From Theionarchaea archaeon (GTDB lineage Archaea > Methanobacteriota_B > Thermococci > Methanofastidiosales > SZ-28-30), in the NCBI GenBank assembly GCA_018992685.1, contig JACVGT010000008.1:67414-131413 (forward strand): DNA of 64,000 nt. Reading direction: 5' to 3'. Under the pieces are notes generated by a model. It searched no databases and had not been told where the DNA came from. It worked only from the letters and a program-made list of their open reading frames with translations. The stretch's first letter is position 1; each line of letters starts with the position of its first letter. Both the position numbers and the translations under genes were made by a program. Shown piece by piece: positions 1 to 64,000 of the stretch.

Positions 1-1353
1 TTCTTCAGTCCCAAAAGTGTTGCAGTGGTGGGTGCTTCCAGAACCTTCGGGAAGGCAGGAAATGTCATCCTTCTAAACTTGCTTAATCTCGGATATGAAG
101 GGAGAATATACCCGGTAAACCCCAGGGCAGACACTATTTTTGAGTTGAAATGTTATCCCACTGTATCTTCCATTCCTGAGGTCGTGGATGTGGCAGTCAT
201 TGCCACACCATCCATTTTTGTGCCTGAAATCATGAGAGACATTCAAGCCAAGGGAGTGACCAACGTCGTCATTATTTCTTCAGGATTTTCCGAAGGGAGT
301 GAGGAAGGAAAAAGCCTCCACCAGGAGGTTTTAGCCATAGCTCAGAAGGCACACATTCGCATCATAGGCCCCAACACCACGGGCATCACGTCAAGTGAGA
401 GCAAATTCTGTACATCTTTTGTGCCCATCGAGGAGGTACCTCCCGGCAAGGTGGCTTTTGTTGCCCAGACAGGACTGTTCCTGGGGGTTCTGCTGGAGAC
501 CATACTATCAGAAGAACATTTCGGCATTTCCAAGGTGGTGGGCCTGGGGAATAAAATGGATGTGGAGGATTCTGAAGTCCTGGAGTACCTGGCCCAGGAC
601 GGGGAGACTGAAATCATGTGCTTCTACATTGAAGGACTGAAAAAGGCGCGGAAATTCTATGAAGTCGCCAAGAAAGTCACCCCGAAGAAGCCTGTCCTGG
701 TGGTGAAGTCAGGGGTCACAGGAGAAGGATCGAAAGCAGCCGTTTCTCATACTGCTTCTCTATCAGGGAATGACCAGTTGTTCTCTGCCATGTGTCAGCA
801 AGCTGGCATCATTCGGGCTTCTGACCTGGAAGAACTGGTGGAAGCTGCCAAAGCATTTGCATTCCAGCCCTTACCAAAGGGGAAGAGAACAGCGCTTGTC
901 CACTATACCGGGGCGGGGTGTGTGATGGGAGCAGACAGTATTGTAAGGGAAGGGTTGGAAATGGCCAGTCTTTCAGAAGAGACTCTCGCTCCTCTCCGTA
1001 AGATAACACCTGAATGGCACACCCTCCGGAACCCAGTAGATTTATGGCCATCCATAGAGTCAGCTGGAGCAGACAAAGCGTTTTCCACCGTTGTCAAGTC
1101 ACTCATTGAGGATGACGGTGTGGATGCTGTGGTACTTGCTGTGGGCTGCATGAGGGGATTTCCCCTTGAATGGCCCGAGATGCGGGAGTTTTATGGAAAA
1201 AAACCTGTGCTCATTGCAGTGGAAGGGGACAGGGAACTGGGATTTTCCGCACTTGAAAAGCTGGAAGCACAGAAATTTCCCTGTTTCAAGAGTGTTCAGA
1301 GGGCAATTCGTGCTCTGGGCCACATGGTAGCGTACAGGTCACATTTAAAGTAG
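1..1353 (+). CDS. ADP-forming acyl-CoA (acetyl-CoA) synthetase, alpha-type subunit, 5' end outside window
   Basis: The reading frame is open to the window edge and already coding at base 1 (FFSPKSVAVVGASRTFGKAG), so the gene starts upstream; the GTG at 25 is internal. The visible 450 codons hold a CoA-binding Rossmann domain, then succinyl-CoA-synthetase-like domains with IRIIGPNTTGI and a histidine segment AAVSHTASLSG, whose His is the expected phosphorylated residue. In this family acyl-CoA + ADP + Pi are converted to acid + CoA + ATP in the cytoplasm, the main energy-conserving step of peptide- and sugar-fermenting archaea. No beta (ATP-grasp) subunit is visible; it may lie upstream. The gene ends with TAG and converges on the radical SAM operon. 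Acetyl versus branched/aryl substrate cannot be told. Confidence 0.9.
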   Translation, partial: FFSPKSVAVVGASRTFGKAGNVILLNLLNLGYEGRIYPVNPRADTIFELKCYPTVSSIPEVVDVAVIATPSIFVPEIMRDIQAKGVTNVVIISSGFSEGSEEGKSLHQEVLAIAQKAHIRIIGPNTTGITSSESKFCTSFVPIEEVPPGKVAFVAQTGLFLGVLLETILSEEHFGISKVVGLGNKMDVEDSEVLEYLAQDGETEIMCFYIEGLKKARKFYEVAKKVTPKKPVLVVKSGVTGEGSKAAVSHTASLSGNDQLFSAMCQQAGIIRASDLEELVEAAKAFAFQPLPKGKRTALVHYTGAGCVMGADSIVREGLEMASLSEETLAPLRKITPEWHTLRNPVDLWPSIESAGADKAFSTVVKSLIEDDGVDAVVLAVGCMRGFPLEWPEMREFYGKKPVLIAVEGDRELGFSALEKLEAQKFPCFKSVQRAIRALGHMVAYRSHLK

Positions 1354-1404
1354 ACCCACCAGGTATGTCCAAGAAGACACGGTGCAGAATATACCTGGAC
1401 AGCT

Positions 1405-2739
1405 TTATGGCGTGACTGGCTGTTCTGGCCACGGCTGTCCCCGTGTAGCGCACATCCAGGGATCGGGCATGCACACAGTCCCATAGTGCTGAAGCACTCT
1501 CGCTTTGCAGCCGCCTCTGCATTCCTGGACATGAGAACAGGTTCCGCAAGTCATGCTTTCTGTTGTACACTGCCTGAAAGGCTCGAAAATTGGACTGTTC
1601 ATCCAAAGGTACTCCATTGATTCTTCTCTGAGGCTGCCTGCTGTATGCTCAGGACTGCTCAACACAGGACACAGCACCACATCCCCACTCGCAGTCACCG
1701 TCACCATGGACGTCCCCACCCCGCAGAAAGAGTAGGGTGATTCCGTATTCTGCATTTCTGACGCGAATGTGAGCTCTAAACGTTGAGGAGTTTTCTCCTC
1801 AAAGGTCCGACACTGTTGTGATACCTCTTCACCCATTTCCAGAGGCGGAATGAGATGTTCGTGCTCTGTGCCTCTCCCTGCCCCCATGAATCGATCGAAA
1901 ATCATCTCGCGGACACCTAGATCCACCAGCATCTGGATGACGTTGGATAACTCTCCCACATTTTCTGTGTACACCACGGTATTGGAGCGGACCGGTATCC
2001 CATGGTTGACCAGCCGAGTGATACCTTCTACGGTCTTGTCAAAGGTATCCTTCCCCCTGATCTTCTGGTGGAGTTCTCTCGTACCGTCAAGACTTACCAT
2101 GACTTTCTCAGGGTTCAAAGCCTCCAACTGGCACACCGTGTCCTCGGTCAGGAGGATACCATTGGTGAACAGGTTCACCCCAACAGTATTATCCACGATA
2201 TATTCCAGAAGATCGAAGATGTCGCTCCGCAGGAGGGGTTCTCCCCCGGTGACAGCAATGCTCACCACACCCAGAGAAGCCAGTGAGTCTATTGCAGACA
2301 TCCAGTCTGCTGTATCCAATTCTTCCCCATGTGATGTACCTGCTTTCTTGTAGCAGTGAATACAGGTCAGGTTACACTTATTGGTTACCTCAAGATATGC
2401 AATATCAATGGGCCACTCCATCTCACTGCTCTTCATGATGACGGGCACATGCACTGGCTGACTGGAACCGTCCAGAAAATGGAGGTCACGCAGGAAATCA
2501 ATGGACTTTGAAGCCTTGTTCCTCACTCCTCTCTCAGGTTCGCTGTACAGCCCGCACAGTTCCTGTACAAGATCATCAGCTGTCCTTGTGCCGTCGCATA
2601 ATACCAGTAACTCCTTTAAATCCTCATTTGCTTTCCCCTGAATTCTCCTCTTCAAATCCTTTACTAGATATTTCCCCCCTTTTTGCTTCTTGATGACAAG
2701 AGAGCCCGAACTCACCAAATACTCTTTTTCATCAGTCAT
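1405..2739 (-). CDS. radical SAM/SPASM peptide-modifying enzyme with N-terminal PqqD-like domain
   Basis: A 444-residue protein. Residues about 5-90 resemble a PqqD-type winged-helix RiPP recognition element. The radical SAM core has the [4Fe-4S] motif C122-x3-C126-x2-C129 (TNKCNLTCIHCYKKAG) and the GGEP motif at 165-168. A C-terminal SPASM region carries Cys 339, 357, 391, 398, 401, 407, 411, 423 and 430, enough for auxiliary clusters. This is the PqqE/MftC-like layout, with the recognition domain fused to the enzyme. The start at 2739 is chosen because a GGGAGG lies 6 bases upstream; a longer frame would run far back into the preceding gene. It overlaps that gene by 8 bases and is the last gene of a three-gene operon with a short peptide gene. 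The reaction on the peptide (C-C, C-S or C-O bond formation, or epimerisation) cannot be read from sequence. Confidence 0.88.
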   Translation of the reverse strand: MTDEKEYLVSSGSLVIKKQKGGKYLVKDLKRRIQGKANEDLKELLVLCDGTRTADDLVQELCGLYSEPERGVRNKASKSIDFLRDLHFLDGSSQPVHVPVIMKSSEMEWPIDIAYLEVTNKCNLTCIHCYKKAGTSHGEELDTADWMSAIDSLASLGVVSIAVTGGEPLLRSDIFDLLEYIVDNTVGVNLFTNGILLTEDTVCQLEALNPEKVMVSLDGTRELHQKIRGKDTFDKTVEGITRLVNHGIPVRSNTVVYTENVGELSNVIQMLVDLGVREMIFDRFMGAGRGTEHEHLIPPLEMGEEVSQQCRTFEEKTPQRLELTFASEMQNTESPYSFCGVGTSMVTVTASGDVVLCPVLSSPEHTAGSLREESMEYLWMNSPIFEPFRQCTTESMTCGTCSHVQECRGGCKARVLQHYGTVCMPDPWMCATRGQPWPEQPVTP

Positions 2740-3784
2740 ATCCATCCTCCCAGCTTGCTGCAGCCAGCATTTGAGACCACGGGATAGCCTCATACGGATA
2801 TGATACCACCTGTTCATCAAAGACCTTCCTGCAGAGGGCAAGAAACCCACGGTGCTGAGGACTGCCGAAATATTCCTGGACCACATCCATCAACGACTTC
2901 TCCCTGATGTTCCCCATGTACAGACGGGGGTTGAGACAGCTGTCAACAGGCACCACATTCCCGTCAGGCAGGATGATGAGCTCCCGGGGATCATTTTCAG
3001 CATGTCTGTGGCATTCTGAGCCAAAGCATGCATATGCATTACAGGGGTGTTCAGTCAGGACCTTCTTGCTGTGGATTCCCATGTATACGCTGGTACTGGC
3101 CAGGTACTGCCCGTACAGCCTCGTGGTGAATTCAGCCAGTTCATCAATTTCCTTTTCAGACAGACAGGAAGATGCAATTTCCCGGGCTCTTCCTCCCACG
3201 AAGAGGGGCTCCAGTTTCAGACTCTCTGCTCCCAGGTCAGAGGCTGTCTCGGCAATCCATTCTATATATGGAAAGCTCTTCTTCGTTACCGTAAACTGGA
3301 GGGCAAAAGGGACATCTTTCTTCCTGAGAGCTTCAATACCCCTCATAGCACTTTGAAATGCACCCTTCATCCCCCTGAAGGTATCATGGTACTCCTGAGG
3401 ACCATCGACGCTGATGAGAACACACCTCACCAGGTCCCGCACTTTTTCTGCCAACTCCTCTGTGATGAGCGTCCCATTGGAAACGAAATCGGGTGAGAAC
3501 CCTTCCTCAACTGCTACTTCCAGGATACGGGTAAGGTCTGGATGCAGGGTAGGTTCTCCTCCTGAAAATGCTATTCGGGTGGTGTTCAGCTTCTTCATGT
3601 CCCTGACTATGGACAAGACCTCTTCTGCAGTGAACTGGTGCACGGGGACGTTCTGAGCATTGATGAAGCAGTGCTGACACGAGAGGTTACACCAGTCAGT
3701 GATATGAAAGAGAAACGTCACTTCCTCTTCAAAAAACCTCAGGGCATGCTGGTGCACACCCTGAGAATCAATCGGGGTTGTCAT
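2732..3784 (-). CDS. radical SAM enzyme with C-terminal SPASM/twitch-like cysteines
   Basis: A 350-residue radical SAM protein. The cluster motif is C32-x3-C36-x2-C39 (ITDWCNLSCQHCF), with GGEP at 75-78. A second cysteine set (C248, C253, C258, C283) sits beside a typical SPASM strand (LPDGNVVPVDSC) and GNIREKSL, suggesting at least one auxiliary cluster. The ATG at 3784 is preferred because GGTGGA lies 6 bases upstream; the TTG at 3790 falls between that site and the ATG. It begins 12 bases after a 30-codon gene and overlaps the next radical SAM gene by 8 bases. Two different radical SAM enzymes behind one tiny gene imply successive modifications of one peptide, though the first enzyme could act on another small molecule. 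Confidence 0.87.
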   Translation of the reverse strand: MTTPIDSQGVHQHALRFFEEEVTFLFHITDWCNLSCQHCFINAQNVPVHQFTAEEVLSIVRDMKKLNTTRIAFSGGEPTLHPDLTRILEVAVEEGFSPDFVSNGTLITEELAEKVRDLVRCVLISVDGPQEYHDTFRGMKGAFQSAMRGIEALRKKDVPFALQFTVTKKSFPYIEWIAETASDLGAESLKLEPLFVGGRAREIASSCLSEKEIDELAEFTTRLYGQYLASTSVYMGIHSKKVLTEHPCNAYACFGSECHRHAENDPRELIILPDGNVVPVDSCLNPRLYMGNIREKSLMDVVQEYFGSPQHRGFLALCRKVFDEQVVSYPYEAIPWSQMLAAASWEDGYD

Positions 3785-3796
3785 GTACAATCCACC

Positions 3797-3889
3797 TTAG
3801 TATGCAGGCAGCGAAGGCTGCGGCACGATCTTGGTCGCAACAGACTGTATCTTCAGTGCCATGAATTCAGGCATAAATACGTCTTTCAT
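3797..3889 (-). CDS. candidate RiPP precursor peptide (30 residues)
   Basis: A 30-codon frame beginning MKDVFMPEFMALK and ending PQPSLPAY, with stop TAA. It has its own Shine-Dalgarno site (GAGGTGA, 3894-3900) and a TATA box at 3921-3930, about 25 bases ahead of the inferred transcription start. Starts further upstream in this frame would lie beyond the promoter, so only this short version fits. It contains no cysteine; the C-terminal half has Lys, Gln, Ser, Thr, three prolines and a terminal Tyr, and Glu8 and Tyr30 are possible modification sites. It immediately precedes two radical SAM genes, one with a PqqD-like peptide-binding domain, the arrangement of PqqA and mycofactocin loci. I do not recognise the peptide itself as a known family; the role is inferred from context. 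Confidence 0.72.
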   Translation of the reverse strand: MKDVFMPEFMALKIQSVATKIVPQPSLPAY

Positions 3890-3893
3890 GGTC

Positions 3894-3930
3894 TCACCTC
3901 GGTGAGGTATATTCTGAGAACTTATAAATG
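3894..3930 (-). promoter_or_regulatory. promoter and inverted repeat of the peptide/radical SAM operon
   Basis: On the minus strand a TATA box (ATTTATAAG) lies at 3921-3930. The expected transcription start is near 3899. A 13-base inverted repeat, ACCTCGGTGAGGT (3896-3908), covers this start and overlaps the Shine-Dalgarno site of the peptide gene. It could be an operator or an RNA hairpin that masks the ribosome site. Confidence 0.55.
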
Positions 3931-3989
3931 TTTTGTAGATTGAACATATGTCAGAGATATGAGTAAAAAAAACACCTTCTCCACATGTC

Positions 3990-4397
3990 ATACGGTCCAG
4001 AATAAAAACTCATGAGCAGGGAACAAAGATCGACATACATGCCCAACCCTCAGAAAAAAAAGAAAGAAATGGACTGCTACCCTGATCACTGGAGAAGAAC
4101 TCACGGCACAATAATCGAAGGAATAGGCCATTGCTTGATAATGATAGCCTGTTCGTTGTCTACCAAGAACTCGGGTTGGAACTTCTTCATTGAATCTCAC
4201 CTCCCTCCTCTTTCTCACCCTGTCTTTATAAATGTTTCTGCTTCTAATATACTTTTCATATTCTTGCGTAAAAAAGGTATCATTCTGGACAGGTGTAAAT
4301 AATAGACTGGAGAATGGGTCAAACACGGTACTTACTGTCAATAAAAAGAGAGGGCAGAATACAAAAGGTTTATAAACCTCGTGGCGAACATGTCTCC
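3990..4397. other. intergenic region with the sec61 beta promoter
   Basis: About 400 bases lie between the promoter of the radical SAM operon and the sec61 beta gene. Overlapping frames on both strands are present but have low-complexity, non-protein-like composition. The only clear signal is the TATA box of the next gene (TTTATAAA, 4368-4375). Confidence 0.5.
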
Positions 4398-4583
4398 ATG
4401 CCAAAGAGAAAACGTGCAGAAGGTGGTGCACTCCCTCCTACTGGTGCAGGACTGATTCGTTACTTTGACGAGGACACCAGAGGATTCAAACTGAAGCCTC
4501 TCCACATTATCATTGCAGCTGCGGCTGTCGTTGTCCTCGAGATTGTTCTGAGACTTGTGGGTGTGGACATTCTGGGGTTCTAG
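4398..4583 (+). CDS. secG: preprotein translocase subunit SecG/Sec61-beta
   Basis: A 61-residue protein with the family's N-terminal basic stretch (MPKRKRAEGG), the conserved cytosolic motif LPPTGAGLIRYFDEDT and one C-terminal transmembrane helix (about 39-57). It is the small accessory subunit of the SecYE translocon that exports and inserts proteins at the cytoplasmic membrane. TTTATAAA at 4368-4375 puts the transcription start at about 4397, so the mRNA is leaderless from ATG 4398, not from the earlier ATG at 4314. Its stop codon TAG overlaps the TAG of convergent gcvPB. Confidence 0.92.
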   Translation: MPKRKRAEGGALPPTGAGLIRYFDEDTRGFKLKPLHIIIAAAAVVVLEIVLRLVGVDILGF

Positions 4584-6013
4584 ATCTGATTCCAGGCAAG
4601 GACTGGACTTCGTGCAGCTTTTACCTCATCCAGTCTTCCCACCGCCGTGTTGTGTGGAGCTTCTCTCACCATGTGTGGAGTGGTATAGCATTCATTCTTG
4701 ATTTGTATCATAACTTCGATGAATCTGTCAAGCTCCTCTTTTGATTCTGATTCTGTGGGTTCAATCATCAATGCTTCGTGGACAATCAGAGGGAAATAAA
4801 TGGTCGGTGCGTGAATTCCATAGTCCAGGAGCCGCCTTGCTATGTCCAGCGCCCTGCAGTCAGTCTCTCTCTTGATCTTCTCGCAGGACAGGACTATTTC
4901 ATGCTTTCTCAGGGGCTGATACGGCATTTCGTAATGGTCCCTGAGGTTCTGGGCCAGGTAATTGGCATTTAACACGGCCACCTGGGAGGCTGTCCTGATA
5001 TCTGAACCCATGATAACAGCATAGATATAGGCCTTGACTGCTACCTGGAAGTTCCCATAGAATCCATGGACTTTCCCGATGGTCATGGGGAGATCATTAT
5101 CAAAATAGTAGTTCTCTCCGTTGTAGTCTACCAAGGGCACAGGAAGATAGTCCTTGAGCTTTTCACATACTCCCACCGGGCCTGATCCAGGTCCTCCCCC
5201 TCCGTGAGGAGTTGAAAATGTTTTGTGCAGGTTAAAATGGACAATGTCAAATCCCATGTCTCCAGGACGACAGATGCCCGCAATCGCATTGAGGTTTGCA
5301 CCATCGTAGTATAGGAGCCCGCCTGCATCATGGACAGTGTCGGCAATCTGTATGATGTCCTTCTCAAAGATACCAAGAGTATTGGGGTTGGTGAGCATGA
5401 GCCCTGCAGTTCTTTCTGTGACCGCACTCTTGAGAGCTTCGAGGTCCACCGTACCCTGGTCATTGGAGGGAATTTCCACCACATCAAAGCCTGCCATATG
5501 GGCTGAGGCAGGGTTTGTCCCATGAGCAGAATCGGGAACCACCATTTCTGTCCGTCCTTTCTGGCACGCTTTTATGATGAGAGCACCCGTCAGCTCTCCT
5601 CCTGCTCCTGCTGCGGGCTGAAGGGTAACGGCAGCCGTTCCCGAAATGAGTTTGAGATACTCCTGCAGGTTGTACAGAACTTCAAGGCAGCCCTGGATGG
5701 TGGACTCATCCTGCAGAGGATGGAATCCTGAAAAGAGTGTGGACAATTCTTCTGTTATCTTGGGATTGTACTTCATGGTACAGGACCCCAGAGGGTAGGT
5801 ACCTGTGTCCACCCCAAAATTCATTTCAGATAGCCTGGTATAGTGGCGCACAACATCCACTTCAGATAGTTCGGGAAGTGGCAGTTCCTCTCGTCGAAGA
5901 GACTGAGGTATGGAAACTGGCTCTCCAAGGGGCTCAGGGAGTGAGTACCCTGTCCTCCCGGCAACTGACTTTTCTTTCAGCAAGGGTTCACAAAACGTCG
6001 CCTGCCTATACAT
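4580..6013 (-). CDS. gcvPB: glycine dehydrogenase (decarboxylating) subunit 2
   Basis: A 477-residue PLP enzyme, the C-terminal half of the split P-protein of the glycine cleavage system. With GcvPA it decarboxylates glycine and transfers the aminomethyl group to lipoyl-H protein. The PLP lysine is K264 in NLHKTFSTPHGGGGPGSG. Other family signatures are TGTYPLGSCTMKYNPK near the N terminus and DSAHGTNPASAHMAGF in the middle. GGAGGGATTCC precedes the ATG. It overlaps gcvPA by 8 bases, so the two are translationally coupled. The H and T proteins are not in this window. Confidence 0.95.
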   Translation of the reverse strand: MYRQATFCEPLLKEKSVAGRTGYSLPEPLGEPVSIPQSLRREELPLPELSEVDVVRHYTRLSEMNFGVDTGTYPLGSCTMKYNPKITEELSTLFSGFHPLQDESTIQGCLEVLYNLQEYLKLISGTAAVTLQPAAGAGGELTGALIIKACQKGRTEMVVPDSAHGTNPASAHMAGFDVVEIPSNDQGTVDLEALKSAVTERTAGLMLTNPNTLGIFEKDIIQIADTVHDAGGLLYYDGANLNAIAGICRPGDMGFDIVHFNLHKTFSTPHGGGGPGSGPVGVCEKLKDYLPVPLVDYNGENYYFDNDLPMTIGKVHGFYGNFQVAVKAYIYAVIMGSDIRTASQVAVLNANYLAQNLRDHYEMPYQPLRKHEIVLSCEKIKRETDCRALDIARRLLDYGIHAPTIYFPLIVHEALMIEPTESESKEELDRFIEVMIQIKNECYTTPHMVREAPHNTAVGRLDEVKAARSPVLAWNQI

Positions 6014-7301
6014 GGAATCCCTCCAGACCAGTTACCAGGGCATCAATATCAAGGGCTGTATGCATCTCTGTAACACAGTAGATCGCAGTAGTCTTGTCGG
6101 TCATGAAGCCTCCCTGGATGTTATGTCGCAGGAGGTGCTCATGCACTTTTGCATACTGGGGGTGGCGGACGGTGAATTCCTTGAAGTGGGGAGCGTCAAA
6201 GATCGGTGACTCGAACCCGGGAATCTCATTAATCTTCTGCATGGTGTAGCCGGCATTTCTCATACAGAGTTCAGCCACCTCTCTGAGGCCTTGTTTCCCC
6301 ATGGTGGCCAGGTACATGGCGGCTGCCACTGCGCACAGAGCCTGGTTGGTACATATGTTGGAAGTAGCTTTTTCTCTCCTGATGTGCTGTTCCCGGGTCT
6401 GTAGCGTCATAACAAACCCTCTCTCACCTGATTCTGATTCTGTCATGCCAATGACCCGTCCCGGCATCTTCCGCAGCAATGCTTTCCTGCAGGCAAAAAT
6501 CCCCAGCAACGGTCCTCCAAAGTTCTGGGGGAGTCCCAGCCCCTGTCCATCTCCAATAATGACATCGGCTGAGTGTTCCGGGCTGATACAGCCGAGACTG
6601 ATGGGATCAACCCCTACGGTGAACAGAGCTGATGCATCGTGTGCTATTTCACCCACTGAACTCAAATTCTCATGCAGGAACCCATAAAAAGAGGGTTGCT
6701 CCACATAGACACCTCCCGCATGGGCTACCTTTTTCTTGAGGTCTTCCAGGTCAATATGTCCCCTCGTATCATGAGAAACCTTTACTACTTCCAAATCGGG
6801 GGCCAATGTGGTTAAAACCTTCTCTCTGAATGGTGATAGTAAATCAGATACCACAAATTTCTTTGAACCAGTACTCCTTTCACAGAGCAAGGCTGCTTCA
6901 GCCAGGGCTGTGGCCCAATCATAGTTAGATGAATTGCACACATCCATGCCAGTGAGGTCACAGATCAGGCTCTGGTATTCAAAGAGGGCCTGCAGCATCC
7001 CCTGGGATATTTCTGGCTGGTATGGTGTATACGCAGTGTAAAACTCACTTCTGGAAAGCAATTCCTTGATATGAGAAGGTATATAATGATTGTAGCAGCC
7101 TGACCCCAGGAATGAGAGCATGGTCTTATTCTTCTTAACTGTGGCTTCAATTCTCCGTGAGACCTCCAGATCAGACAGAGGAGGATGAAGTGGGATCTCT
7201 CTCTTGAGATGATGGGGAATATCCTTGAAGAGATCCTCCATGGTCATGTTCATCTGTTTGAGCATCAGTTCCTGTTCAGATACATTTGGGATATATCGCA
7301 T
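6006..7301 (-). CDS. gcvPA: glycine dehydrogenase (decarboxylating) subunit 1
   Basis: A 431-residue subunit 1 of the two-part P-protein. It has the expected opening (MRYIPNVSEQELMLKQM), SFLGSGCYNHYIP, and PYQPEISQGMLQALFEYQ. The start is set by a minus-strand TATA box (CTTTATAAT, about 7335-7343), which puts transcription near 7311, and by GGTGA just upstream of ATG 7301; the frame extends further upstream but would begin ahead of the promoter. Together with gcvPB it forms the heterotetrameric decarboxylase. The lineage could use it to degrade glycine or, in reverse, to make it. Confidence 0.94.
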   Translation of the reverse strand: MRYIPNVSEQELMLKQMNMTMEDLFKDIPHHLKREIPLHPPLSDLEVSRRIEATVKKNKTMLSFLGSGCYNHYIPSHIKELLSRSEFYTAYTPYQPEISQGMLQALFEYQSLICDLTGMDVCNSSNYDWATALAEAALLCERSTGSKKFVVSDLLSPFREKVLTTLAPDLEVVKVSHDTRGHIDLEDLKKKVAHAGGVYVEQPSFYGFLHENLSSVGEIAHDASALFTVGVDPISLGCISPEHSADVIIGDGQGLGLPQNFGGPLLGIFACRKALLRKMPGRVIGMTESESGERGFVMTLQTREQHIRREKATSNICTNQALCAVAAAMYLATMGKQGLREVAELCMRNAGYTMQKINEIPGFESPIFDAPHFKEFTVRHPQYAKVHEHLLRHNIQGGFMTDKTTAIYCVTEMHTALDIDALVTGLEGFHV

Positions 7302-7550
7302 GGAGTCACCGGTGACCAGTGTTGAAGTGAGATTATAAAGGTTTTCATTTGAAAAGCTGAAAAGGTGAAGGTTTTCAGTTGGAATGTGACTTGGTTTAGA
7401 AGGTGATTCTCCTCTATCTTTTTCAGAATATACTCCCATGGCACCTATACCTTCCAGATTTCAACCCTTTTGATGTATTGCCTCTCATCAGAGCACCTCC
7501 TGAAGCCAATCGAATAAAACCTTTATATGCATGGACACACTGTACCATAT

Positions 7551-7961
7551 ATGGCACGTAGTGATAAAGGAAGCGAAAAGGAAGAAAAAGACCAGGAGAA
7601 ATCTGAGAAAGGAGAAGGAAAATTTCAAAAAGACCCGTTGGGAGGAGTCTTCTTCGGACTGATACTGCTTACTGTTGGTGTTGTCTACATTCTACGATCG
7701 CAACTTCCCCACCCTGAATTGTGGTGGGCCTGGGTCCTCCTGGGTATCGGCATTGTATCCCTGCTGGACGCCGGTGTCCGGTATTCACGACCGGAATGGA
7801 GGAGACCTGTTTTCGGCAAAGTGATGCTTGGTGTCATACTGATCACCATTGGAGGAAGTATTGTCTACGATCTGGAATTCTCGTGGGCCCTTTTCCTGAT
7901 TGCGATTGGAGCTGTCATGTTGATATATTACCTTGGAAAAGCTACAAGGAAAACCCCATGA
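7551..7961 (+). CDS. small membrane protein with charged N terminus
   Basis: A 136-residue protein. The first 30 residues are highly charged (Lys/Glu-rich); after them come four hydrophobic segments in two paired hairpins, with the glycine-rich turns LLTVGVVYIL and ITIGGSIVYDL, similar in look to LiaF-type transmembrane domains. TTTATATG near 7519-7526 predicts transcription from about 7550, so translation is taken from ATG 7551 as a leaderless start instead of the ATG at 7527. Its end overlaps the convergent GH3-like gene by 20 bases. Function unknown. Confidence 0.7.
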   Translation: MARSDKGSEKEEKDQEKSEKGEGKFQKDPLGGVFFGLILLTVGVVYILRSQLPHPELWWAWVLLGIGIVSLLDAGVRYSRPEWRRPVFGKVMLGVILITIGGSIVYDLEFSWALFLIAIGAVMLIYYLGKATRKTP

Positions 7962-9060
7962 ACCGGTCCCACCAGTACTTCACTACATTGAAGTTCTTTT
8001 CCCTGGCAATGCAGGCGATTCCCCCATCACCAAAGCTCTTCACAACATCCCCGATATAATATCGGGGAAATAAACTGGAAGATACGATAAGCCTTCCCCT
8101 TTCCCCTTTTTTCATTTCGTATAACATTTTTATTCTTTTTCCTGTTTGGACTTCAAAAAAGTAATAATCATAATTGGGAAAGCAGTACGGCCTCTCATCC
8201 AGCTGCTGGGCATAGAACCCTTCTGTTGCCCCATAGATATCGCGGAGAGCCTTATATCTGTACATTCCGCGCAGGGCAGGGTTATACCTGGCGTGTACGT
8301 TAGGGAGGCTGCTGGATATTAAGAGGAGGTCCTTCCACTTGTCTTTGGGGTATACTCCGAACTTCTTCTTGGTCACCTTCCCGAAGAGTAACATCAGTTG
8401 GGCAATCCCTATCATGGCAGTGACGTTAAGTGATTCTGCCTTTTCACAGATGTAGTTAAGTCGCTCCCTGCTCTCTGCTTCAACCCGTTGAGTCCCGAAC
8501 TGGTTGATCTCTTCCACCGGGTACACCAGGTTCAGCCCCATCTTCTGAGATATATGTTTGGAGTATACACCTGAGGAGTATCCATAGACCTGTTCAGTAT
8601 CCCCAAATGACTCCGTGCCTGCAACTGACGGATAGATGAACAACAGGATGTGGCCCTCAAATAATGAGATATCTCCTGTCTTGTACACATAATTCATGAG
8701 ACACCGGGGGCCCAGGACAAACCGCTCCTCAATTTCTGTCTCTGTATAGGGAATGATCTTGGAGGGTCCTGTGGTGCCCCTGGTGATGCCCCAATCGATG
8801 GGTTTATCTGTGAGTAAAGCCTGCCAGGAGCCCTTTTTCACCTTCTGGAGCCAGGGAGCAAACTGAGAGAACGTGGCCACAGGGAACGTCTTCTGGTATT
8901 CCTCTATGGTGTTGATATCCTGTGCCCCAAATGTCTTCCCATATTCTGTTTTCCGGTACTTCCCGATAAGAGTTTGGAACACCCTGTCCTGGGCTTCCTC
9001 TGGATGTTCAAGTGCTGAATACCACGGGCTCACAAAGAACTCCAGGAAGTTGCTGCTCAT
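7942..9060 (-). CDS. GH3-like acyl-adenylating enzyme, short form
   Basis: A 372-residue protein of the GH3 branch of the ANL (adenylate-forming) superfamily. Visible are the phosphate-binding loop GITRGTTGPSKIIPYTETE, the central IYGATEGFYAQQ motif and the FPRYYIGDVVKSFGDGG segment that normally ends the large domain. The protein stops about 30 residues later, where plant and bacterial GH3 proteins of roughly 500-600 residues continue into a small mobile C-terminal domain. A TATA-like CCTTATTTATGC lies just upstream. It may amidate or thioesterify an acid substrate, or only form an adenylate. The substrate is unknown. Confidence 0.75.
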   Translation of the reverse strand: MSSNFLEFFVSPWYSALEHPEEAQDRVFQTLIGKYRKTEYGKTFGAQDINTIEEYQKTFPVATFSQFAPWLQKVKKGSWQALLTDKPIDWGITRGTTGPSKIIPYTETEIEERFVLGPRCLMNYVYKTGDISLFEGHILLFIYPSVAGTESFGDTEQVYGYSSGVYSKHISQKMGLNLVYPVEEINQFGTQRVEAESRERLNYICEKAESLNVTAMIGIAQLMLLFGKVTKKKFGVYPKDKWKDLLLISSSLPNVHARYNPALRGMYRYKALRDIYGATEGFYAQQLDERPYCFPNYDYYFFEVQTGKRIKMLYEMKKGERGRLIVSSSLFPRYYIGDVVKSFGDGGIACIAREKNFNVVKYWWDRFMGFSL

Positions 9061-9122
9061 GACATGGTCAGCCCACCAGCATAAATAAGGTTATGGGGCT
9101 GAAGGGCCACCAGCCCGTCATC

Positions 9123-11642
9123 CTACTTGATTTTCCTGATGAGAGAGCTTCCATCTGGCAGTTCCTCAGCCAGAAATGCCTCTGGCAGAGCTTCTTTAAT
9201 CTCATCAAGGTGGGTGATTACCACAATCTGGGCAAAGTGGTTTCGAAGCTCAGCAATGGCCGCAAGCAGCATCCTTCGTCTCTCAACATCAAAGCTGCCA
9301 AAACATTCATCCAGGAATAAGCTCTGGATGCGGGCAAAACTCCTCAGGGAGGATAAGGACACCAGAACCTGTGAAATGCCAATTCGCAAGCACAAGTTAA
9401 TCAAATCCTTTTCCCCACCGGAAAACCGAGATATGGGGTAGTACTCCCCATCATAGTACACGGTAACTGAGTAGTCCTTCCCCAGGTCAATATAGGGGTA
9501 TTTCCCCTCAGTAATCTCTCTCAGCAGAGAGGAAGCTTCGTTCCTGATTCTTGGCCTCAGCCGGGACTGTATCTGCACCGGTATCTGTCTGAATGACTCC
9601 TGCAATACGCCGTAGGTCACAATCATTGACTCAAGGTCTTTCTGGTTTTTCTTCAGATCCTTCACTTCCTCTTTCACGCGGTGCAGTCTCTGTATCTCTT
9701 TTTCCCTTTCCTGGTATACAGTCTTCTTTTCTGTATACTGTCTGGATACGTCCAGCTCTTTCTCCACAAAGCGATCCTTCCTGTCCTTTGCTGCCTTGAA
9801 CTTATCTGGAATGGCCACCATCCTTTCAATGCTGGTCTTTATCTCTTTTGCCTCACGCATCTTTCTATCCAGGAGAGCCTCTGCTTCTGCCATGATCCGT
9901 GATATGTCATCTTTTCTGGAAATTCGTTCTGTCAGTTTGATGATCTCCCGCTCCACTGCAGACATGTCTTCCACGTTCTTCTTAGTTGTCTCATAGGTGA
10001 CAGGGTCAAAGTGAAGGCGGTCTATCTCCTCTCTCAGGTTCTGGATCTGGATCTTTCCTTTTTCCAGATCGAACAACTTCTTCCTGGTTTCTTCAGTTTC
10101 CTCCTGGACGTCCTTTTTCCTTCTCTTGATCGTCTCAAGGTTGACTTCAGCCTTCATGTACTGCTGCTCATCTTTTCTCAATGCTGCAAGGTTATCTTCC
10201 TTCTTCTTCAACTCCTGTATCCTGGACTCCAGTTCCCTTCTCATTTCAAGAAGGTGTCTCTCCCGTGTGAGACACTTCTCCAGAATCTTTTCATGAGCCA
10301 GAATCTCAGAACGGCAGCGGGTGATCAGCTGCTCCATATGGGCCTTTTCCAGGGGTCTCTTGCACTTGGGGCAGGGTGCGCCCACTCCCAGTGATTCCAC
10401 ATCTTCAAGTTCAAGGGTAAGATCAGCAATCTTTGCCTGGTATGTTTTTTTCTCTGCTAGGAGCTCAGCCTCCTTGTCCTTCATCTTGTCCAGTTTGCCT
10501 GCTTCCTCTTCTCTTTTCTGGGGGATATCACTCAACGCACTCATTTTCTCCCTTAGAGACTCAAGTGCTACCCTTATACCTTTCAATTCTTCTTCCTGGG
10601 CTTCCAGGTTCAGAATCTCAGCGGTGCAGCCAGCCAGTCGATCTTCAAGGTGCTTCTGGGTTACTGTGATTTCAGTCTCCAGGTTCTCCTTCTCCTTCAC
10701 TTTCCTATCATAGCCTGATTTGAGACGATCCAACCTTGAAAAGGACTCCTTCACCTTCAAGAACTCGTCATACTGCGGCTGCAATTCCTTTTTCCTCACA
10801 TCTGCTTTTTCAATCTCTCCAAGGTCTTTCTTCCTTTCCTCGAGAGTCTGTCTGGCATTGGCACTATCTGTTTCCAGGATTTTCAGTCGGTACTGCTGTT
10901 CCTGGTAGTGTTGATACTCTTTCTCCAGCGATGAGTATTCCTGCTTCGCAGATTCAGACTCCTGTCGTGTCCCATCGTACTCCTGTTTCAGGTGCTCCAC
11001 TGTCTTCTTCAGCTGTGCTAGGGCCTCCTCCAGTCCCGGCAGTTCACCCATGTCTTTTTCTTTCTCTTTCACAACCCGTGTAATAGCCTGCAGTTCATTC
11101 TCCTTCTCCTTTTTCCTGTTCTTGGCTACGTCTTCAAATTTCTCATAAACTTTCAGGTTGAATAACCGATTAATCAACTTCTTGCGTTCAGAAGCAATTT
11201 TCGAGGTGATCAAATCCAGTTCTTTCTGCCTGATGAATGAGGAGGAGACAAACCCCTTCACATTCAGCCCGATATCCTGCTCAACCCGGGCCACCACTTC
11301 CGTGGACTTTCTCGCCTGCAATTTCCCATCAATCCACAGTCGGGACTTGATCCCACGCTTTGCATTGAGGTACCGGGTTACCTTGTACACATGAGAACCC
11401 AGCAAAAACTCCACTTCCACTCCCATTTCTTCCTCTCCATCCCTGATGAGATCCTTCTGCTTGACGCCTTCCTTCCCTTCCATGCTCTGCGCCACTCCGT
11501 ACAGCCCCCAGGTCACGGCCTCAAGGAGAGAGGATTTGCCTGCCCCGTTATTCCCAAATATGCCAATTAAAGAATTGTCTAGATCTATTTTGGCCTTCTT
11601 GTACTTCTTGAAGTTTACCAGGTGTACAGACTTCAAAATCAT
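9123..11642 (-). CDS. rad50: DNA double-strand break repair ATPase Rad50
   Basis: An 839-residue SMC-like ATPase. The Walker A loop is GNNGAGKSS (30-38). Long coiled coils flank a zinc hook, C424-PK-C427, which joins two Rad50 molecules. Near the C terminus lie the ABC signature SGGEKDLINLCLR and Walker B with catalytic Glu (LFLDECFGSFD). Partnered with Mre11 it tethers and processes DNA ends. Its ATG overlaps the mre11 stop by 4 bases. HerA and NurA, often linked in archaea, are not adjacent here. Confidence 0.97.
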   Translation of the reverse strand: MILKSVHLVNFKKYKKAKIDLDNSLIGIFGNNGAGKSSLLEAVTWGLYGVAQSMEGKEGVKQKDLIRDGEEEMGVEVEFLLGSHVYKVTRYLNAKRGIKSRLWIDGKLQARKSTEVVARVEQDIGLNVKGFVSSSFIRQKELDLITSKIASERKKLINRLFNLKVYEKFEDVAKNRKKEKENELQAITRVVKEKEKDMGELPGLEEALAQLKKTVEHLKQEYDGTRQESESAKQEYSSLEKEYQHYQEQQYRLKILETDSANARQTLEERKKDLGEIEKADVRKKELQPQYDEFLKVKESFSRLDRLKSGYDRKVKEKENLETEITVTQKHLEDRLAGCTAEILNLEAQEEELKGIRVALESLREKMSALSDIPQKREEEAGKLDKMKDKEAELLAEKKTYQAKIADLTLELEDVESLGVGAPCPKCKRPLEKAHMEQLITRCRSEILAHEKILEKCLTRERHLLEMRRELESRIQELKKKEDNLAALRKDEQQYMKAEVNLETIKRRKKDVQEETEETRKKLFDLEKGKIQIQNLREEIDRLHFDPVTYETTKKNVEDMSAVEREIIKLTERISRKDDISRIMAEAEALLDRKMREAKEIKTSIERMVAIPDKFKAAKDRKDRFVEKELDVSRQYTEKKTVYQEREKEIQRLHRVKEEVKDLKKNQKDLESMIVTYGVLQESFRQIPVQIQSRLRPRIRNEASSLLREITEGKYPYIDLGKDYSVTVYYDGEYYPISRFSGGEKDLINLCLRIGISQVLVSLSSLRSFARIQSLFLDECFGSFDVERRRMLLAAIAELRNHFAQIVVITHLDEIKEALPEAFLAEELPDGSSLIRKIK

Positions 11643-12697
11643 CCCAAAATCTCCTTAATAATGGTAAGTCCTTCTGACAGGGCTTCTTCCTTTTGTGCTG
11701 CCTCCAGATACCGTTTCAACTCTTCCTGGGGTGTATACATTACGTCTTCATCTTTGATCTCTTCAACCTCTTCAGCTAGGGTGGAGTCCTTCAGGGAAAA
11801 ATGCAATGCGTCCTGTGCCTTTTCTCTGATAAGAGTAAAATTGGTGTCCTTCCTGGTCACAGGATCAAGTTCTCCTTTTAGTATCAATCGAACGATTTTG
11901 TCCTGAATGTTCGTCAGCAACGACTGAGATTCTTCTGTAATTTCAAATCCCGTTTTCCCTGTGCAGGTGTACTCAAAGTCTATCATATCTCTGCTGGGGA
12001 TGGCAACAAAATCATAGTCATCATCATATACTACAAATCCCTTTTTCTCATCTTTTTCATTAAAATCGTATCGCTCAAGAGAACCTGAATACACCATGTT
12101 GGAGAGGGCCTGATGTCTGTGGACGTGCCCGAGAGCACAGTATGCATAGGGGGGCACCAACCCTGCCTTGACTGTATCATCCACGTACTCCATGAATCGC
12201 TCAGAACCCCAGACTGCCCCCTCTACTACTGCATGAAGCATCAGCACGTTTATTCGCCCCTCCCGGGGAGGTGGAATGTACTGGACTGGATCTCGGGTAA
12301 AGGGGACACCCGCTATGGTGTAGGGCCCCACATCCTTCTGGAAGGGTTCCAGCCTGATATGGATGAAAGGAATATCCAGATACAGAGAGAGCGGGTTCCT
12401 GACGCCCTTTGAACGAGGTGTCTCATGGTTTCCTGGAATCAAGAAGGTGGTAATCGTGTGAGCTGACAGCCGCTTCAGCTGATCCTGAGCAAACTTGCGA
12501 ATGAAATTGGTGGGATTTACCCTGTCAAAAAGATCGCCAGAAAACACAAAGGCGTCGGGTCGAATTTCCAGAACGTGTGTGACCACCTGCTCGAAGGCAC
12601 TGCAAAAGTCCATCATCCTCACATTGAGGCCCGTTTCTGTGTCAATCCTCTGGTACCTGGTGACTCCCAGATGAGCGTCAGCAGCATGCACAATCAT
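11639..12697 (-). CDS. mre11: DNA double-strand break repair nuclease Mre11
   Basis: A 352-residue calcineurin-like phosphoesterase with the metal-binding series DAHLG, SGDLFD, GNHE and GHVHRHQ. It provides 3'-5' exonuclease and endonuclease activity at DNA ends and works with Rad50. The C-terminal tail (from about 290) is charged and probably binds the Rad50 coiled coil. A minus-strand CCTTTATAAC at about 12722-12732 sets a leaderless start at ATG 12697. It is the first gene of the two-gene operon. Confidence 0.96.
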   Translation of the reverse strand: MIVHAADAHLGVTRYQRIDTETGLNVRMMDFCSAFEQVVTHVLEIRPDAFVFSGDLFDRVNPTNFIRKFAQDQLKRLSAHTITTFLIPGNHETPRSKGVRNPLSLYLDIPFIHIRLEPFQKDVGPYTIAGVPFTRDPVQYIPPPREGRINVLMLHAVVEGAVWGSERFMEYVDDTVKAGLVPPYAYCALGHVHRHQALSNMVYSGSLERYDFNEKDEKKGFVVYDDDYDFVAIPSRDMIDFEYTCTGKTGFEITEESQSLLTNIQDKIVRLILKGELDPVTRKDTNFTLIREKAQDALHFSLKDSTLAEEVEEIKDEDVMYTPQEELKRYLEAAQKEEALSEGLTIIKEILG

Positions 12698-12813
12698 GAA
12701 TTGGTTGTTCTTTGAAACGTTATAAAGGTTCCGACAAATGCATGATTCCCTTCAAAGTGGGATACCTAACCCGAGAAGGAGCGCATGATCGGTTTGGATA
12801 TATGATCTCTCAT

Positions 12814-12840
12814 TTCTGAATTATCCACCGTAAATCGAAT
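12814..12840 (-). repeat. 27-bp dispersed repeat, copy A
   Basis: This segment, read on the minus strand, is identical over 27 bases to 42482-42508 on the plus strand (core CGATTTACGGTGGATAATTC). It sits in the 226-base gap between the mre11 promoter and the topA stop. A short inverted partner (ATCCACCG against CGGTGGAT) lies just beyond it, at about 12860-12870. Confidence 0.7.
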
Positions 12841-12923
12841 GCCCATTGAGTTGAACTTCGGTGGATGTACAGCACGTCGTGGCAGAAAATGCAGGGGTTT
12901 CCAGCAGCAGAGTATCCTCAGCG

Positions 12924-15140
12924 TCAGGTAGTATGCTTTGGATCAATACACTGCTTTTCCTTCTTCTTTCCCAGAATAATCAAGGGAGCACCACACTCAC
13001 ACTTCTCGTTCAGAAAGGTGACATTCCCTCTCTGGGGCAGAGGATATGATCGTGTGCACGCAGGATATCCTGAACATCCCACAAACCGCTTTCCTGTCTT
13101 CTTGGAGTAGATCAGTTTCAAGTCCTTGCCACATGCTGGACAGATACCCACAATTTCCTGATTATTTGCATGACTTTCACAACTCGGGTTGAGACAGTAC
13201 GTTCTCCCGCTGATTTTCACCAAGGGCGCCCCACACTCACACACTTCCTCAGTTGGAGCTACCTTCCCCTTCTGAGGCAGGGGATACGAATGAGTGCAGT
13301 TGGGGTATCCCGAACACCCCACAAACCGCTTCCTGGTCTTCTTTGAGCGGATAATCCTCAGTTTCTCTCCACACAGAGGGCACGTCCCCACGACATTCTC
13401 TCGATCCAGGGTCTCCTTCAATCCCTCATAGATAATCTTTCCAATTTCTGCTTCTTTTTCTTTGAATTTTTCAAAGATTCCCGTCAACTCCTTCTGCGCC
13501 TCTGTGATGACAGCGTCTTTCTCCTTCTTTCCCTCATAGATTTCATCCATCTCTTTTTCAAAGTGCCTGGTCAGCCGTACCGAGACGATCTGGGGACAAT
13601 CCTTGGTCAGAGCCTCCACCGTCTTCTCCCCGAGAGGTGTAACTTCTATCTGCTTCTCCGTGATGTACCCCCGTTCATACAGGATATCAATGATCTGAGC
13701 TCGGGTAGCCTTGGTGCCTATCCCCAGCTTCTCCATCATTTTCACTGCTGAAGCAGGGTTGTATCTGGGGGGAGGTTTTGTCTCCTTGCTCAATACCTGG
13801 GGTGTCACCTCAACCTCTTCACCCTTCTCCAGGTGAGGAAGCGGTTCTTCCACAATCTTGGCATAGTCTCTGTAGTACCGCAGCCACCCATCCTTCACCG
13901 TGATATTTCCCTGAGTAAGGAACGGGTGCTCCCCTACCGTAATCTCCACTTTTGTTGACTGGTAGACAGAAGGGTCAGCAAACCCTGCAAAGAATCGCTT
14001 CACAATCAGATCGTACACCTTGTGCATGGGAGCAGTCAGTTTCTTGGGCTGGTCTCCCGTGGGGTGAATGGCAGGATGTGCAGGGTCATCCTTCCGTCCC
14101 TGCGCTGAAACCAATGCAGTCTGCATGATCTCTGAGGCGAAGGTGGCATACTGAGGACTCCCCGACAATCCTTTCAATATCCGCTTGAAATCCAGTTTGG
14201 CAGGGAGCTTCTGAGATGCTGTCCGGGGGTAAGAGATTGCTCCCATTTCATAGAGCCCCTGGGCCAGCTTCTGAGTGGTCTGGGGTGTATATCTGAAATT
14301 CTTCCAGCATTCAGACTGCAGCAATCCTAAATCCATGGGAATGGGTGGATTCCTGGTTTTCTTCTTCTGATCCAGATCAGTGACAACTCCCGTGGCGCCT
14401 AAACACTCCTGGTAGATTCTCTGAGCCTCTTCCTCTGTCGTGAGCCTCTGGGGGTACTTTGCCTGTACCGGTATCCCGTCCTTCTGGAATTCGATGATCA
14501 CTTCCCAGTAGGGTTCCGAGATAAAACCAGCAATTTCCCGCTCCCTTTTTTCCAGGAACACCAGGGTTGGAGTCTGCACTCTCCCTGCTGACAACAGCTT
14601 GAACTGTCCCACTGCAGTCTTTAGAGAACTGGACAGAGCCTTGGATACATTCATGCCCCATATCCAGTCCAGTTCGTGGCGGGCCAGTCCAGCGTCTATC
14701 ATGGCAAATCCAGGGGGCTCAAGGCTGTCAAATGCACTGGCCAGCTCAGTGGTGGTGAGCGTGGAATACCGCATTCTCCTGGACTGAGAAATATCTGCCT
14801 TACAGGCAAATCGAAGAGCATTATACCCGATAACAGATCCTTCCACATCATAATCACACGCATTAACAAATTCATCTGCGTCCTTTGCCAGAAACTGAAG
14901 GTTCTTCACATAGCTCTTGGCATAGGCCACGTCAGTGGGGACCCATTCAACATCGAAAACTGGATAGTCTCTAAAAGGAACGGCACTTTTCAAATGGTAC
15001 AAATGGCCAACTGCAGGTGCTACCACAATATCTCCCACCACGTAGTACGGAGCATTGTTCTTCTTCTTTTTCTCTGGTTTTCCCAGGGCGCTGGCAATTT
15101 TCAAGGCAACCTTGGGTTTCTCTGCCACTATCAGGATCAT
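12924..15140 (-). CDS. topA: DNA topoisomerase I (type IA)
   Basis: A 738-residue archaeal type IA topoisomerase. It has a Toprim domain (MILIVAEKPKVALKIASALG, ACDYDVEGSVIG), the catalytic tyrosine Y304 in GAISYPRTASQ, and three or more C-terminal zinc-ribbon units (CPLCGEKL, CECGAPLV, CPACGKDL, CECGAPLI) for DNA binding. It relaxes negative supercoils by cutting and passing a single strand. The start at 15140 follows a TATA box (CCTTTATAAG, 15163-15172) at leaderless distance; the GGAGGTG abutting the ATG is too close to serve as a ribosome site. Confidence 0.96.
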   Translation of the reverse strand: MILIVAEKPKVALKIASALGKPEKKKKNNAPYYVVGDIVVAPAVGHLYHLKSAVPFRDYPVFDVEWVPTDVAYAKSYVKNLQFLAKDADEFVNACDYDVEGSVIGYNALRFACKADISQSRRMRYSTLTTTELASAFDSLEPPGFAMIDAGLARHELDWIWGMNVSKALSSSLKTAVGQFKLLSAGRVQTPTLVFLEKREREIAGFISEPYWEVIIEFQKDGIPVQAKYPQRLTTEEEAQRIYQECLGATGVVTDLDQKKKTRNPPIPMDLGLLQSECWKNFRYTPQTTQKLAQGLYEMGAISYPRTASQKLPAKLDFKRILKGLSGSPQYATFASEIMQTALVSAQGRKDDPAHPAIHPTGDQPKKLTAPMHKVYDLIVKRFFAGFADPSVYQSTKVEITVGEHPFLTQGNITVKDGWLRYYRDYAKIVEEPLPHLEKGEEVEVTPQVLSKETKPPPRYNPASAVKMMEKLGIGTKATRAQIIDILYERGYITEKQIEVTPLGEKTVEALTKDCPQIVSVRLTRHFEKEMDEIYEGKKEKDAVITEAQKELTGIFEKFKEKEAEIGKIIYEGLKETLDRENVVGTCPLCGEKLRIIRSKKTRKRFVGCSGYPNCTHSYPLPQKGKVAPTEEVCECGAPLVKISGRTYCLNPSCESHANNQEIVGICPACGKDLKLIYSKKTGKRFVGCSGYPACTRSYPLPQRGNVTFLNEKCECGAPLIILGKKKEKQCIDPKHTT

Positions 15141-15245
15141 CACCTCCAAAGGAATAGGCCCTACTTATAAAGGTTTGGAACGGTAGGAAGAACCCTGCAG
15201 GATACGGGAAAGATAACTCTTTTAAGGAATGCTGAAAAAAAAAGA

Positions 15246-15623
15246 ATGGTGACTGCTATGGACATGATCAGAAAGGTATTCTGTGGAGAAGATGTCTCAT
15301 GTGTAGAAGAATGGGCCAAGTCCAGGCACCTCTCACAGGAACTTATTTCCCACATCTATCAGACTCTCGTGGAGCCCAGGAACGCCCATCAACACATTGA
15401 AGCCCTGTACACGCTGTTTGAAAAAGAGGAAGATGAGGACACCAAGAATAAGATTCGCATGGCACTGATCCGCGTACAATTATTCTCTCAGTACCATATG
15501 TTTGAGAAATCTGAATTTCGTGATGCTGGAGATATTGCAACCTCTCTGGAGAGAATGTTATTTGGATACAATCTGCTGGAGGGGAAGAAACCCAAGAAAG
15601 AAGAAGAGTCTTCAGAGATGTAG
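15246..15623 (+). CDS. conserved-looking hypothetical protein
   Basis: A 125-residue, probably all-helical soluble protein with a Lys/Glu-rich tail. No family is recognised. It has a TATA-like TCTTTTAAGG at about 15213-15222 and a leaderless ATG at 15246. It lies divergent from topA and directly upstream of gpmI, which has its own promoter. The stop is TAG. Confidence 0.6.
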   Translation: MVTAMDMIRKVFCGEDVSCVEEWAKSRHLSQELISHIYQTLVEPRNAHQHIEALYTLFEKEEDEDTKNKIRMALIRVQLFSQYHMFEKSEFRDAGDIATSLERMLFGYNLLEGKKPKKEEESSEM

Positions 15624-15743
15624 GAGGCTGCTGGTGGATTGCACGGGAAGGAGCTGCCCTCTGTAACCCAGTGATTAATGCTGTTTCAACCACGGAATTC
15701 CACAAACAACCTTTATAAAGGAGTGGGTCCTAGCTAACAGGCT

Positions 15744-17240
15744 ATGATTCTGCTCATGATCCTGGACGGCTGGGGAATCTCAGAAAAGGTGGAAGGCAAT
15801 GCCATACGACAGGCCAGAACGCCAGCGTATTGTGCCCTTCTTTCGAGGTATCCTCACACAGAGCTGGGGGCATCAGGAGAAGATGTCGGTCTCCCGGAAG
15901 GTCAAATGGGAAATTCTGAAGTGGGTCACATGAACCTGGGAGCAGGAAGAATTGTCTACCAGGATTATACCAGGATCAACAGATCCATCAGGGACGGAAG
16001 TTTCTTCAAAAAAGAACCTCTGATAAGAGCTGTCAAGAGGACGAAGGACAGAAAGTCCACACTCCATCTGATGGGGCTCGTGTCGGATGGTGGAGTCCAC
16101 AGCTCCATGGACCACCTGGTTGCTTTGTTGAAGCTGGCAGCCAGCCACAAGGTGAATACCGTGGTTCATCCCTTTCTGGATGGGAGAGATGTCCTGCCCA
16201 AGAGTGCCCTCACGTATATCCAGCAGTTGAAAGAGAACATGGACGAACTGCATACAGGCAGTATCGGCACTGTCATGGGCAGGTACTACGCCATGGACCG
16301 CGACAACAGATGGAGGAGAACCCAGAGAGCATATGAAGCTTTGACGGGGGTTACGGGGCTGAGGTGTGGCACTGCAGAAGACGCGATTAAGGAGTCCTAT
16401 ACCAAGGGAGAGACTGACGAGTTTGTACAGCCCACCATCATAGGAGAAACCATCAATGACGGAGATTCCCTTATCTTCTTCAATTTCCGTCCTGACAGGG
16501 CCCGTCAGCTGACCAGGGCATTTGTGGATGATCCTTTCCCTCATTTTGAGAGAAAGAAACTGGACGTATTGTTCGTGTGCATGACAGAATATGAAGATGA
16601 TATTTCTGCCCCTGTCGTATTTCGTCCCCTCTCCCTCAAGAATACCCTGGGGGAGGTATTGAGCACTCATCATTTGAGGCAGCTGCGCATTGCAGAAACG
16701 GAAAAGTATTATCACGTCACGTATTTCTTTAATGGAGGAAGAGAAGAGCCATTTGACGGAGAAGACCGTGTCTTGATTCCCTCACCAAAGGTAGCTACCT
16801 ATGACATGCAGCCCGAAATGTCAGCCCACCGTGTGACAGCAAGAGTTGTCGGAGAAATTGAGTCTGGAAAATACGATGTTATTATCCTGAATTTCGCCAA
16901 CCCGGATATGGTGGCCCATACGGGGGATCTTGCTGCAGGGATTGCCGCCATCGAGACGGTGGATACCTGCATGGGACAGATTGTTGACGCGTGTAAGGTG
17001 AACTCCACAGGCAACGTCGTGATAGTAACAGGCGACCACGGGAATGCAGAGCAGATGGTTGAGGAAACCTCAATGGAACCCTTTACTGCTCACACACCAA
17101 ATTCTGTTCCCTTTATCATCACACAGCAGTGTCACGTGCGTTCAGGAATTCTTGCAGATGTAGCACCCACCATTCTTGACCTTCTGGGCATTGAGAAGCC
17201 GCGAGAAATGGATGGGGAAACATTAATAAAGACGTCTTAG
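15744..17240 (+). CDS. gpmI: 2,3-bisphosphoglycerate-independent phosphoglycerate mutase
   Basis: A 498-residue enzyme of the long, bacterial-type iPGM family. It interconverts 3- and 2-phosphoglycerate in glycolysis/gluconeogenesis. Metal and phospho-serine residues are visible: D8 in LMILDGWG and S58 in MGNSEVGHMNLGAGR, with the C-terminal metal site TGDHGNAEQM and FTAHTPNSVPF. Many archaea use the shorter ApgM instead, so the type is worth noting. CCTTTATAAAGG at 15710-15721 gives a leaderless start at ATG 15744. Confidence 0.96.
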   Translation: MILLMILDGWGISEKVEGNAIRQARTPAYCALLSRYPHTELGASGEDVGLPEGQMGNSEVGHMNLGAGRIVYQDYTRINRSIRDGSFFKKEPLIRAVKRTKDRKSTLHLMGLVSDGGVHSSMDHLVALLKLAASHKVNTVVHPFLDGRDVLPKSALTYIQQLKENMDELHTGSIGTVMGRYYAMDRDNRWRRTQRAYEALTGVTGLRCGTAEDAIKESYTKGETDEFVQPTIIGETINDGDSLIFFNFRPDRARQLTRAFVDDPFPHFERKKLDVLFVCMTEYEDDISAPVVFRPLSLKNTLGEVLSTHHLRQLRIAETEKYYHVTYFFNGGREEPFDGEDRVLIPSPKVATYDMQPEMSAHRVTARVVGEIESGKYDVIILNFANPDMVAHTGDLAAGIAAIETVDTCMGQIVDACKVNSTGNVVIVTGDHGNAEQMVEETSMEPFTAHTPNSVPFIITQQCHVRSGILADVAPTILDLLGIEKPREMDGETLIKTS

Positions 17241-17251
17241 AAGATGAGTGC

Positions 17252-18271
17252 ATGGCCAAGACGAAGAAAAGGAAACCGTTGGAAAAGAAGCCAGCCACCA
17301 ACATGTTCCTGGGAGGCGGGCTGAATTTCCTGATTCTGGGAGGGTTTATTGCTATCACGTACTACACCCTGTACACTCTGATTATGGTGGAAGCATCCCC
17401 GAAAGACGTGTCGTACACACTCATTCTGCAGGTCCTCAAGGCAGTTGGCATTCTCCTGCTTCTCTTCGGTGTGGTTGTTCTGTCATACGCCTTTTTGAAA
17501 GAAAGGGGGGAACTGAAAGAGTATGGAGGTGCCCTTCTGGTGTCTGGAGGGGTCGTGTCCATTCCGGCTGTGGTAGTCTCTTCGTACTATTTCGTGACTG
17601 CGCTGGAAGGACAGACCATGACCCCGCAGTCATTTCTGAGCTTGAACCTGCCCACTCTTTTGACTGATTTCAGTAAAGTGTATGTATTTGTGGCCATCCT
17701 GTTCCTGGGTATCTTTTTCTGGGAACGCAGGAGGCAGAGATCCTGGGCTGCAGTATGCTGTACAGCTGGGGCTGCGATCTGGAGTGCTGCGCTTGTGGTA
17801 GCCTTTTATAATACCTATGACATGTACAAGACGTTCATGGAGATGTACAGTACCAGCAGGGACCTGATTATTTCTCAGTTTGTGGTTCCAGATCTCCTGA
17901 ACAATGCATCCCGGCTGCTGACAGTGGTGGGACTGTTGCTGCTTGGAGCAAGCTATCTCCAAAGACATAACCTGCAGAGATGGGCAGGCAGGTTCTGGAC
18001 TTTTGGAGGAGCAGTAGGAGTTTTTCATTGGTTCCTGCGACTGAGCCTGGACTCCAAGATGATACGAAACGAGATGACAGGAGTACGGCAGTCCATCATG
18101 GAGCTGACCCCGTACACCACCACGTTCAAGGACATGTCTCTGAACATTGAGACGATGAAGGAGTTCTATGCGAAGGTGATGATTCCTACCTATCTGGAGG
18201 AATTCATGCTGATCGCTGTGTTTGCAGCTATTACAGCTATCGGAGTCTACCTGTGGACCAGGAGACGCTGA
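17252..18271 (+). CDS. multi-pass membrane protein
   Basis: A 339-residue protein with a basic N terminus and about eight hydrophobic segments, one long extracytoplasmic or cytoplasmic loop near 245-310, and a final RRR anchor. No family is recognised. It begins 11 bases after the gpmI stop and is probably co-transcribed with it. No clear ribosome site is seen. Confidence 0.65.
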   Translation: MAKTKKRKPLEKKPATNMFLGGGLNFLILGGFIAITYYTLYTLIMVEASPKDVSYTLILQVLKAVGILLLLFGVVVLSYAFLKERGELKEYGGALLVSGGVVSIPAVVVSSYYFVTALEGQTMTPQSFLSLNLPTLLTDFSKVYVFVAILFLGIFFWERRRQRSWAAVCCTAGAAIWSAALVVAFYNTYDMYKTFMEMYSTSRDLIISQFVVPDLLNNASRLLTVVGLLLLGASYLQRHNLQRWAGRFWTFGGAVGVFHWFLRLSLDSKMIRNEMTGVRQSIMELTPYTTTFKDMSLNIETMKEFYAKVMIPTYLEEFMLIAVFAAITAIGVYLWTRRR

Positions 18272-18352
18272 GATTCCTGTGGTGAGTTCTTAGGCGGACT
18301 CCTGACACGGTACGTAAGGTCAGATAGAAATCCCGGCAGCTGGGAGAAGTAA

Positions 18353-19465
18353 CTACTGTTGGGGAACTTTCAGGAATTCCACTGCCAGAAACAGTCCTGC
18401 ACCCCCCAGGACTGTCAGAGCACCCACAGGATATATCATCCCTAAAGGAACGAACCCAAATGCGAAGGATCCCACTGTTATCCCCAGATCGAAGGAAGCA
18501 GTAAACCAGGCTAGACCGCGTGCCCTGGCTTCATCGTGAACTCTTTCCACCAGCAGTGCAGTCAGCGAGGGATAGACACTGCTGAACCCCACTCCATACA
18601 GGACCCCTGACACCACCAACATCCAGAGACTTCTGGACTCTGACAACAGACCCAACGCCACAGAAAGCACTATCATCCCTGGCAGGATGACCTTACGGTG
18701 GCCAACCCTGTCAGAAACTTTTCCCAGGGGCAGCCGTACTGCCACAGAGGCCAGAGCATATCCTGTATAGTAAAGGCCGAAATCTGGTATTTCTCCCGCA
18801 AAAAAGGGAAGAAATGCCACAATAGCTCCAAATGTAATGGTACACAGCATGATGGTCGCAGAAGGAAGATACGTACCTTCCAACGATCCACTCTGGACTT
18901 CTCTTGGGTGATCCAATGTCTCTTTCACAGTCAGGCACAGCCCAAAAGAAATCCCCGAAAGTCCAACAGTGAGAAGGAACATCTCACGAAAGGAGGAGTG
19001 ATCCAGAACCCACGTGCCTGCTGCCGGAGCTCCTGACAAAGCAATCATGGCTGCCATTCCAAAGGCTCCAAAAGCTTCTCCCCTGCGGCCTGTGGGGGAC
19101 ATGTCAGCTATCATGGCTATTGAAGCTGTTGTGAAGGCAGCAATTCCTGTACCGTGTAAGATTCTCACCAGAATCAACCCAGTCACACTTGACGCTGGTC
19201 CGTACAGGGCTGATGATAGCAGGAACAGGAAGGCACCCACCTGCAGCATGAGTTTTCTCCCTTTCCTGTCAGTAATTTTCCCAAAATAGGGACGAAACAG
19301 GACTGCAGACAGGGTGAGAATACCGATGATGATTCCTGCTTCTTTCTGGGTTCCTCCGATATGCTGCACATACAGGGGGAGCGTGGGAAGCAGCACGTAA
19401 AAACTCGAGAAACAGAGCGATATGGAGACTAACAGGGCCAGAAAGCTCCTGGTGTAGAGAGACAT
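18353..19465 (-). CDS. major facilitator superfamily transporter
   Basis: A 370-residue, 12-helix MFS protein. The family loop motif between helices 2 and 3 is FGKITDRKGRKLML, and its repeat in the second half is LGKVSDRVGHRKVILP, as in drug and sugar exporters. GGAGAGG upstream of ATG 19465 sets the start; the frame runs 30 codons further back but lacks a ribosome site there. The substrate is unknown; an efflux role is the usual guess for this subtype. Confidence 0.85.
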   Translation of the reverse strand: MSLYTRSFLALLVSISLCFSSFYVLLPTLPLYVQHIGGTQKEAGIIIGILTLSAVLFRPYFGKITDRKGRKLMLQVGAFLFLLSSALYGPASSVTGLILVRILHGTGIAAFTTASIAMIADMSPTGRRGEAFGAFGMAAMIALSGAPAAGTWVLDHSSFREMFLLTVGLSGISFGLCLTVKETLDHPREVQSGSLEGTYLPSATIMLCTITFGAIVAFLPFFAGEIPDFGLYYTGYALASVAVRLPLGKVSDRVGHRKVILPGMIVLSVALGLLSESRSLWMLVVSGVLYGVGFSSVYPSLTALLVERVHDEARARGLAWFTASFDLGITVGSFAFGFVPLGMIYPVGALTVLGGAGLFLAVEFLKVPQQ

Positions 19466-19560
19466 TGCCTCTCCTTCGAAACGGGGTATTAAACTGTTTC
19501 GGTTGGAAATGACACCTATCTCAAGAGGACAAGACCTCCTCTCCACATCACACACGAGGG

Positions 19561-20568
19561 TCAGTATATCTGGGGCTCCTCTGAAGCAATGACAAACATG
19601 TTATCACCCTCTTCCAGGATATAATCATATCCAGGATTAACCCGTATGTCAATTGTCGAGTTCCCATCCCCATTCAGTGTTTTCCTTTCAACAGCTGTCA
19701 GGATGACGCCTTCTTCTTCTATGAGCCTCTTCAAGGCCTGTGGAAACGGTTCACCCACGAATCTCTTGGGTACTCGAATCTTGTAGAACTCATGTCCATA
19801 GTTATGCGTGACAAGCTCAGAAAACAGACGGGACAACCCATGTTTCAACGAAGAGTGTACCATCAGGTTCTGGCTGAGACGGCCCAGGCACACAATCTCA
19901 TCGACACCTGCATGCTTGAGGTGCTTCTCGTTTTCGGCGTTCTGGAGTTCCACGCAGGTATATACGTTCCGATTCAGTGATTCCACAGCCAGGGCAGTCA
20001 GAATCACCTTTGCATCTGGATCGTCCGATTTTTTGTCCAGAGAGATTATTGCTGTGTTGGCAGTCATGATGCCTGCTCTCTTGAGATCTGTATCTCGGGT
20101 GGGATCTCCTTTCACGAATTGAACATCTTCTCTTTCCAAAGGATTCTTGTCCAGGTTTGCCAGGACGACAATCTTACGTCTCGTTTTTATATCCTCACTG
20201 GTGAGCTCTTCCAAAACCTTGGGAGTGCCGGCCGTCCAGCCACATACAAGGATATGATCTTTGACCTTTACCTGTTTCATGATCTTACCTCCAGACATCC
20301 TTCTCTCCACCAGATGGGCAGCGAACCCAGCAAAAAAGAATCCCAGAAGTACAAAGCCTTCCACAACCAGCAATGTTCCAACGACCCGCCCCACAGCCGT
20401 CTCGGGAATGATTTCAAATCCGCTGGATAAGAAGATAATTATCCACCAGAAGGCTTCCGCCGGAGAATCGAGAACCTCATTGCTTCCTCTTTCAGAGAAA
20501 TACAGGACAATACTTTCCACTAGAAAAAGAAATACGAATCCAGCCGCATACTTGTACCGTTCCTTCAT
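19561..20568 (-). CDS. K+-channel-like protein with RCK (TrkA-N/TrkA-C) domain and atypical filter
   Basis: A 335-residue protein: helix 1 (about 8-24), pore region 38-57, helix 2 (about 60-84), a Rossmann TrkA-N/RCK domain (HILVCGWTAGTPKVLEEL) and a TrkA-C domain to the end. This is the MthK-type layout. The pore reads WWIIIFLSSGFEIIPETAVG, so the usual TVGYGD filter is replaced by SSGFE (48-52). GGAGG lies 8 bases before ATG 20568, and a TATA box (TCTTATAAAG) lies at about 20615-20624. It is divergent from the ferredoxin gene. Ion selectivity cannot be assumed. Confidence 0.82.
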   Translation of the reverse strand: MKERYKYAAGFVFLFLVESIVLYFSERGSNEVLDSPAEAFWWIIIFLSSGFEIIPETAVGRVVGTLLVVEGFVLLGFFFAGFAAHLVERRMSGGKIMKQVKVKDHILVCGWTAGTPKVLEELTSEDIKTRRKIVVLANLDKNPLEREDVQFVKGDPTRDTDLKRAGIMTANTAIISLDKKSDDPDAKVILTALAVESLNRNVYTCVELQNAENEKHLKHAGVDEIVCLGRLSQNLMVHSSLKHGLSRLFSELVTHNYGHEFYKIRVPKRFVGEPFPQALKRLIEEEGVILTAVERKTLNGDGNSTIDIRVNPGYDYILEEGDNMFVIASEEPQIY

Positions 20569-20697
20569 TTGCCCATCCTCCTTCTGTATCCTCGTCAATG
20601 TATGCGTCAGTCTTTATAAGACTTTCCATTTTACCAGGAGGGTGCCCTGAAAGAGAGCAGAAAGATAACCTTTTAAACCATTGTGGAAACCAGTACC

Positions 20698-20883
20698 ATG
20701 AGTGTTTCAGTGACCCCCGAACGCTGTTCTGGGTGTGGATTCTGCTCCATTGCGTGTCCTCAGGGAGTGTTTGAGATGAAAGAGGGAAGATCCCATGTCG
20801 TCCGTGAGGAAGAATGTCTGGAGTGCCACTTATGTGAAGTGAGCTGTGAGAATGAAGCAATCACGGTGAAGGATTCAGGGTGA
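20698..20883 (+). CDS. ferredoxin, two [4Fe-4S] clusters
   Basis: A 61-residue electron carrier with two cluster motifs, CSGCGFCSIACP and CLECHLCEVSCE. The start is the ATG at 20698, placed by CCTTTTAAAC at about 20668-20677 (leaderless). Redox partner unknown; oxidoreductases in fermentative archaea commonly use such ferredoxins. Confidence 0.9.
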   Translation: MSVSVTPERCSGCGFCSIACPQGVFEMKEGRSHVVREEECLECHLCEVSCENEAITVKDSG

Positions 20884-20898
20884 GAGAGCCGGTGCAGG

Positions 20899-21591
20899 CT
20901 ACAGCGTGAGCTGCTCATTATCATGCGAGAAAATGTGGACACCTTCAATTTGTTTCAGCCGGTCCAGGGAATTGAGAGCGTCTACTGGATTGAACAGGAT
21001 GCCAACGATATTTCTCTTTTCCAGGTTTTCTCTGAGAGGTGCAGTATCTCCACAGTAAATATAGTCACATGCCCCGTGTACCACCACTGACTGATGTCCC
21101 GGGGTATGTCCGGGAGTCACGATAATGTCTACATCTTCTGAAAAAGTGTAATCCCCCTTGAGTGTGATGAAGTCCAGTCCCTCCAGGAACTCTTCGATGT
21201 AAGCTCCTCTTTGGAACCTGTGGGGGTTATGTGCATACTGCAATTCCTGTTCCTGGACATAGGTCTTTGCGTTTGAGAACAGTCGATTGTTCCCTGCATG
21301 ATCCATGTGCAAATGTGTGTTAATCACAGCGGTAACCTCTTCAGGAGCAATACCTCGTTGCGCCAGGCTGGACGTGAGCGTCTGTTCTCTTTCAATTGTG
21401 TAGAACTTCTGGTAGGATTCAGGGAGGTCTCCCATACCGCTGTCCACCAGGACAACCTCATCTTCCGTCTTGATCAGTAATGGCTTCAGTGCTGCCTTGT
21501 ACAGGTTCCCGTAGTATGACGCTTTCCCGTAAACGAGAAACCCCATATCCAGGAAAAAGAAGCCATCTGACAGCAGAGCGACTTCAACCAT
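20899..21591 (-). CDS. metallo-beta-lactamase-fold hydrolase (AHL-lactonase-like)
   Basis: A 230-residue enzyme with the zinc motif THLHMDHAGNN and downstream ligands in TPGHTPGHQSV, IYCGDTAPL and FSHDNEQL. This arrangement is typical of the N-acyl-homoserine lactonase/glyoxalase II group. The substrate is unknown and quorum quenching should not be assumed. ATG 21591 with GGTGA upstream is preferred over ATG 21606, which lies inside the preceding adenosyltransferase gene; the two are probably one operon. Confidence 0.82.
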   Translation of the reverse strand: MVEVALLSDGFFFLDMGFLVYGKASYYGNLYKAALKPLLIKTEDEVVLVDSGMGDLPESYQKFYTIEREQTLTSSLAQRGIAPEEVTAVINTHLHMDHAGNNRLFSNAKTYVQEQELQYAHNPHRFQRGAYIEEFLEGLDFITLKGDYTFSEDVDIIVTPGHTPGHQSVVVHGACDYIYCGDTAPLRENLEKRNIVGILFNPVDALNSLDRLKQIEGVHIFSHDNEQLTL

Positions 21592-21595
21592 GGAA

Positions 21596-22117
21596 TCACC
21601 ATTCAATGCCCTTCCGGGCTTTCAGACCTTTCATGTATGGGTGCTTGATATCAAGAACTTCAGTCACATAATCGGCAATCTTCACAATATCAGGGGGGCA
21701 ACTTCTTCCGGTGAGAACCAATTCCACAGGTTCAAGTTTCTCCTTAATCAACGTGATGACACGGTCACGAGAAACGAGCCTGAAATCCATGGCGACATTG
21801 ATTTCATCCAGGATAACCATGTCATACTGCCCCGCGGAGATGACGGCTTCAGCATGTTCAAGTCCTTCCTGTGCCAGTCTGATATCCTCGGGATCTGGGT
21901 TCTCCTTAGATACGAAATCTGGTCTCCCCACCTGCTTGATTTCGAAATTAGGTATCAATTTTGCTGTTTCGAGTTCCCCGTAGTTTATCCTGCCCTTCAT
22001 GAACTGGATCATATACACCTTCAATCCATGGCCTGCAGCCCTCATGGCCAGTCCCAGGGCTGCTGTGGTTTTTCCTTTCCCATTTCCAGTGTAGACATGG
22101 ACCAATCCCTTTTCCAT
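21596..22117 (-). CDS. cobO: corrinoid adenosyltransferase (CobA/CobO/BtuR)
   Basis: A 173-residue P-loop enzyme that transfers adenosyl from ATP to the cobalt of cob(I)alamin precursors. The P-loop is YTGNGKGKTTAALGLA near the N terminus; VILDEINVAM and LVLTGRSCPPDI are family motifs. A TATA-like CTTTTATTC at 22139-22147 and GAGGAAG before ATG 22117 set the start. It shows the cell makes or salvages coenzyme B12. Confidence 0.93.
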   Translation of the reverse strand: MEKGLVHVYTGNGKGKTTAALGLAMRAAGHGLKVYMIQFMKGRINYGELETAKLIPNFEIKQVGRPDFVSKENPDPEDIRLAQEGLEHAEAVISAGQYDMVILDEINVAMDFRLVSRDRVITLIKEKLEPVELVLTGRSCPPDIVKIADYVTEVLDIKHPYMKGLKARKGIEW

Positions 22118-22244
22118 GAGCTTCCTCTTCCATACTGAATAAAAGGTTTTCCGTGGTGACGAAGCAGGATCAGAGGAGACTCTCATCAACCATAGAAGTC
22201 CTCCCGAGGTGAACACTTATAAATTCCTGAGGAAAGACAGCATC

Positions 22245-22535
22245 ATGAGAAAACAAGTTGTATGGCTGGCAAACATTGACTCGTCCCGGAGCCGGTCAGA
22301 GGGGAGAAAAATCTCTACAGGACTGGCGGTGAAGGATCCGACCCTCTCTGAGATGCAGAAGGCAGCAGAACATCTCAATATGAAGCCCGACGTAGAGGAG
22401 ACCCAGTATCCCAAAGACCAGGGACAGGAGGCGCGAACCCCAGGAAGAATCCTCCTGGAAAAACAGCATGCAAAGCACAAGACCCTCAAATTACTCTGTG
22501 ATGAAATTCGTCGAATCCGCCAGGCCAAGGAGTAG
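22245..22535 (+). CDS. srp19: signal recognition particle subunit SRP19
   Basis: A 96-residue protein with the SRP19 signature near its start (VVWLANIDSSRSRSEGRKI) and a Lys/Arg-rich C-terminal helix. It binds helices 6 and 8 of 7S RNA and helps assemble SRP54 for membrane targeting. CTTATAAAT at about 22217-22225 gives a leaderless ATG at 22245. It is divergent from cobO and ends with TAG. Confidence 0.92.
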   Translation: MRKQVVWLANIDSSRSRSEGRKISTGLAVKDPTLSEMQKAAEHLNMKPDVEETQYPKDQGQEARTPGRILLEKQHAKHKTLKLLCDEIRRIRQAKE

Positions 22536-22543
22536 TGGCACAA

Positions 22544-24031
22544 TCAGTGCGCGAGCCGAGATGGTGGTGGCTCTGGATATGGGGGCTGTGACCGTCTCCA
22601 CATGAACAACACGACGATAATGAAGGAAGTGGCTATGACGATGGCTGCCAGAATAGCACGATTTCTCTCCGACGACTTTCGTTCATCACTCTGTTCCTTT
22701 TGATATTCCTGGATACCTGCCAGAAGATCGTCGCATGCGTCTACTTTTTCAGGTATCTCAAGCGTTTCGAACAGTGATCGGGCCTCTCTCGTCTTCTCTA
22801 TGGCCTGCGCGAATTTTCTCTGGTCCACCAGGGTCTGTGCTTCCTCCAGGAGAAGGTTGGCCTGTCTCACCATGGCCAGGGTATCCCCACATTCGGCGAG
22901 CAGTCCCAGACATTCCTCAGTTTTCCCCGTGTTCTCAATGGCCTCGAAGACACTCACTGCTTCCTCAAGCAGCATTGCTGCTGTCTCGCAATCAGAAGAT
23001 TCGAGATAGATCTTTGCCTCCTGTAAGAGAAGATCTGCTTCCAGGCCCCGGTTTGCCTTGACGATGAGGACAGAAATCGCCCGTGCCTTGCCGTACTCCT
23101 CAACCAGCATGGCAATGTCACGGGTTCCTTCCAGAACCTGCAAAGCGTCCTGATAGCTCCCTTCCTGAATGAGGGCTTCTGCCTGGCTGATGCGCTCTGA
23201 TATCATGGTCTTCTTGGTTTTTTGAGACAGCCACCCCACTGCGTTGAGGGCCAGCCGCTTGTTGTCCAGGTAGTCAAGAGGATTCCTGGTCCAGGGGGCA
23301 CCCGCAGCAGATAACCCTCTAAATAAACTCGTATCTCCAATTGCCACTACTCTTCCCTCACCTGACTCACAGTACGCCAGGAGGACGAGATCTTTCCCTT
23401 TTTTTTCCAGACTAGGTTCATACGAGCCTCCCCCATACCCGTACAGTTCAGAAAGTCTATCTCCATAGGTCTGCTCTCCGCCCCATGCAAGAGGACGGGC
23501 TCTCCGAGACACCTCGAGAGAACACCCGGATACCAGAAAAATCCTCCTGACATTACTGGTCACAGGATGCGCAGCAAAATTCTGGATAATGGGGATTTCT
23601 GGATATGCTTTGTCAAGACTGAGGTTACTTTCCGGATCAATCACCACATCTCTCTGGAATTCTATTCCATACACGGAGGTGAGCGTATTGAGGTCTTCTA
23701 CATTCTCTGACGTCATGACTCCACTTTCTCCCATGACGAAAAGTCCCCCTCCATTCTCCACAAAGAGCCGGATAGCATTGAATTCTTCTTCTGTAAGAGA
23801 AACTGTCGGAACAGCTAATATCAAAATATCATATGGATCAAGATACAGAATACTCTGAGTAAATTCAACATCATAATAGTTAATTTCAAGTTCTCTGGCC
23901 AGCTCTCCGAGAATAAGACTGATATCCAGAGAACTGTGTCCGATATCAATGAGGATTTTTCCCTGGATTTCCTCTTGCTGGACCTGGGCTGCAAAGACAG
24001 CTAGAACAATAATAAAGATGTGCACCTTCAT
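22544..24031 (-). CDS. secreted, membrane-anchored GATase-like/TPR protein
   Basis: A 495-residue protein. A signal peptide (MKVHIFIIVLAVFAAQ) is followed by a Rossmann-like, glutamine-amidotransferase-fold domain (about 25-260; DILILAVPTVSLTEEE, GGGLFVMGES, GRVVAIGDTSLF) as in DUF4350/IFT52-like proteins. Next come several TPR-like helical repeats (about 275-450) and a single C-terminal transmembrane helix before a proline-rich tail. The domain probably faces outward. CCTTTAAATAA near 24066-24076 is the TATA box; ATG 24031 is preceded by GTGAGGG. Its substrate or partner is not known. Confidence 0.7.
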   Translation of the reverse strand: MKVHIFIIVLAVFAAQVQQEEIQGKILIDIGHSSLDISLILGELARELEINYYDVEFTQSILYLDPYDILILAVPTVSLTEEEFNAIRLFVENGGGLFVMGESGVMTSENVEDLNTLTSVYGIEFQRDVVIDPESNLSLDKAYPEIPIIQNFAAHPVTSNVRRIFLVSGCSLEVSRRARPLAWGGEQTYGDRLSELYGYGGGSYEPSLEKKGKDLVLLAYCESGEGRVVAIGDTSLFRGLSAAGAPWTRNPLDYLDNKRLALNAVGWLSQKTKKTMISERISQAEALIQEGSYQDALQVLEGTRDIAMLVEEYGKARAISVLIVKANRGLEADLLLQEAKIYLESSDCETAAMLLEEAVSVFEAIENTGKTEECLGLLAECGDTLAMVRQANLLLEEAQTLVDQRKFAQAIEKTREARSLFETLEIPEKVDACDDLLAGIQEYQKEQSDERKSSERNRAILAAIVIATSFIIVVLFMWRRSQPPYPEPPPSRLAH

Positions 24032-24061
24032 GTTAACCCTCACGCCTGTAGGCACCTGAAA

Positions 24062-24358
24062 TTATTTAAAGGTTTCCGTGAGGAAGAGAAGAACTTGGAA
24101 GATAATTCTTCTCAAAATCCCTTTCGATTCGAAGCCAGTATTCATGTTTTCCTGTAATGACATGGATTGACTGGCTCTTTTTCCAATTGGTCGAGCATCT
24201 TATTGAAGCTGGAGTATTTGTCCAGGGCGGGGTCGTCGACAGCAATCCAATATGAAAGAGCGTGGATGACTCAGGAGTTTGATATTCTTCCTGTCACATG
24301 GCACCAAAGCCGAGATTCAAAACGGTATATTTAAATAGATTCAATCAATCGAAAAACA
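24062..24358. other. intergenic region with possible coding remnant
   Basis: No intact gene. On the minus strand about 24129-24257 translates to a 40-residue protein-like stretch containing SYWIAVDDPALDKY, closed by stops on both sides and without a start; it may be a decayed gene. The right end holds the TATA box (ATATTTAAAT, about 24327-24336) of the next gene. Confidence 0.35.
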
Positions 24359-26899
24359 ATGAGATCTGGTGGAGCGCAATGGATTCCTATGTGGGGTGAA
24401 CACAAATTCCTCCTGAAGAAATACACATTTCTGGGAATCGTTCCGACCTCACTGGGAATTTTCACCTATTGGAAATGCAGATATCTTTCTCCTTATCAGA
24501 CAGACATCTCTGCTTTCTTATCCCTTCTCTTACCCTTTTTTGTCATTTTCTTTTTCTCTTACGGTGTCAAAAGAAAACTTGGTTACTTAGATCATGACTA
24601 TCTATATCTCGTCAGCGCCGCACCGTTTTTGCTGGCCATCATTGATCTCCTATGGACAGGACAGCAGGGAGAGAGAAGCTCTGTTCTCTTGTATATTTTC
24701 TCCAGGTTTGCGCCTGCAATGCATGTTGAGAGTATCAGGTATCTTCTGAGCGCGATTTCTCAGAGCCTGGCCGCATTATTCGGAATTGTGTTTTCTCTGA
24801 CTTTTGTGTGTGCACAACTGTACATTCAGCTGTACGAACCCACCTACACTGGGCACATGTTCAGGAGGCCATCCACCATTTTGCTTGTAGCAGTTTATGT
24901 TTTTTTCATTCTGTACAATCTACTTCTCTTGAAGAAGATATCTACTGATACTGGATATAGCAATTTCCAATTGTATTCTCCTCAATTTGAGAGATATATT
25001 GTCATAAGCTTTTTCGGAACACTCTTATGCTCCACCTTGTTGATTCCCTACCTCATATCAATCAATGCAGAGTTGAATCCTAGAATCGTGACAAAAACTA
25101 TACTCAGCGAAGCAAAAGATGGGAGTGACAATGTCAAGAAGAAAGCAGTCGAAAGAATAACACTGAACATGAAATATTGGTATCTGAAGAGAAAAAATCT
25201 GTTTGCTTCTGCCAAAGTGAGTCTAGATTGCTTCTTAATTGACATAAGGGAAAAAGTAAGAAAGGAAACTCTTGAAGAGATAAAGACTAGGATAGAATCT
25301 TTTGACGACATAATAGATGAAGATCCCGAGCTTGTATCTTTGCTGGTAGAGGAGTATTCAGAATTCATAAGAGGATCAACAGAGAGAAATGACAAAGCTA
25401 AGATTCTGAGAGGCCTTGATTTCTGCAAATGTTATATGTTAAAACTCAGATCAGAGAAATTCACAAAACCCAGCATAAGCAACTGGAAACTCATTGCGGG
25501 CAGCCTCGATCAGCTTCTTCATATAGGATCTGCTGATCTTCCACCTGAGCAAGCAAGGGCTATGGGACCTTCAAATCCATTTACTGTAGAAGATGCCCAA
25601 CTAAAAACAGAAACGAGTAATGAGAATCTCTTTGATGTTTGCCTGGTTACAACTCTGGAAAGACTTGGAATCCTTTATTGGAAACTCAAGGAATTCGGAA
25701 ATGCAGAACAATGCTACTTGGAAGCTGTCCGTGTATACAGTAACTTGAGGAGAGGGAATCTTGGCATAGCGAGAATGTGGGGCCATCTTGGAAATCTCTA
25801 TAGCAGTCAGATTAATACCGATATTGCAGAAGAATCCTGTTCTAGGATTGAGAAATTCGAAGAATACTATCTTAAAGCTGAGGAGTATTATATCAGAGCC
25901 GAAAGAATCTGCAACAAATTCGTTAAATATAGTCCTGAAGTAAAACTACTTCTTGCGGGGATACGCTATGATCTGGGAAACCTGTACTGCAAATGGAAGA
26001 AGCTCAAGGAGGGAGAGAACTGCTTGGTAGGAGCCTTGGATATCTATAGATCAGTCGAAGAAGATCCTAGCATTAGATCTGACAAATTCATTACATTGTA
26101 TAAACTAGGAAACCTTTACTGGAACAACAAAGAGTATGAAAAAGCAGTAGAATGCCATAAAGAAGCTTTGGAAACCATCACGGCAGAGGGCGATTTGGAC
26201 ACAGAACTCGATCTATTCGAGATCCACAGTAATCTCGCACTTTATTACGAAGAGTCATCACATCATTCTGAAGCGATAGATCACTATGTCAAGGCTCTTG
26301 AAATCTCTAAGAGACTAGTCAAGAGAGATCGCAAGACTTATGAACCATATCTAGCCACAACACTCAATGACCTTGGAAAAGCATACCGTAGATCTGAGAA
26401 GTTCAAAGAGGCGAGAGAATGCTATGGAAGGGCTTTCGGAATTCGAAAGAAACTGGCCAAGAAGAGGCCTGAATTTGAATCAGATGCTGCCACAACACTT
26501 ATATCTCTGGGAGGTCTTCACAGCGACCTGAGAGAATACAGGAAAGCAGAGAAATGTTTCAAAGGAGCATTGAAGATCTACAAGAACCTACTCACTGAGG
26601 ACAGCAGGTTTAAAATAGATGTAGCCCTGGCATTCTACAATTTGGGTCTCGTCTACAGGGATGAAAGGAACAACATTGAAGCAGAAGAGTACTTTGTTCA
26701 CGCACTGAATGTGCTAGCAGAACTTGATCAAAAAGTTCATAGAATTAGCTCAATTACTACGAAAACACTTATTGAGCTTGGAAAACTCTCTCTATATTCT
26801 GGAAATCTAGAGAAAGCCAAAAAATATTCTGATAGAGCTTCGAAATCTTATCACACATCAGACAACGAAGTGAAGTCTCCTTCCGAAGACTGTTCTTGA
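24359..26899 (+). CDS. membrane-anchored tetratricopeptide-repeat protein
   Basis: An 846-residue protein. The N-terminal 230 residues contain about five or six transmembrane helices. A charged helical linker (to about 400) is followed by nine or so TPR-type repeats of 34-48 residues up to 830 (for example LGILYWKLKEFGNAEQCYLE, LGNLYWNNKEYEKAVECHKE, LGKAYRRSEKFKEARECYGR), similar to kinesin-light-chain-type arrays. TPRs bind peptides or partner proteins, so this is probably a scaffold or sensor on the cytoplasmic face. Base composition is clearly more AT-rich than in the flanking core genes, with AGA/ATA-rich codon use. A leaderless ATG at 24359 fits the TATA box. Confidence 0.7.
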   Translation: MRSGGAQWIPMWGEHKFLLKKYTFLGIVPTSLGIFTYWKCRYLSPYQTDISAFLSLLLPFFVIFFFSYGVKRKLGYLDHDYLYLVSAAPFLLAIIDLLWTGQQGERSSVLLYIFSRFAPAMHVESIRYLLSAISQSLAALFGIVFSLTFVCAQLYIQLYEPTYTGHMFRRPSTILLVAVYVFFILYNLLLLKKISTDTGYSNFQLYSPQFERYIVISFFGTLLCSTLLIPYLISINAELNPRIVTKTILSEAKDGSDNVKKKAVERITLNMKYWYLKRKNLFASAKVSLDCFLIDIREKVRKETLEEIKTRIESFDDIIDEDPELVSLLVEEYSEFIRGSTERNDKAKILRGLDFCKCYMLKLRSEKFTKPSISNWKLIAGSLDQLLHIGSADLPPEQARAMGPSNPFTVEDAQLKTETSNENLFDVCLVTTLERLGILYWKLKEFGNAEQCYLEAVRVYSNLRRGNLGIARMWGHLGNLYSSQINTDIAEESCSRIEKFEEYYLKAEEYYIRAERICNKFVKYSPEVKLLLAGIRYDLGNLYCKWKKLKEGENCLVGALDIYRSVEEDPSIRSDKFITLYKLGNLYWNNKEYEKAVECHKEALETITAEGDLDTELDLFEIHSNLALYYEESSHHSEAIDHYVKALEISKRLVKRDRKTYEPYLATTLNDLGKAYRRSEKFKEARECYGRAFGIRKKLAKKRPEFESDAATTLISLGGLHSDLREYRKAEKCFKGALKIYKNLLTEDSRFKIDVALAFYNLGLVYRDERNNIEAEEYFVHALNVLAELDQKVHRISSITTKTLIELGKLSLYSGNLEKAKKYSDRASKSYHTSDNEVKSPSEDCS

Positions 26900-27103
26900 T
26901 TCAAAGATGTTATTCTTCTTTTCATCCTTATATAACTTTCTCACTGTATTGATGACAATAGATTATTAAAAAGAGGGAAAGGTATAATTAAATTCCAAAA
27001 AAAAGATTCTAATAAAGAAAAAAGAAAAGAATAGAGAGATGCCATTTCTATCCCAAAATAGGTCAGCGCTCCACAGATCCGTCATCTCGAGAGAAAAAAC
27101 AGG

Positions 27104-27445
27104 TCATAGATAATGCCACTTGCGCCTCTTCTGCTGGGGGATAAAATACTCCAACTGACGCACTCTTCGAGAGTCACCTACATTGATGAGTCTTGAATTA
27201 CGCTCAACGAATCCATTCTCATACAAGTCCAACAAATAACCGCTAACCGTACTCTCAGCTCTGCCGATCCGTTCAGCGATCTCCCCAACAGAGTATGGTT
27301 CATTTTCCTCTTCTAGCATCTTGAGAATCTGTCTCCGAACTCCAGAGGGAGTACCTACGCCTGCCTTTTTCATCTCCTCAATACGCTGAGAGAGCTTTTC
27401 AATCGATTCCCTTAGCTCTCTAATCTGCTCCTCTACGCTCGTCAT
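27104..27445 (-). CDS. winged-helix transcription regulator with N-terminal coiled coil
   Basis: A 113-residue protein: a coiled coil (about 3-30), then a winged helix (about 38-95) with the HTH SVGEIAERIGRAESTVSGYL and a wing near SRLINVGDSRR, then a basic tail. ATG 27445 is chosen over an upstream TTG at 27463. Its promoter (TATATATAA, 27512-27520) places transcription at about 27491, exactly on the palindrome 27479-27492, as expected for autorepression. The same palindrome precedes the divergent operon at 28255, so this protein is its likely regulator. Confidence 0.72.
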   Translation of the reverse strand: MTSVEEQIRELRESIEKLSQRIEEMKKAGVGTPSGVRRQILKMLEEENEPYSVGEIAERIGRAESTVSGYLLDLYENGFVERNSRLINVGDSRRVRQLEYFIPQQKRRKWHYL

Positions 27446-27478
27446 AGACTCAACGCCTTTCAATTGTTTTCAATCTTC

Positions 27479-27492
27479 GAATACTAGTATTC
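27479..27492. promoter_or_regulatory. operator palindrome at the regulator promoter
   Basis: GAATACTAGTATTC is a perfect 14-bp palindrome at the predicted transcription start of the winged-helix gene. The 12-bp core AATACTAGTATT recurs at 28179-28190. A looser inverted repeat (TAATAAT...ATTATTA, 27533-27552) lies upstream of the TATA box. Confidence 0.65.
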
Positions 27493-28176
27493 TTAATAAT
27501 ATCACTCTAGGTTATATATAAGCTTTTCTATCCTAATAATCTTAGTATTATTAAGTGTGCATTCTTAAAGAGATCATGGGTAGTATAAAAGCTTTTCGGT
27601 CATACTGCTGCATTGTACACAAATCCTACAAATCCTTAATTTGAATCATACGAAGAATTTTGGCATTATGCTATAATTTCCACCATTTCAGAACACGGAT
27701 GGTGAATTCCCAACCTCATATTATTTAGTTCCTGCACCGCACGTACGGTCACATCTTGAAGAAGAAATCTGATTTTTGCTTCCTTAATAACGCATTACTT
27801 ATTATGGCTCTATATGCTCACAATTGTTATCTCGGTTAACATAAGAAATCTTCTTGAATGCTCAGCTTTTCCTGTGTTTGTACTTTGCTTTTCATTCTTC
27901 TGTATTCAGTCTACTCACTCACACACCATAATCTGTGAGACGTCTTCCGGTACGCATAGAGGCATCTTTCCTGTCTTCGGTATTAGTTCCGACACCTTTT
28001 TTTCTTCTTGTGCAGTTACATTCATTTCCTACATTATGTGCTGCGTTCACCAAAGCTCTCCTAATCTTTGTTCCATTCGGTTTTTGTCGTTATCTCAAAT
28101 ATAGGAATTCTATTCTATCTCACGCTGCTTCATTTTCCACGGGAATGAATCTCCTGTGTCGATGGTGCCATTCTTA
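27493..28176. other. AT-rich non-coding spacer between divergent genes
   Basis: About 680 bases with no convincing gene on either strand; the open frames here translate to Phe/Ser/Cys-rich, non-repetitive strings without start signals. Apart from the promoter elements at each edge nothing is recognised. A decayed gene or an untranslated RNA cannot be excluded. Confidence 0.4.
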
Positions 28177-28192
28177 AAAATACTAGTATTTT
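28177..28192. promoter_or_regulatory. operator palindrome upstream of the metallopeptidase operon
   Basis: AAAATACTAGTATTTT is a perfect 16-bp palindrome sharing its 12-bp core with 27479-27492. It lies about 12 bases upstream of a TATA box (GATTTATAAG, 28204-28213), a position suited to activation or to blocking TFB/TBP binding. Confidence 0.65.
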
Positions 28193-28254
28193 GCCTAACA
28201 ATAGATTTATAAGGCAGTAAGAAGAAAAAAATGTTATAGGGAGGAGATGTCCTG

Positions 28255-29397
28255 ATGGATAATATGGAAATTGAGGTCTCAGATCGGATAAACACATTCC
28301 TTCTACTTTCCTTCAAGAAAAGAAAGCTAAGTCTCGAGATTCATCTAGAAAAAACGAAAACAGGCATTTTTGAAGGAATCAAAGAGTGGAGAAAAACCTA
28401 TAGGGAAGAACTTGAGATTCTGCAGAGACTGAATCCAGAAGATAGAGAAGAAAAGATGATCATAGAAGAACTGTGCAGCCGGAAACTCTTTTTCCAATTC
28501 GAAGACGCGGAAAGAGAAGAGAATTCATACAATGATTTTTCACACATTCTCCTCGGAAGACACGATTTTGTTTACCTGCTGGAAAGTCCGAACCTTGTTG
28601 AAACGAGCTCGATTCTTCACAATATCAACAAGAAGCTGGAAGAACAAGGTTTGATCGAGGAAAGCGAAAACATTTCAGGCATTCCTATGGACTTCACTTT
28701 CGACTGTGAAGGAAAATGCAGGTATTTCATTGGCGAGAATAATGCCTGGTTCAGGGGAGAAGGACATTCCTTTCGGAGGATTAAGATGTATAAAAGCTTT
28801 ATTTATGCCATATTCTGCATCGAATTCAAGAAGGGGGCGAAGGAAGAAGGTCAGTTTGTCAATCTGCCTGAATTCCTTTTGAAGTTGGAAATCCTTCGTG
28901 ATGAACTAAGGAGACACGCTATCGGAATGTTCCTAGGATTTGGCCTTCACGATCTTATCCTAATATTGGGAAGTGAGAAAATCTCCGACATTGTTTCAAT
29001 TGTGCTGAGATTCAGGGAAATCTATCTTCTTAACAGGGAATCAAGCACCATTAGAGACACATCCACAATTTTCTGTTTGCCTGAGGAAGAACCTAAGAAT
29101 TCGGAGTCAAGTGAAGACATCGAATATTCTACTCTGGTCAGTATTGTAACGGGTAGTGACAATCTCACATATCAGGAGATAAGAAGCAATGACGTGATTA
29201 GGAGTTGTGTCCAGAATGGAGAAATCAGATTTTTCGAGAGACAAGGATACTATGATCTCATAATGTCATTCAGACCAAAATCCCACTACTCAGCGAGGCA
29301 TGTGACCGAAGAGTTATTCAAAATCGACAGTGTCCTCAAGACCTCTACGATAGTGAAGATGGAAAAGGAAGAGGGTAGAAAACACCCACAAGACTGA
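28255..29397 (+). CDS. protein with three GxxD (AsnC/Lrp-like) segments
   Basis: A 380-residue soluble protein not recognised as a named family. Three segments share a pattern seen in AsnC/Lrp-type ligand domains: GRHDFVYLLE (101-110), GLHDLILILG (230-239) and GYYDLIMSFR (331-340). The last two are followed about 35 residues later by DTSTIF and KTSTIV. This suggests three tandem ferredoxin-like (beta-alpha-beta-beta-alpha-beta) units that could bind a small ligand or oligomerise. GGAGGAG at 28240-28246 supports ATG 28255. A 21-base gap separates it from the metallopeptidase-like gene downstream, and both follow the palindromic operator. Sensor or adaptor of that protein is an inference. Confidence 0.55.
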   Translation: MDNMEIEVSDRINTFLLLSFKKRKLSLEIHLEKTKTGIFEGIKEWRKTYREELEILQRLNPEDREEKMIIEELCSRKLFFQFEDAEREENSYNDFSHILLGRHDFVYLLESPNLVETSSILHNINKKLEEQGLIEESENISGIPMDFTFDCEGKCRYFIGENNAWFRGEGHSFRRIKMYKSFIYAIFCIEFKKGAKEEGQFVNLPEFLLKLEILRDELRRHAIGMFLGFGLHDLILILGSEKISDIVSIVLRFREIYLLNRESSTIRDTSTIFCLPEEEPKNSESSEDIEYSTLVSIVTGSDNLTYQEIRSNDVIRSCVQNGEIRFFERQGYYDLIMSFRPKSHYSARHVTEELFKIDSVLKTSTIVKMEKEEGRKHPQD

Positions 29398-29418
29398 AAG
29401 GAAAAGAGGCGACTTGCA

Positions 29419-31770
29419 ATGAGAGATAAGAACGAACTGGGAAGAAAAATCTTCGAGAAAAGAAGGCGCCTAGTAAAAGACCTGGCCAAGGCTCATCTGA
29501 GATCGATTCATGCCTTCAGAAGAAATTGGAATTCCAAGTACGAGAATTTTCTTCTTCCAAAGGCAGAAACCGTTTTTGATTATCTGACAAGAGAGACTGA
29601 AGGAACTAAGTCAATGCAATATTCTGGTGCTGACGAATGGTTCAAGATTCACGAGGATGAGGAAAGGTTGGAAAGGACAGTCCAGGCAATCCTCACCATT
29701 CTCAATTGGATATACTGGCAGAGACTTGAAGGCCATGAAGTAACCGATGTTTCAGCAGCAAGAGAATGTTCTTTTGAAGACATTGGAGGGATTCAACAGC
29801 TTTTCATCGCTTCTGACGCTCTGATCGGAGATTACAAGTCGAGTTTTTCCTTTAAGATTCCCTATGACATCTTCAGTGTTTTCGGCCTCCATCATTCTAT
29901 GCAGGCCACCTTTCCTTTTTTCGTTTCTGCCCCGCGATATGCAAAGTACGGGTTTTTTCCATGCTGGGTTCTCTTTTCGCATGAAGTAGCCCACATCGCA
30001 GTAGGATGGATACAAAAGAACTATGGCAGATGGTTGACGATTGAAAGAGATCTGGTGACGTTGTCTGAGAATAATACCATAAGGAATTCTGGAGAGCTCG
30101 AAGAATTTCTTGGCGAAGTCAGTAAGTTAAAAAAACAGAAAAGAAAAATACGAAAAGAGATCAACGAAACGGAAGAAGCAAAGGTAGACCAGATTACGGA
30201 GCTAGAAGAGAAACTTGAAGAAATGGAAAGCCTTGTGAGGGAAATGAAGAAGAAATCAACATTTTTTGGCGAACAATATAAAGAATATCTCGATAGTAAG
30301 ATAGAAGATAGAGGAAAGCTAATCTTTGAAGAAATCAAATCCTGGTCAGACAAGATCTTCAATGAGATGAGATCATTCTTGATATCTAACTCGATTGAAC
30401 TCAAACGCTTTGAAGAATTGCTGGGCAGATTGAAAACAATAGATGGATGCGGAGAAATTGAGGAGTTTGATCGCTGGTCAGACTTCGTTTCATCATGTGG
30501 AGAAATACTCCGTGAATTGGATGATATTGTTGAAGAAAATGATCTCAAGGAACAGATTGAAGCCACTAGCCTGAACTCCAGAATAGACGATCTGGATGCT
30601 TATTTGCTGAACTATGTTGAAGTCTATAAACCTATAATGGAATTTGCTAGAAACTTCATTGATTCAGATGATGCGTCTTTGAATAATAAAATCGAAGATT
30701 TTTTCGGGAAATGGAAAAATATCTGTCTAAGAGCCGATGAACTAACTGAATTGATGACAAGACTTACAAGTGGACATACAGGCCGGAGAATCTCATATGG
30801 ACGCTTCCAGAATTTTTCCGAACAGCTAATTTGTGATATTATTGCAACTCTCCTTTCAGGTGAGTACTACATATACTCATTTTGTTTCTTTAATTTCTTT
30901 CCAACCCTCCTTACGTCCAAGAAAGGAATCGTTGGACAAATTGCCCGGACACCCATGGTCCTTAGACTTTTTGTTTGCCTAGAGACTCTTGGACACACAG
31001 TGCCCGAATTGAGGGAACCATTAGATTCACTCTCGGAAAAATATCTGTATTCAAGGAGAAGAGATGAAACAGTTGCCAAAGAGGGCAATGAAAACTGTAA
31101 CCCAACTGAATTTGGTGTAGTTGAAATTCTTGAACAATTGTCCATAGAATGTAGGAAAAGAGACAGGAGAACTGAACCAGAAGTCCATCAGAATCAGAAG
31201 AACATGATCGAAGAGCTCTTGAAGGAAGTCTTAGATGAAGAAAAGCTGGTTGGAGAATTTTTCACTAGAAATAAGAGGAAAATGGACACAAAGAGTGAGA
31301 TGGGTGACCTACTAGACCGTTTCAACTACATGGACAGTCTCTTGCAGGAGGATCTCAGAGTGCTTCTGAGACGAGGGTCGCCAGCGCTAGAGAAACTTGA
31401 AGGTCGGGGGATCGAAAAGAACTCCCTTCATGAATTGATAGATCTAATTAGAGATAATCTAATTAATGCTGAAGGGTGTTTCTACAATCCAAAGAAGGAT
31501 TTTGAAGAAATCAGGAAGATGGAAAGTCTTTCAGACAGACTCAGGAAAGGGATCATAATTCTAGATTCTGAACAGAAATCGAGGTACATTATCTCTGCAT
31601 TTTGCTATCTTTATTTCAAGGAAAGATTGGTTGGAGGAACGCCGAAGCACGACTTCATCAAGGCCTTCAATTCCACCGTGCTCTCAATCGCGTGGTCAAA
31701 ACAAGCATTGGAACGATTTTCGCACGAAAAGAGTTCAGCGCCTGGCAGCAATCCAGGGGAAGTTCATTGA
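29419..31770 (+). CDS. large HExxH metallopeptidase-like protein with coiled coil
   Basis: A 783-residue protein. H188-E189-V-A-H192 (WVLFSHEVAHIAVGW) is a zincin active-site helix. A later helix with E468 and D473 (FSEQLICDIIATLLSGEYY) is placed as in zincins where an Glu/Asp supplies the third zinc ligand. Between them lies a long, charged, partly coiled-coil insertion (about 215-450). The C-terminal third is helical and unrecognised. No signal peptide or transmembrane anchor is visible, so it probably acts in the cytoplasm. It shares an operon with the GxxD-segment protein. Its 3' end overlaps a convergent small gene by 36 bases. The substrate is unknown. Confidence 0.6.
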   Translation: MRDKNELGRKIFEKRRRLVKDLAKAHLRSIHAFRRNWNSKYENFLLPKAETVFDYLTRETEGTKSMQYSGADEWFKIHEDEERLERTVQAILTILNWIYWQRLEGHEVTDVSAARECSFEDIGGIQQLFIASDALIGDYKSSFSFKIPYDIFSVFGLHHSMQATFPFFVSAPRYAKYGFFPCWVLFSHEVAHIAVGWIQKNYGRWLTIERDLVTLSENNTIRNSGELEEFLGEVSKLKKQKRKIRKEINETEEAKVDQITELEEKLEEMESLVREMKKKSTFFGEQYKEYLDSKIEDRGKLIFEEIKSWSDKIFNEMRSFLISNSIELKRFEELLGRLKTIDGCGEIEEFDRWSDFVSSCGEILRELDDIVEENDLKEQIEATSLNSRIDDLDAYLLNYVEVYKPIMEFARNFIDSDDASLNNKIEDFFGKWKNICLRADELTELMTRLTSGHTGRRISYGRFQNFSEQLICDIIATLLSGEYYIYSFCFFNFFPTLLTSKKGIVGQIARTPMVLRLFVCLETLGHTVPELREPLDSLSEKYLYSRRRDETVAKEGNENCNPTEFGVVEILEQLSIECRKRDRRTEPEVHQNQKNMIEELLKEVLDEEKLVGEFFTRNKRKMDTKSEMGDLLDRFNYMDSLLQEDLRVLLRRGSPALEKLEGRGIEKNSLHELIDLIRDNLINAEGCFYNPKKDFEEIRKMESLSDRLRKGIIILDSEQKSRYIISAFCYLYFKERLVGGTPKHDFIKAFNSTVLSIAWSKQALERFSHEKSSAPGSNPGEVH

Positions 31771-31998
31771 CATGTATTCCCATCCCTTCTTCTCCACCAC
31801 AAGAACCTCACCACTCTTGTAGAATCGTATGTATCCTTTTCTTCTCAAATACTGGAGTGAGCCTCTGTACTCGGGGACTCTTGACACTGCAGTGAGAGGT
31901 GCGTATTTTTCATGATGTGCCTTGATCCATTTGGCAAGTCTAGGCAATACCATTTCCAAAGCGTAGGATTCACTTTTCTCCAGTTTTATTAACTTCAT
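31735..31998 (-). CDS. small DNA-binding-like protein
   Basis: An 87-residue basic protein, possibly a winged helix (helices near 12-30, 45-58; RKGYIRFYKSGEVLVVEKKG as a wing-like hairpin). It has its own AT-rich promoter (GCTTAAATAT near 32020-32030), giving a leaderless start near ATG 31998. A weak ACTAGT half-similarity to the locus operator lies at 32042-32047. It is convergent with, and overlaps, the metallopeptidase-like gene, so it may be a second regulator of the locus. Confidence 0.5.
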   Translation of the reverse strand: MKLIKLEKSESYALEMVLPRLAKWIKAHHEKYAPLTAVSRVPEYRGSLQYLRRKGYIRFYKSGEVLVVEKKGWEYMSMNFPWIAARR

Positions 31999-32001
31999 CA
32001 C

Positions 32002-32517
32002 AATAATTAAGATTATTAAGATATTTAAGCTTTTTCGTTTTACTAGTTTGTAAATAAGATACGGACAACTGCAATCTCCTTTCCTGTGTTAAAATCATCA
32101 AAGGAAGCAGAATTTCTATCGCTCAGATGATACATTCTCCATGCTAGAGAAGGCTGTCTTCCCAACGGTACGTCTCACCTGCAAGGTTAAAGAATACGCA
32201 CAAACTTGTAGATCATGATATCTGTATATCAGGTGGTGGAAAAGTGCATCTGAGGTGTTTTCCTAATAGATGCTTCTTAGCATACCAGATAGGTCCTTGG
32301 TAATAATAAATGAAACAAACTTGAAGAATGATATCCTTTTGCTTCATCTCTTTTTTCTCATACAGAGACAATCATCCCAGAATATCTCTCATCGATGGAT
32401 TCTTACGACAGCATCCTAGGTTGGATTGCCCTTTTCTTAACGGAACGGGTTATCTCATTATGTGGATCACAGAGGCTCTTTAAGAAGGTTTTTAAATGTT
32501 CGTCCTTTACTACGCTC
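32002..32517. other. AT-rich intergenic region
   Basis: No supported gene. It holds the promoter of the small minus-strand gene at its left edge and TTTTTAAATG (about 32489-32498), the TATA box of the lipoprotein gene, at its right. The frame that opens at 32395 upstream of the lipoprotein lies ahead of that promoter and is not used. Confidence 0.5.
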
Positions 32518-32880
32518 ATGAAAAGAGTAATCCTGCTTCTGTTAGTACTCTCGGTTGGATGTGTTGGGCAGAAAAAGAGCTACAACATGGACGAGAGTCG
32601 CGACATTGCGCGAGAATTCGTGCTCACCAGTCCCACCTACAAGTTCGACGGAAACGGACTCGAACTTGTCGATACGGTGACTCTGGAGTGTGACTCCTGC
32701 TGGCAGTTCACCTTCACGTTCACATCAAGTCATGGTGGATATGGCGATAGAACAGGGGAGATAATAACTCAGGTCATCACCCCGCACGTGGCCGCAGTGA
32801 CAGTCGAGAATGGGAAGGTGACAAGAGCTGTGCTTGATGAGAGTTGGGACATGATCTCCCAGACACTGCTGGGAGAATGA
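32518..32880 (+). CDS. small predicted lipoprotein
   Basis: A 120-residue protein with a signal peptide and lipobox (MKRVILLLLVLSVGC), so the mature N terminus would be a lipid-bearing cysteine outside the membrane. The mature part has a CDSCWQF motif and looks like a single small alpha/beta domain of PepSY-like length. The leaderless ATG at 32518 fits the TATA box. Function unknown. Confidence 0.7.
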   Translation: MKRVILLLLVLSVGCVGQKKSYNMDESRDIAREFVLTSPTYKFDGNGLELVDTVTLECDSCWQFTFTFTSSHGGYGDRTGEIITQVITPHVAAVTVENGKVTRAVLDESWDMISQTLLGE

Positions 32881-32936
32881 TGATGCCTCACTGACGAATC
32901 ACCTAGATTTTTAAGGGGCTCTTTACATACTGTCCC

Positions 32937-33332
32937 ATGCAGTGGAAACGCATCGCAGCTATCGTTGCCCTCACGACAGACGAGTTGATGTTCACCTTCT
33001 TGTTTTTTGTAGTGCTGCCCTTATTCAACGTGAGACTGCCGCTTTCAGTCTATGGTGGTGTCATTGGTTTCCTGATTGGCAAGGATCTCATCGTCGTGAG
33101 ACTCATTTGGAACGTTGTTGTAAAACCCCCTGAAACGGGGAGTGAAGCACTGCTGCGAAAAGTTGGGGTCGCTGTCACTGATATTGATGCCCATTCTTCA
33201 GGTACAGTTCAGATTGAGAATGAACTGTGGAACGCAGAGTCAGTTCATCCTGTCAGGAAAGGGGATAGGGTGAAAATCCTCTCTCTAGAGGGTCTCTCTC
33301 TCCAGGTAGAACCAGTGGCTGATCAAGAATAG
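32937..33332 (+). CDS. NfeD-like membrane protein with C-terminal OB fold
   Basis: A 131-residue protein with two transmembrane helices (about 5-28 and 33-56) and a C-terminal OB-fold domain (VGVAVTDI...GTVQIENELWNAESV...KGDRVKILSLEGL), the short NfeD form. NfeD proteins work with stomatin-type membrane scaffolds, but no stomatin gene is present here. ATTTTTAAGG (32907-32916) gives a leaderless ATG at 32937. Confidence 0.75.
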   Translation: MQWKRIAAIVALTTDELMFTFLFFVVLPLFNVRLPLSVYGGVIGFLIGKDLIVVRLIWNVVVKPPETGSEALLRKVGVAVTDIDAHSSGTVQIENELWNAESVHPVRKGDRVKILSLEGLSLQVEPVADQE

Positions 33333-33398
33333 CACCAAGGTTCATCCACTGACACGTGACCTGGAAAAGGATTTTAAGAACAGGTTCCAGGGTAGAGC

Positions 33399-34148
33399 AT
33401 GGCCAGCTTCATGTTGGATTTGGATGGAGTTTTACGAAGAGGAACCCATGTTATTGCAGGAGCTCCAGAACTCCTTGAGGTACTGAATGACTATGTGGTG
33501 GTCACCAACAATTCCACGAGGACGTCTCAAATGTACGCAGAAGAACTCCAGGCCTTGGGACTGCGCATACCTCCTGAGAAAATTCTCACATCTGCTAGAG
33601 CAACAGCATTATTCCTGAAGGAGAACAGAGACTACCAGACAGCGTGGGTGGTGGGAGAAAAGGGGTTACTGCATGAAATCCAGGGCATTGGGTACACTGT
33701 TACTCCCGGTTGCCAGTGTGTCGTTGTGGGCTGGGACAGAACTCTCACCTATCAGAAGCTGGAGACCGCCTGTCTGGCCATCAGAAGGGGTGCAGAATTC
33801 ATTGGAACCAACCCAGACCTGACCTACCCATCAGAAAAGGGTATCATCCCCGGTTGTGGGTCAATTCTGGCTTTCCTTCAGGCCTGCACTGATAGAACTC
33901 CTTTGGTGATTGGAAAACCTAACACTCTCATTATGGAATTGGCGCTGAAAATGTTGAAAGACAAGGATGCCTACGTCATTGGGGACAGGTTGGACACTGA
34001 TGTACAGGCAGGTATCAATGCAAACCTGAAAACTATTCTGGTATTAACAGGAGTGGAAACTGAAGAAAGTGTTAGTTCCTCCAAAATCAAGCCAGATCTC
34101 ATATTTGAAACTCTTGATGATGTGAAAAGGTTCGTCTGTCAGTTCTGA
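33399..34148 (+). CDS. HAD-superfamily phosphatase, NagD/phosphoglycolate-type
   Basis: A 249-residue class II HAD hydrolase. The nucleophile motif is MLDLDGVL, motif II VVTNNSTRT, the lysine lies in VIGKPN and motif IV is VIGDRLDTDVQAG. Members dephosphorylate small sugar phosphates, nucleotides or phosphoglycolate. GGATTTTAAG at about 33369-33378 gives a leaderless ATG at 33399. Confidence 0.88.
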   Translation: MASFMLDLDGVLRRGTHVIAGAPELLEVLNDYVVVTNNSTRTSQMYAEELQALGLRIPPEKILTSARATALFLKENRDYQTAWVVGEKGLLHEIQGIGYTVTPGCQCVVVGWDRTLTYQKLETACLAIRRGAEFIGTNPDLTYPSEKGIIPGCGSILAFLQACTDRTPLVIGKPNTLIMELALKMLKDKDAYVIGDRLDTDVQAGINANLKTILVLTGVETEESVSSSKIKPDLIFETLDDVKRFVCQF

Positions 34149-34319
34149 AAAGTCTGCCAATCCTCGACCTGGTCTATCCTCACATTCTCTTCCTTCCTTT
34201 CTTCTCCTTTCTTCACAAAGCATTTCGTTGACAGTTCACATACCAGGACGTTTCCAGAGCTTTTCTCAAGACACTCCTCAAACGAAACCTTGATGTGAGA
34301 ATACGTGTGAATTGAAACG

Positions 34320-35141
34320 TCACTGCACCAGAACACCCATGCATTCAGGGTGTTGCACAAGATAGCCGATAAAGAGTCCAAGAATGCCCAGCGATGCATA
34401 TGGTCCTGCATGCGCTTCGTCGTGCCTAGCAGCCAGCAACAATCCCGCAAGCCCGAAGGCTGAAGCGAACACCGCTCCCACTTCCAAGGAATGGGTGAAG
34501 GCTGATACAGCCAGCATACAGGGAAAAGCGATATCAGCACACCCAACGAGAGAGGGTCCATCTTTGGTGGTTGCTCTGAATATAAGGATGCTCTTCTCTT
34601 GAGACATGCCTTTTGCTATTTTCTCCATGTAATCACTCTGCCGTGATGATAGTATTGACGACAGCATGTCCAACAGAATGAGGAATGCAAAGAGTGCAAC
34701 TACGTGGATAACTTCAAAGTACGACCCCAGGACAGCAGCAGAACCTACAGCAAATATTCCGGTGCTCACGAGGTGAAACTGACTGACCCTATATTGGAGG
34801 ATTACTGCCACACTGGAGAGTACTACAATTACGTACCAGGTCTGACCCAGGAGGAGCAGGATAAGTGCGACTCCTGCCCACAAGAGTCCATATTCCCCAA
34901 ATGAATGGAACATGCGGCTCAGCCCAAACCGTATCAAGAGCAATAACATGATGATTACCACCACAATGAGGCACCCGACAACGACAAGCATGTTTACCTG
35001 CCCAATTCCACCTAGTGCTTCGTCTACTGTGCCAAGAAGATCAAATCTCCTTCCCAGTATTATAGCAGTTACCTACACCAGCAAATAGAGTAAGACAAGA
35101 AATACCCTGAAGTCCATGTGCCACTTTTCTTTGGTCTTCAT
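34320..35141 (-). pseudogene. presenilin-type intramembrane aspartyl protease, interrupted by in-frame TAG
   Basis: The frame begins at ATG 35141, which has GGAGTG upstream and lies 4 bases after the preceding gene. It runs 22 codons (first hydrophobic helix FRVFLVLLYLLV), meets TAG at 35073-35075, and continues open in the same frame to 34320. The full span would be 273 residues, the usual size of archaeal presenilin homologues. Both catalytic aspartates remain: D158 in FLILLDMLSS and D203 in LVGCADIAFPCML. The second site is GCAD where GLGD is usual. Either the gene carries a nonsense mutation (a protein restarted at ATG 34991 would lack the first helix), or TAG is read through. TAG is a frequent normal stop in this window, which argues against pyrrolysine, but only weakly. 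Confidence 0.7.
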
Positions 35142-35145
35142 ACTA

Positions 35146-35907
35146 TCACTCCTTCCCCTTCAAAGAAAGAGCCAGGTTCGCCCAGGCATCATCTCGTTTC
35201 TCCTTGTCATCAATGCGTGAAGCAATCAGGTTAGCCAGAAATGACTGACTTGTGGATACCAACTTTGCATGAAACTCGGTGAGGCTCTTGCTCGTCTCAG
35301 CAAACATACCTAAGTATACACGGGCCACATAATTGGTCAAAATACTACCGATGGAACCCAGTACTCCAATGAGTGCTTTTTCTACCCATGTTGCCGATTC
35401 TGACCAGTACATCAGAAGGTACAGGGCTGCACCAATTATCCCCACCCCAAGAAAAACACACAGTACTCCCACAGCGAATATCCAGTAATTCTGGCTCAGA
35501 TTCAGATCATAATACCTTCTCAACTGAATTTGGTTAATTCTCAGCAATTTTTCAGCCCTGTTTTCTTCAGGTGTGGGAATCAAATCGAGAAGGTCAATCT
35601 CAAAAGCGAGGTCCTGTATCTCCTCCTGTATGGATTTCAGTTTTGTCCTTCCTACAGAGACCGCTGAGATAAGCGCTACCGTGCCAAAAGTGAGCAAGAC
35701 CACGTAATCCGCTGGAGAAAAAGGTGGTCGTATGTCAAAGAAGACATCAGTAATAAAACAGGCAAATCCCAACGATATGAAAATAAGGCCAACGACGAGA
35801 ACCAGACAGTAAACGCGCTGGATAGTCCTTAATCGGTTCGACCGCTCTTTCTTTTCCTTGGTGAAGGTTTCTTCCAGATCTTCATTCTTACTTCTTCCAG
35901 TATCCAT
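35146..35907 (-). CDS. four-helix membrane protein, TRADD-N-associated membrane-domain-like
   Basis: A 253-residue protein. Two helix pairs (about 30-53/68-86 and 142-166/177-195) are separated by a cytoplasmic helical segment. The second half, with LRRYYDLNLSQNYWIFAVG before the helices and a long amphipathic C-terminal helix, resembles the membrane module found with TRADD-N domains in bacterial conflict proteins. The match is by eye. GGGAGG lies 6 bases before the ATG. It is the first gene of an operon with the presenilin-type protease. Confidence 0.55.
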   Translation of the reverse strand: MDTGRSKNEDLEETFTKEKKERSNRLRTIQRVYCLVLVVGLIFISLGFACFITDVFFDIRPPFSPADYVVLLTFGTVALISAVSVGRTKLKSIQEEIQDLAFEIDLLDLIPTPEENRAEKLLRINQIQLRRYYDLNLSQNYWIFAVGVLCVFLGVGIIGAALYLLMYWSESATWVEKALIGVLGSIGSILTNYVARVYLGMFAETSKSLTEFHAKLVSTSQSFLANLIASRIDDKEKRDDAWANLALSLKGKE

Positions 35908-36344
35908 GTCATGCCTCCCTTACGAGTTTGATCCACTCATTGTGTCAGGCGCTGAGCACCTGACCAAGATGAATCTGATCCCTATTCTTTCTGTCATTCA
36001 TATGTCTTGGGTCTGTGTTGATTAATGCAAACCGAATCGTAGATATCTGGGTTCCGGGTATCTCTCTTGGTATTATCGGGTGAATAGCCCAAAATAAGAC
36101 CTTGAGTCTCCTATCAGTCTCATTCTGCTTTTCATTTCACTTTGAGATGTGACAAGAGTAGTCAGCACTCTAATGAAGGAATGGCAGCTCGAATATCTGA
36201 AGAACTGGATTGATTGCCTCCCTGTCTAGCTGATCAGCAGCCCAGCACTCCACGGATTCGGAGTAGGGTGATAGACACGATCGATCATTCGAAGAGATCG
36301 GACTTCTCTTGTCTTCATGTCGAAGCTCGATGTTCTTATGGCAG
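35908..36344. other. intergenic region
   Basis: About 440 bases with no convincing gene. A minus-strand frame ending at 36170 contains a protein-like tail (REAINPVLQIFELPF) but has no start signal and overlaps the end of the DUF1614 gene; it may be residual coding sequence. Confidence 0.4.
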
Positions 36345-37043
36345 CTAAACCAGAAGTACAGCCAAAATTCCAGTGAGGAAAATCCCATCAAATGTGCCAG
36401 CACCACCAATTGAGGCAGTGGGCGCGCCCAGACTCTTTATCTTGTTCAAATTCAGAAGATCAGCCCCGATCAAGACTCCCAGAACGCCAGAAGTATAAGC
36501 AATAACAGTCCGGATTCCCCCTGGGAAAACGAGAGACAGTCCAACAGCAACCAGAGCAGAAGTCAGTGGAGCCACAAAGAGCGGCATGCCAATCCCCATG
36601 CCTGGTATGGGTTGAGCAAACCTGTGACAGACTACAACACAGATTGCAGTCCCCACAGCCACTGAAGGAATGGTGCGGGGAAACTGGAGCAGCAAGTACA
36701 CAGATATTACCACTGGTAAGACAGCTCCTCCAACATTTGCCGCAATAGTAGTCGTAACAGTCCTGTGCTCCAAAACGGGGCGGGGAAAAAACCAGCCAAA
36801 CCCTTTCAAGGGTTCATATCTCAGGACTTCACCTTCGGTCTTCACGTCCTTGATGGGGATATTGATAAAACTCCCAAGCAGGGAACCAAATAGCAGGAAG
36901 AAAGCCAGAGACGGGGGTAGGCCCAGTTTCGCAAAACTGACATCAATGAGGTTAATAATCAGCAACATCACCAGCAGAGGTATCAGCATAAACAGGAGAA
37001 ATAACAAGGGACTACCTGCGGGTGACTGCACAAATCTATCCAT
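36345..37043 (-). CDS. DUF1614 membrane protein
   Basis: A 232-residue protein with about seven or eight transmembrane helices. Family hallmarks are INIPIKDVKTE after helix 2, TTTIAANVGGAVLPVVISVYL, and GAPTASIGGAGTFDGIFLTG near the C terminus. Function of the family is unknown. TTTTATAAGG at 37063-37073 places transcription near 37042, so the start is ATG 37043, not the ATG at 37061 next to the TATA box. Confidence 0.85.
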   Translation of the reverse strand: MDRFVQSPAGSPLLFLLFMLIPLLVMLLIINLIDVSFAKLGLPPSLAFFLLFGSLLGSFINIPIKDVKTEGEVLRYEPLKGFGWFFPRPVLEHRTVTTTIAANVGGAVLPVVISVYLLLQFPRTIPSVAVGTAICVVVCHRFAQPIPGMGIGMPLFVAPLTSALVAVGLSLVFPGGIRTVIAYTSGVLGVLIGADLLNLNKIKSLGAPTASIGGAGTFDGIFLTGILAVLLV

Positions 37044-37207
37044 GGGCGAAAGAAATCTCATCCCTTATAAAAGTTGTGGGGAAAGGGAAGGGAGGATGAG
37101 GGAAGAAAAGGGTGTCCCACTTCATATAGCCCTCAACCGGGGAGTGGAGGATAGAATCCATGGGAAAGGGCCGATACGCTTTTATCTTCATGCACCGAGT
37201 AGATTGC

Positions 37208-38236
37208 ATGAAAATCGTTGATCTGAGAAGTGATACCATCACACTACCTACTGCAGAAATGATGGAAGCTATTCAGAAAGCAGAACTCGGAGATGATGTT
37301 TTCGGAGAAGATCCCACCATCAACAAGCTCGAGAAAATGGCAGCCTCAAAGATAGGGAAGGAGAAAGCATTATTTGTAACCAGCGGGACCCAGGGAAATG
37401 TGGTGTCTTGCCTGACCCATACCCAGCGTGGAGATGAGGTAATCATGGAGGCCCAATCTCATGTCTTCCTCTATGAAGTTGGAGCCATGGCTGCCCTGGG
37501 AGGGTTGATGGCCCATCCTGTTCCAGGGCACAATGGCGTCTTGAGCCCAGATGATGTTGAAAAAGCTATCAGAGGGGATAATATCCACTTTCCAAAGACT
37601 CAATTACTTTGTGTAGAAAATACCCACAATAATGCAGGAGGGATTGCAGTCACACCTCAGGAAATTAAGGCACTGGCAGACGTGGTAAAACCACACAATA
37701 TCAGGATGCATCTGGATGGAGCCAGAGTGTTCAATGCAGCTCTTGCCCTGAATACTGATGTCAAGAATCTGACGAAAGAGGTTGATTCTGTGATGTTCTG
37801 TCTTTCAAAAGGGCTATCAGCACCTGTGGGTTCCCTGGTGTGCGGCACCCAGGATTTCGTTGAAAAAGCGCGAAAAGTGCGTAAAATGCTTGGAGGAGGC
37901 ATGAGACAGGCTGGAATTCTGGCAGCGTGCGGCGTTGTGGCACTGGAAACCATGGTGGATCGATTGAGAGATGACCATGTCAATGCCCGGACCCTGGCAG
38001 AGGGACTGGCAGACATGAAAGGGATTTCTATTGATATGGAGAAGGTTCAGACCAATATCATTGTGGTTGATGTATCAGGATTGGGTGGGTCTCAAAAGGT
38101 TGTCAGTGAACTGGAGAAGAAAGGGGTCAGGTGCCTGCCCCGGGATGAGACACACATCAGGATGGTCACGCACCGCATGATCAGTGCAGAGGATATTGAA
38201 GTGGCACTGGAACGGATCCGGGAAGTTGTCCCGTGA
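37208..38236 (+). CDS. ltaE: low-specificity L-threonine aldolase
   Basis: A 342-residue fold-type I PLP enzyme that splits threonine into glycine and acetaldehyde. MKIVDLRSDTITLPT opens the protein, and the PLP lysine lies in VMFCLSKGLSAPVGS; other conserved parts are ELGDDVFGEDPTINKLE and MHLDGARVFNAA. A TATA-like GCTTTTATCT near 37178 sets a leaderless ATG at 37208. Glycine made here could enter the GcvP reaction. Confidence 0.93.
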   Translation: MKIVDLRSDTITLPTAEMMEAIQKAELGDDVFGEDPTINKLEKMAASKIGKEKALFVTSGTQGNVVSCLTHTQRGDEVIMEAQSHVFLYEVGAMAALGGLMAHPVPGHNGVLSPDDVEKAIRGDNIHFPKTQLLCVENTHNNAGGIAVTPQEIKALADVVKPHNIRMHLDGARVFNAALALNTDVKNLTKEVDSVMFCLSKGLSAPVGSLVCGTQDFVEKARKVRKMLGGGMRQAGILAACGVVALETMVDRLRDDHVNARTLAEGLADMKGISIDMEKVQTNIIVVDVSGLGGSQKVVSELEKKGVRCLPRDETHIRMVTHRMISAEDIEVALERIREVVP

Positions 38237-38601
38237 AGATCCTTCACACAGGAGAAGCCCCGCCCCTCTGGGGCCTTACTCACAGGCTGCAAAATCACAG
38301 GGAATGGTCTTTGTATCCGGGCAGGTACGAAGTAATCCGGAAACGGGAAAAAAGGTTGAAGATGGAATAGAAAAGGAACCTGAACAGGTATTGAAGAACG
38401 TGGAAGCCATTCTCAGGGGAGCAGGACGTCCTTGAGAATGTGGGTAGCATGACAGTACATCTAAGAGAGATTAACGACTTTTAGGCCATGAATGAGGGTT
38501 ACAGCCAGTTCTTTTCTCAGCATAGCCCAGCCAGGGCCTGTGTGGAAGCTACCGCAGTAGAGGACGTACGTGTGGAAATTGACCGCATAGCGGGTGATTA
38601 G
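38233..38601 (+). pseudogene. ridA: decayed RidA/YjgF family gene
   Basis: Three pieces of one RidA protein follow in order but in different frames. GTG 38233 starts VKILHTGEAP, overlapping the aldolase stop. A frameshift near 38255-38262 leads to APLGPYSQAAKSQGMVFVSG. A second frameshift near 38425-38432 leads to LENVGSMTVHLREINDF, then TAG (38482-38484), then AMNEGYSQFFSQHSPARA and a normal end at 38601. RidA deaminates reactive imines such as 2-aminoacrylate. Two frameshifts plus a stop make a pseudogene likely; sequencing error could explain some of them. Confidence 0.85.
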
Positions 38602-38670
38602 AACATACAGAACGCTGGAACTCAGTCACACGGTCAGCAAGGACACGCTCAAGGCAAGTTCCCGGTTATA

Positions 38671-39393
38671 CTACAAGACGTCCAGCGGGGAAATATCGGC
38701 ATCTTCGCCCTCAAGCAGGGCCTTCATCTCATTATAGTCATCCATGCTGATTTCTCCTTTGGCCAGCCGACTTTTCAACACCTCAAGGTCTGGAGTCCTC
38801 GCTTCGGGTTCTCCTTTAGATCTCAGAGATTCACTGGAGAGTTTTTCAGGCCGGGATGACTCTGTGGGAGCGGATTTCCTCATCCCTCTCAGCAATCCAA
38901 AGGAGACAGCCAGTGATACTCCCGCGATGGGCGAGAAGAGTGCCACGAGCCACACTTTTGATGCAACGTGTATCTCATACTCATCAGATAGATTCCCCCA
39001 CCCCGGCTGGGCCAGAAATGGAGGCTGGGAGATGATGTCCTGGATGTATCTCATAGCAAAAAAACCGCATACCGCCAGCAATATTACCGCAACTACCAGT
39101 ATAAGTATTTTCTTGAGTTTTGATGTCTCACTTTTTTTCAAAAGACCCATTCCAGTCCATAAACTGGTTACAAGGAGCATGCCAGCTACCAACAGCGCCA
39201 CTGAGACCAGAAGCAATCTGGGATAGACGTACGATTCCACTTCAAGCCCAAATTCACTGTTCAGTCTCAGAAAATACCAGACTACAGCATACTTTATGAT
39301 GGCGATTTCCTGCACCACTTTTACACCACAGATGCCAGCTACCACCAGTGATACTGTCATAAAGATTTTATCTGTTCTGATACTACTTTTCAT
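38671..39393 (-). CDS. membrane protein with C-terminal SHOCT-like motif
   Basis: A 240-residue protein with four transmembrane helices (about 10-35, 55-75, 95-115, 145-170), a polar linker, and a C-terminal short helical unit DLEVLKSRLAKGEISMDDYNEM typical of SHOCT motifs, which mediate oligomerisation. ATTTATATGG (39416-39425) precedes ATG 39393 at leaderless distance. The paralog of this motif is not seen elsewhere in the window. Function unknown. Confidence 0.72.
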   Translation of the reverse strand: MKSSIRTDKIFMTVSLVVAGICGVKVVQEIAIIKYAVVWYFLRLNSEFGLEVESYVYPRLLLVSVALLVAGMLLVTSLWTGMGLLKKSETSKLKKILILVVAVILLAVCGFFAMRYIQDIISQPPFLAQPGWGNLSDEYEIHVASKVWLVALFSPIAGVSLAVSFGLLRGMRKSAPTESSRPEKLSSESLRSKGEPEARTPDLEVLKSRLAKGEISMDDYNEMKALLEGEDADISPLDVL

Positions 39394-39644
39394 ATCCCTC
39401 ACGCAATAGGAAACCATATAAATGTTTCTAAAGATAAAGCCGGAACCAGGAGGTCGCTCAACATCCAGTCCTGCTTCTACGTCTGATGACCTTCTACCAC
39501 ATGACCACCGGTCTCATACCTTTCGGCAACCTTGATGACAGGTGTGACCTTCTGGTTATCCCCAGGTTCTGGCTCTTTTATCCAAAAATCATCTGCCCCT
39601 GGTGGGACAAAACCTATTTAAGCTGTAGTCACCCATACATTCTC

Positions 39645-40814
39645 ATGTTTGAGATGGAAAATCCCCCTGATTACTCACGATTCCACCTGAAGGCAAATCC
39701 TTTCACAATCCTCTCCAGTGAGGGCATACAAAACATTGAAGAAATCCATGTTTCTCAAAGTGCAGATTCACGGATTGCAGAAGCGATTGCCAATGTGGAA
39801 AAGGGGGCCTCCATTGCTATTGTGCTGGTGGGAGATCTAGGAACGGGAAAGACACAGCGACTCAGGGGCATCAGCCACCTCATTGAAGATCAGGGGGGAA
39901 TGGCAGTCTACCTGAAGGTGGACAGTTCAGACATTATTCGCACCACGGTGGACATCTTCGACTTCTTCTTACCTGAAGGGCAACCCGGATTCTTGAGCAG
40001 GCTCAGGAGAGGAAAGGACATCTATGTTCTGAACAAGGACAACTACGATTCATCTGAACTGGGTACCTCTCTCAGGGAAAACATGAGTATGTACGGGCTG
40101 TCTGCCCTGCTTCTGGATGAAATGGAAAACATCATGATTGCCACAGAAAAAGAATTGATCCTGTTCTTTGAAATGCTGCGACAGTTCATCTCTGCCATGC
40201 CTCCAGGTTGCCTGTTCATGGTAGCCTGTACTCCTGAGGGATTCAATAGAATGCAGGAGCTGTTCCCTGCCTTTGTGGTGAGGTTCCACTACCAGTTGCG
40301 TTCTGAAGGACTTTCAGAAGAAGAAGCGGTAGAACTGGCCAGGAAACGACTGGAAAAGGAACGAGAACCAGGAAGGGAGGCTCTGAATCCCGTCTACCCC
40401 TTTGATGAGAGTGCCATATTACTGGCAAATGACATGGCCAAGGGAAACCCCAGGATCGTTCTGAGGATTCTCCAGATCGTTCTGACTTCTGCTGCCTGTG
40501 ATGAACTGGTTGACTTGATTGACGACCGTTACCTGAGTTCTGTTATCAGAACACCCACGTCAGTGGATGAATACATATCCAGAGTACCCAAGGACCTGAG
40601 AGACGTCATGAGCTTGATAGCAAAACACTACAGTGGAGGTCCTGTTTCCTACATACAGCTGGCCAAAGACACCAAGGCACCCCCAACACAGGTCTATCTG
40701 AAGCTTGAAGAACTGGTATCCATGGGGCTCTTGGAGGAGCGAAAAGGGAAATATGAAGTGGTAGAGAGAGTCAGGATACTCCTCCAGGAAGAGCCTCAAG
40801 AAAAGAAGAGCTAA
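39645..40814 (+). CDS. AAA+ ATPase with C-terminal winged helix (ORC/Cdc6-like)
   Basis: A 389-residue protein. Walker A is VGDLGTGKTQ, Walker B ALLLDEMENI, sensor-like FMVACTPEG, and a lid region GNPRIVLRILQ. The last 80 residues form a winged helix (VSYIQLAKDTKAPPTQVYLKLEELVSMGLLEER). This is the general plan of archaeal ORC/Cdc6 and of related DNA-binding ATPases. Similarity to true initiators is weak by eye, so a regulatory or mobile-element ATPase is equally possible. CCTATTTAAGC (39611-39621) sets a leaderless ATG at 39645. Confidence 0.68.
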   Translation: MFEMENPPDYSRFHLKANPFTILSSEGIQNIEEIHVSQSADSRIAEAIANVEKGASIAIVLVGDLGTGKTQRLRGISHLIEDQGGMAVYLKVDSSDIIRTTVDIFDFFLPEGQPGFLSRLRRGKDIYVLNKDNYDSSELGTSLRENMSMYGLSALLLDEMENIMIATEKELILFFEMLRQFISAMPPGCLFMVACTPEGFNRMQELFPAFVVRFHYQLRSEGLSEEEAVELARKRLEKEREPGREALNPVYPFDESAILLANDMAKGNPRIVLRILQIVLTSAACDELVDLIDDRYLSSVIRTPTSVDEYISRVPKDLRDVMSLIAKHYSGGPVSYIQLAKDTKAPPTQVYLKLEELVSMGLLEERKGKYEVVERVRILLQEEPQEKKS

Positions 40815-41953
40815 TGCCTCCTCAGGAGAACGACCACCGCAAGTGCAGCAACAGCAACGCCCAGGATAATAACTCCCCAGGGAAAGGATTTTGCCACTAT
40901 GGTTACTGTTCTCTGCTGTTTTTCCAGAAAGAAGGTCATAGACCTGGTTTCATCCTGGACGATGACGACTTCCTGGGTTTCTGAGGAATACCCTGCACTG
41001 GAAGCCTCCACTGAATATGTACCAGGATAGAGCGAAACCTCAGTCTCCCCTTCGACAGAAAGGGACATACTCCCTTCCTGCCCCGTTATGTCAACCCTGG
41101 CAACAAGTGGGACACCTGAATCTGAATTGACGTGCACCTGGAGACTCCCTTCTGCCCTCATCAGGGTAACCTGTTCAGAGACCATTCCCCCTCGCTCTGA
41201 GGGTGCTACCGATATCTCCTTCTCAATAGTGATATAGCTTTCTTTTTCCACTGTCAGCAGGTACTCTCCCTTGACAACCTGGTGGAATACCACAGTCCCT
41301 GTGGAATCAGTCTCGCCCTCAACCAGGCTATCGCCTGCCTCCAGGATCACATGCACCTTCTCCATGGGCCTTCCCCTTTCATCCCTCACTGAAACCTCTA
41401 CATCAGTAATGACTCCCGCAGTCCGTACCACCAGAACCTGTTCCGTGTCAGACCACAAGAAGAATTTCTGATCCTCATAGTCGGAAACAATGCAGTAAAC
41501 AGAACGATCCACTGAAACCTCAAAGGAGAACCTCCCCTCTGCATCAGTCAGTACAGGCCCCAGAAATTCATGCGTTTGTGAATCGTACACGCGGAGAGCA
41601 ATAAACAGGGCAGGGGTATCTGATGTGTCAAAGTACACAATCCCTGAGATTGTGGACATGACTGCAGAATACAGGACATACCGCAACGACAGATCTCCAG
41701 TCACAGCCACAGCATCAATTACTGGCAGATATCCGTCTTTTCGGATTTCCAGCATGCACGCACCTGACGGTGTATTTGAAGGATCAGGTATCTCTTTGAA
41801 GGTAGCCATCCCCTGTGCGTCAGTAGCAGCATACCGCGCGCAGAAATAGATGTCAGCACCCTCTAGAGGGTTCTGCTGGGAATCCACCACCGTGAATACC
41901 ACCGTGCTCCGTGAAGCCAGAATGAGCAGGAAAACAATAACCCATCTCATCAT
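40811..41953 (-). CDS. cell-surface protein with tandem Ig-like (carboxypeptidase-regulatory/PEGA-like) domains
   Basis: A 380-residue protein: signal peptide (MMRWVIVFLLILASRS), four beta-sandwich domains with the turn patterns DAQGMATFKEI, DAEGRFSFEV, DSTGTVVFHQV and YPGTYSVEASSAGY, and one C-terminal transmembrane helix with an RRH stop. It is anchored in the membrane with its domains outside. GTATTTAAGC (about 41973-41982) is the TATA box. Its 3' end overlaps the convergent ATPase gene by 4 bases. Role probably structural or adhesive. Confidence 0.75.
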   Translation of the reverse strand: MMRWVIVFLLILASRSTVVFTVVDSQQNPLEGADIYFCARYAATDAQGMATFKEIPDPSNTPSGACMLEIRKDGYLPVIDAVAVTGDLSLRYVLYSAVMSTISGIVYFDTSDTPALFIALRVYDSQTHEFLGPVLTDAEGRFSFEVSVDRSVYCIVSDYEDQKFFLWSDTEQVLVVRTAGVITDVEVSVRDERGRPMEKVHVILEAGDSLVEGETDSTGTVVFHQVVKGEYLLTVEKESYITIEKEISVAPSERGGMVSEQVTLMRAEGSLQVHVNSDSGVPLVARVDITGQEGSMSLSVEGETEVSLYPGTYSVEASSAGYSSETQEVVIVQDETRSMTFFLEKQQRTVTIVAKSFPWGVIILGVAVAALAVVVLLRRH

Positions 41954-42185
41954 TATAGTTAGGAATTTCTGCTTAAATACATTTTTGGTTCAGAACTCTC
42001 GTAAACTTCACCGGTCACTCCACGATAATCGTCAGATCACACCTTCTTCCTTTGAAAAGCTCCCAGAAATCCTGATCCTGTTCCCGTAATATGCAGCAAA
42101 TGCAGCACATTATGCTTTTTATCCTTTTAAAAATCTTTCGATGTTAGAGGAAACATTTATATAGGTATTTCACCAGGTGAGGGTG

Positions 42186-42347
42186 ATGAATGAAGTAGAG
42201 GAGATAAAAGCGCTGCTGTATATGGACAAAACTCCCCAGGAGATCATCACCCTGGGTTACCCGAAAGATCTGGTGCTGCAGATATTTGAGCGCGAGTTCG
42301 TTAACAGACTTGAGGAATCTGGTCTGGATTTGTGGGAACCCAATTGA
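42186..42347 (+). CDS. 53-residue protein, possibly helix-turn-helix
   Basis: A short frame from ATG 42186 (MNEVEEIKALLYMDKTPQEI) to TGA. It has a TATA box (CATTTATATAGG, 42149-42160) and GGTGAGGG just before the start. The segment TPQEIITLGYPKDLVLQIFE has helix-turn-helix spacing. Proteins this short are easily missed; the promoter and ribosome site argue it is real. Function unknown. Confidence 0.6.
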   Translation: MNEVEEIKALLYMDKTPQEIITLGYPKDLVLQIFEREFVNRLEESGLDLWEPN

Positions 42348-42481
42348 TGGAGCGATATGACGTATTCCCGCTGTGACTCTGTTCCATGGGCATTTTCTCG
42401 GATTTTCATTATATTTTTGAGATTTTTGAGTTCTGATATTATACATTTCTCCAGGAAAATCCCGTTATCGCGTTATCAGGA

Positions 42482-42508
42482 ATTCGATTTACGGTGGATA
42501 ATTCAGAA
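42482..42508 (+). repeat. 27-bp dispersed repeat, copy B
   Basis: Identical over 27 bases to the minus strand of 12814-12840. A 12-base inverted partner follows at about 42572-42583 (CGGTGGATAATT against AATTATCCACCG), so the pair could bound a roughly 100-base element. It lies just upstream of nreA. Confidence 0.7.
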
Positions 42509-42646
42509 TTGGAGTTCTAACCCTACGGGTGTTGGTCTCTGAATCTTCATCACTATGCACACACTTCATTTAATTATCCACCGAGTTTTGAACACATGAA
42601 TACCAGAATGTATAAAAGCGTAGTGAGCAATAGGTGGGAGATCGTC

Positions 42647-43999
42647 ATGGGTAAGAAGTTTCCCAAGATTGTAAAGGTTGCCAAGAAACAGCTCCCCTGG
42701 ATAGAGCATCTGATTACTGAAGACACGGCCCGGGACCTGCTGCCTGAGTCTGGTGGACTGCTGGACACCATGTATGTGAAATCCAGGTCAGAGAGTCTCT
42801 GCATCCAGTGTAAGGGGGGGAAGATGCTGTGTGGCAAGACTATGTGCCCTCTGGTGGTGCGGATTAAATCGTATGTGAGCACCGGTTCAGGACTGGGAAT
42901 GAACATTGATGGGGCTTCACCTCCCAGCATATTCGTGGGAAGAATGGGATATCCCCATGTGTTTGTAGGGCCCATGGTTCCTCCCATTCACGAGGACACG
43001 TCACTGTTTGATATGCCTGAACAGTGGATGCCTCTGGACATTCAGCAGATAGTGGGCTTGAGAATGCAGCTCATCAGAGGGAAGCAGAGAGTGAAGGTAG
43101 ACAGTCTTAGAGGAAAGATCATTGATTCCATCCAAGAGCTGGCACTGTCCCAGGCACCTGCTGAGGTGGAGATGCAGTTATTGAAGAAACCCAGGGCGGG
43201 GATACTGCTGGATGATGAGGTGCAGCCCATGGGACCGTCTGCTCCTTTAAGGGATGTCTGGGTGGGACCAGGAAGCAGCAACAAGAAGATGGAAAAGGCG
43301 TTTTATGACACTGACCTGAAGGCTGCGAATGCTGTATCCATGCTGTATAAGGAGGGTACTCCCCTGTCCAGGGTACAGAGGGGATTGAGTGCAGGGTTAT
43401 TCGGCGTCGAGGACAACAGGAAACTCGTTCCCACCAGGTGGAGTATTACCGCCGTGGACAGTATGCTTTCAAAGGAATTGATGGAAAAGGTGAAGCAGTT
43501 GCCTGCCATCAACGAGTATCTGTTGTATGAGGAGGTCCATCTGGATAACAGGTTCCTGGTGATGATGTTGCCTGATGCCTGGAGTTACGAGTTGATAGAA
43601 GCGTGGTACCCGGGGACTATCTGGAACCCGAATTCACAGAACATACTGATGTTTGGAGATGCAGAACCCTTTAAAGGAAGGACAACCTATGCCAAAATTG
43701 GTGGGTGTTACTATGCAGCTCGGCTGGCAGTCAATGAGCTGTTGTTGAAAGAGGGAAGGCAGGCCAGGGTTATTATCTTTCGGGAAGCTCACCCGGGTTA
43801 CATCATGCCTGTGGGAGTGTGGAATGTGAGAGAAAGTGTACGTACTGCCTTGAAAAGGCCTCCCACGAGATATGATACTCTTGATGAGTTGCTGCACGTT
43901 GTCAGGCAGAAGCTGGCCATTCCTTTGAATATCTGGAAAGAGAATTCCAGGATGCTCAAGGATTCACTGCAACAGAGGAAGATCACTGATTACTTCTGA
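42647..43999 (+). CDS. nreA: Nre-type DNA repair protein
   Basis: A 450-residue archaeal Nre protein. The N-terminal zinc motif is C52-x2-C55-x6-C62-x4-C67. Signature stretches include GASPPSIFVGRMGYPHVFVGP and MPEQWMPLDIQQIVGLRM. The C terminus QQRKITDYF is a PCNA-interacting (PIP) box. Nre proteins take part in repair of alkylation or crosslink damage with PCNA. TATAAAAG at 42611-42618 and GGTGGGAG upstream of ATG 42647 set the start. Confidence 0.9.
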   Translation: MGKKFPKIVKVAKKQLPWIEHLITEDTARDLLPESGGLLDTMYVKSRSESLCIQCKGGKMLCGKTMCPLVVRIKSYVSTGSGLGMNIDGASPPSIFVGRMGYPHVFVGPMVPPIHEDTSLFDMPEQWMPLDIQQIVGLRMQLIRGKQRVKVDSLRGKIIDSIQELALSQAPAEVEMQLLKKPRAGILLDDEVQPMGPSAPLRDVWVGPGSSNKKMEKAFYDTDLKAANAVSMLYKEGTPLSRVQRGLSAGLFGVEDNRKLVPTRWSITAVDSMLSKELMEKVKQLPAINEYLLYEEVHLDNRFLVMMLPDAWSYELIEAWYPGTIWNPNSQNILMFGDAEPFKGRTTYAKIGGCYYAARLAVNELLLKEGRQARVIIFREAHPGYIMPVGVWNVRESVRTALKRPPTRYDTLDELLHVVRQKLAIPLNIWKENSRMLKDSLQQRKITDYF

Positions 44000-44207
44000 T
44001 TAGAAGAAAAAACTAGTTTGCTGCTCACAATTTCTTCCTGCTAATCTGATGGGTACTGACTCACGATTCCATCCAGCATTTCTTCAGGTATGGAGTACCA
44101 CGCCTCTTCGTGAAACTCTCGATATTGAACTGGTTTATCATCCATTGAGTACATGCTGGATGACGTTCTAGGCAAGGACAGCACGGGAACATTTCTCAAT
44201 GCCGAAC

Positions 44208-44882
44208 CTACAACCTCCTGCCACACTCCGGGCAGAATTTCATGCCCTTCTCAACAGAACTACCACATTGTGGGCATCGTGGCTGCATAATCTGGCCCAG
44301 CAGACTCCCCAGCACACCAGTATCCTTCCTAGAACGTGAGTCTGATCCCATCAATCTCTGGAACAGCATTCCTGCCACATCATCCAGAATTTGATCATCC
44401 CCATCCTGATCAATGAGGGCAGCAATTCCTTTCTGCCCCACCCCACCGGTATCTCGTTTTTGTGACAGAGCTCCCAGAATCAAGGGCGCCAGCATGACAA
44501 TGATCTTCATTGCTGTGCCTTTGTCAATGTTGAATCTGCTTGACATGGCATCGGCTGCCTGCACGCCTGAATCTCCAAGGAGCCCTCCCAGTCGCGGATC
44601 AGGCTTTCTTATTCCAGCTTTGGCCTGAAACTCCTGGCCTACATGATCCAGAACACTAGCACGTCCATATTTATTAAGGATATGGTTGACCCTGTCAGCC
44701 CGAGCTTGTTCATCACTACCGCCGTGTTGTTCCATCTGCCGTTTCAACCCCCCCAGAATCATGGGCGCTACCACGGGAATCATTTCAAGCGCAGTCTCCT
44801 GCTTGATGCCCAGTGTTGAGGAAAGCTGTTTGCTCACATCTCCTCCATACTGTTTCAGGAATTCCTCAAGAAAATCTGCCAT
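44208..44882 (-). CDS. DUF937 protein with C-terminal zinc ribbon
   Basis: A 224-residue soluble protein. Two DUF937-type repeats are visible (about 5-75 and 100-185; IPVVAPMILGGLKRQ and IIVMLAPLILGALSQ). The last 30 residues form a zinc ribbon, CPQCGSSVEKGMKFCPECGRRL split as CPQC and CPEC. GGAGGAATACA precedes the ATG. It is probably in an operon with the two small genes upstream. Function unknown. Confidence 0.8.
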   Translation of the reverse strand: MADFLEEFLKQYGGDVSKQLSSTLGIKQETALEMIPVVAPMILGGLKRQMEQHGGSDEQARADRVNHILNKYGRASVLDHVGQEFQAKAGIRKPDPRLGGLLGDSGVQAADAMSSRFNIDKGTAMKIIVMLAPLILGALSQKRDTGGVGQKGIAALIDQDGDDQILDDVAGMLFQRLMGSDSRSRKDTGVLGSLLGQIMQPRCPQCGSSVEKGMKFCPECGRRL

Positions 44883-44908
44883 TGTATTCCTCCTTTCTTA
44901 TCCTGGAA

Positions 44909-45151
44909 CTAGAATGCACCCTTTCCGGGTTTCACTTTCCCTTCGCTGCTGGACGATCTGTGTTGCTGAGACTCTCTCTTTCTCATCTGTTCTTCCAGGC
45001 TTTTCACAGTACTCTTCAGTTCATTTATTTCCCTTCGTAGTTCATCTATTTCCGTTTTCAGCTCTTTCTTCAGCTCTTTGCCCACTTTCTTCATCCATTC
45101 TGCCTCAATATCCTTTGCTTCTGCTCGCATTTCTCTTCTTTCTTCTCTCAT
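44909..45151 (-). CDS. small coiled-coil protein
   Basis: An 80-residue, highly charged protein forming one long coiled coil (about 10-62, with heptads such as IDELRREINELKSTVKSLEE) and a short disordered Ser/Lys tail. GGAGGAG lies upstream of the ATG. It sits 26 bases before the DUF937 gene. A structural or assembly role with that protein is inferred only from position. Confidence 0.6.
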   Translation of the reverse strand: MREERREMRAEAKDIEAEWMKKVGKELKKELKTEIDELRREINELKSTVKSLEEQMRKRESQQHRSSSSEGKVKPGKGAF

Positions 45152-45201
45152 GTGATCTCCTCCTCACAGTTCACGGTTTTTCAATCGGTGGCTCTCACAA
45201 C

Positions 45202-45384
45202 CTACATGACTTCTTCCACTCGAGCTTTGGGTGCATTCTCCTTTATGCTCTCGATGCCATTCAGACACGCTGCTTTTGATGTATACCCTTCGCTCGTGGC
45301 TATGGTCTTTCCGTTCGGTGCAACCAGTCTAAACCTGAATTCACCTTTTGAGTCCTTAAAGATCTCAAATTTTGGTCCTGCCAT
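45202..45384 (-). CDS. DUF1508 (YegP-like) protein
   Basis: A 60-residue protein with one DUF1508 unit: FEIFKDSKGEFRFRLVAPNG and ATSEGYTSKAACLNGIESIK. Bacterial YegP proteins have two such units. AAGTATATATTG at about 45416-45427 is the TATA box; AAGGGTGAT precedes ATG 45384. It heads the DUF1508/coiled-coil/DUF937 cluster. Function unknown. Confidence 0.85.
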   Translation of the reverse strand: MAGPKFEIFKDSKGEFRFRLVAPNGKTIATSEGYTSKAACLNGIESIKENAPKARVEEVM

Positions 45385-45700
45385 TATATCACCCTTTTTC
45401 ATATGTCTCAAAACAATATATACTTTTCCTACGTACTAGACTGACTCAGAACGTCCAATACCTGCCCTCATCGTCGGCTCAATCTGAAAAGCTCTTTGCA
45501 TTTCTTTTCGTAGACTTCTTCAGCCTCGACCTCGCTGCTAGACCAAGATTCCCTCTGATACCTGCTGGTCTCTCTCTTGCACAGCAGAACCACAAATCTT
45601 AAGAGCCTGTTTTCATAGGACGCTCCATGTATGACGGGAGACAGATACCAGAAAGTGCAGCTCATTCATTCGACAATTCACTTTCCCAAAAGGTGACATC

Positions 45701-46324
45701 ATGAATCACGTACTCGCCATTCTGAACCCTCTCACAGCAGGGGAAGCATTCAGAAGACTAGCTCCTGAGGAATCATGGAAGAAACCCCTTATCATTGTAC
45801 TCGTAGCAGGATTACTTTCTGCAGCAGGCATAGCCCTGGTGTATGACAAAACAGAAAGTCTCAGATCAGCATACCTGGTGAAGGAAATGGATGTGACCAT
45901 ACGGGACGAAGTGTGGTCAGTCATGACGGTGACCAAATTCGCAACATCTCTGCTGCTGGTAGTTCTGGGATGGGGAACGAAATCCGTTGCCTTTTACAGC
46001 ATGGGAAGACTGTTCAAGGGGACCCCTGGGTCTATCTCCTCCACTGTACGACTCATGGGGTACACGTATCTCCCCCTCATTATCAAAGGGCTCGTGGATG
46101 TGTACAGGGGGGTAACATATGAATTGCCTTCGTATGAGGAATATGTGAGCAGCCTGAGGACTCCTGATGTGTTGGAAACCTTCTCTGATCCCTTCAGTGT
46201 TTTTCTCCTGTGGGCAATCGTGCTCATGATTCTTGCTGTAAGACAACAATACAACCTTGGCAACGTGAAAGCGATTCTGGCAGTTCTTATCCCCTACGGA
46301 ATCTACTGGATCATAATGCTGTAG
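45701..46324 (+). CDS. Yip1-domain membrane protein
   Basis: A 207-residue protein with five hydrophobic segments, starting with the family's amphipathic NP-type opening (ILNPLTAGEAFRRLAPE). Conserved parts are the helix ending in GRLFKGTPGSISSTVRLMGYTYLP. Prokaryotic Yip1 proteins have no assigned role. AAGGTGACATC precedes ATG 45701. Confidence 0.72.
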   Translation: MNHVLAILNPLTAGEAFRRLAPEESWKKPLIIVLVAGLLSAAGIALVYDKTESLRSAYLVKEMDVTIRDEVWSVMTVTKFATSLLLVVLGWGTKSVAFYSMGRLFKGTPGSISSTVRLMGYTYLPLIIKGLVDVYRGVTYELPSYEEYVSSLRTPDVLETFSDPFSVFLLWAIVLMILAVRQQYNLGNVKAILAVLIPYGIYWIIML

Positions 46325-46382
46325 GTCCCGTGGGATCAGGATCACGCGCGCATATGTGAACGATAATCAAAGGCTCTACAGC

Positions 46383-46799
46383 TCAAGCGTGGGCAAGAGA
46401 ACCCACAATATAGAGTATTGCCAGACAAGCCACCAGGAGAATCACGATCTTCTCCTGCAGGGGGAAGTATTCGTACGAGCGGGGAGTCTCCATATTATAC
46501 ATATCATAGTGGCCAGCCAGAGCAAAGGGATAGCCCATGAATAGAATTACCGCAAGCCCAAAAGAATGCTCTGCAAGGACCAATCCTCCCACGGTGAGAA
46601 CCGGAAAGACAAAAACCCCGCCTGCCAGAGTGACCATTGAAGTCAAGTTTAACAGGTCTGCTGGAGGCAACCATGTTACGTAATCACGTTCTCCTACGTC
46701 CACTTCGCGGGAAATCCGCCAGGTAAAAGAGGCAATCTGAAATCCCATGAGTATTCCAGCAACACCCCAGATGTCCATCAAGTTCAGGTCCAACACCAT
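46383..46799 (-). CDS. small membrane protein downstream of tRNA-Pro
   Basis: A 138-residue protein with four transmembrane helices and a conserved-looking loop YDMYNMETPRSYEYFPLQEK before the last one. GTGAGGTG lies against ATG 46799. The start is only 16 bases past the 3' end of tRNA-Pro, and no separate TATA box is seen, so it appears to be transcribed together with the tRNA. Frames extending further upstream would run through the tRNA gene. Function unknown. Confidence 0.65.
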   Translation of the reverse strand: MVLDLNLMDIWGVAGILMGFQIASFTWRISREVDVGERDYVTWLPPADLLNLTSMVTLAGGVFVFPVLTVGGLVLAEHSFGLAVILFMGYPFALAGHYDMYNMETPRSYEYFPLQEKIVILLVACLAILYIVGSLAHA

Positions 46800-46815
46800 C
46801 ACCTCACTACGAGAG

Positions 46816-46890
46816 TGGGGCCGCCGAGATTTGAACTCGGGTGTCAGGCTCCCGAAGCCTGGAGGATGGACCAAGCTACCCTACGGCCCC
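46816..46890 (-). tRNA. tRNA-Pro (CGG)
   Basis: Read on the minus strand: acceptor GGGGCCG pairs with CGGCCCC, anticodon stem CAGGC/GCCTG encloses loop TTCGGGA (anticodon CGG), and the T arm is GAGTTCAAATCTC. CCA is not encoded. A TATA box (CCTTTATATTTG, about 46914-46925) lies upstream. Confidence 0.93.
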
Positions 46891-46979
46891 ATATCCATTC
46901 ATTTCATGACAGAACAAATATAAAGGTATGCATAACCACCATAGGGAATATCTACCGTGAAGAATCCTTCCATATGACA

Positions 46980-48260
46980 TCAAAAGTCAGCAAGGGTCTT
47001 CTGTCTTGAATCTTTCTTGTCAGGTTCCTGGATTCTCTCTTCTTTCTCTGATTTCTCCATTCTTCTGCTGGTAGCAGTCTCCAGGACCTTTAGAATCTTC
47101 TCCCCCTTTCTGAATACATACAATATTTCATCTTCATCCAGCTCAAAGAAGCGGCACAGTCCTGCTGCTTTTTCAGTCTGCTTCTCCAGCGCCTGCATCA
47201 TGATAACATATTCTCCAGCCTCTGAAGAGGAGCAGTGGCATTTCTCACTGATTTTCTTGCGGATCTCGTCCCTCATGGCTCGGTCCTTTTTTGATCTGGC
47301 CAGAGCCGTAAAGTAGGACGGACTTCTGAATCTCTGGAAATGATACCGTGACAGGCGGGCCACAGAGACCCCTGAGGTCATTAAATCTGATGCATATCCC
47401 CAGAGTTTATAGTACTGATTCCTGAATGCCCGCCCCAGAAACATGTCTGCCCTAGACAAGTAGTAGTACGCCCTGGCTGCGTCCTGGGGTTCGTACACCA
47501 GGGGCATGTTCTCTGCCACCCAGAGGAGAACTTCCCGGGGTTCCTTATCCATCCCAAAGAATTCCTTTCTCACATCAGCTGACTGCAACCTGAACACACT
47601 GGACAGAGCCTGGAATATGGAAGTCTGGGTATCTCTGGGGTTATAATACTTCTCGCTGGTTAGAGATTCCAGATCATTGAGGGCAGCCCTCAAATCTCCG
47701 TTCACATTGCTGGAAATCTCCTGCAGCCTCTCATCAGAAACATCAAGACCTTCTTCAAGTGCAACCCTTCTCAACACTTTCAAAATGGACGCGGGGAGTA
47801 ATGTTCTGAACTCGATCATCTTGGATTTGTTTCTGATCCCCGGGGGGATTTCCCAGTATTCATTGGCTATCAATATAATGGGGTTCCGGGTCTTGTCAAT
47901 GATGCGGGACAGAGCCTGGTTCCCCCCCTTGTCTTCTCTGCCGTAGATGTTATCTGCTTCATCCAGCAGAATGATCTTCTTTCTGCCGTCCAGTGTACAG
48001 GTGGTGGCTGCATTCCCCACGATCCTGTCTATGACATCCTTGTTCCTCTGGTCTGAAGCATTGAGCTCAATCAAATCGGCACGGAACTCTCTTGCCATGG
48101 AAATAACTGCAGACGTTTTCCCCACACCTGCCCTGCCGTACAGGACAGCGACTTTTTTCTGTTCAGGCCATGTGTTGAACCATGAGATCAGTTCTTTCAA
48201 GGCACTGGGCTGGCCTGCAATCTCTGCAAATTTCTGAGGACGGTACTTCTCAGTATACAT
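46980..48260 (-). CDS. rfcL: replication factor C large subunit
   Basis: A 426-residue clamp-loader subunit. Walker A is YGRAGVGKTS (41-50), Walker B IILLDEADNI. The opening MYTEKYRPQKFAEIAGQ is typical. The C terminus ends in QKTLADF, a PIP box contacting PCNA. With RfcS it opens and loads the sliding clamp. The small subunit is not in this window. A TATA-like CCTTTTTATTC lies just upstream. Confidence 0.95.
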   Translation of the reverse strand: MYTEKYRPQKFAEIAGQPSALKELISWFNTWPEQKKVAVLYGRAGVGKTSAVISMAREFRADLIELNASDQRNKDVIDRIVGNAATTCTLDGRKKIILLDEADNIYGREDKGGNQALSRIIDKTRNPIILIANEYWEIPPGIRNKSKMIEFRTLLPASILKVLRRVALEEGLDVSDERLQEISSNVNGDLRAALNDLESLTSEKYYNPRDTQTSIFQALSSVFRLQSADVRKEFFGMDKEPREVLLWVAENMPLVYEPQDAARAYYYLSRADMFLGRAFRNQYYKLWGYASDLMTSGVSVARLSRYHFQRFRSPSYFTALARSKKDRAMRDEIRKKISEKCHCSSSEAGEYVIMMQALEKQTEKAAGLCRFFELDEDEILYVFRKGEKILKVLETATSRRMEKSEKEERIQEPDKKDSRQKTLADF

Positions 48261-48328
48261 TTGTACAGGATACGTTCAACAGAATAAAAAGGTTCGGTTG
48301 AGAGGTTGAGGTGACACCACAGCAACGA

Positions 48329-49627
48329 TTATGATATGGCGTTCCTTTCAGGGGGGAACGTCTCATACTCTCTGGTATCCACCACCTCTTTTAGGTTCTG
48401 GACAACCCGCCAGATCTCATGATACGTGGTATACAGGGGGATGGGGGCCACGCGGATAACATCAGGAGGGCGAAAATCAGGAATAACGCCCCTGACCTTT
48501 AAGGCTTCGCAGATCCTCATGGCTTCCTCATGTTCTAAAGCGACGTGACCTCCCCTCCTGGCGGGCTCACGAGGTGTGCCGATTCTCACCGTTGAGGGAC
48601 CATCAGCCAGAATCTCATCCACCAGATACATGAGATAGGATGTCATCATGAGAGACTTTCTGCGGATGTTCTCGATCCCCGCTTGAAGGATGATGTCGAG
48701 AGCACCCTCCAGAGGAGCTGAAGACAGAATAGATGGTGATGAGATCTGCCACCCTCCTGCAGACTGTGCGTGTTCGAACTCCAGGTTCATGTCAAATTGC
48801 TTTTCCTTCACATATCCGAACCAGCCTGCAAGAGCAGGTTCCTTCTGAAGATGAGCTTTATTCACATACAGAAAAGCTGTGCTTCCCGGTCCTCCATTCA
48901 TGTACTTGTAACTGCACCAGAAGGCGAAGTCCACGCCCCACTCGTCAAAATAGTGGGGAACTACACCCACTGAGTGAGAACAGTCAAATCCAATGGGAAT
49001 CCCCCTCTTGTGGGCCTCCTCTGTGAGGTACTTGATATCCAGGAGCTGTCCACTGCGGTACAGAACACTGGGAAGACACACCAGGGCCACGTCATCTGTC
49101 ATCATTCCCACAATCGTCTGTTCATCAAGATACCGCCCATCGTCACTGGGGGCCAGAACCAGGTCACGTTCAGGATCGTGCCCTTTTAGCCGTATCTGGC
49201 TTCGTAGTGCGTAGATATCAGTGGGAAAATTGAGTTCGTCTGCCAGAATCGTGGTTCTCCCGTGGTGGGGCTGGTAAAATGTACTCACCAGTGCATGCAG
49301 GTTGATTGTAGTAGTCCCGGTGGCCACCACTTCCTCTGGGAGAGCTCCCACCAACCCACGTGCCTTGGCACCCAGGGACTCAGCATAGTAGAACCAGGGA
49401 GGATTACCCTCCAGCCACCCTCCAATTCCCAGGGTCTTCCACTCATCCAGGACTCTCTGAACACCTTGTCGAGCATTTCTGGACTGAAGCCCCAGGGAAT
49501 TGCCATCCATGTAGATCTTTGACTCCGGGATGAAGAAGTGATCTCGAAATGACAGGGGGTCATCTCTGTCCAGAGTTCTTGCAAACTCTTCGTCTGTCCT
49601 GAACTGGTATTCGATTTCTTCTCTCAC
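48329..49627 (-). CDS. kynU: kynureninase
   Basis: A 432-residue fold-type I PLP enzyme that cleaves kynurenine to anthranilate and alanine. The PLP lysine is in FAFWCSYKYMNGGPGS; MDGNSLGLQSRNA, TTTINLHALVSTFY and GFDCSHSVGVVPH are family motifs. The start is GTG 49627, at leaderless distance from CCTTATTAACC (about 49649-49659). No other tryptophan-degradation gene is seen nearby. Confidence 0.93.
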   Translation of the reverse strand: MREEIEYQFRTDEEFARTLDRDDPLSFRDHFFIPESKIYMDGNSLGLQSRNARQGVQRVLDEWKTLGIGGWLEGNPPWFYYAESLGAKARGLVGALPEEVVATGTTTINLHALVSTFYQPHHGRTTILADELNFPTDIYALRSQIRLKGHDPERDLVLAPSDDGRYLDEQTIVGMMTDDVALVCLPSVLYRSGQLLDIKYLTEEAHKRGIPIGFDCSHSVGVVPHYFDEWGVDFAFWCSYKYMNGGPGSTAFLYVNKAHLQKEPALAGWFGYVKEKQFDMNLEFEHAQSAGGWQISSPSILSSAPLEGALDIILQAGIENIRRKSLMMTSYLMYLVDEILADGPSTVRIGTPREPARRGGHVALEHEEAMRICEALKVRGVIPDFRPPDVIRVAPIPLYTTYHEIWRVVQNLKEVVDTREYETFPPERNAIS

Positions 49628-49732
49628 CTCGTGTGATTTGACGGTTGGTTAATAAGGTTGTTGGTCCGGGTCTGGGTCGGGAGGTTCACATGTGGACTGG
49701 ACAGGTACAACAACCAGCATCCCCATTCAGAG

Positions 49733-50944
49733 CTAGACCCTGGAGGCTGATCTCCCCACAACGTCCCGAATCCCTTCAGAAATCAGGAAAGAGCCCAGTA
49801 CCATGTATGCGATGGCCAGCCCTGGAGGTAGAATCGTCCACCAGGTCATGGTCCTCTTGGTAGCCACAAAGGTGAAGGAAAGCATCTGACCCCAGGTCAA
49901 GACGTGAACATTCCCCAGCCCCAAGAAATTGACAGTAGCTTCAAGTGAAAGGGCAAAAGCCACCCCAATCGTCATATAGAGAAAGGTCAAGTGTTGCACG
50001 TTGGGCAGTATGTGCCTGAAGATAATCCGGGCAGGACCTGCTCCACTGACCTGGGCTGCTTCGATGAAGGTTCTGGTCTTCAAACTCTTTACCTCAGCCC
50101 GGATAGCCCTGGCTGCTGTTGGCCACAAGCAGATGGACACTCCCAAAATCAAGGCGAGGTTGATTTCTGTGGGTCCCCAGGAGTGGACAATCAAAGCCAC
50201 AAACGGGATGCTGGGAAATAGGAGAAGGGTTACACTGACCCGCTGCAAAATGGTATCGACAATTCCTCCGTAGTACCCTGCAATCAATCCCACCAGAGTG
50301 CCCAGAAGACCAATAGCCCCGGCTGATGGGAATGAGATCAGCACAGCGTTCCGGAACCCCCATATGATCTGACTGAATACATCTCTCCCCAGCACATCAG
50401 TCCCCAGGGGAAATTCCCAGGTGGGGGAATGGTTGACAAATGCGGGATCCTCCACAAGGTAGCGGATTGGGTCATGCAGAACGAGGTATGGAGATAGGAC
50501 AGCTATTACCACTGCTGCAATGAGCATTATGACCCCTATCATTCCTTTCTTAGTGTGCAGAAATCGCCTGAGCAAGCCCACCCGATCATACTCAATCCTC
50601 ACAGGCCTCCCATCGATGATGGTAAACCTGGGTGCCAGCTCCCGGTAAACAGGAGGGCTGGCAGCCCTGGAGTGCGCGTCAAAAAAGGGAACCTCCATAT
50701 CCAAGTCGTTAGCAGACCAGAAGGGTTTCCGTATGGTGCGGGGCAGCACGCGGTTCACCTTGTACGTGTGAGGCATTCCCCGTACCATGCGAAAGAGGGT
50801 TGTTTCTCCCTTGCAGGAGGGGCAATCCTTGTTGTGGTACAAGTACGTCCTGATACAGTCAGTATGAAACACTGCACTGCAGTACCCACAGTGCCTCGAA
50901 TCTCCTTCGTCAACAATTTCCGTGCCACACAACCTGCATCTCAT
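49733..50944 (-). CDS. dipeptide/oligopeptide-type ABC permease (DppC-like) with N-terminal RING/PHD-like zinc finger
   Basis: A 403-residue protein. Residues 3-44 form a zinc finger with C3, C6, C19, C22, H27, C30, C41 and C44 (C4HC3 order, as in PHD/RINGv fingers). A 60-residue linker follows, then a standard DppC core: six helices, with GTDVLGRDVFSQIIWG and the ATPase-contact EAA loop EAAQVSGAGPARIIFRHILPN. Residues 1-95 are extra compared with normal DppC. ATG 50944 overlaps the dppB stop by 1 base (TAATG) with GGTGAG upstream. No ATPase or binding protein gene is adjacent. The finger is probably cytoplasmic. Confidence 0.85.
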   Translation of the reverse strand: MRCRLCGTEIVDEGDSRHCGYCSAVFHTDCIRTYLYHNKDCPSCKGETTLFRMVRGMPHTYKVNRVLPRTIRKPFWSANDLDMEVPFFDAHSRAASPPVYRELAPRFTIIDGRPVRIEYDRVGLLRRFLHTKKGMIGVIMLIAAVVIAVLSPYLVLHDPIRYLVEDPAFVNHSPTWEFPLGTDVLGRDVFSQIIWGFRNAVLISFPSAGAIGLLGTLVGLIAGYYGGIVDTILQRVSVTLLLFPSIPFVALIVHSWGPTEINLALILGVSICLWPTAARAIRAEVKSLKTRTFIEAAQVSGAGPARIIFRHILPNVQHLTFLYMTIGVAFALSLEATVNFLGLGNVHVLTWGQMLSFTFVATKRTMTWWTILPPGLAIAYMVLGSFLISEGIRDVVGRSASRV

Positions 50945-51939
50945 TAACTCACCCTGGGATCTAGATAGGCACACACCACATCTGCCACAAGGAGCAATGA
51001 CAGCAAGGTGAGAGTCAGGAGAAAGATGGAACAGGACACAACAGGACTGTCAAGATACTTCAATGCTTCAAAGAGAGCCAGTCCGATACCGGGCCATGAA
51101 AACACGTATTCAATGATAATCCCACCACTGACGATCAGCGCCAGGTTTACTGCAGCGTCATTCAGCAGGGGAAGCAGAGCACACCGGGCAATGTGCTTTG
51201 AGTATACATCGTTCTCACTCAGCCCCTTGGCCCGGGCTGTGGTCACGAAGGGTTCATCAGCCAGGGTAGCCATCTGTTCTCTGATGAGGAGCAGAGGTCT
51301 GGCCAGTCCCACCATCACCAGGATTGCCAGAGGCAGGACCATGGAGGGAAGCAGTGTTCCCATGTTCCCGATGAAGTCCATGTCACCCAGGCTGCGTACG
51401 TGACCGTCCATGAAAGAGACGGCTATACTCACAGGAGGCAGGACCTCGTATCTGAACACAAGCCACGTTTTGAAGATGATGGCAAGCACAAAGACAGGAA
51501 GCGCATACAGTGCAATGGAGATTCCAGCAATCACGTTCTCTACGGATTTGTTCTTCCGGGCCAGCACCCTGATGCCAACGACGGTACCCAGTACGTACGT
51601 GAGAATCGTGCTTGTCCCAAAGAGAAGGAGTGTATACGGAAGCAGCGGAAGAAGGAGATCCACAGCCGTGTACTCCTGGTCTTCATACAACGTGTAGTTG
51701 AACGTGAACACGTTCTTCATGTAGAGGATGTACCTCTCATACAGTGGTCTTGTCAGGCCCCATGCCTCGCGTATCTGGTCCTGCACTTCCTTGGAGGCAA
51801 GGCCATACCGCCTTAGGACAGGGTCGCCGCCAGGTACTGAATTCATCAGAATGAATACAATGGTCATAATGAGGAATATGGTAATCAGGCTCCCTGCTGC
51901 TTTCTTTCCGGCAAAAACCAGAAGTCTTGACCAGCTCAT
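50944..51939 (-). CDS. dipeptide/oligopeptide-type ABC permease (DppB-like)
   Basis: A 331-residue permease with six helices. Typical parts are NSVPGGDPVLRRYGL near the N terminus, the EAA loop TTARAKGLSENDVYSKHIAR, and FSWPGIGLALFEAL near the end. With the downstream DppC-like subunit it would form the membrane channel of a peptide importer. GCTTTATATAGG (51964-51975) gives a leaderless ATG at 51939. Confidence 0.9.
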   Translation of the reverse strand: MSWSRLLVFAGKKAAGSLITIFLIMTIVFILMNSVPGGDPVLRRYGLASKEVQDQIREAWGLTRPLYERYILYMKNVFTFNYTLYEDQEYTAVDLLLPLLPYTLLLFGTSTILTYVLGTVVGIRVLARKNKSVENVIAGISIALYALPVFVLAIIFKTWLVFRYEVLPPVSIAVSFMDGHVRSLGDMDFIGNMGTLLPSMVLPLAILVMVGLARPLLLIREQMATLADEPFVTTARAKGLSENDVYSKHIARCALLPLLNDAAVNLALIVSGGIIIEYVFSWPGIGLALFEALKYLDSPVVSCSIFLLTLTLLSLLLVADVVCAYLDPRVS

Positions 51940-52208
51940 TCAGGTATATTGCCCACAGTTCCTATATAAAGCTTGTTATGACAGCTGATAATAGCTACTT
52001 AGCCGTTATAGTACGAAGAGACCACATATGTGATACTGTAAGATACAGAGGGATATTAAATGTTGTGTCCTCTGCAGGAGGCACCTGCTCATCTGCCTGT
52101 CGGTGGGAATGCATTCTTCTCCTCTCTGCGGTAGAATGTGTAGAAGACATGAAGCTTCACCGCAATTACCCCACAAAGTGTTAAAACCTCTGGGCTCAGG
52201 GAATACCT

Positions 52209-54269
52209 ATGGAGCAGTACAACCTGCAGGGACTGTCATGCGCAGACTGTGCATACGACCTGGAAAAAGAACTTTCTCAGATGGATTCAGTGAACGCAGT
52301 CCATATCAACGTCGCCACAGGCATATTGTCCATAGACTGCCAAGATTTTGATGAGGTCACACGAAAAATCAGGGAAATAGCTCCTGAGGTCACCATCACC
52401 AGATCACAGGAGGGATCAGATCTCCGCAGGAATCGTACTCTCATCCTGATGTCTCTTGTTCTTTTTGTGTGCGGCCTGCTCTTCAGAGAAAGGCTCCATC
52501 AGACTCCCTATTCGTGGGCTGAATACGCTGTATTTCTGACTGCCTACGTCCTGGTGGGAAGGACTGTACTCAGGAACGCTGTCCTGAATTCAGTGAAGGG
52601 CCGCGTATTTGACGAGAACTTCTTGATGACCGTTGCCACGGTGGGAGCGATCCTGATCCATCAACTCCCTGAAGCTGCAGGGGTCATGCTCTTCTTCTCG
52701 GTAGGAGAGCATTTCGAGGATCTTTCTGTCAATAGATCCCGGAAATCTGTCAGAGCACTTCTGAGCCTTCGTCCTGATTCTGCTACCCTCAAGAATGGTG
52801 ATACGACACAGCAGGTTGATCCCCGTGAGGTTCATGTTGGAGATATGATTATGGTGGCTCCTGGCGAGAGAGTCCCCCTGGACGGTGTCATACTTGAAGG
52901 ACACTCCACGATGGATACCTCCGCATTGACAGGAGAGAGTATTCCCCGGGAGGTCAAGGGAGGAGACACTGTGCTGGCAGGAATGATAAACAAGACGGGT
53001 GCCATCACGGTACGAGTCCTGAAGCCCTTTGGAGAATCATCCATGTCCCGTATCCTGGACCTGGTGGAACACGCTGCAGCTCGCAAGGCAGAACCTGAGA
53101 AGTTCATTACACGGTTTGCCAGAGTGTACACTCCTGCCGTGGTGGGTGCAGCACTGTGTGTGGCAGTGGTCCCTCCCGTAGTACTGGGCGTTTCGTTTCA
53201 CGACTGGACCTACAGGGCTCTGGTTCTCCTGGTTATTTCCTGTCCCTGTGCCCTGGTCATCTCTATACCGCTGGGCTATTTCGGAGGCATTGGAAAGGCT
53301 TCCCGGGACGGCATACTCATAAAGGGAGCAAATTTCCTTGATGCTCTTACCGAAGTACAGGTGGTCGTTTTTGACAAGACAGGCACTCTGACCGAGGGGA
53401 CTTTCACTGTTTCCCAGGTGGTCCCCGCTAACGGATTCACTGAGGAAGAAGTCCTGAGACATGCGGCATTGACAGAACAGTATTCTTCCCACCCCATTGC
53501 CCGGTCAATTGTGGAGGGGTACCCGTACGACACAGGAGAGACGGTAACAGCCTACCAGGAAGTTCCTGCCCGCGGTGTCAAGGCTGTGGTGAGTGGGAAT
53601 ACCGTATTTGTGGGTAATGACAGACAGCTCCATGAGGAGATGATATCCCACGATACCTGTCATGTGGAGGGGACAGTGGCGCACGTCACAGTAAATGGGG
53701 TATATGCAGGGTATATACTCATCAGTGACGAAATACGAGAAGATGCGCACGAGACGGTCGAAACCCTCAGGAAGATGGGTATCACAACTATCATGCTCAC
53801 GGGGGACAGCAATGATGCAGCTGAATGTGTTGCACAAACCCTGGGAATCCTGAAGTTCTATAGTGAACTCTTACCTGAAGAAAAAGTTGAGAAACTAGAA
53901 GAGATGAAGAAGAGTCTTCCACACGGGAAAAAGAACATTGCCTTTGTTGGAGACGGCATAAATGATGCTCCAGTGATTGCCCGGGCTGATATCGGCATTG
54001 CCATGGGAGCTCTTGGAAGTGACGCAGCAGTGGAGACTGCAGACATGGTGATCATGACCGATTCTCTCCACAAGGTGGCAGAAGCAATCTCCATTGCCAG
54101 AAAGACCAGCGGAATCGTGTGGCAGAATATTGTACTGGTCCTGGGAGTCAAGGGCGTGTTTATTCTCATGGGTATACTGGGTATAGCCACCATGTGGGAA
54201 GCAGTATTTGCCGATGTCGGAGTGGCCCTCATGGCTGTGTTCAATGCTGCCCGGGTCCTCAGGATATGA
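52209..54269 (+). CDS. heavy-metal P1B-type ATPase (Zn/Cd/Pb exporter)
   Basis: A 686-residue pump: N-terminal HMA domain (CADC at 11-14), TGES actuator motif (241-244), membrane CPC (345-347), phosphorylation site DKTGTLT (D389), and hinge GDGINDAP. The last helix has FADVGVALMAVFNAARVL, whose Asp and spacing match the ZntA/CadA (Zn2+/Cd2+/Pb2+) subtype, not the copper one. It exports metal from the cytoplasm. GTGTTAAAAC (52176-52185) sets a leaderless ATG at 52209. Confidence 0.92.
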   Translation: MEQYNLQGLSCADCAYDLEKELSQMDSVNAVHINVATGILSIDCQDFDEVTRKIREIAPEVTITRSQEGSDLRRNRTLILMSLVLFVCGLLFRERLHQTPYSWAEYAVFLTAYVLVGRTVLRNAVLNSVKGRVFDENFLMTVATVGAILIHQLPEAAGVMLFFSVGEHFEDLSVNRSRKSVRALLSLRPDSATLKNGDTTQQVDPREVHVGDMIMVAPGERVPLDGVILEGHSTMDTSALTGESIPREVKGGDTVLAGMINKTGAITVRVLKPFGESSMSRILDLVEHAAARKAEPEKFITRFARVYTPAVVGAALCVAVVPPVVLGVSFHDWTYRALVLLVISCPCALVISIPLGYFGGIGKASRDGILIKGANFLDALTEVQVVVFDKTGTLTEGTFTVSQVVPANGFTEEEVLRHAALTEQYSSHPIARSIVEGYPYDTGETVTAYQEVPARGVKAVVSGNTVFVGNDRQLHEEMISHDTCHVEGTVAHVTVNGVYAGYILISDEIREDAHETVETLRKMGITTIMLTGDSNDAAECVAQTLGILKFYSELLPEEKVEKLEEMKKSLPHGKKNIAFVGDGINDAPVIARADIGIAMGALGSDAAVETADMVIMTDSLHKVAEAISIARKTSGIVWQNIVLVLGVKGVFILMGILGIATMWEAVFADVGVALMAVFNAARVLRI

Positions 54270-54362
54270 CCCCTGTAAGATGAGAGCACATATGCCGGCA
54301 TCCAGCCCCTCTGATGAACCATCTCAACCCCTTGTACAGGCAATAATAGCCATTCTATCATA

Positions 54363-54414
54363 TTGTAAACTACTTTACAATGCAAAGCTTTATAAAGTGT
54401 AGACTACATTACAC
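54363..54414. promoter_or_regulatory. paired operators flanking a TATA box
   Basis: TTGTAAACTACTTTACAA (54363-54380) and GTGTAGACTACATTACAC (54397-54414) are imperfect palindromes sharing TGTARACTACWTTACA. They lie 34 bases apart on each side of the TATA box GCTTTATAAAG (54387-54397). The second covers the stretch up to the predicted start at about 54418. They probably bind the winged-helix protein encoded by the operon's second gene. Confidence 0.7.
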
Positions 54415-54430
54415 AGTAAGGTGACAGAAC

Positions 54431-55069
54431 ATGACACCAGAAATGAACCTCAAGGAAATGGAGAGAAAGGCATGGACTGCCTATTTTGATGACGGCATCC
54501 TGGACATTACTGTAGGACTCTTTGTACTTGCCTTCGGAATCGGCATGACGACACAGTATGCTACAGTAGCAGCTTTTGCCTGGATGGCTGTTTTCTTCTT
54601 TGGAGCTGCTAAGAAATCCATAACGTTGCCACGGGTTGGCCTGGTGAAATTCAGCCCGGAAAGAGAAGAGAGAATGAAGAAGGAGATATCATTCTTTGTC
54701 ATTTTCTTCTCTATGACTGCCCTCATAGGGCTGGCATTCTTCCTGACACTCACCACTGACCTCCCACAAACCATCAGGACGCTTGTGGGAGAAATGGCAC
54801 TGGTGGGCTATGAACTGATCATTGCTGTGGGAATCCTCCTGGTTGGATACTGGAAGCAGATAAAACGGTTCTACCTGTATGGGGGGTTCTTCCTGATCGT
54901 CATAGTGGCGGGATTACTCATAGATCTTCCCGAGGCCAATCCGTTGACCATCATGATGTACGAGTTCACTGGAACAGGAGTATTGATCCTTCTCGGGGGA
55001 TTCGTTGTCCTTGCCCGCTTCTTCAGGAGATATCCACGACAAGAGGGCGGAGGATATGTCAGCAGATGA
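54431..55069 (+). CDS. membrane protein paired with a winged-helix regulator
   Basis: A 212-residue protein with about six transmembrane helices and the opening AWTAYFDDGILDITVGLFVLA. No named family is recognised. AAGGTGA precedes ATG 54431. It shares an operon, with 14-base overlap, with a HTH_34-type regulator gene, and is under two palindromic operators, so it is likely induced by some signal the regulator senses. Confidence 0.68.
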   Translation: MTPEMNLKEMERKAWTAYFDDGILDITVGLFVLAFGIGMTTQYATVAAFAWMAVFFFGAAKKSITLPRVGLVKFSPEREERMKKEISFFVIFFSMTALIGLAFFLTLTTDLPQTIRTLVGEMALVGYELIIAVGILLVGYWKQIKRFYLYGGFFLIVIVAGLLIDLPEANPLTIMMYEFTGTGVLILLGGFVVLARFFRRYPRQEGGGYVSR

Positions 55070-55388
55070 CGGAGATGACCTGCGGCACATCTCGGGAATC
55101 GACAAACTCATCCATGAACCCGCCAGGCTCGCCATCATGGCACAGCTCTACATTGTCCAGAGTGCAGACTTCCTTTTCCTTCTTCCCCAGACGAGACTGA
55201 CCACGGGAAACCTATCGAGGCACATCAGCAAACTGGAAGAGGCAGGATATGTCAGAGTGGAGAAGGAATTCGTCAACAGGAAGCCCCATACCATCGTGCA
55301 ACTGACAGAAGCAGGTAGAGCAGTCTTCAGGGAGTACATAGAAACCATGAAGCACATCATGAACGGACTGTCTGAAGGCAAGTCATAG
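55056..55388 (+). CDS. winged-helix transcription regulator (HTH_34/MarR-like)
   Basis: A 110-residue regulator. LIHEPARLAIMAQLYIVQSADFLFLL, then LTTGNLSRHISKLEEAGYV and VEKEFVNRKPHTIVQLTEAG, match the HTH_34 pattern, with a C-terminal dimer helix. GGAGGAT lies directly before ATG 55056. It overlaps the membrane-protein gene and probably represses its own operon through the palindromes at 54363-54414. Confidence 0.85.
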   Translation: MSADDGDDLRHISGIDKLIHEPARLAIMAQLYIVQSADFLFLLPQTRLTTGNLSRHISKLEEAGYVRVEKEFVNRKPHTIVQLTEAGRAVFREYIETMKHIMNGLSEGKS

Positions 55389-55492
55389 GCTCTTTTTCTT
55401 TTCTTCTCTGATATGGAGACGCACCATGCTATCGACAGGACAGAAAGGTAGCTCTGTGGCCTAGGATAGTCCTCTTCCACCCATAGGGTGTT

Positions 55493-56614
55493 TCATTGCG
55501 GCCTTGTTTCTTCAATTTGTGTTGAGACCAGCAGGCTCATGACTGCAAAGATTGAGGCAGCCATGAAAGCATTTTTCGGGCCTATGGCGTCTGCCAGATT
55601 CCCCCCCACAAGTCCTCCCATAAAATTGCCGAGTCCAATAGATGAATTCAGAATCCCTACCCCTCTTCCTCGTTCTTTCTCTGAAGTTAGATCTGATACA
55701 GCAGAGGTAGAAGCAATAATGAAGAGGGCGTAGAATGGAAGAATCCACAGGATGATCTTCACCACCACATTCTCAACCAGACCAATGCCCATCCACATGA
55801 CAATGTACAGAAGTGGTGTGGCCAGCAACAGGGGGCGACGCCCAACCCTGTCACAAGCCCGCCCGGCTGCATCTGCCACCAGCAGAAAGGTCAGGCTGGT
55901 CAGTGAACTGACATACCCGATAATCTCTCTGGATACCCCAATGTTGCTCAGGTGCACATTAAAAATGGAGGAGGGAATGGTTCCTCCTGTCATCAGAATC
56001 ACAGCATATAAACACAAGATGAGTATCTTCCTGTGTTCTCCGAACACCAAGATCTGTCTGAACCCTTTTGTATCCTTTTCCCTTGGTAAATCCTTGACGA
56101 AAAAGAAGATACCACAGAACAGTAATGATAGAATACCAATACTTCCAAAGAATACATCAAATCCCAAGTTGGCAGCGTGGCCAGAGAGAACACCTCCAAT
56201 AGTCCATCCGATACCGGTAGCCACATTGTATTGCCCTAAAGCTCTCCCCTTTGAAGAGGGAAAATACTCTGTAATCATGGCAGGTATCAATATGTATGAG
56301 GAATAGAAAAAGGTCTGTACACATCTTAGAACCAGCAATCCGGAAATTCCCACGTAGGGAAACACAAAATACATGGCAGAGGCCACCACGTTCGAGGTAA
56401 TAATGATTGATTTTCTAGTTCCCAGCCGGTCTGATACGGTACCCCACCCAAAGTTCATGGCTACCATGATCACAGCAGGCAGGGAGAAGATGTATCCTGC
56501 ATAGGCAAACTTCCCGCTGATCTCATACGCATATATGGGAAGGAGGGGGAATAACATTCCCTGGGTTATGCTGAGCACCAGAGATGAGATGAGGACTTTG
56601 AAATAATTATCCAT
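55493..56614 (-). CDS. major facilitator superfamily transporter
   Basis: A 373-residue MFS protein with 11-12 helices. The signature loop is WGTVSDRLGTRKSIIITS, with the second-half copy AGRACDRVGRRPLLLATP. CTCTTTTAAGG (56636-56646) gives a leaderless ATG at 56614. Substrate unknown. Confidence 0.83.
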   Translation of the reverse strand: MDNYFKVLISSLVLSITQGMLFPLLPIYAYEISGKFAYAGYIFSLPAVIMVAMNFGWGTVSDRLGTRKSIIITSNVVASAMYFVFPYVGISGLLVLRCVQTFFYSSYILIPAMITEYFPSSKGRALGQYNVATGIGWTIGGVLSGHAANLGFDVFFGSIGILSLLFCGIFFFVKDLPREKDTKGFRQILVFGEHRKILILCLYAVILMTGGTIPSSIFNVHLSNIGVSREIIGYVSSLTSLTFLLVADAAGRACDRVGRRPLLLATPLLYIVMWMGIGLVENVVVKIILWILPFYALFIIASTSAVSDLTSEKERGRGVGILNSSIGLGNFMGGLVGGNLADAIGPKNAFMAASIFAVMSLLVSTQIEETRPQ

Positions 56615-56701
56615 GAAACTATGTTCTAAATCGCCTTAAAAGAGTATCTCAACTGCACGGTGTCACAAGCGGGAAGATATCCATGCAGCAACCCCAGCAG
56701 A

Positions 56702-57499
56702 CTAGAGGACCTCCCGGGGGTCAATCCTGTGGGGCATTTCAAACTGAATCCCTTCATCTGTCTTGTAGTAAAGAAGTCCTGTTCTGATGGTCGTGTGGGG
56801 AATGACCTTGAAGTTGAAGGTCGTCCTTTCCATCTTGATGAACCGCATCCTGGTAACCAGCTCTGTTCCCCGTTCCAGTTCCACGAATCGGATGACACCG
56901 TCTGCCAGATCAGAAATGGTAGCCACCGTCCTGGCGTCATGCACGCCGTCCACCAGCAGCAGGAAGTACACACCTCCATAGATCTGTACGCAGTAGTGCA
57001 TGTTCTCCAGAAACTTGAGAATCTGGGCTACTTCATTTGTCCTCAAGAGATACGACAGGTTGTCCAGCACTCCTCGTACTTCTCCGTTCATCACCTTCAT
57101 CTTGTCTTTGACGAATATTTCCAGCCTCTTTAAGGTATCTATCCTCCAAAAAGGGTCATTCTCAAAGTCAATCTTACCTGCAGGAACCAGGTTATGCTCT
57201 ACGGCGAATTCCTTGAGACGAGCACTGTAATCATCGACAAAGGTGAGCCGTCCGGATGAGTAGTAATCCTCCACTCGACCGTCGATCCGTTTCATGGCCT
57301 GGAGAATTTCCTTTGCCGTCCTCTTCAGTGTGAAGTACACACCATTCGAGCCATTTGACAGGCCATAGCACATGAACTGCTGGGCAAACTCCTCGAACCC
57401 ACAGCCAGGGAATCCTTGAATCACAATAAGTGAACCATCAGGGAATCCTCCCCCCAGAAGATTGTCTAGAATGCGAATGCCAGCCGGAAGGAGCTTCAT
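56702..57499 (-). CDS. RecA-fold (KaiC/RAD55-like) protein with degenerate P-loop
   Basis: A 265-residue protein of the archaeal KaiC-like/RAD55 group. It opens LPAGIRILDNLLGGGFPDG as usual. The P-loop reads GFPGCGFEEF (29-38): the Lys and Thr/Ser that hold ATP are replaced by F35 and E36. A Walker-B-like strand FLLLVDGVHD remains. It may bind but not hydrolyse nucleotide, or act as a regulator. ATG 57499 fits the TATA box GCTTATAAGG (57524-57533); ATG 57508 is an alternative. Confidence 0.72.
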   Translation of the reverse strand: MKLLPAGIRILDNLLGGGFPDGSLIVIQGFPGCGFEEFAQQFMCYGLSNGSNGVYFTLKRTAKEILQAMKRIDGRVEDYYSSGRLTFVDDYSARLKEFAVEHNLVPAGKIDFENDPFWRIDTLKRLEIFVKDKMKVMNGEVRGVLDNLSYLLRTNEVAQILKFLENMHYCVQIYGGVYFLLLVDGVHDARTVATISDLADGVIRFVELERGTELVTRMRFIKMERTTFNFKVIPHTTIRTGLLYYKTDEGIQFEMPHRIDPREVL

Positions 57500-57668
57500 A
57501 CTGCCCATAGAGGGCTGCAACCTTATAAGCTTTGCTCTGCTGATTTCGTCTTTGTACAACAGGGGAAAGAGACTGGATGTCCTGCTGGATTAGAAAGAGT
57601 TATAAGCATGGCATTCATGATGTAGTATTCCTGAACCATGGTGGCAGAACCGAGAGCAGGTGGATACC

Positions 57669-59066
57669 ATGCAACATAATAACAGTACTCCAGAATCCCC
57701 AAAAGGGATGAGCCATGTGCGATACCTCATGGTGGCCTGGATTCTCTTCTTCATACTAGTAGCTCTTATGACGATCATGTTCGTAGGTCTCATTGGAGGT
57801 CCGTCAATGGTGAGGAGCCTTCTTCTGGTATCTGTCATTTTTGTGATCGTCATACCTGTGGCCTGGCTGGCTGAAAGGCTCCTGGTACAGAAAGTGGATC
57901 AGACTGGAGACCACATCATAATCGGGAGGGATGCCATTCCCTGGTCCAAGGTCGACCGGATTGCTTTGAAGAAAAGTGAAATGGAAAATACCTATCTTGT
58001 CCTCTATTTCAGGGATGGGACATTGCCGAAAAGCTTTGATACAATGTTCTTTGATGGCCAGAAATATTCCATAGACCTGCTGAAAGAAAAAGCCGGAGAA
58101 AAGGGCCTTGGGTTTACGATTGAGGAAGGTATTGCCATTGAAGAAGTCATTCCTTCACGGGTACCCTTCCCCAAATCGACCCCGCTCCTGCACGAGATGA
58201 AAGTGCAACATGAACGACAGAAGAAGATTCGGGACGAGAACCTCACGAGGGAGGGGGAGAAGAAAGAGGGGGAACCGCTCATACAGATACCCTCCTGGAT
58301 GAAACACCCCTGGATAAAACCTCTGATAATGGCAGGGCTAGCAGGTTCTTTCTTCGTGGGATTCTCTCTCATGTTCGGCTTTCGGTTTTCAGCCGCTCTT
58401 TTCATGGTGGTCCTGGTGCACGAACTGGGGCATCTCATAGCAATGAAACTGTTTCACTTGAAAACGCAGGGGATATTCTTCATACCTTTTCTAGGGGCAG
58501 GTACTGCATCTAAGGAACCGTTCCCCTCACCGGAAGTTGAAGCTGTGGTGGCATTGGCAGGACCAGTACTGGGACTTTCTTGGAATATCGGTGAACACTT
58601 CTTGGATTCGTCTTTTGCTCTTAAGCTCGGGTCGTACGGCGTATCTATAGCTCTGGCATTCTCTTTAGTTCTCTTTCTGGAATGGGCAGTAGTCATTAAT
58701 TTGGCGCTGAACCTCCTAAACCTCTTGCCTGTTCTTCCTTTAGATGGTGGCAGGATTGTACGAGTTGCTCTGCTGAGAGGAAGAAAGAGTCTGATCCCCG
58801 TAGGTATCATAACCGTTGGAAGTGGTGTAGCGCTGATGGTTCTTTTCAAAAACGCAATTCTTCTTTTCATAGTCTTGCTGGGAGGATCTTCTCTGTGGCT
58901 GAACTACAGGAGGATCCAGACAAGAGAGGTTAGCCCTCCAGCAAAATGGAAGAGTGCCGTGATCCTGGGAGCCTGGATAGGTGTCATACTGTTGTGCTGG
59001 TATACTGTCCCTGACTCATGCAGGGCGTTGCTGTCATCGATATTTGAGGAAGAATTCTTCCTGTAG
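57669..59066 (+). CDS. site-2-protease-type (M50) membrane metalloprotease
   Basis: A 465-residue protein. Two N-terminal helices and a cytoplasmic, PH-like middle region come first. The protease core has HELGH at the end of a helix (MVVLVHELGHLIAMKLFH) and the third zinc ligand in NLLNLLPVLPLDGGRIVR. Such enzymes cut transmembrane helices of regulators or signal remnants. GGTGG lies 5 bases before ATG 57669. Substrate unknown. Confidence 0.85.
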   Translation: MQHNNSTPESPKGMSHVRYLMVAWILFFILVALMTIMFVGLIGGPSMVRSLLLVSVIFVIVIPVAWLAERLLVQKVDQTGDHIIIGRDAIPWSKVDRIALKKSEMENTYLVLYFRDGTLPKSFDTMFFDGQKYSIDLLKEKAGEKGLGFTIEEGIAIEEVIPSRVPFPKSTPLLHEMKVQHERQKKIRDENLTREGEKKEGEPLIQIPSWMKHPWIKPLIMAGLAGSFFVGFSLMFGFRFSAALFMVVLVHELGHLIAMKLFHLKTQGIFFIPFLGAGTASKEPFPSPEVEAVVALAGPVLGLSWNIGEHFLDSSFALKLGSYGVSIALAFSLVLFLEWAVVINLALNLLNLLPVLPLDGGRIVRVALLRGRKSLIPVGIITVGSGVALMVLFKNAILLFIVLLGGSSLWLNYRRIQTREVSPPAKWKSAVILGAWIGVILLCWYTVPDSCRALLSSIFEEEFFL

Positions 59067-59490
59067 AATCCCCAATGCCCAGGCCTTCCATCGGGCAAAT
59101 CATTGTTCCATTTCAGTGAGCAGTCATGTCAGGAATCGTCGAACGTGTCTGAAATTCTTTATTATTGCGTGACCACGAGACAATTGAACCTCCATTCTTT
59201 CTGCAGTCAGCATCCTGGATTCTCTCTTGACCGGCACAATGAAGAATCAGGTTTCAGGTTTGCAGAAAAACAGCAAACCCAAAATATAAAAAGATGTGAG
59301 CACGTGTTTCTCCTAAGGAACGTCATGCGATATATGTTGAACAATCTGGAAGGGATATGACTAGTTCCAGGTGCACATCAGAAGTATACAGGCTAGGTGA
59401 AGATAAAACGCAACTTCTTGTCGATCAGAGGAGAACATTCCAGAGGAGTTCAACATCGAGCATTTTTAGGACAAAAAGGAGGTGTATGAA
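59067..59490. other. long untranslated leader region of the papain-fold peptidase gene
   Basis: About 420 bases. A TATA box (AATATAAAAAG, about 59281-59291) implies a leader of roughly 180 bases. Two tiny frames inside it (ATG 59325, 11 codons; ATG 59357-59358 region, about 45 codons, overlapping by ATGA) could be translated but have no other support. Confidence 0.4.
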
Positions 59491-60678
59491 ATGAGTTGGA
59501 TGAAACATACAGGCTGCACATATCACAATCAGGATACGGGATACTACTGCGGTGCTGCGACTGACATGATGGTTCTGGCAGAGATTGGTGTTCCATACTC
59601 CCAACTTGATCAGAATGATCTGTACAGCTCAAATAACAGCCATAACCAACAGCCAGGCTGGTACAGTGACCCATTCGGCATTAAATGGACACTGAACAAT
59701 CGAAAGCCACCAGGTTCCTTCTATTTCGTTGTCTATAAACCCACGAGTTATGAAGAAGGGACACGAAAGATTATTGACACAATATACCGGTACAATGTCT
59801 CTCCCATCGCATTGGTGTATGGGTGCATGCACTGGATTACCGTGCCAGGTGTTCAAACAGATGTTGAGCCTGTGCCGGGAAATAACTACACGCTAGAAGG
59901 ATTCTGGATTCACAACCCTGTGTATCATTCGCCTGTTCCGCCTCCTCCCCACAATGCTTCAGATGGTTGTGGAACGGGAGGGTCTTTGGGAACTGCAAAT
60001 GAATTCGTAACCCAAACCTACTGGGAGGGGAACCTCTTCACGGGATGTAACTATGACGATCCCAATGGAAATCTTCAGTACATCAGCATCTGTGACCCAG
60101 AACCCCCAAAGGTTGCTCAACCGCTGCCCGAGAGTGTGGAATTCAAAGGGGCACCGGATAGGCTTCTCGATTCAGAACGGGTGGCAAGCTTCGCCACAGC
60201 AGGCATAGAACGGTACAAGCTGGACAAAGATGAACGTGTTGCCTCAATACTCAGAAGGGACAAGATAGGTCAGCCCCACCTTGTCCTCCGTCTTGATCAG
60301 CCGAATACCTATTATTACATTCTTCCCTGGGCAACCAGAGAAGGTGCAACCTCTCTTACAGCACAGATAGATGCACGTTCAGGCGTATTCAACAGCATTC
60401 AGCTGCGAGAGAATCCGCAGAGCAGGGAGTTTTTGCCAAAGAAAGAGGCTATTGCACGTGTTGAGAGGAAGCGGTTCACTATGCTTAAAAGGCGCAGAAC
60501 GATTGTGTTTTACCCAGGGGTTACAGAACCTGTGCCCACGCTGGTATGGCGGCCCTGCTGGGAATCGTGGTCCCCGCATCTGCCTTTCTACCAGTTCACC
60601 CTGGGGAAGGACACGGTCTATGTCCGAGTGGACGGCGAGGTCTTTACACAGCTCACCACACGGGGACGTGGAACCTAG
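59491..60678 (+). CDS. C39-like papain-fold peptidase with C-terminal repeat domain
   Basis: A 395-residue protein. Residues 1-200 look like a papain-fold domain: Q14 and C20 (NQDTGYYCGAATDMM, Q-x5-C), H114 (GCMHWITVPG) and N142 (FWIHNPVYH) form a plausible oxyanion hole and Cys-His-Asn triad. Residues about 230-395 form a second domain sharing LVWxPCxES and PFYQ with the next gene's product. No signal peptide is seen, so export, if any, is non-classical. GGAGGTG lies 6 bases before ATG 59491. Confidence 0.68.
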   Translation: MSWMKHTGCTYHNQDTGYYCGAATDMMVLAEIGVPYSQLDQNDLYSSNNSHNQQPGWYSDPFGIKWTLNNRKPPGSFYFVVYKPTSYEEGTRKIIDTIYRYNVSPIALVYGCMHWITVPGVQTDVEPVPGNNYTLEGFWIHNPVYHSPVPPPPHNASDGCGTGGSLGTANEFVTQTYWEGNLFTGCNYDDPNGNLQYISICDPEPPKVAQPLPESVEFKGAPDRLLDSERVASFATAGIERYKLDKDERVASILRRDKIGQPHLVLRLDQPNTYYYILPWATREGATSLTAQIDARSGVFNSIQLRENPQSREFLPKKEAIARVERKRFTMLKRRRTIVFYPGVTEPVPTLVWRPCWESWSPHLPFYQFTLGKDTVYVRVDGEVFTQLTTRGRGT

Positions 60679-60698
60679 GCACATGAGGAATGTAAAGA

Positions 60699-61208
60699 AT
60701 GAATGCTTCACACAATATCCGCGGGACACGCATTGATGCAGTGGAGGCAGTAGATGCTGCCAGGCGTGGCATCCTTGACTACAGCCTGGACAGAGACCCC
60801 AGTGTCAAATCTGCTCTAAAGAGTGGACATCCTGAGACTCCACTGCTAGTGGAACGGCTCGACAGGCCGGGAGATGCCTACTACCTGGTCCCGTGGAGAA
60901 TAAAGGAGGGCGTTGTCTTCATTGTGGAAGTCGATGCAGCCACTGGTGCCATGCTGGCTTCATCAACCTTCCCGAATCCAATACCCTCACCTTTTCTTTT
61001 ACCTGAGGAGGCAGCACACTATGCTGCCCGGGAGTTTCCCCAGTATACACTGGGGAAGCCACGACTTGTCTGGAAACCCTGTCGTGAAAGCACCAGCTCC
61101 ATGCGCCCATTCTACCAGATCCCCTGTGACCATGGGTTCTTATATGTGGATATGGAGGGTTCAACACTGCTGGAGCTCACTCCACTTGGATTGGGAGGAA
61201 CACATTGA
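60699..61208 (+). CDS. free-standing paralog of the peptidase C-terminal domain
   Basis: A 169-residue protein homologous along its length to residues 230-395 of the upstream peptidase. Shared parts include YYLVPW against YYILPW, LVWKPCRES against LVWRPCWES, and PFYQ, with equal spacing. It lies 20 bases downstream and is probably co-transcribed. It could be an inhibitor, immunity partner or regulatory subunit. No catalytic residues are seen. Confidence 0.65.
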   Translation: MNASHNIRGTRIDAVEAVDAARRGILDYSLDRDPSVKSALKSGHPETPLLVERLDRPGDAYYLVPWRIKEGVVFIVEVDAATGAMLASSTFPNPIPSPFLLPEEAAHYAAREFPQYTLGKPRLVWKPCRESTSSMRPFYQIPCDHGFLYVDMEGSTLLELTPLGLGGTH

Positions 61209-61225
61209 CGTGGGTAATTGCCAAC

Positions 61226-61705
61226 TTAGTCCTTCGCTGTGTTCTGTGATGTATGAAATTGTTCCTTCTTGGGTAGCGTGATTTCCAGGACGCCATTCTT
61301 GTAGGTTGTCCTTGCCTCATCTGGTTGTACCGGAGCAGGAAGCGGAATCACCCTGTAGAACCTCAGGGATCTCCTTCCATATGCCATGAACCCTTCTTTT
61401 TCCTCTTTCATTTCGTCCTTTACCTGAGCTTTCGTCTCCACGCTGTCGTCTCTGACCTTTACATCAATGTCGTCTCTCTCTATCCCTGGAAATTCTGCTG
61501 TCACGATGACATTCATGTCAGTCTCCCGTAGATCTACAAGAGGCTCTCTCGTTCCCACTTTCTGATTCTCTCCCTGTTGCTGTTCTTGTTCTTGTAATGC
61601 TGTACTCGGTCCTAATTGGTACTGTGAATGTGAAAAGAATGTGGTGAATATCCTATCCATTTCTTCTTCCATTCTCCGCACTTCATCTATAATGTTCCAG
61701 TCCAT
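61226..61705 (-). CDS. hsp20: Hsp20/alpha-crystallin small heat-shock protein
   Basis: A 159-residue chaperone. The alpha-crystallin domain begins near 53 (REPLVDLRETDMNVIVTAEFPG) and ends with the GVLEITLPK motif. The N-terminal region is Gln-rich (LQEQEQQQ). It holds unfolding proteins in solution. GATTTATATACTT (61752-61764) is the TATA box, followed by a nested palindrome over the start site. Confidence 0.93.
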   Translation of the reverse strand: MDWNIIDEVRRMEEEMDRIFTTFFSHSQYQLGPSTALQEQEQQQGENQKVGTREPLVDLRETDMNVIVTAEFPGIERDDIDVKVRDDSVETKAQVKDEMKEEKEGFMAYGRRSLRFYRVIPLPAPVQPDEARTTYKNGVLEITLPKKEQFHTSQNTAKD

Positions 61706-61718
61706 AATATCATCTCTA

Positions 61719-61743
61719 TTAACTTTACTTAATGTTAAGTTAA
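61719..61743. promoter_or_regulatory. nested palindrome in the hsp20 promoter
   Basis: Arms TTAACTT (61719-61725) and AAGTTAA (61737-61743) enclose an inner palindrome CTTAATGTTAAG (61728-61739). The element lies between the TATA box and the hsp20 ATG and covers the predicted start of transcription, a typical place for a heat-shock repressor. Confidence 0.6.
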
Positions 61744-61923
61744 CTTTAAGTATATAAATCTTTCGGTGGCATTAGGAAGCATTCTACGGGATTTCACTTC
61801 GTAATTTGTGCAATCAGTACATCTCCTTCATTTGAAAAATCAGCAAGGTACATGAGGAGATCACATGGGGAAACGTTATATACTCTGAATACAACGCGAG
61901 TTCATGGATTCTGGAGGAGTCTA

Positions 61924-63096
61924 ATGGTGTCGGTATATTTCGGAATAGCGATGGTTCTCATGCTGATGATACTGCCATCTCAGGATTCTCCCGAGGTTCC
62001 CATAGTCGTAGACCAGCACAGCCAGGTAAACCCTGCACTTTACGGCACTGTTGTAGTCTGGGAAGATAATAGAAATGGGAATCCAGACATCTACGGGTAT
62101 GATCTTTCAACAGGGGAGGAATTTCAGGTTACCGCAGATGAAAGCCGCCAGGAGAATCCAGCCATCTATGACCGAATAATAGTCTGGGAAGATAATAGAA
62201 ATGGGAATTCGGATATCTACGGGTATGATCTTTCAACAGGTGAGGAATTTCAGGTTACCACCAACGATAAGCATCAGACTGCTCCTGAAATTCATGAAAA
62301 CATCGTAGTCTGGCAGGATAATAGAAATGGCAATTCAGACATCTATGGGTGCAACCTTTTAACAGGGGAGGAATTCCAGATTACTTCAAATGAGAGTAGT
62401 CAGCATTTTCCTGCAGTCTATGGGGAAATAGTGGTATGGGAAGACTGCAGGAATGGAAACAAGGATATATATGGGTACAACATGATTACACACGAGGAAT
62501 TCCAGATGACTGATGAATATAGAGATGAGCGGCTTCCTGTCATTTGTCAAGATGTGGTAATCTGGAATAGTTATCCCGAGGTTCATCCCGGAGGTGAATG
62601 TATGAGGCCAGACTTTGTGATGGGAAAGGATCTTCTTGTTTTTTCAACTGATCCTTCAGATCACGGTATTTATGGGTACAACCTGTCCACAGGCAACACT
62701 TTCAGGGTTATTAAGAATGGAGTGAGTAGTGCTCCTGCGCTTTCTGTGAGGTTGGTTGTATGGACAGATATGAGGGATATCGATGACCTGTATTCGCCCA
62801 CTGTTGATAGTGATGTTTATGGGTATGACCTTTTTTCTCGGAGAGAGATTCAAATAACAACGGATTCAGACAGGCAAGCATACCCTGCAGTGTGCGATAC
62901 AACTGTGGTATGGGTTGATTACCAGAATGGTAACCCAGATATTTATGGGCGCATTCTGACGGATCTACCGGAATCATACGCTTTTTCTCTTCTGGGTGTT
63001 CTTGCTGTAGTCTTGGTTGTTATGGGCATTCTGGTCATCATTTTTGGACTACGAAAGGCAACAGAATACCAATCTCTTCAAGAAAGAAGGAACTGA
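61924..63096 (+). CDS. membrane-anchored TolB-like beta-propeller protein
   Basis: A 390-residue protein: one N-terminal hydrophobic segment (VSVYFGIAMVLMLMIL), seven or eight propeller blades of about 42 residues with the motif VVWEDNRNGNPDIYGYDLS and GEEFQVT, and a C-terminal transmembrane helix. The propeller probably sits outside the cell. GGAGGAG 4 bases before ATG 61924 sets the start; an upstream ATG at 61852 precedes the TATA box (GTTATATACT, about 61874). The first three blades are also nearly identical in DNA, at a 126-base period. Confidence 0.78.
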   Translation: MVSVYFGIAMVLMLMILPSQDSPEVPIVVDQHSQVNPALYGTVVVWEDNRNGNPDIYGYDLSTGEEFQVTADESRQENPAIYDRIIVWEDNRNGNSDIYGYDLSTGEEFQVTTNDKHQTAPEIHENIVVWQDNRNGNSDIYGCNLLTGEEFQITSNESSQHFPAVYGEIVVWEDCRNGNKDIYGYNMITHEEFQMTDEYRDERLPVICQDVVIWNSYPEVHPGGECMRPDFVMGKDLLVFSTDPSDHGIYGYNLSTGNTFRVIKNGVSSAPALSVRLVVWTDMRDIDDLYSPTVDSDVYGYDLFSRREIQITTDSDRQAYPAVCDTTVVWVDYQNGNPDIYGRILTDLPESYAFSLLGVLAVVLVVMGILVIIFGLRKATEYQSLQERRN

Positions 63097-63505
63097 CATG
63101 AAAGATCCGCCTGGCAGATTGCCATCTGTCTGGAGGTCCTATCATGACTACTTCTGCACGCAGGTATTCATCTGACTTATAAGCAATGTACTAATTCGGA
63201 GTATAGATTGGAGGAGTTGCACTGATAATCGGAGGGATAGAATTGACTCGGAGACATAATGAGAACATGGTTGATCGTAGTCTGGAAAAATGAATTCATG
63301 TATACATTGGGTTCATGGTCTTCACTAGTGATATTCATTTAATCCTTCATGTGGGGAAGGAACTTTATGCCCTATAAAGCAGCAACTGCTCCGATTTTGG
63401 GGATGATCGTTTTCCGATTGTGGTATGGGAGATCGTCTTGATTATGCGAAGGTGTGCAATGAAGTGGGATAGATTTAAATAGGAAGAAAGTGCATAAAAT
63501 GTGAA
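63097..63505. other. intergenic region with tRNA promoter
   Basis: About 400 bases without a convincing gene. GATTTAAATAG (about 63471-63481) is the TATA box for tRNA-Ser. Confidence 0.5.
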
Positions 63506-63592
63506 GCCGAGGTGGCCCAGTCTGGTACGGCGCAGGCCTGCTAAGTCTGTGGGCGCAAGCCCTCCAGGGTTCAAATCCCTGCCTCGGCGCCA
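63506..63592 (+). tRNA. tRNA-Ser (GCT)
   Basis: Acceptor GCCGAGG pairs with CCTCGGC, anticodon stem CAGGC/GTCTG encloses loop CTGCTAA (anticodon GCT). A long variable arm (GGGCGCAAGCCC) is typical of serine tRNA. The T arm is AGGGTTCAAATCCCT. CCA is encoded at 63590-63592. Confidence 0.95.
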
Positions 63593-63650
63593 GACACCTT
63601 GTCCAAATCCTAAGCCAAACCCTTATAAAGGAGAGGGTAGAAGAGGGTGT

Positions 63651-64000
63651 ATGAGACAGGATGAGTTGCAAAGACGGGTTGATAGTAGCTATGAGAAATA
63701 TGGGTGGACAGATGAGCAGAGAGCAGTTTTTGACAAGTTCATTGATGAGAGGTACGCCAGCACTAGGAAGCCAGAGAACACGCTCCGTTCCTACCTTGAC
63801 CTTTTGAACCAGGTTGTTCTGAAGATAAAGAAGCCTTTCTCAGAGATCACGTATGATGATCTTATACCGTTGTTGAGGGACTGGCAGGAACGATATGGGA
63901 AGAGTACAATGCACGGCAGAAAGTGCAAGTTGAAAGCTTTTCTAGAGGATATGTGTCACCGGTGACAATTCATGACTTACTGACTGATGATGAGATTATA
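63651..64000 (+). pseudogene. tyrosine-recombinase (integrase) N-terminal part, frameshifted, runs off window
   Basis: From ATG 63651 the frame encodes an N-terminal core-binding (SAM-like) domain of an XerC/D-type integrase (KFIDERYASTRKPENTLRSY, SEITYDDLIPLLRDWQERYG). It stops at 63963. Another frame continues from about 63947 (GYVSPVTIHDLLTDDEII), as expected for the linker to the catalytic domain, which lies beyond the window. So there is one frameshift near 63945-63950. A TATA box (CCTTATAAAGG, 63621-63631) gives a leaderless start. It is 59 bases past tRNA-Ser, a usual attachment site. Confidence 0.7.

Follow-up and report, generated by a model that had tools for sequence, protein, structure and literature searches.

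The window, that is, the entire stretch of 64,000 nucleotides analyzed here, contains on its minus strand a compact locus in which two short peptide genes, P2 (29 codons) and P1 (30 codons), are followed by the genes for enzyme A (350 aa) and enzyme B (444 aa), in this order. P1 is separated from enzyme A by a gap of 12 bases, and the genes for enzymes A and B overlap by 8 bases. A second genome of the same genus, that of Theionarchaea archaeon isolate SZ_28-30 (hereafter, the congener), contains P1, P2 and enzymes A and B in synteny and with the same neighbors, namely, a succinyl-CoA ligase-like (acyl-CoA synthetase) gene, a Sec61-beta gene and two glycine dehydrogenase subunits. The features of the locus and the evidence behind each are as follows.

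4225..4232, minus strand: archaeal TATA box (TTTATAAA) of P2; kept in the congener alignment
4197..4204, minus strand: Shine-Dalgarno sequence GGAGGTGA of P2; congener alignment
4101..4190, minus strand: P2, second putative precursor peptide MKKFQPEFLVDNEQAIIIKQWPIPSIIVP; paralogy to P1, coding constraint
4053..4069, minus strand: T-rich run 3' of P2, possible archaeal terminator; kept in the congener
3922..3928, minus strand: archaeal TATA box TTTATAA of the P1-A-B operon; congener alignment
3894..3900, minus strand: Shine-Dalgarno sequence GAGGTGA of P1; congener alignment
3797..3889, minus strand: P1, putative precursor peptide MKDVFMPEFMALKIQSVATKIVPQPSLPAY; sequence, congener copy
2732..3784, minus strand: enzyme A, radical SAM and half-length (truncated) SPASM domains, no RRE found; domain searches, model
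1405..2739, minus strand: enzyme B, RRE, radical SAM and full SPASM domains; domain searches, model
2473..2706, minus strand: PqqD-like RRE of enzyme B, residues 12-89; HMM-HMM comparison, predicted fold, structural alignment
2353..2376, minus strand: CxxxCxxC radical SAM cluster motif of enzyme B, C122-C129; sequence
1450..1725, minus strand: SPASM domain of enzyme B with the seven canonical Cys, C339-C430; Pfam, Cys pattern

The earlier note on this DNA correctly described the 30-codon gene with its own ribosome site and the two radical SAM genes with their spacing and overlap, but, in postulating one promoter and one peptide, it missed P2. Because P1 and P2 each have their own Shine-Dalgarno sequence and TATA box, the latter located approximately 35-42 bases 5' of the respective ATG, the two peptides probably belong to separate transcription units; P2 ends before the conserved T-rich run. 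The TATA boxes, the Shine-Dalgarno sequences and the T-rich run occupy the same positions in the congener. Of the 734 frames in the window that start with ATG and encode 20-60 aa, only six have a strong Shine-Dalgarno sequence, and P1 and P2 are two of them. A scan for bacterial promoters and terminators, of a type unsuited to an archaeon, gave counts no different from those for shuffled sequences, a search of the leader region against Rfam detected no element, and NCBIfam and Pfam searches with P1 and P2 found no precursor family.

P1 and P2 align over their full length with one gap. Their similarity score is 42, a value attained in 5 of 20,000 shuffles and, among the 734 frames of the window, elsewhere only by nested pieces of P1. 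Across P1, P2 and the two congener copies, ten positions do not vary (M, K, F, P, E, F, Q, P, P and S); each of the four peptides has MK..F.PEF, a Gln and P.PS[L/I], and none of the four contains Cys, which extends what the earlier note reported for P1. Tyr occurs only in P1 and Trp only in P2; P1 ends in Ala-Tyr, with Tyr final in both species, P2 ends in Val-Pro, and the congener copy of P1 no longer has Lys20. Coding constraint on P2 is clear: between the two species, its synonymous changes number 15 (17.7 sites) and its non-synonymous changes 6 (69.3 sites), and none of 5,000 random redistributions is as conservative. For P1 alone (6 synonymous and 10 non-synonymous changes), coding constraint is not significant, with 1,243 of 5,000 redistributions as conservative; the amino-acid changes fall in the middle of the peptide, and MKDVFMPEFMAL and PSLPAY are kept between species. 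The main evidence for the P1 gene is its resemblance to P2, together with its signals and synteny. For enzymes A and B, dN/dS between the two species is near 0.1.

A profile built from the four peptides, run against 115 genomes of the phylum, recovers precisely the four known copies; further matches are weak and scattered (E > 0.02) and are taken as chance, and a search for the F-x-P-E-F pattern, with tens of matches per genome, is uninformative. A scan of contigs with enzyme A as the query returned the congener and two unspecific radical SAM matches, and no relatives of the locus are found in the 113 other genomes of the phylum. Within these 115 genomes, the locus family is confined to one genus. 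The earlier note had proposed to search for the peptide beside enzyme homologs and named two findings that would speak against it, enzyme pairs devoid of the peptide gene and a frame not conserved at the protein level. The search recovered the congener copies but, with two species only, no core mapped by covariation; the peptide gene is still present beside the only homologous enzyme pair found, that of the congener, and its reading frame is conserved there, clearly so for P2 and without significance for P1 alone.

Enzyme B contains the CxxxCxxC motif and matches Pfam Radical_SAM and the full SPASM domain. From residue 339 on, it has nine Cys, the number given in the earlier note, of which seven fit the canonical Cx12Gx4C...Cx2Cx5Cx3C...C SPASM pattern and two are extra. 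The fused PqqD-like domain, also proposed previously, scores below the Pfam cut-off (16.7 vs 23.4 bits; 17.6 in the congener), which paralogs in the genome exceed. The presence of an RRE in enzyme B is supported by an HMM-HMM comparison of its N-terminus with three stand-alone PqqD proteins of the genome (97% probability, E 9e-11), by the predicted structure (mean pLDDT 79), in which residues 14-85 adopt a b-b-b-a-a-a fold, and by structural alignment of residues 12-424 to SkfB (Z 32.6, rmsd 4.6, 369 residues) and of residues 12-431 to SuiB with bound precursor (Z 28.6, rmsd 5.2, 377 residues). The best structural matches of enzyme B are the peptide maturases SkfB, SuiB, CteB, PqqE and TigE, and EpeE, the epipeptide enzyme, is also among the matched folds. 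In the congener, the enzyme B gene is broken by 100 N and a duplicated flank (L030:5298-5436), apparently an assembly fault that may keep this gene out of automatic annotation.

Enzyme A likewise contains CxxxCxxC and matches Pfam Radical_SAM, with SkfB as the best structural match (E 4.9e-16). It covers only positions 7-44 of the 67 of the SPASM model, lacks the second Cys cluster that is present in paralogs, and has no recognizable RRE. Among the NCBIfam matches listed, neither enzyme reaches a cut-off: enzyme A comes closest to the heme b synthase AhbD (126 bits vs a cut-off of 500), and enzyme B to the mycofactocin radical SAM enzyme (171.6 bits vs a curated cut-off of 265).

The locus probably encodes a radical-SAM RiPP pathway with both P1 and P2 as substrates. 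It combines a short conserved precursor gene beside a maturase (strong evidence for P2, supporting for P1) with an auxiliary-cluster domain and an RRE domain in the maturase. The principal proposal of the earlier note, that the short peptide is a radical-SAM RiPP substrate, is well supported: neither of the two findings that would speak against it was obtained. Against this reading count the distance of approximately 200 bases between the P2 unit and the P1-A-B operon, the low confidence at which the C-terminal part of enzyme A is modeled, the substitution test for P1 alone, and the absence of a protease, transporter or immunity gene among the flanking genes examined, where the earlier note, too, saw neither transporter nor protease. 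So does the occurrence of the locus in two species only, which rules out mapping of the core by covariation.

In the mechanism that we propose, the shared N-terminus MK..F.PEF would be bound by the RRE of enzyme B, with the F-x-P-E-F segment as the putative recognition sequence. Reported RRE recognition motifs include YxxP in lasso peptides and hydrophobic variants such as LxxP (PMC12710340); F-x-P-E-F is similar to the lasso-peptide YxxP, with a different spacing. Enzymes A and B would cooperate, plausibly as a complex, the formation of which we consider about evenly balanced, and SAM-derived radicals together with auxiliary Fe-S clusters would modify the C-terminal half, Q...P-x-P-S-[L/I]. 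Beyond the putative leader, the four peptides have in common Gln15, Pro23, Pro25, Ser26 and Leu/Ile27. Given the absence of Cys, and given that none of Tyr, Trp and Lys is shared by all four peptides in the C-terminal half, the shared reaction would most likely occur at backbone alpha-carbons or at carbons of Gln, Pro, Ser or Leu/Ile. Epimerization and a non-thioether cross-link, such as an ether, are the candidates, each of them tentative at best, as this chemistry is read from the lack of Cys and the shared residues. The Tyr- or Lys-based chemistry previously considered could not serve both precursors, since Tyr is absent from P2 and the congener does not retain Lys20 of P1. Enzymes encoded elsewhere would act in trans to remove the leader and to carry out any export; leader removal could be the task of TldD/PmbA-type peptidases.

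Thuricin CD, with two precursors (TrnA and TrnB) and two radical SAM enzymes in a complex, of which TrnC has a canonical RRE and a seven-Cys SPASM domain and TrnD a truncated SPASM (PMC12093266), provides the nearest documented layout, and the working plan of the two systems may be alike. The locus shares with it the two precursors, one enzyme with an RRE and a full SPASM, and one with a truncated SPASM, but differs in the lack of Cys in the precursors, the lack of a recognizable RRE in enzyme A, the lack of an adjoining transporter, and the archaeal host. A sactipeptide or ranthipeptide, the thuricin CD type included, is rejected because neither P1 and P2 nor the congener copies contain Cys donors. 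Enzyme B aligns over nearly its whole length with the RRE-radical SAM maturases SkfB and SuiB, and its identity to maturases of the SkfB/CteB/SuiB type is 15-24%. SkfB and CteB form Cys thioethers and SuiB forms a Lys-Trp bond; P1 and P2 do not have either residue pair in common. Triceptide (cyclophane) RiPPs carry an aromatic-X-X motif in the core; P2 contains Trp-Pro-Ile, and the C-terminal half of P1 has only the C-terminal Tyr, the start of the core not being fixed.

The radical-SAM RiPP kind is already known; what is new is the Cys-free precursor family and the combination of two paralogous precursors with two unequal enzymes. We consider possible, although doubtful, a more specific scenario of an archaeal two-component RiPP, in which a cooperating radical SAM pair acts on two paralogous Cys-free peptides by a new reaction, for example, an ether or carbon-carbon link via the conserved Gln and Ser or Leu/Ile, in a lineage with a radiation of such pathways.

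Among the alternatives, an intracellular cofactor pathway like those of PQQ or mycofactocin, in which enzyme B oxidizes or decarboxylates the C-terminal Tyr of P1 to yield a small redox cofactor, survives best but is improbable. Mycofactocin precursors end in a C-terminal Val-Tyr. Like the MftA/MftB/MftC system, the locus has a precursor ending in Tyr, at the end of P1 in both species, and the mycofactocin family is the closest named family of enzyme B by score; no exporter adjoins the locus. Yet that score is far below the curated cut-off, the RRE is fused, P2 lacks the C-terminal Tyr so that the reaction would not suit both precursors, no further mft genes are adjacent, and mycofactocin itself is rejected on the score and on the lack of a C-terminal Val-Tyr in either peptide. 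The resemblance to PQQ (PqqA/PqqD/PqqE) consists in a short precursor, an RRE and a radical SAM-SPASM enzyme; unlike PQQ, the locus has no Glu-x-x-x-Tyr pair in P1 or P2 and no further pqq genes adjoining, and PQQ is rejected as well, enzyme B being well below the curated PqqE cut-off (135.3 vs 381.35 bits). Moreover, unlike PQQ or mycofactocin, the P1/P2 family is confined to one genus. The suggestion of the earlier note that the product may be a cofactor retained inside the cell is accordingly weak: its basis was the missing neighboring transporter and protease, and TldD/PmbA-type peptidases and ABC transporters encoded at sister loci could act in trans.

Still less probable is the possibility that the enzymes act on another substrate, such as a heme precursor or a protein, and that the short frames are regulatory leader peptides. 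AhbD is the best NCBIfam match of enzyme A, but the score falls far short of the cut-off; enzyme B contains a peptide-recognition domain, P2 forms its own transcription unit and is under coding constraint, and no Rfam element is present. That P1 or P2, or both, are chance open frames, as their very short length and the non-significant substitution test for P1 alone might suggest, is scarcely credible given the Shine-Dalgarno sequences, TATA boxes, paralogy and conservation in the congener.

The radical-SAM RiPP reading is further supported by sister cassettes in the same genus. The genome containing the window has 23 SPASM matches and the congener has 36, compared with 0-6 in the 39 other genomes searched from the same order and class. 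At approximately 10 other loci of the window's genome, a Shine-Dalgarno-preceded short frame lies beside a radical SAM gene, and several of these loci are kept in the congener; none of the ten short peptides tested matched any NCBIfam family. One peptide family, with W(K/M)ExKxxCL at its end, is represented at three loci of the window's genome (L012:7030-7128, L013:10450-10361, L017:7842-7744) and at two places in the congener (L083:3500-3604, 6611-6709), upstream of RRE-radical SAM-SPASM genes, and nowhere else in the 115 genomes of the phylum. A gene with a TldD/PmbA C-terminal domain adjoins a sister locus (L013:5021-3786).

According to a 2025 survey, experimental validation had until then been achieved for only two archaeal RiPPs, both of them lanthipeptides of Haloarchaea, and radical-SAM RiPP loci are predicted to be widespread in archaea (PMC12144867). 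The locus described here is compact enough for expression, and the lack of Cys in both of its precursors limits the chemistry that is possible. The broader discovery is a SPASM-rich genus of Theionarchaea, sediment archaea of a little-studied lineage, which is a promising source of new radical enzyme chemistry because of its 23 and 36 SPASM domains, far more than in its relatives, and its many unrelated short precursors.

Several further observations concern individual cassettes. Genes for TldD/PmbA, an M50-like peptidase or an apparent ABC transporter lie near the W(K/M)ExKxxCL peptides, and a similar TldD/PmbA pair, judged by eye, is present at L014:741-3436. On contig C2 of the window's genome, a precursor-like gene of 73-75 aa with repeated CALEVQPTF units (L028:8110-7883, minus strand) lies beside radical SAM genes at 7862-6483 and 6455-5100; it looks like a multi-core Cys-containing RiPP, and its congener copy consists of 58 residues with four units followed by a stop. 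Cys-rich short frames, mostly mutually dissimilar, adjoin one to three radical SAM genes at L022:4963-5157, L029:7089-6931, L021:4212-4352 and L085:1442-1585. The congener also has five copies of a 24-25 aa peptide starting with MEPRVEDYLDATCVASTGG (one with STAG), with strong Shine-Dalgarno sequences and variable tails, in stretches around SPASM matches (L079:2724-2358, L086:1113-294); these are absent from the list of Shine-Dalgarno-preceded short frames of the window's genome. Two tandem paralogous Cys-containing peptides, MYT..IEEIS.EIDQCMCCA (L020:7232-7155, 7637-7539; L082:1863-1765, 1468-1391), adjoin a radical SAM gene and a stand-alone PqqD gene and are conserved in the congener. A Cys-free peptide of 28 aa, MYAKPMLEEITVRITADKWLISLPALPY (L023:4292-4378), lies 5' of a radical SAM gene and resembles the L020 peptides at its N-terminus.
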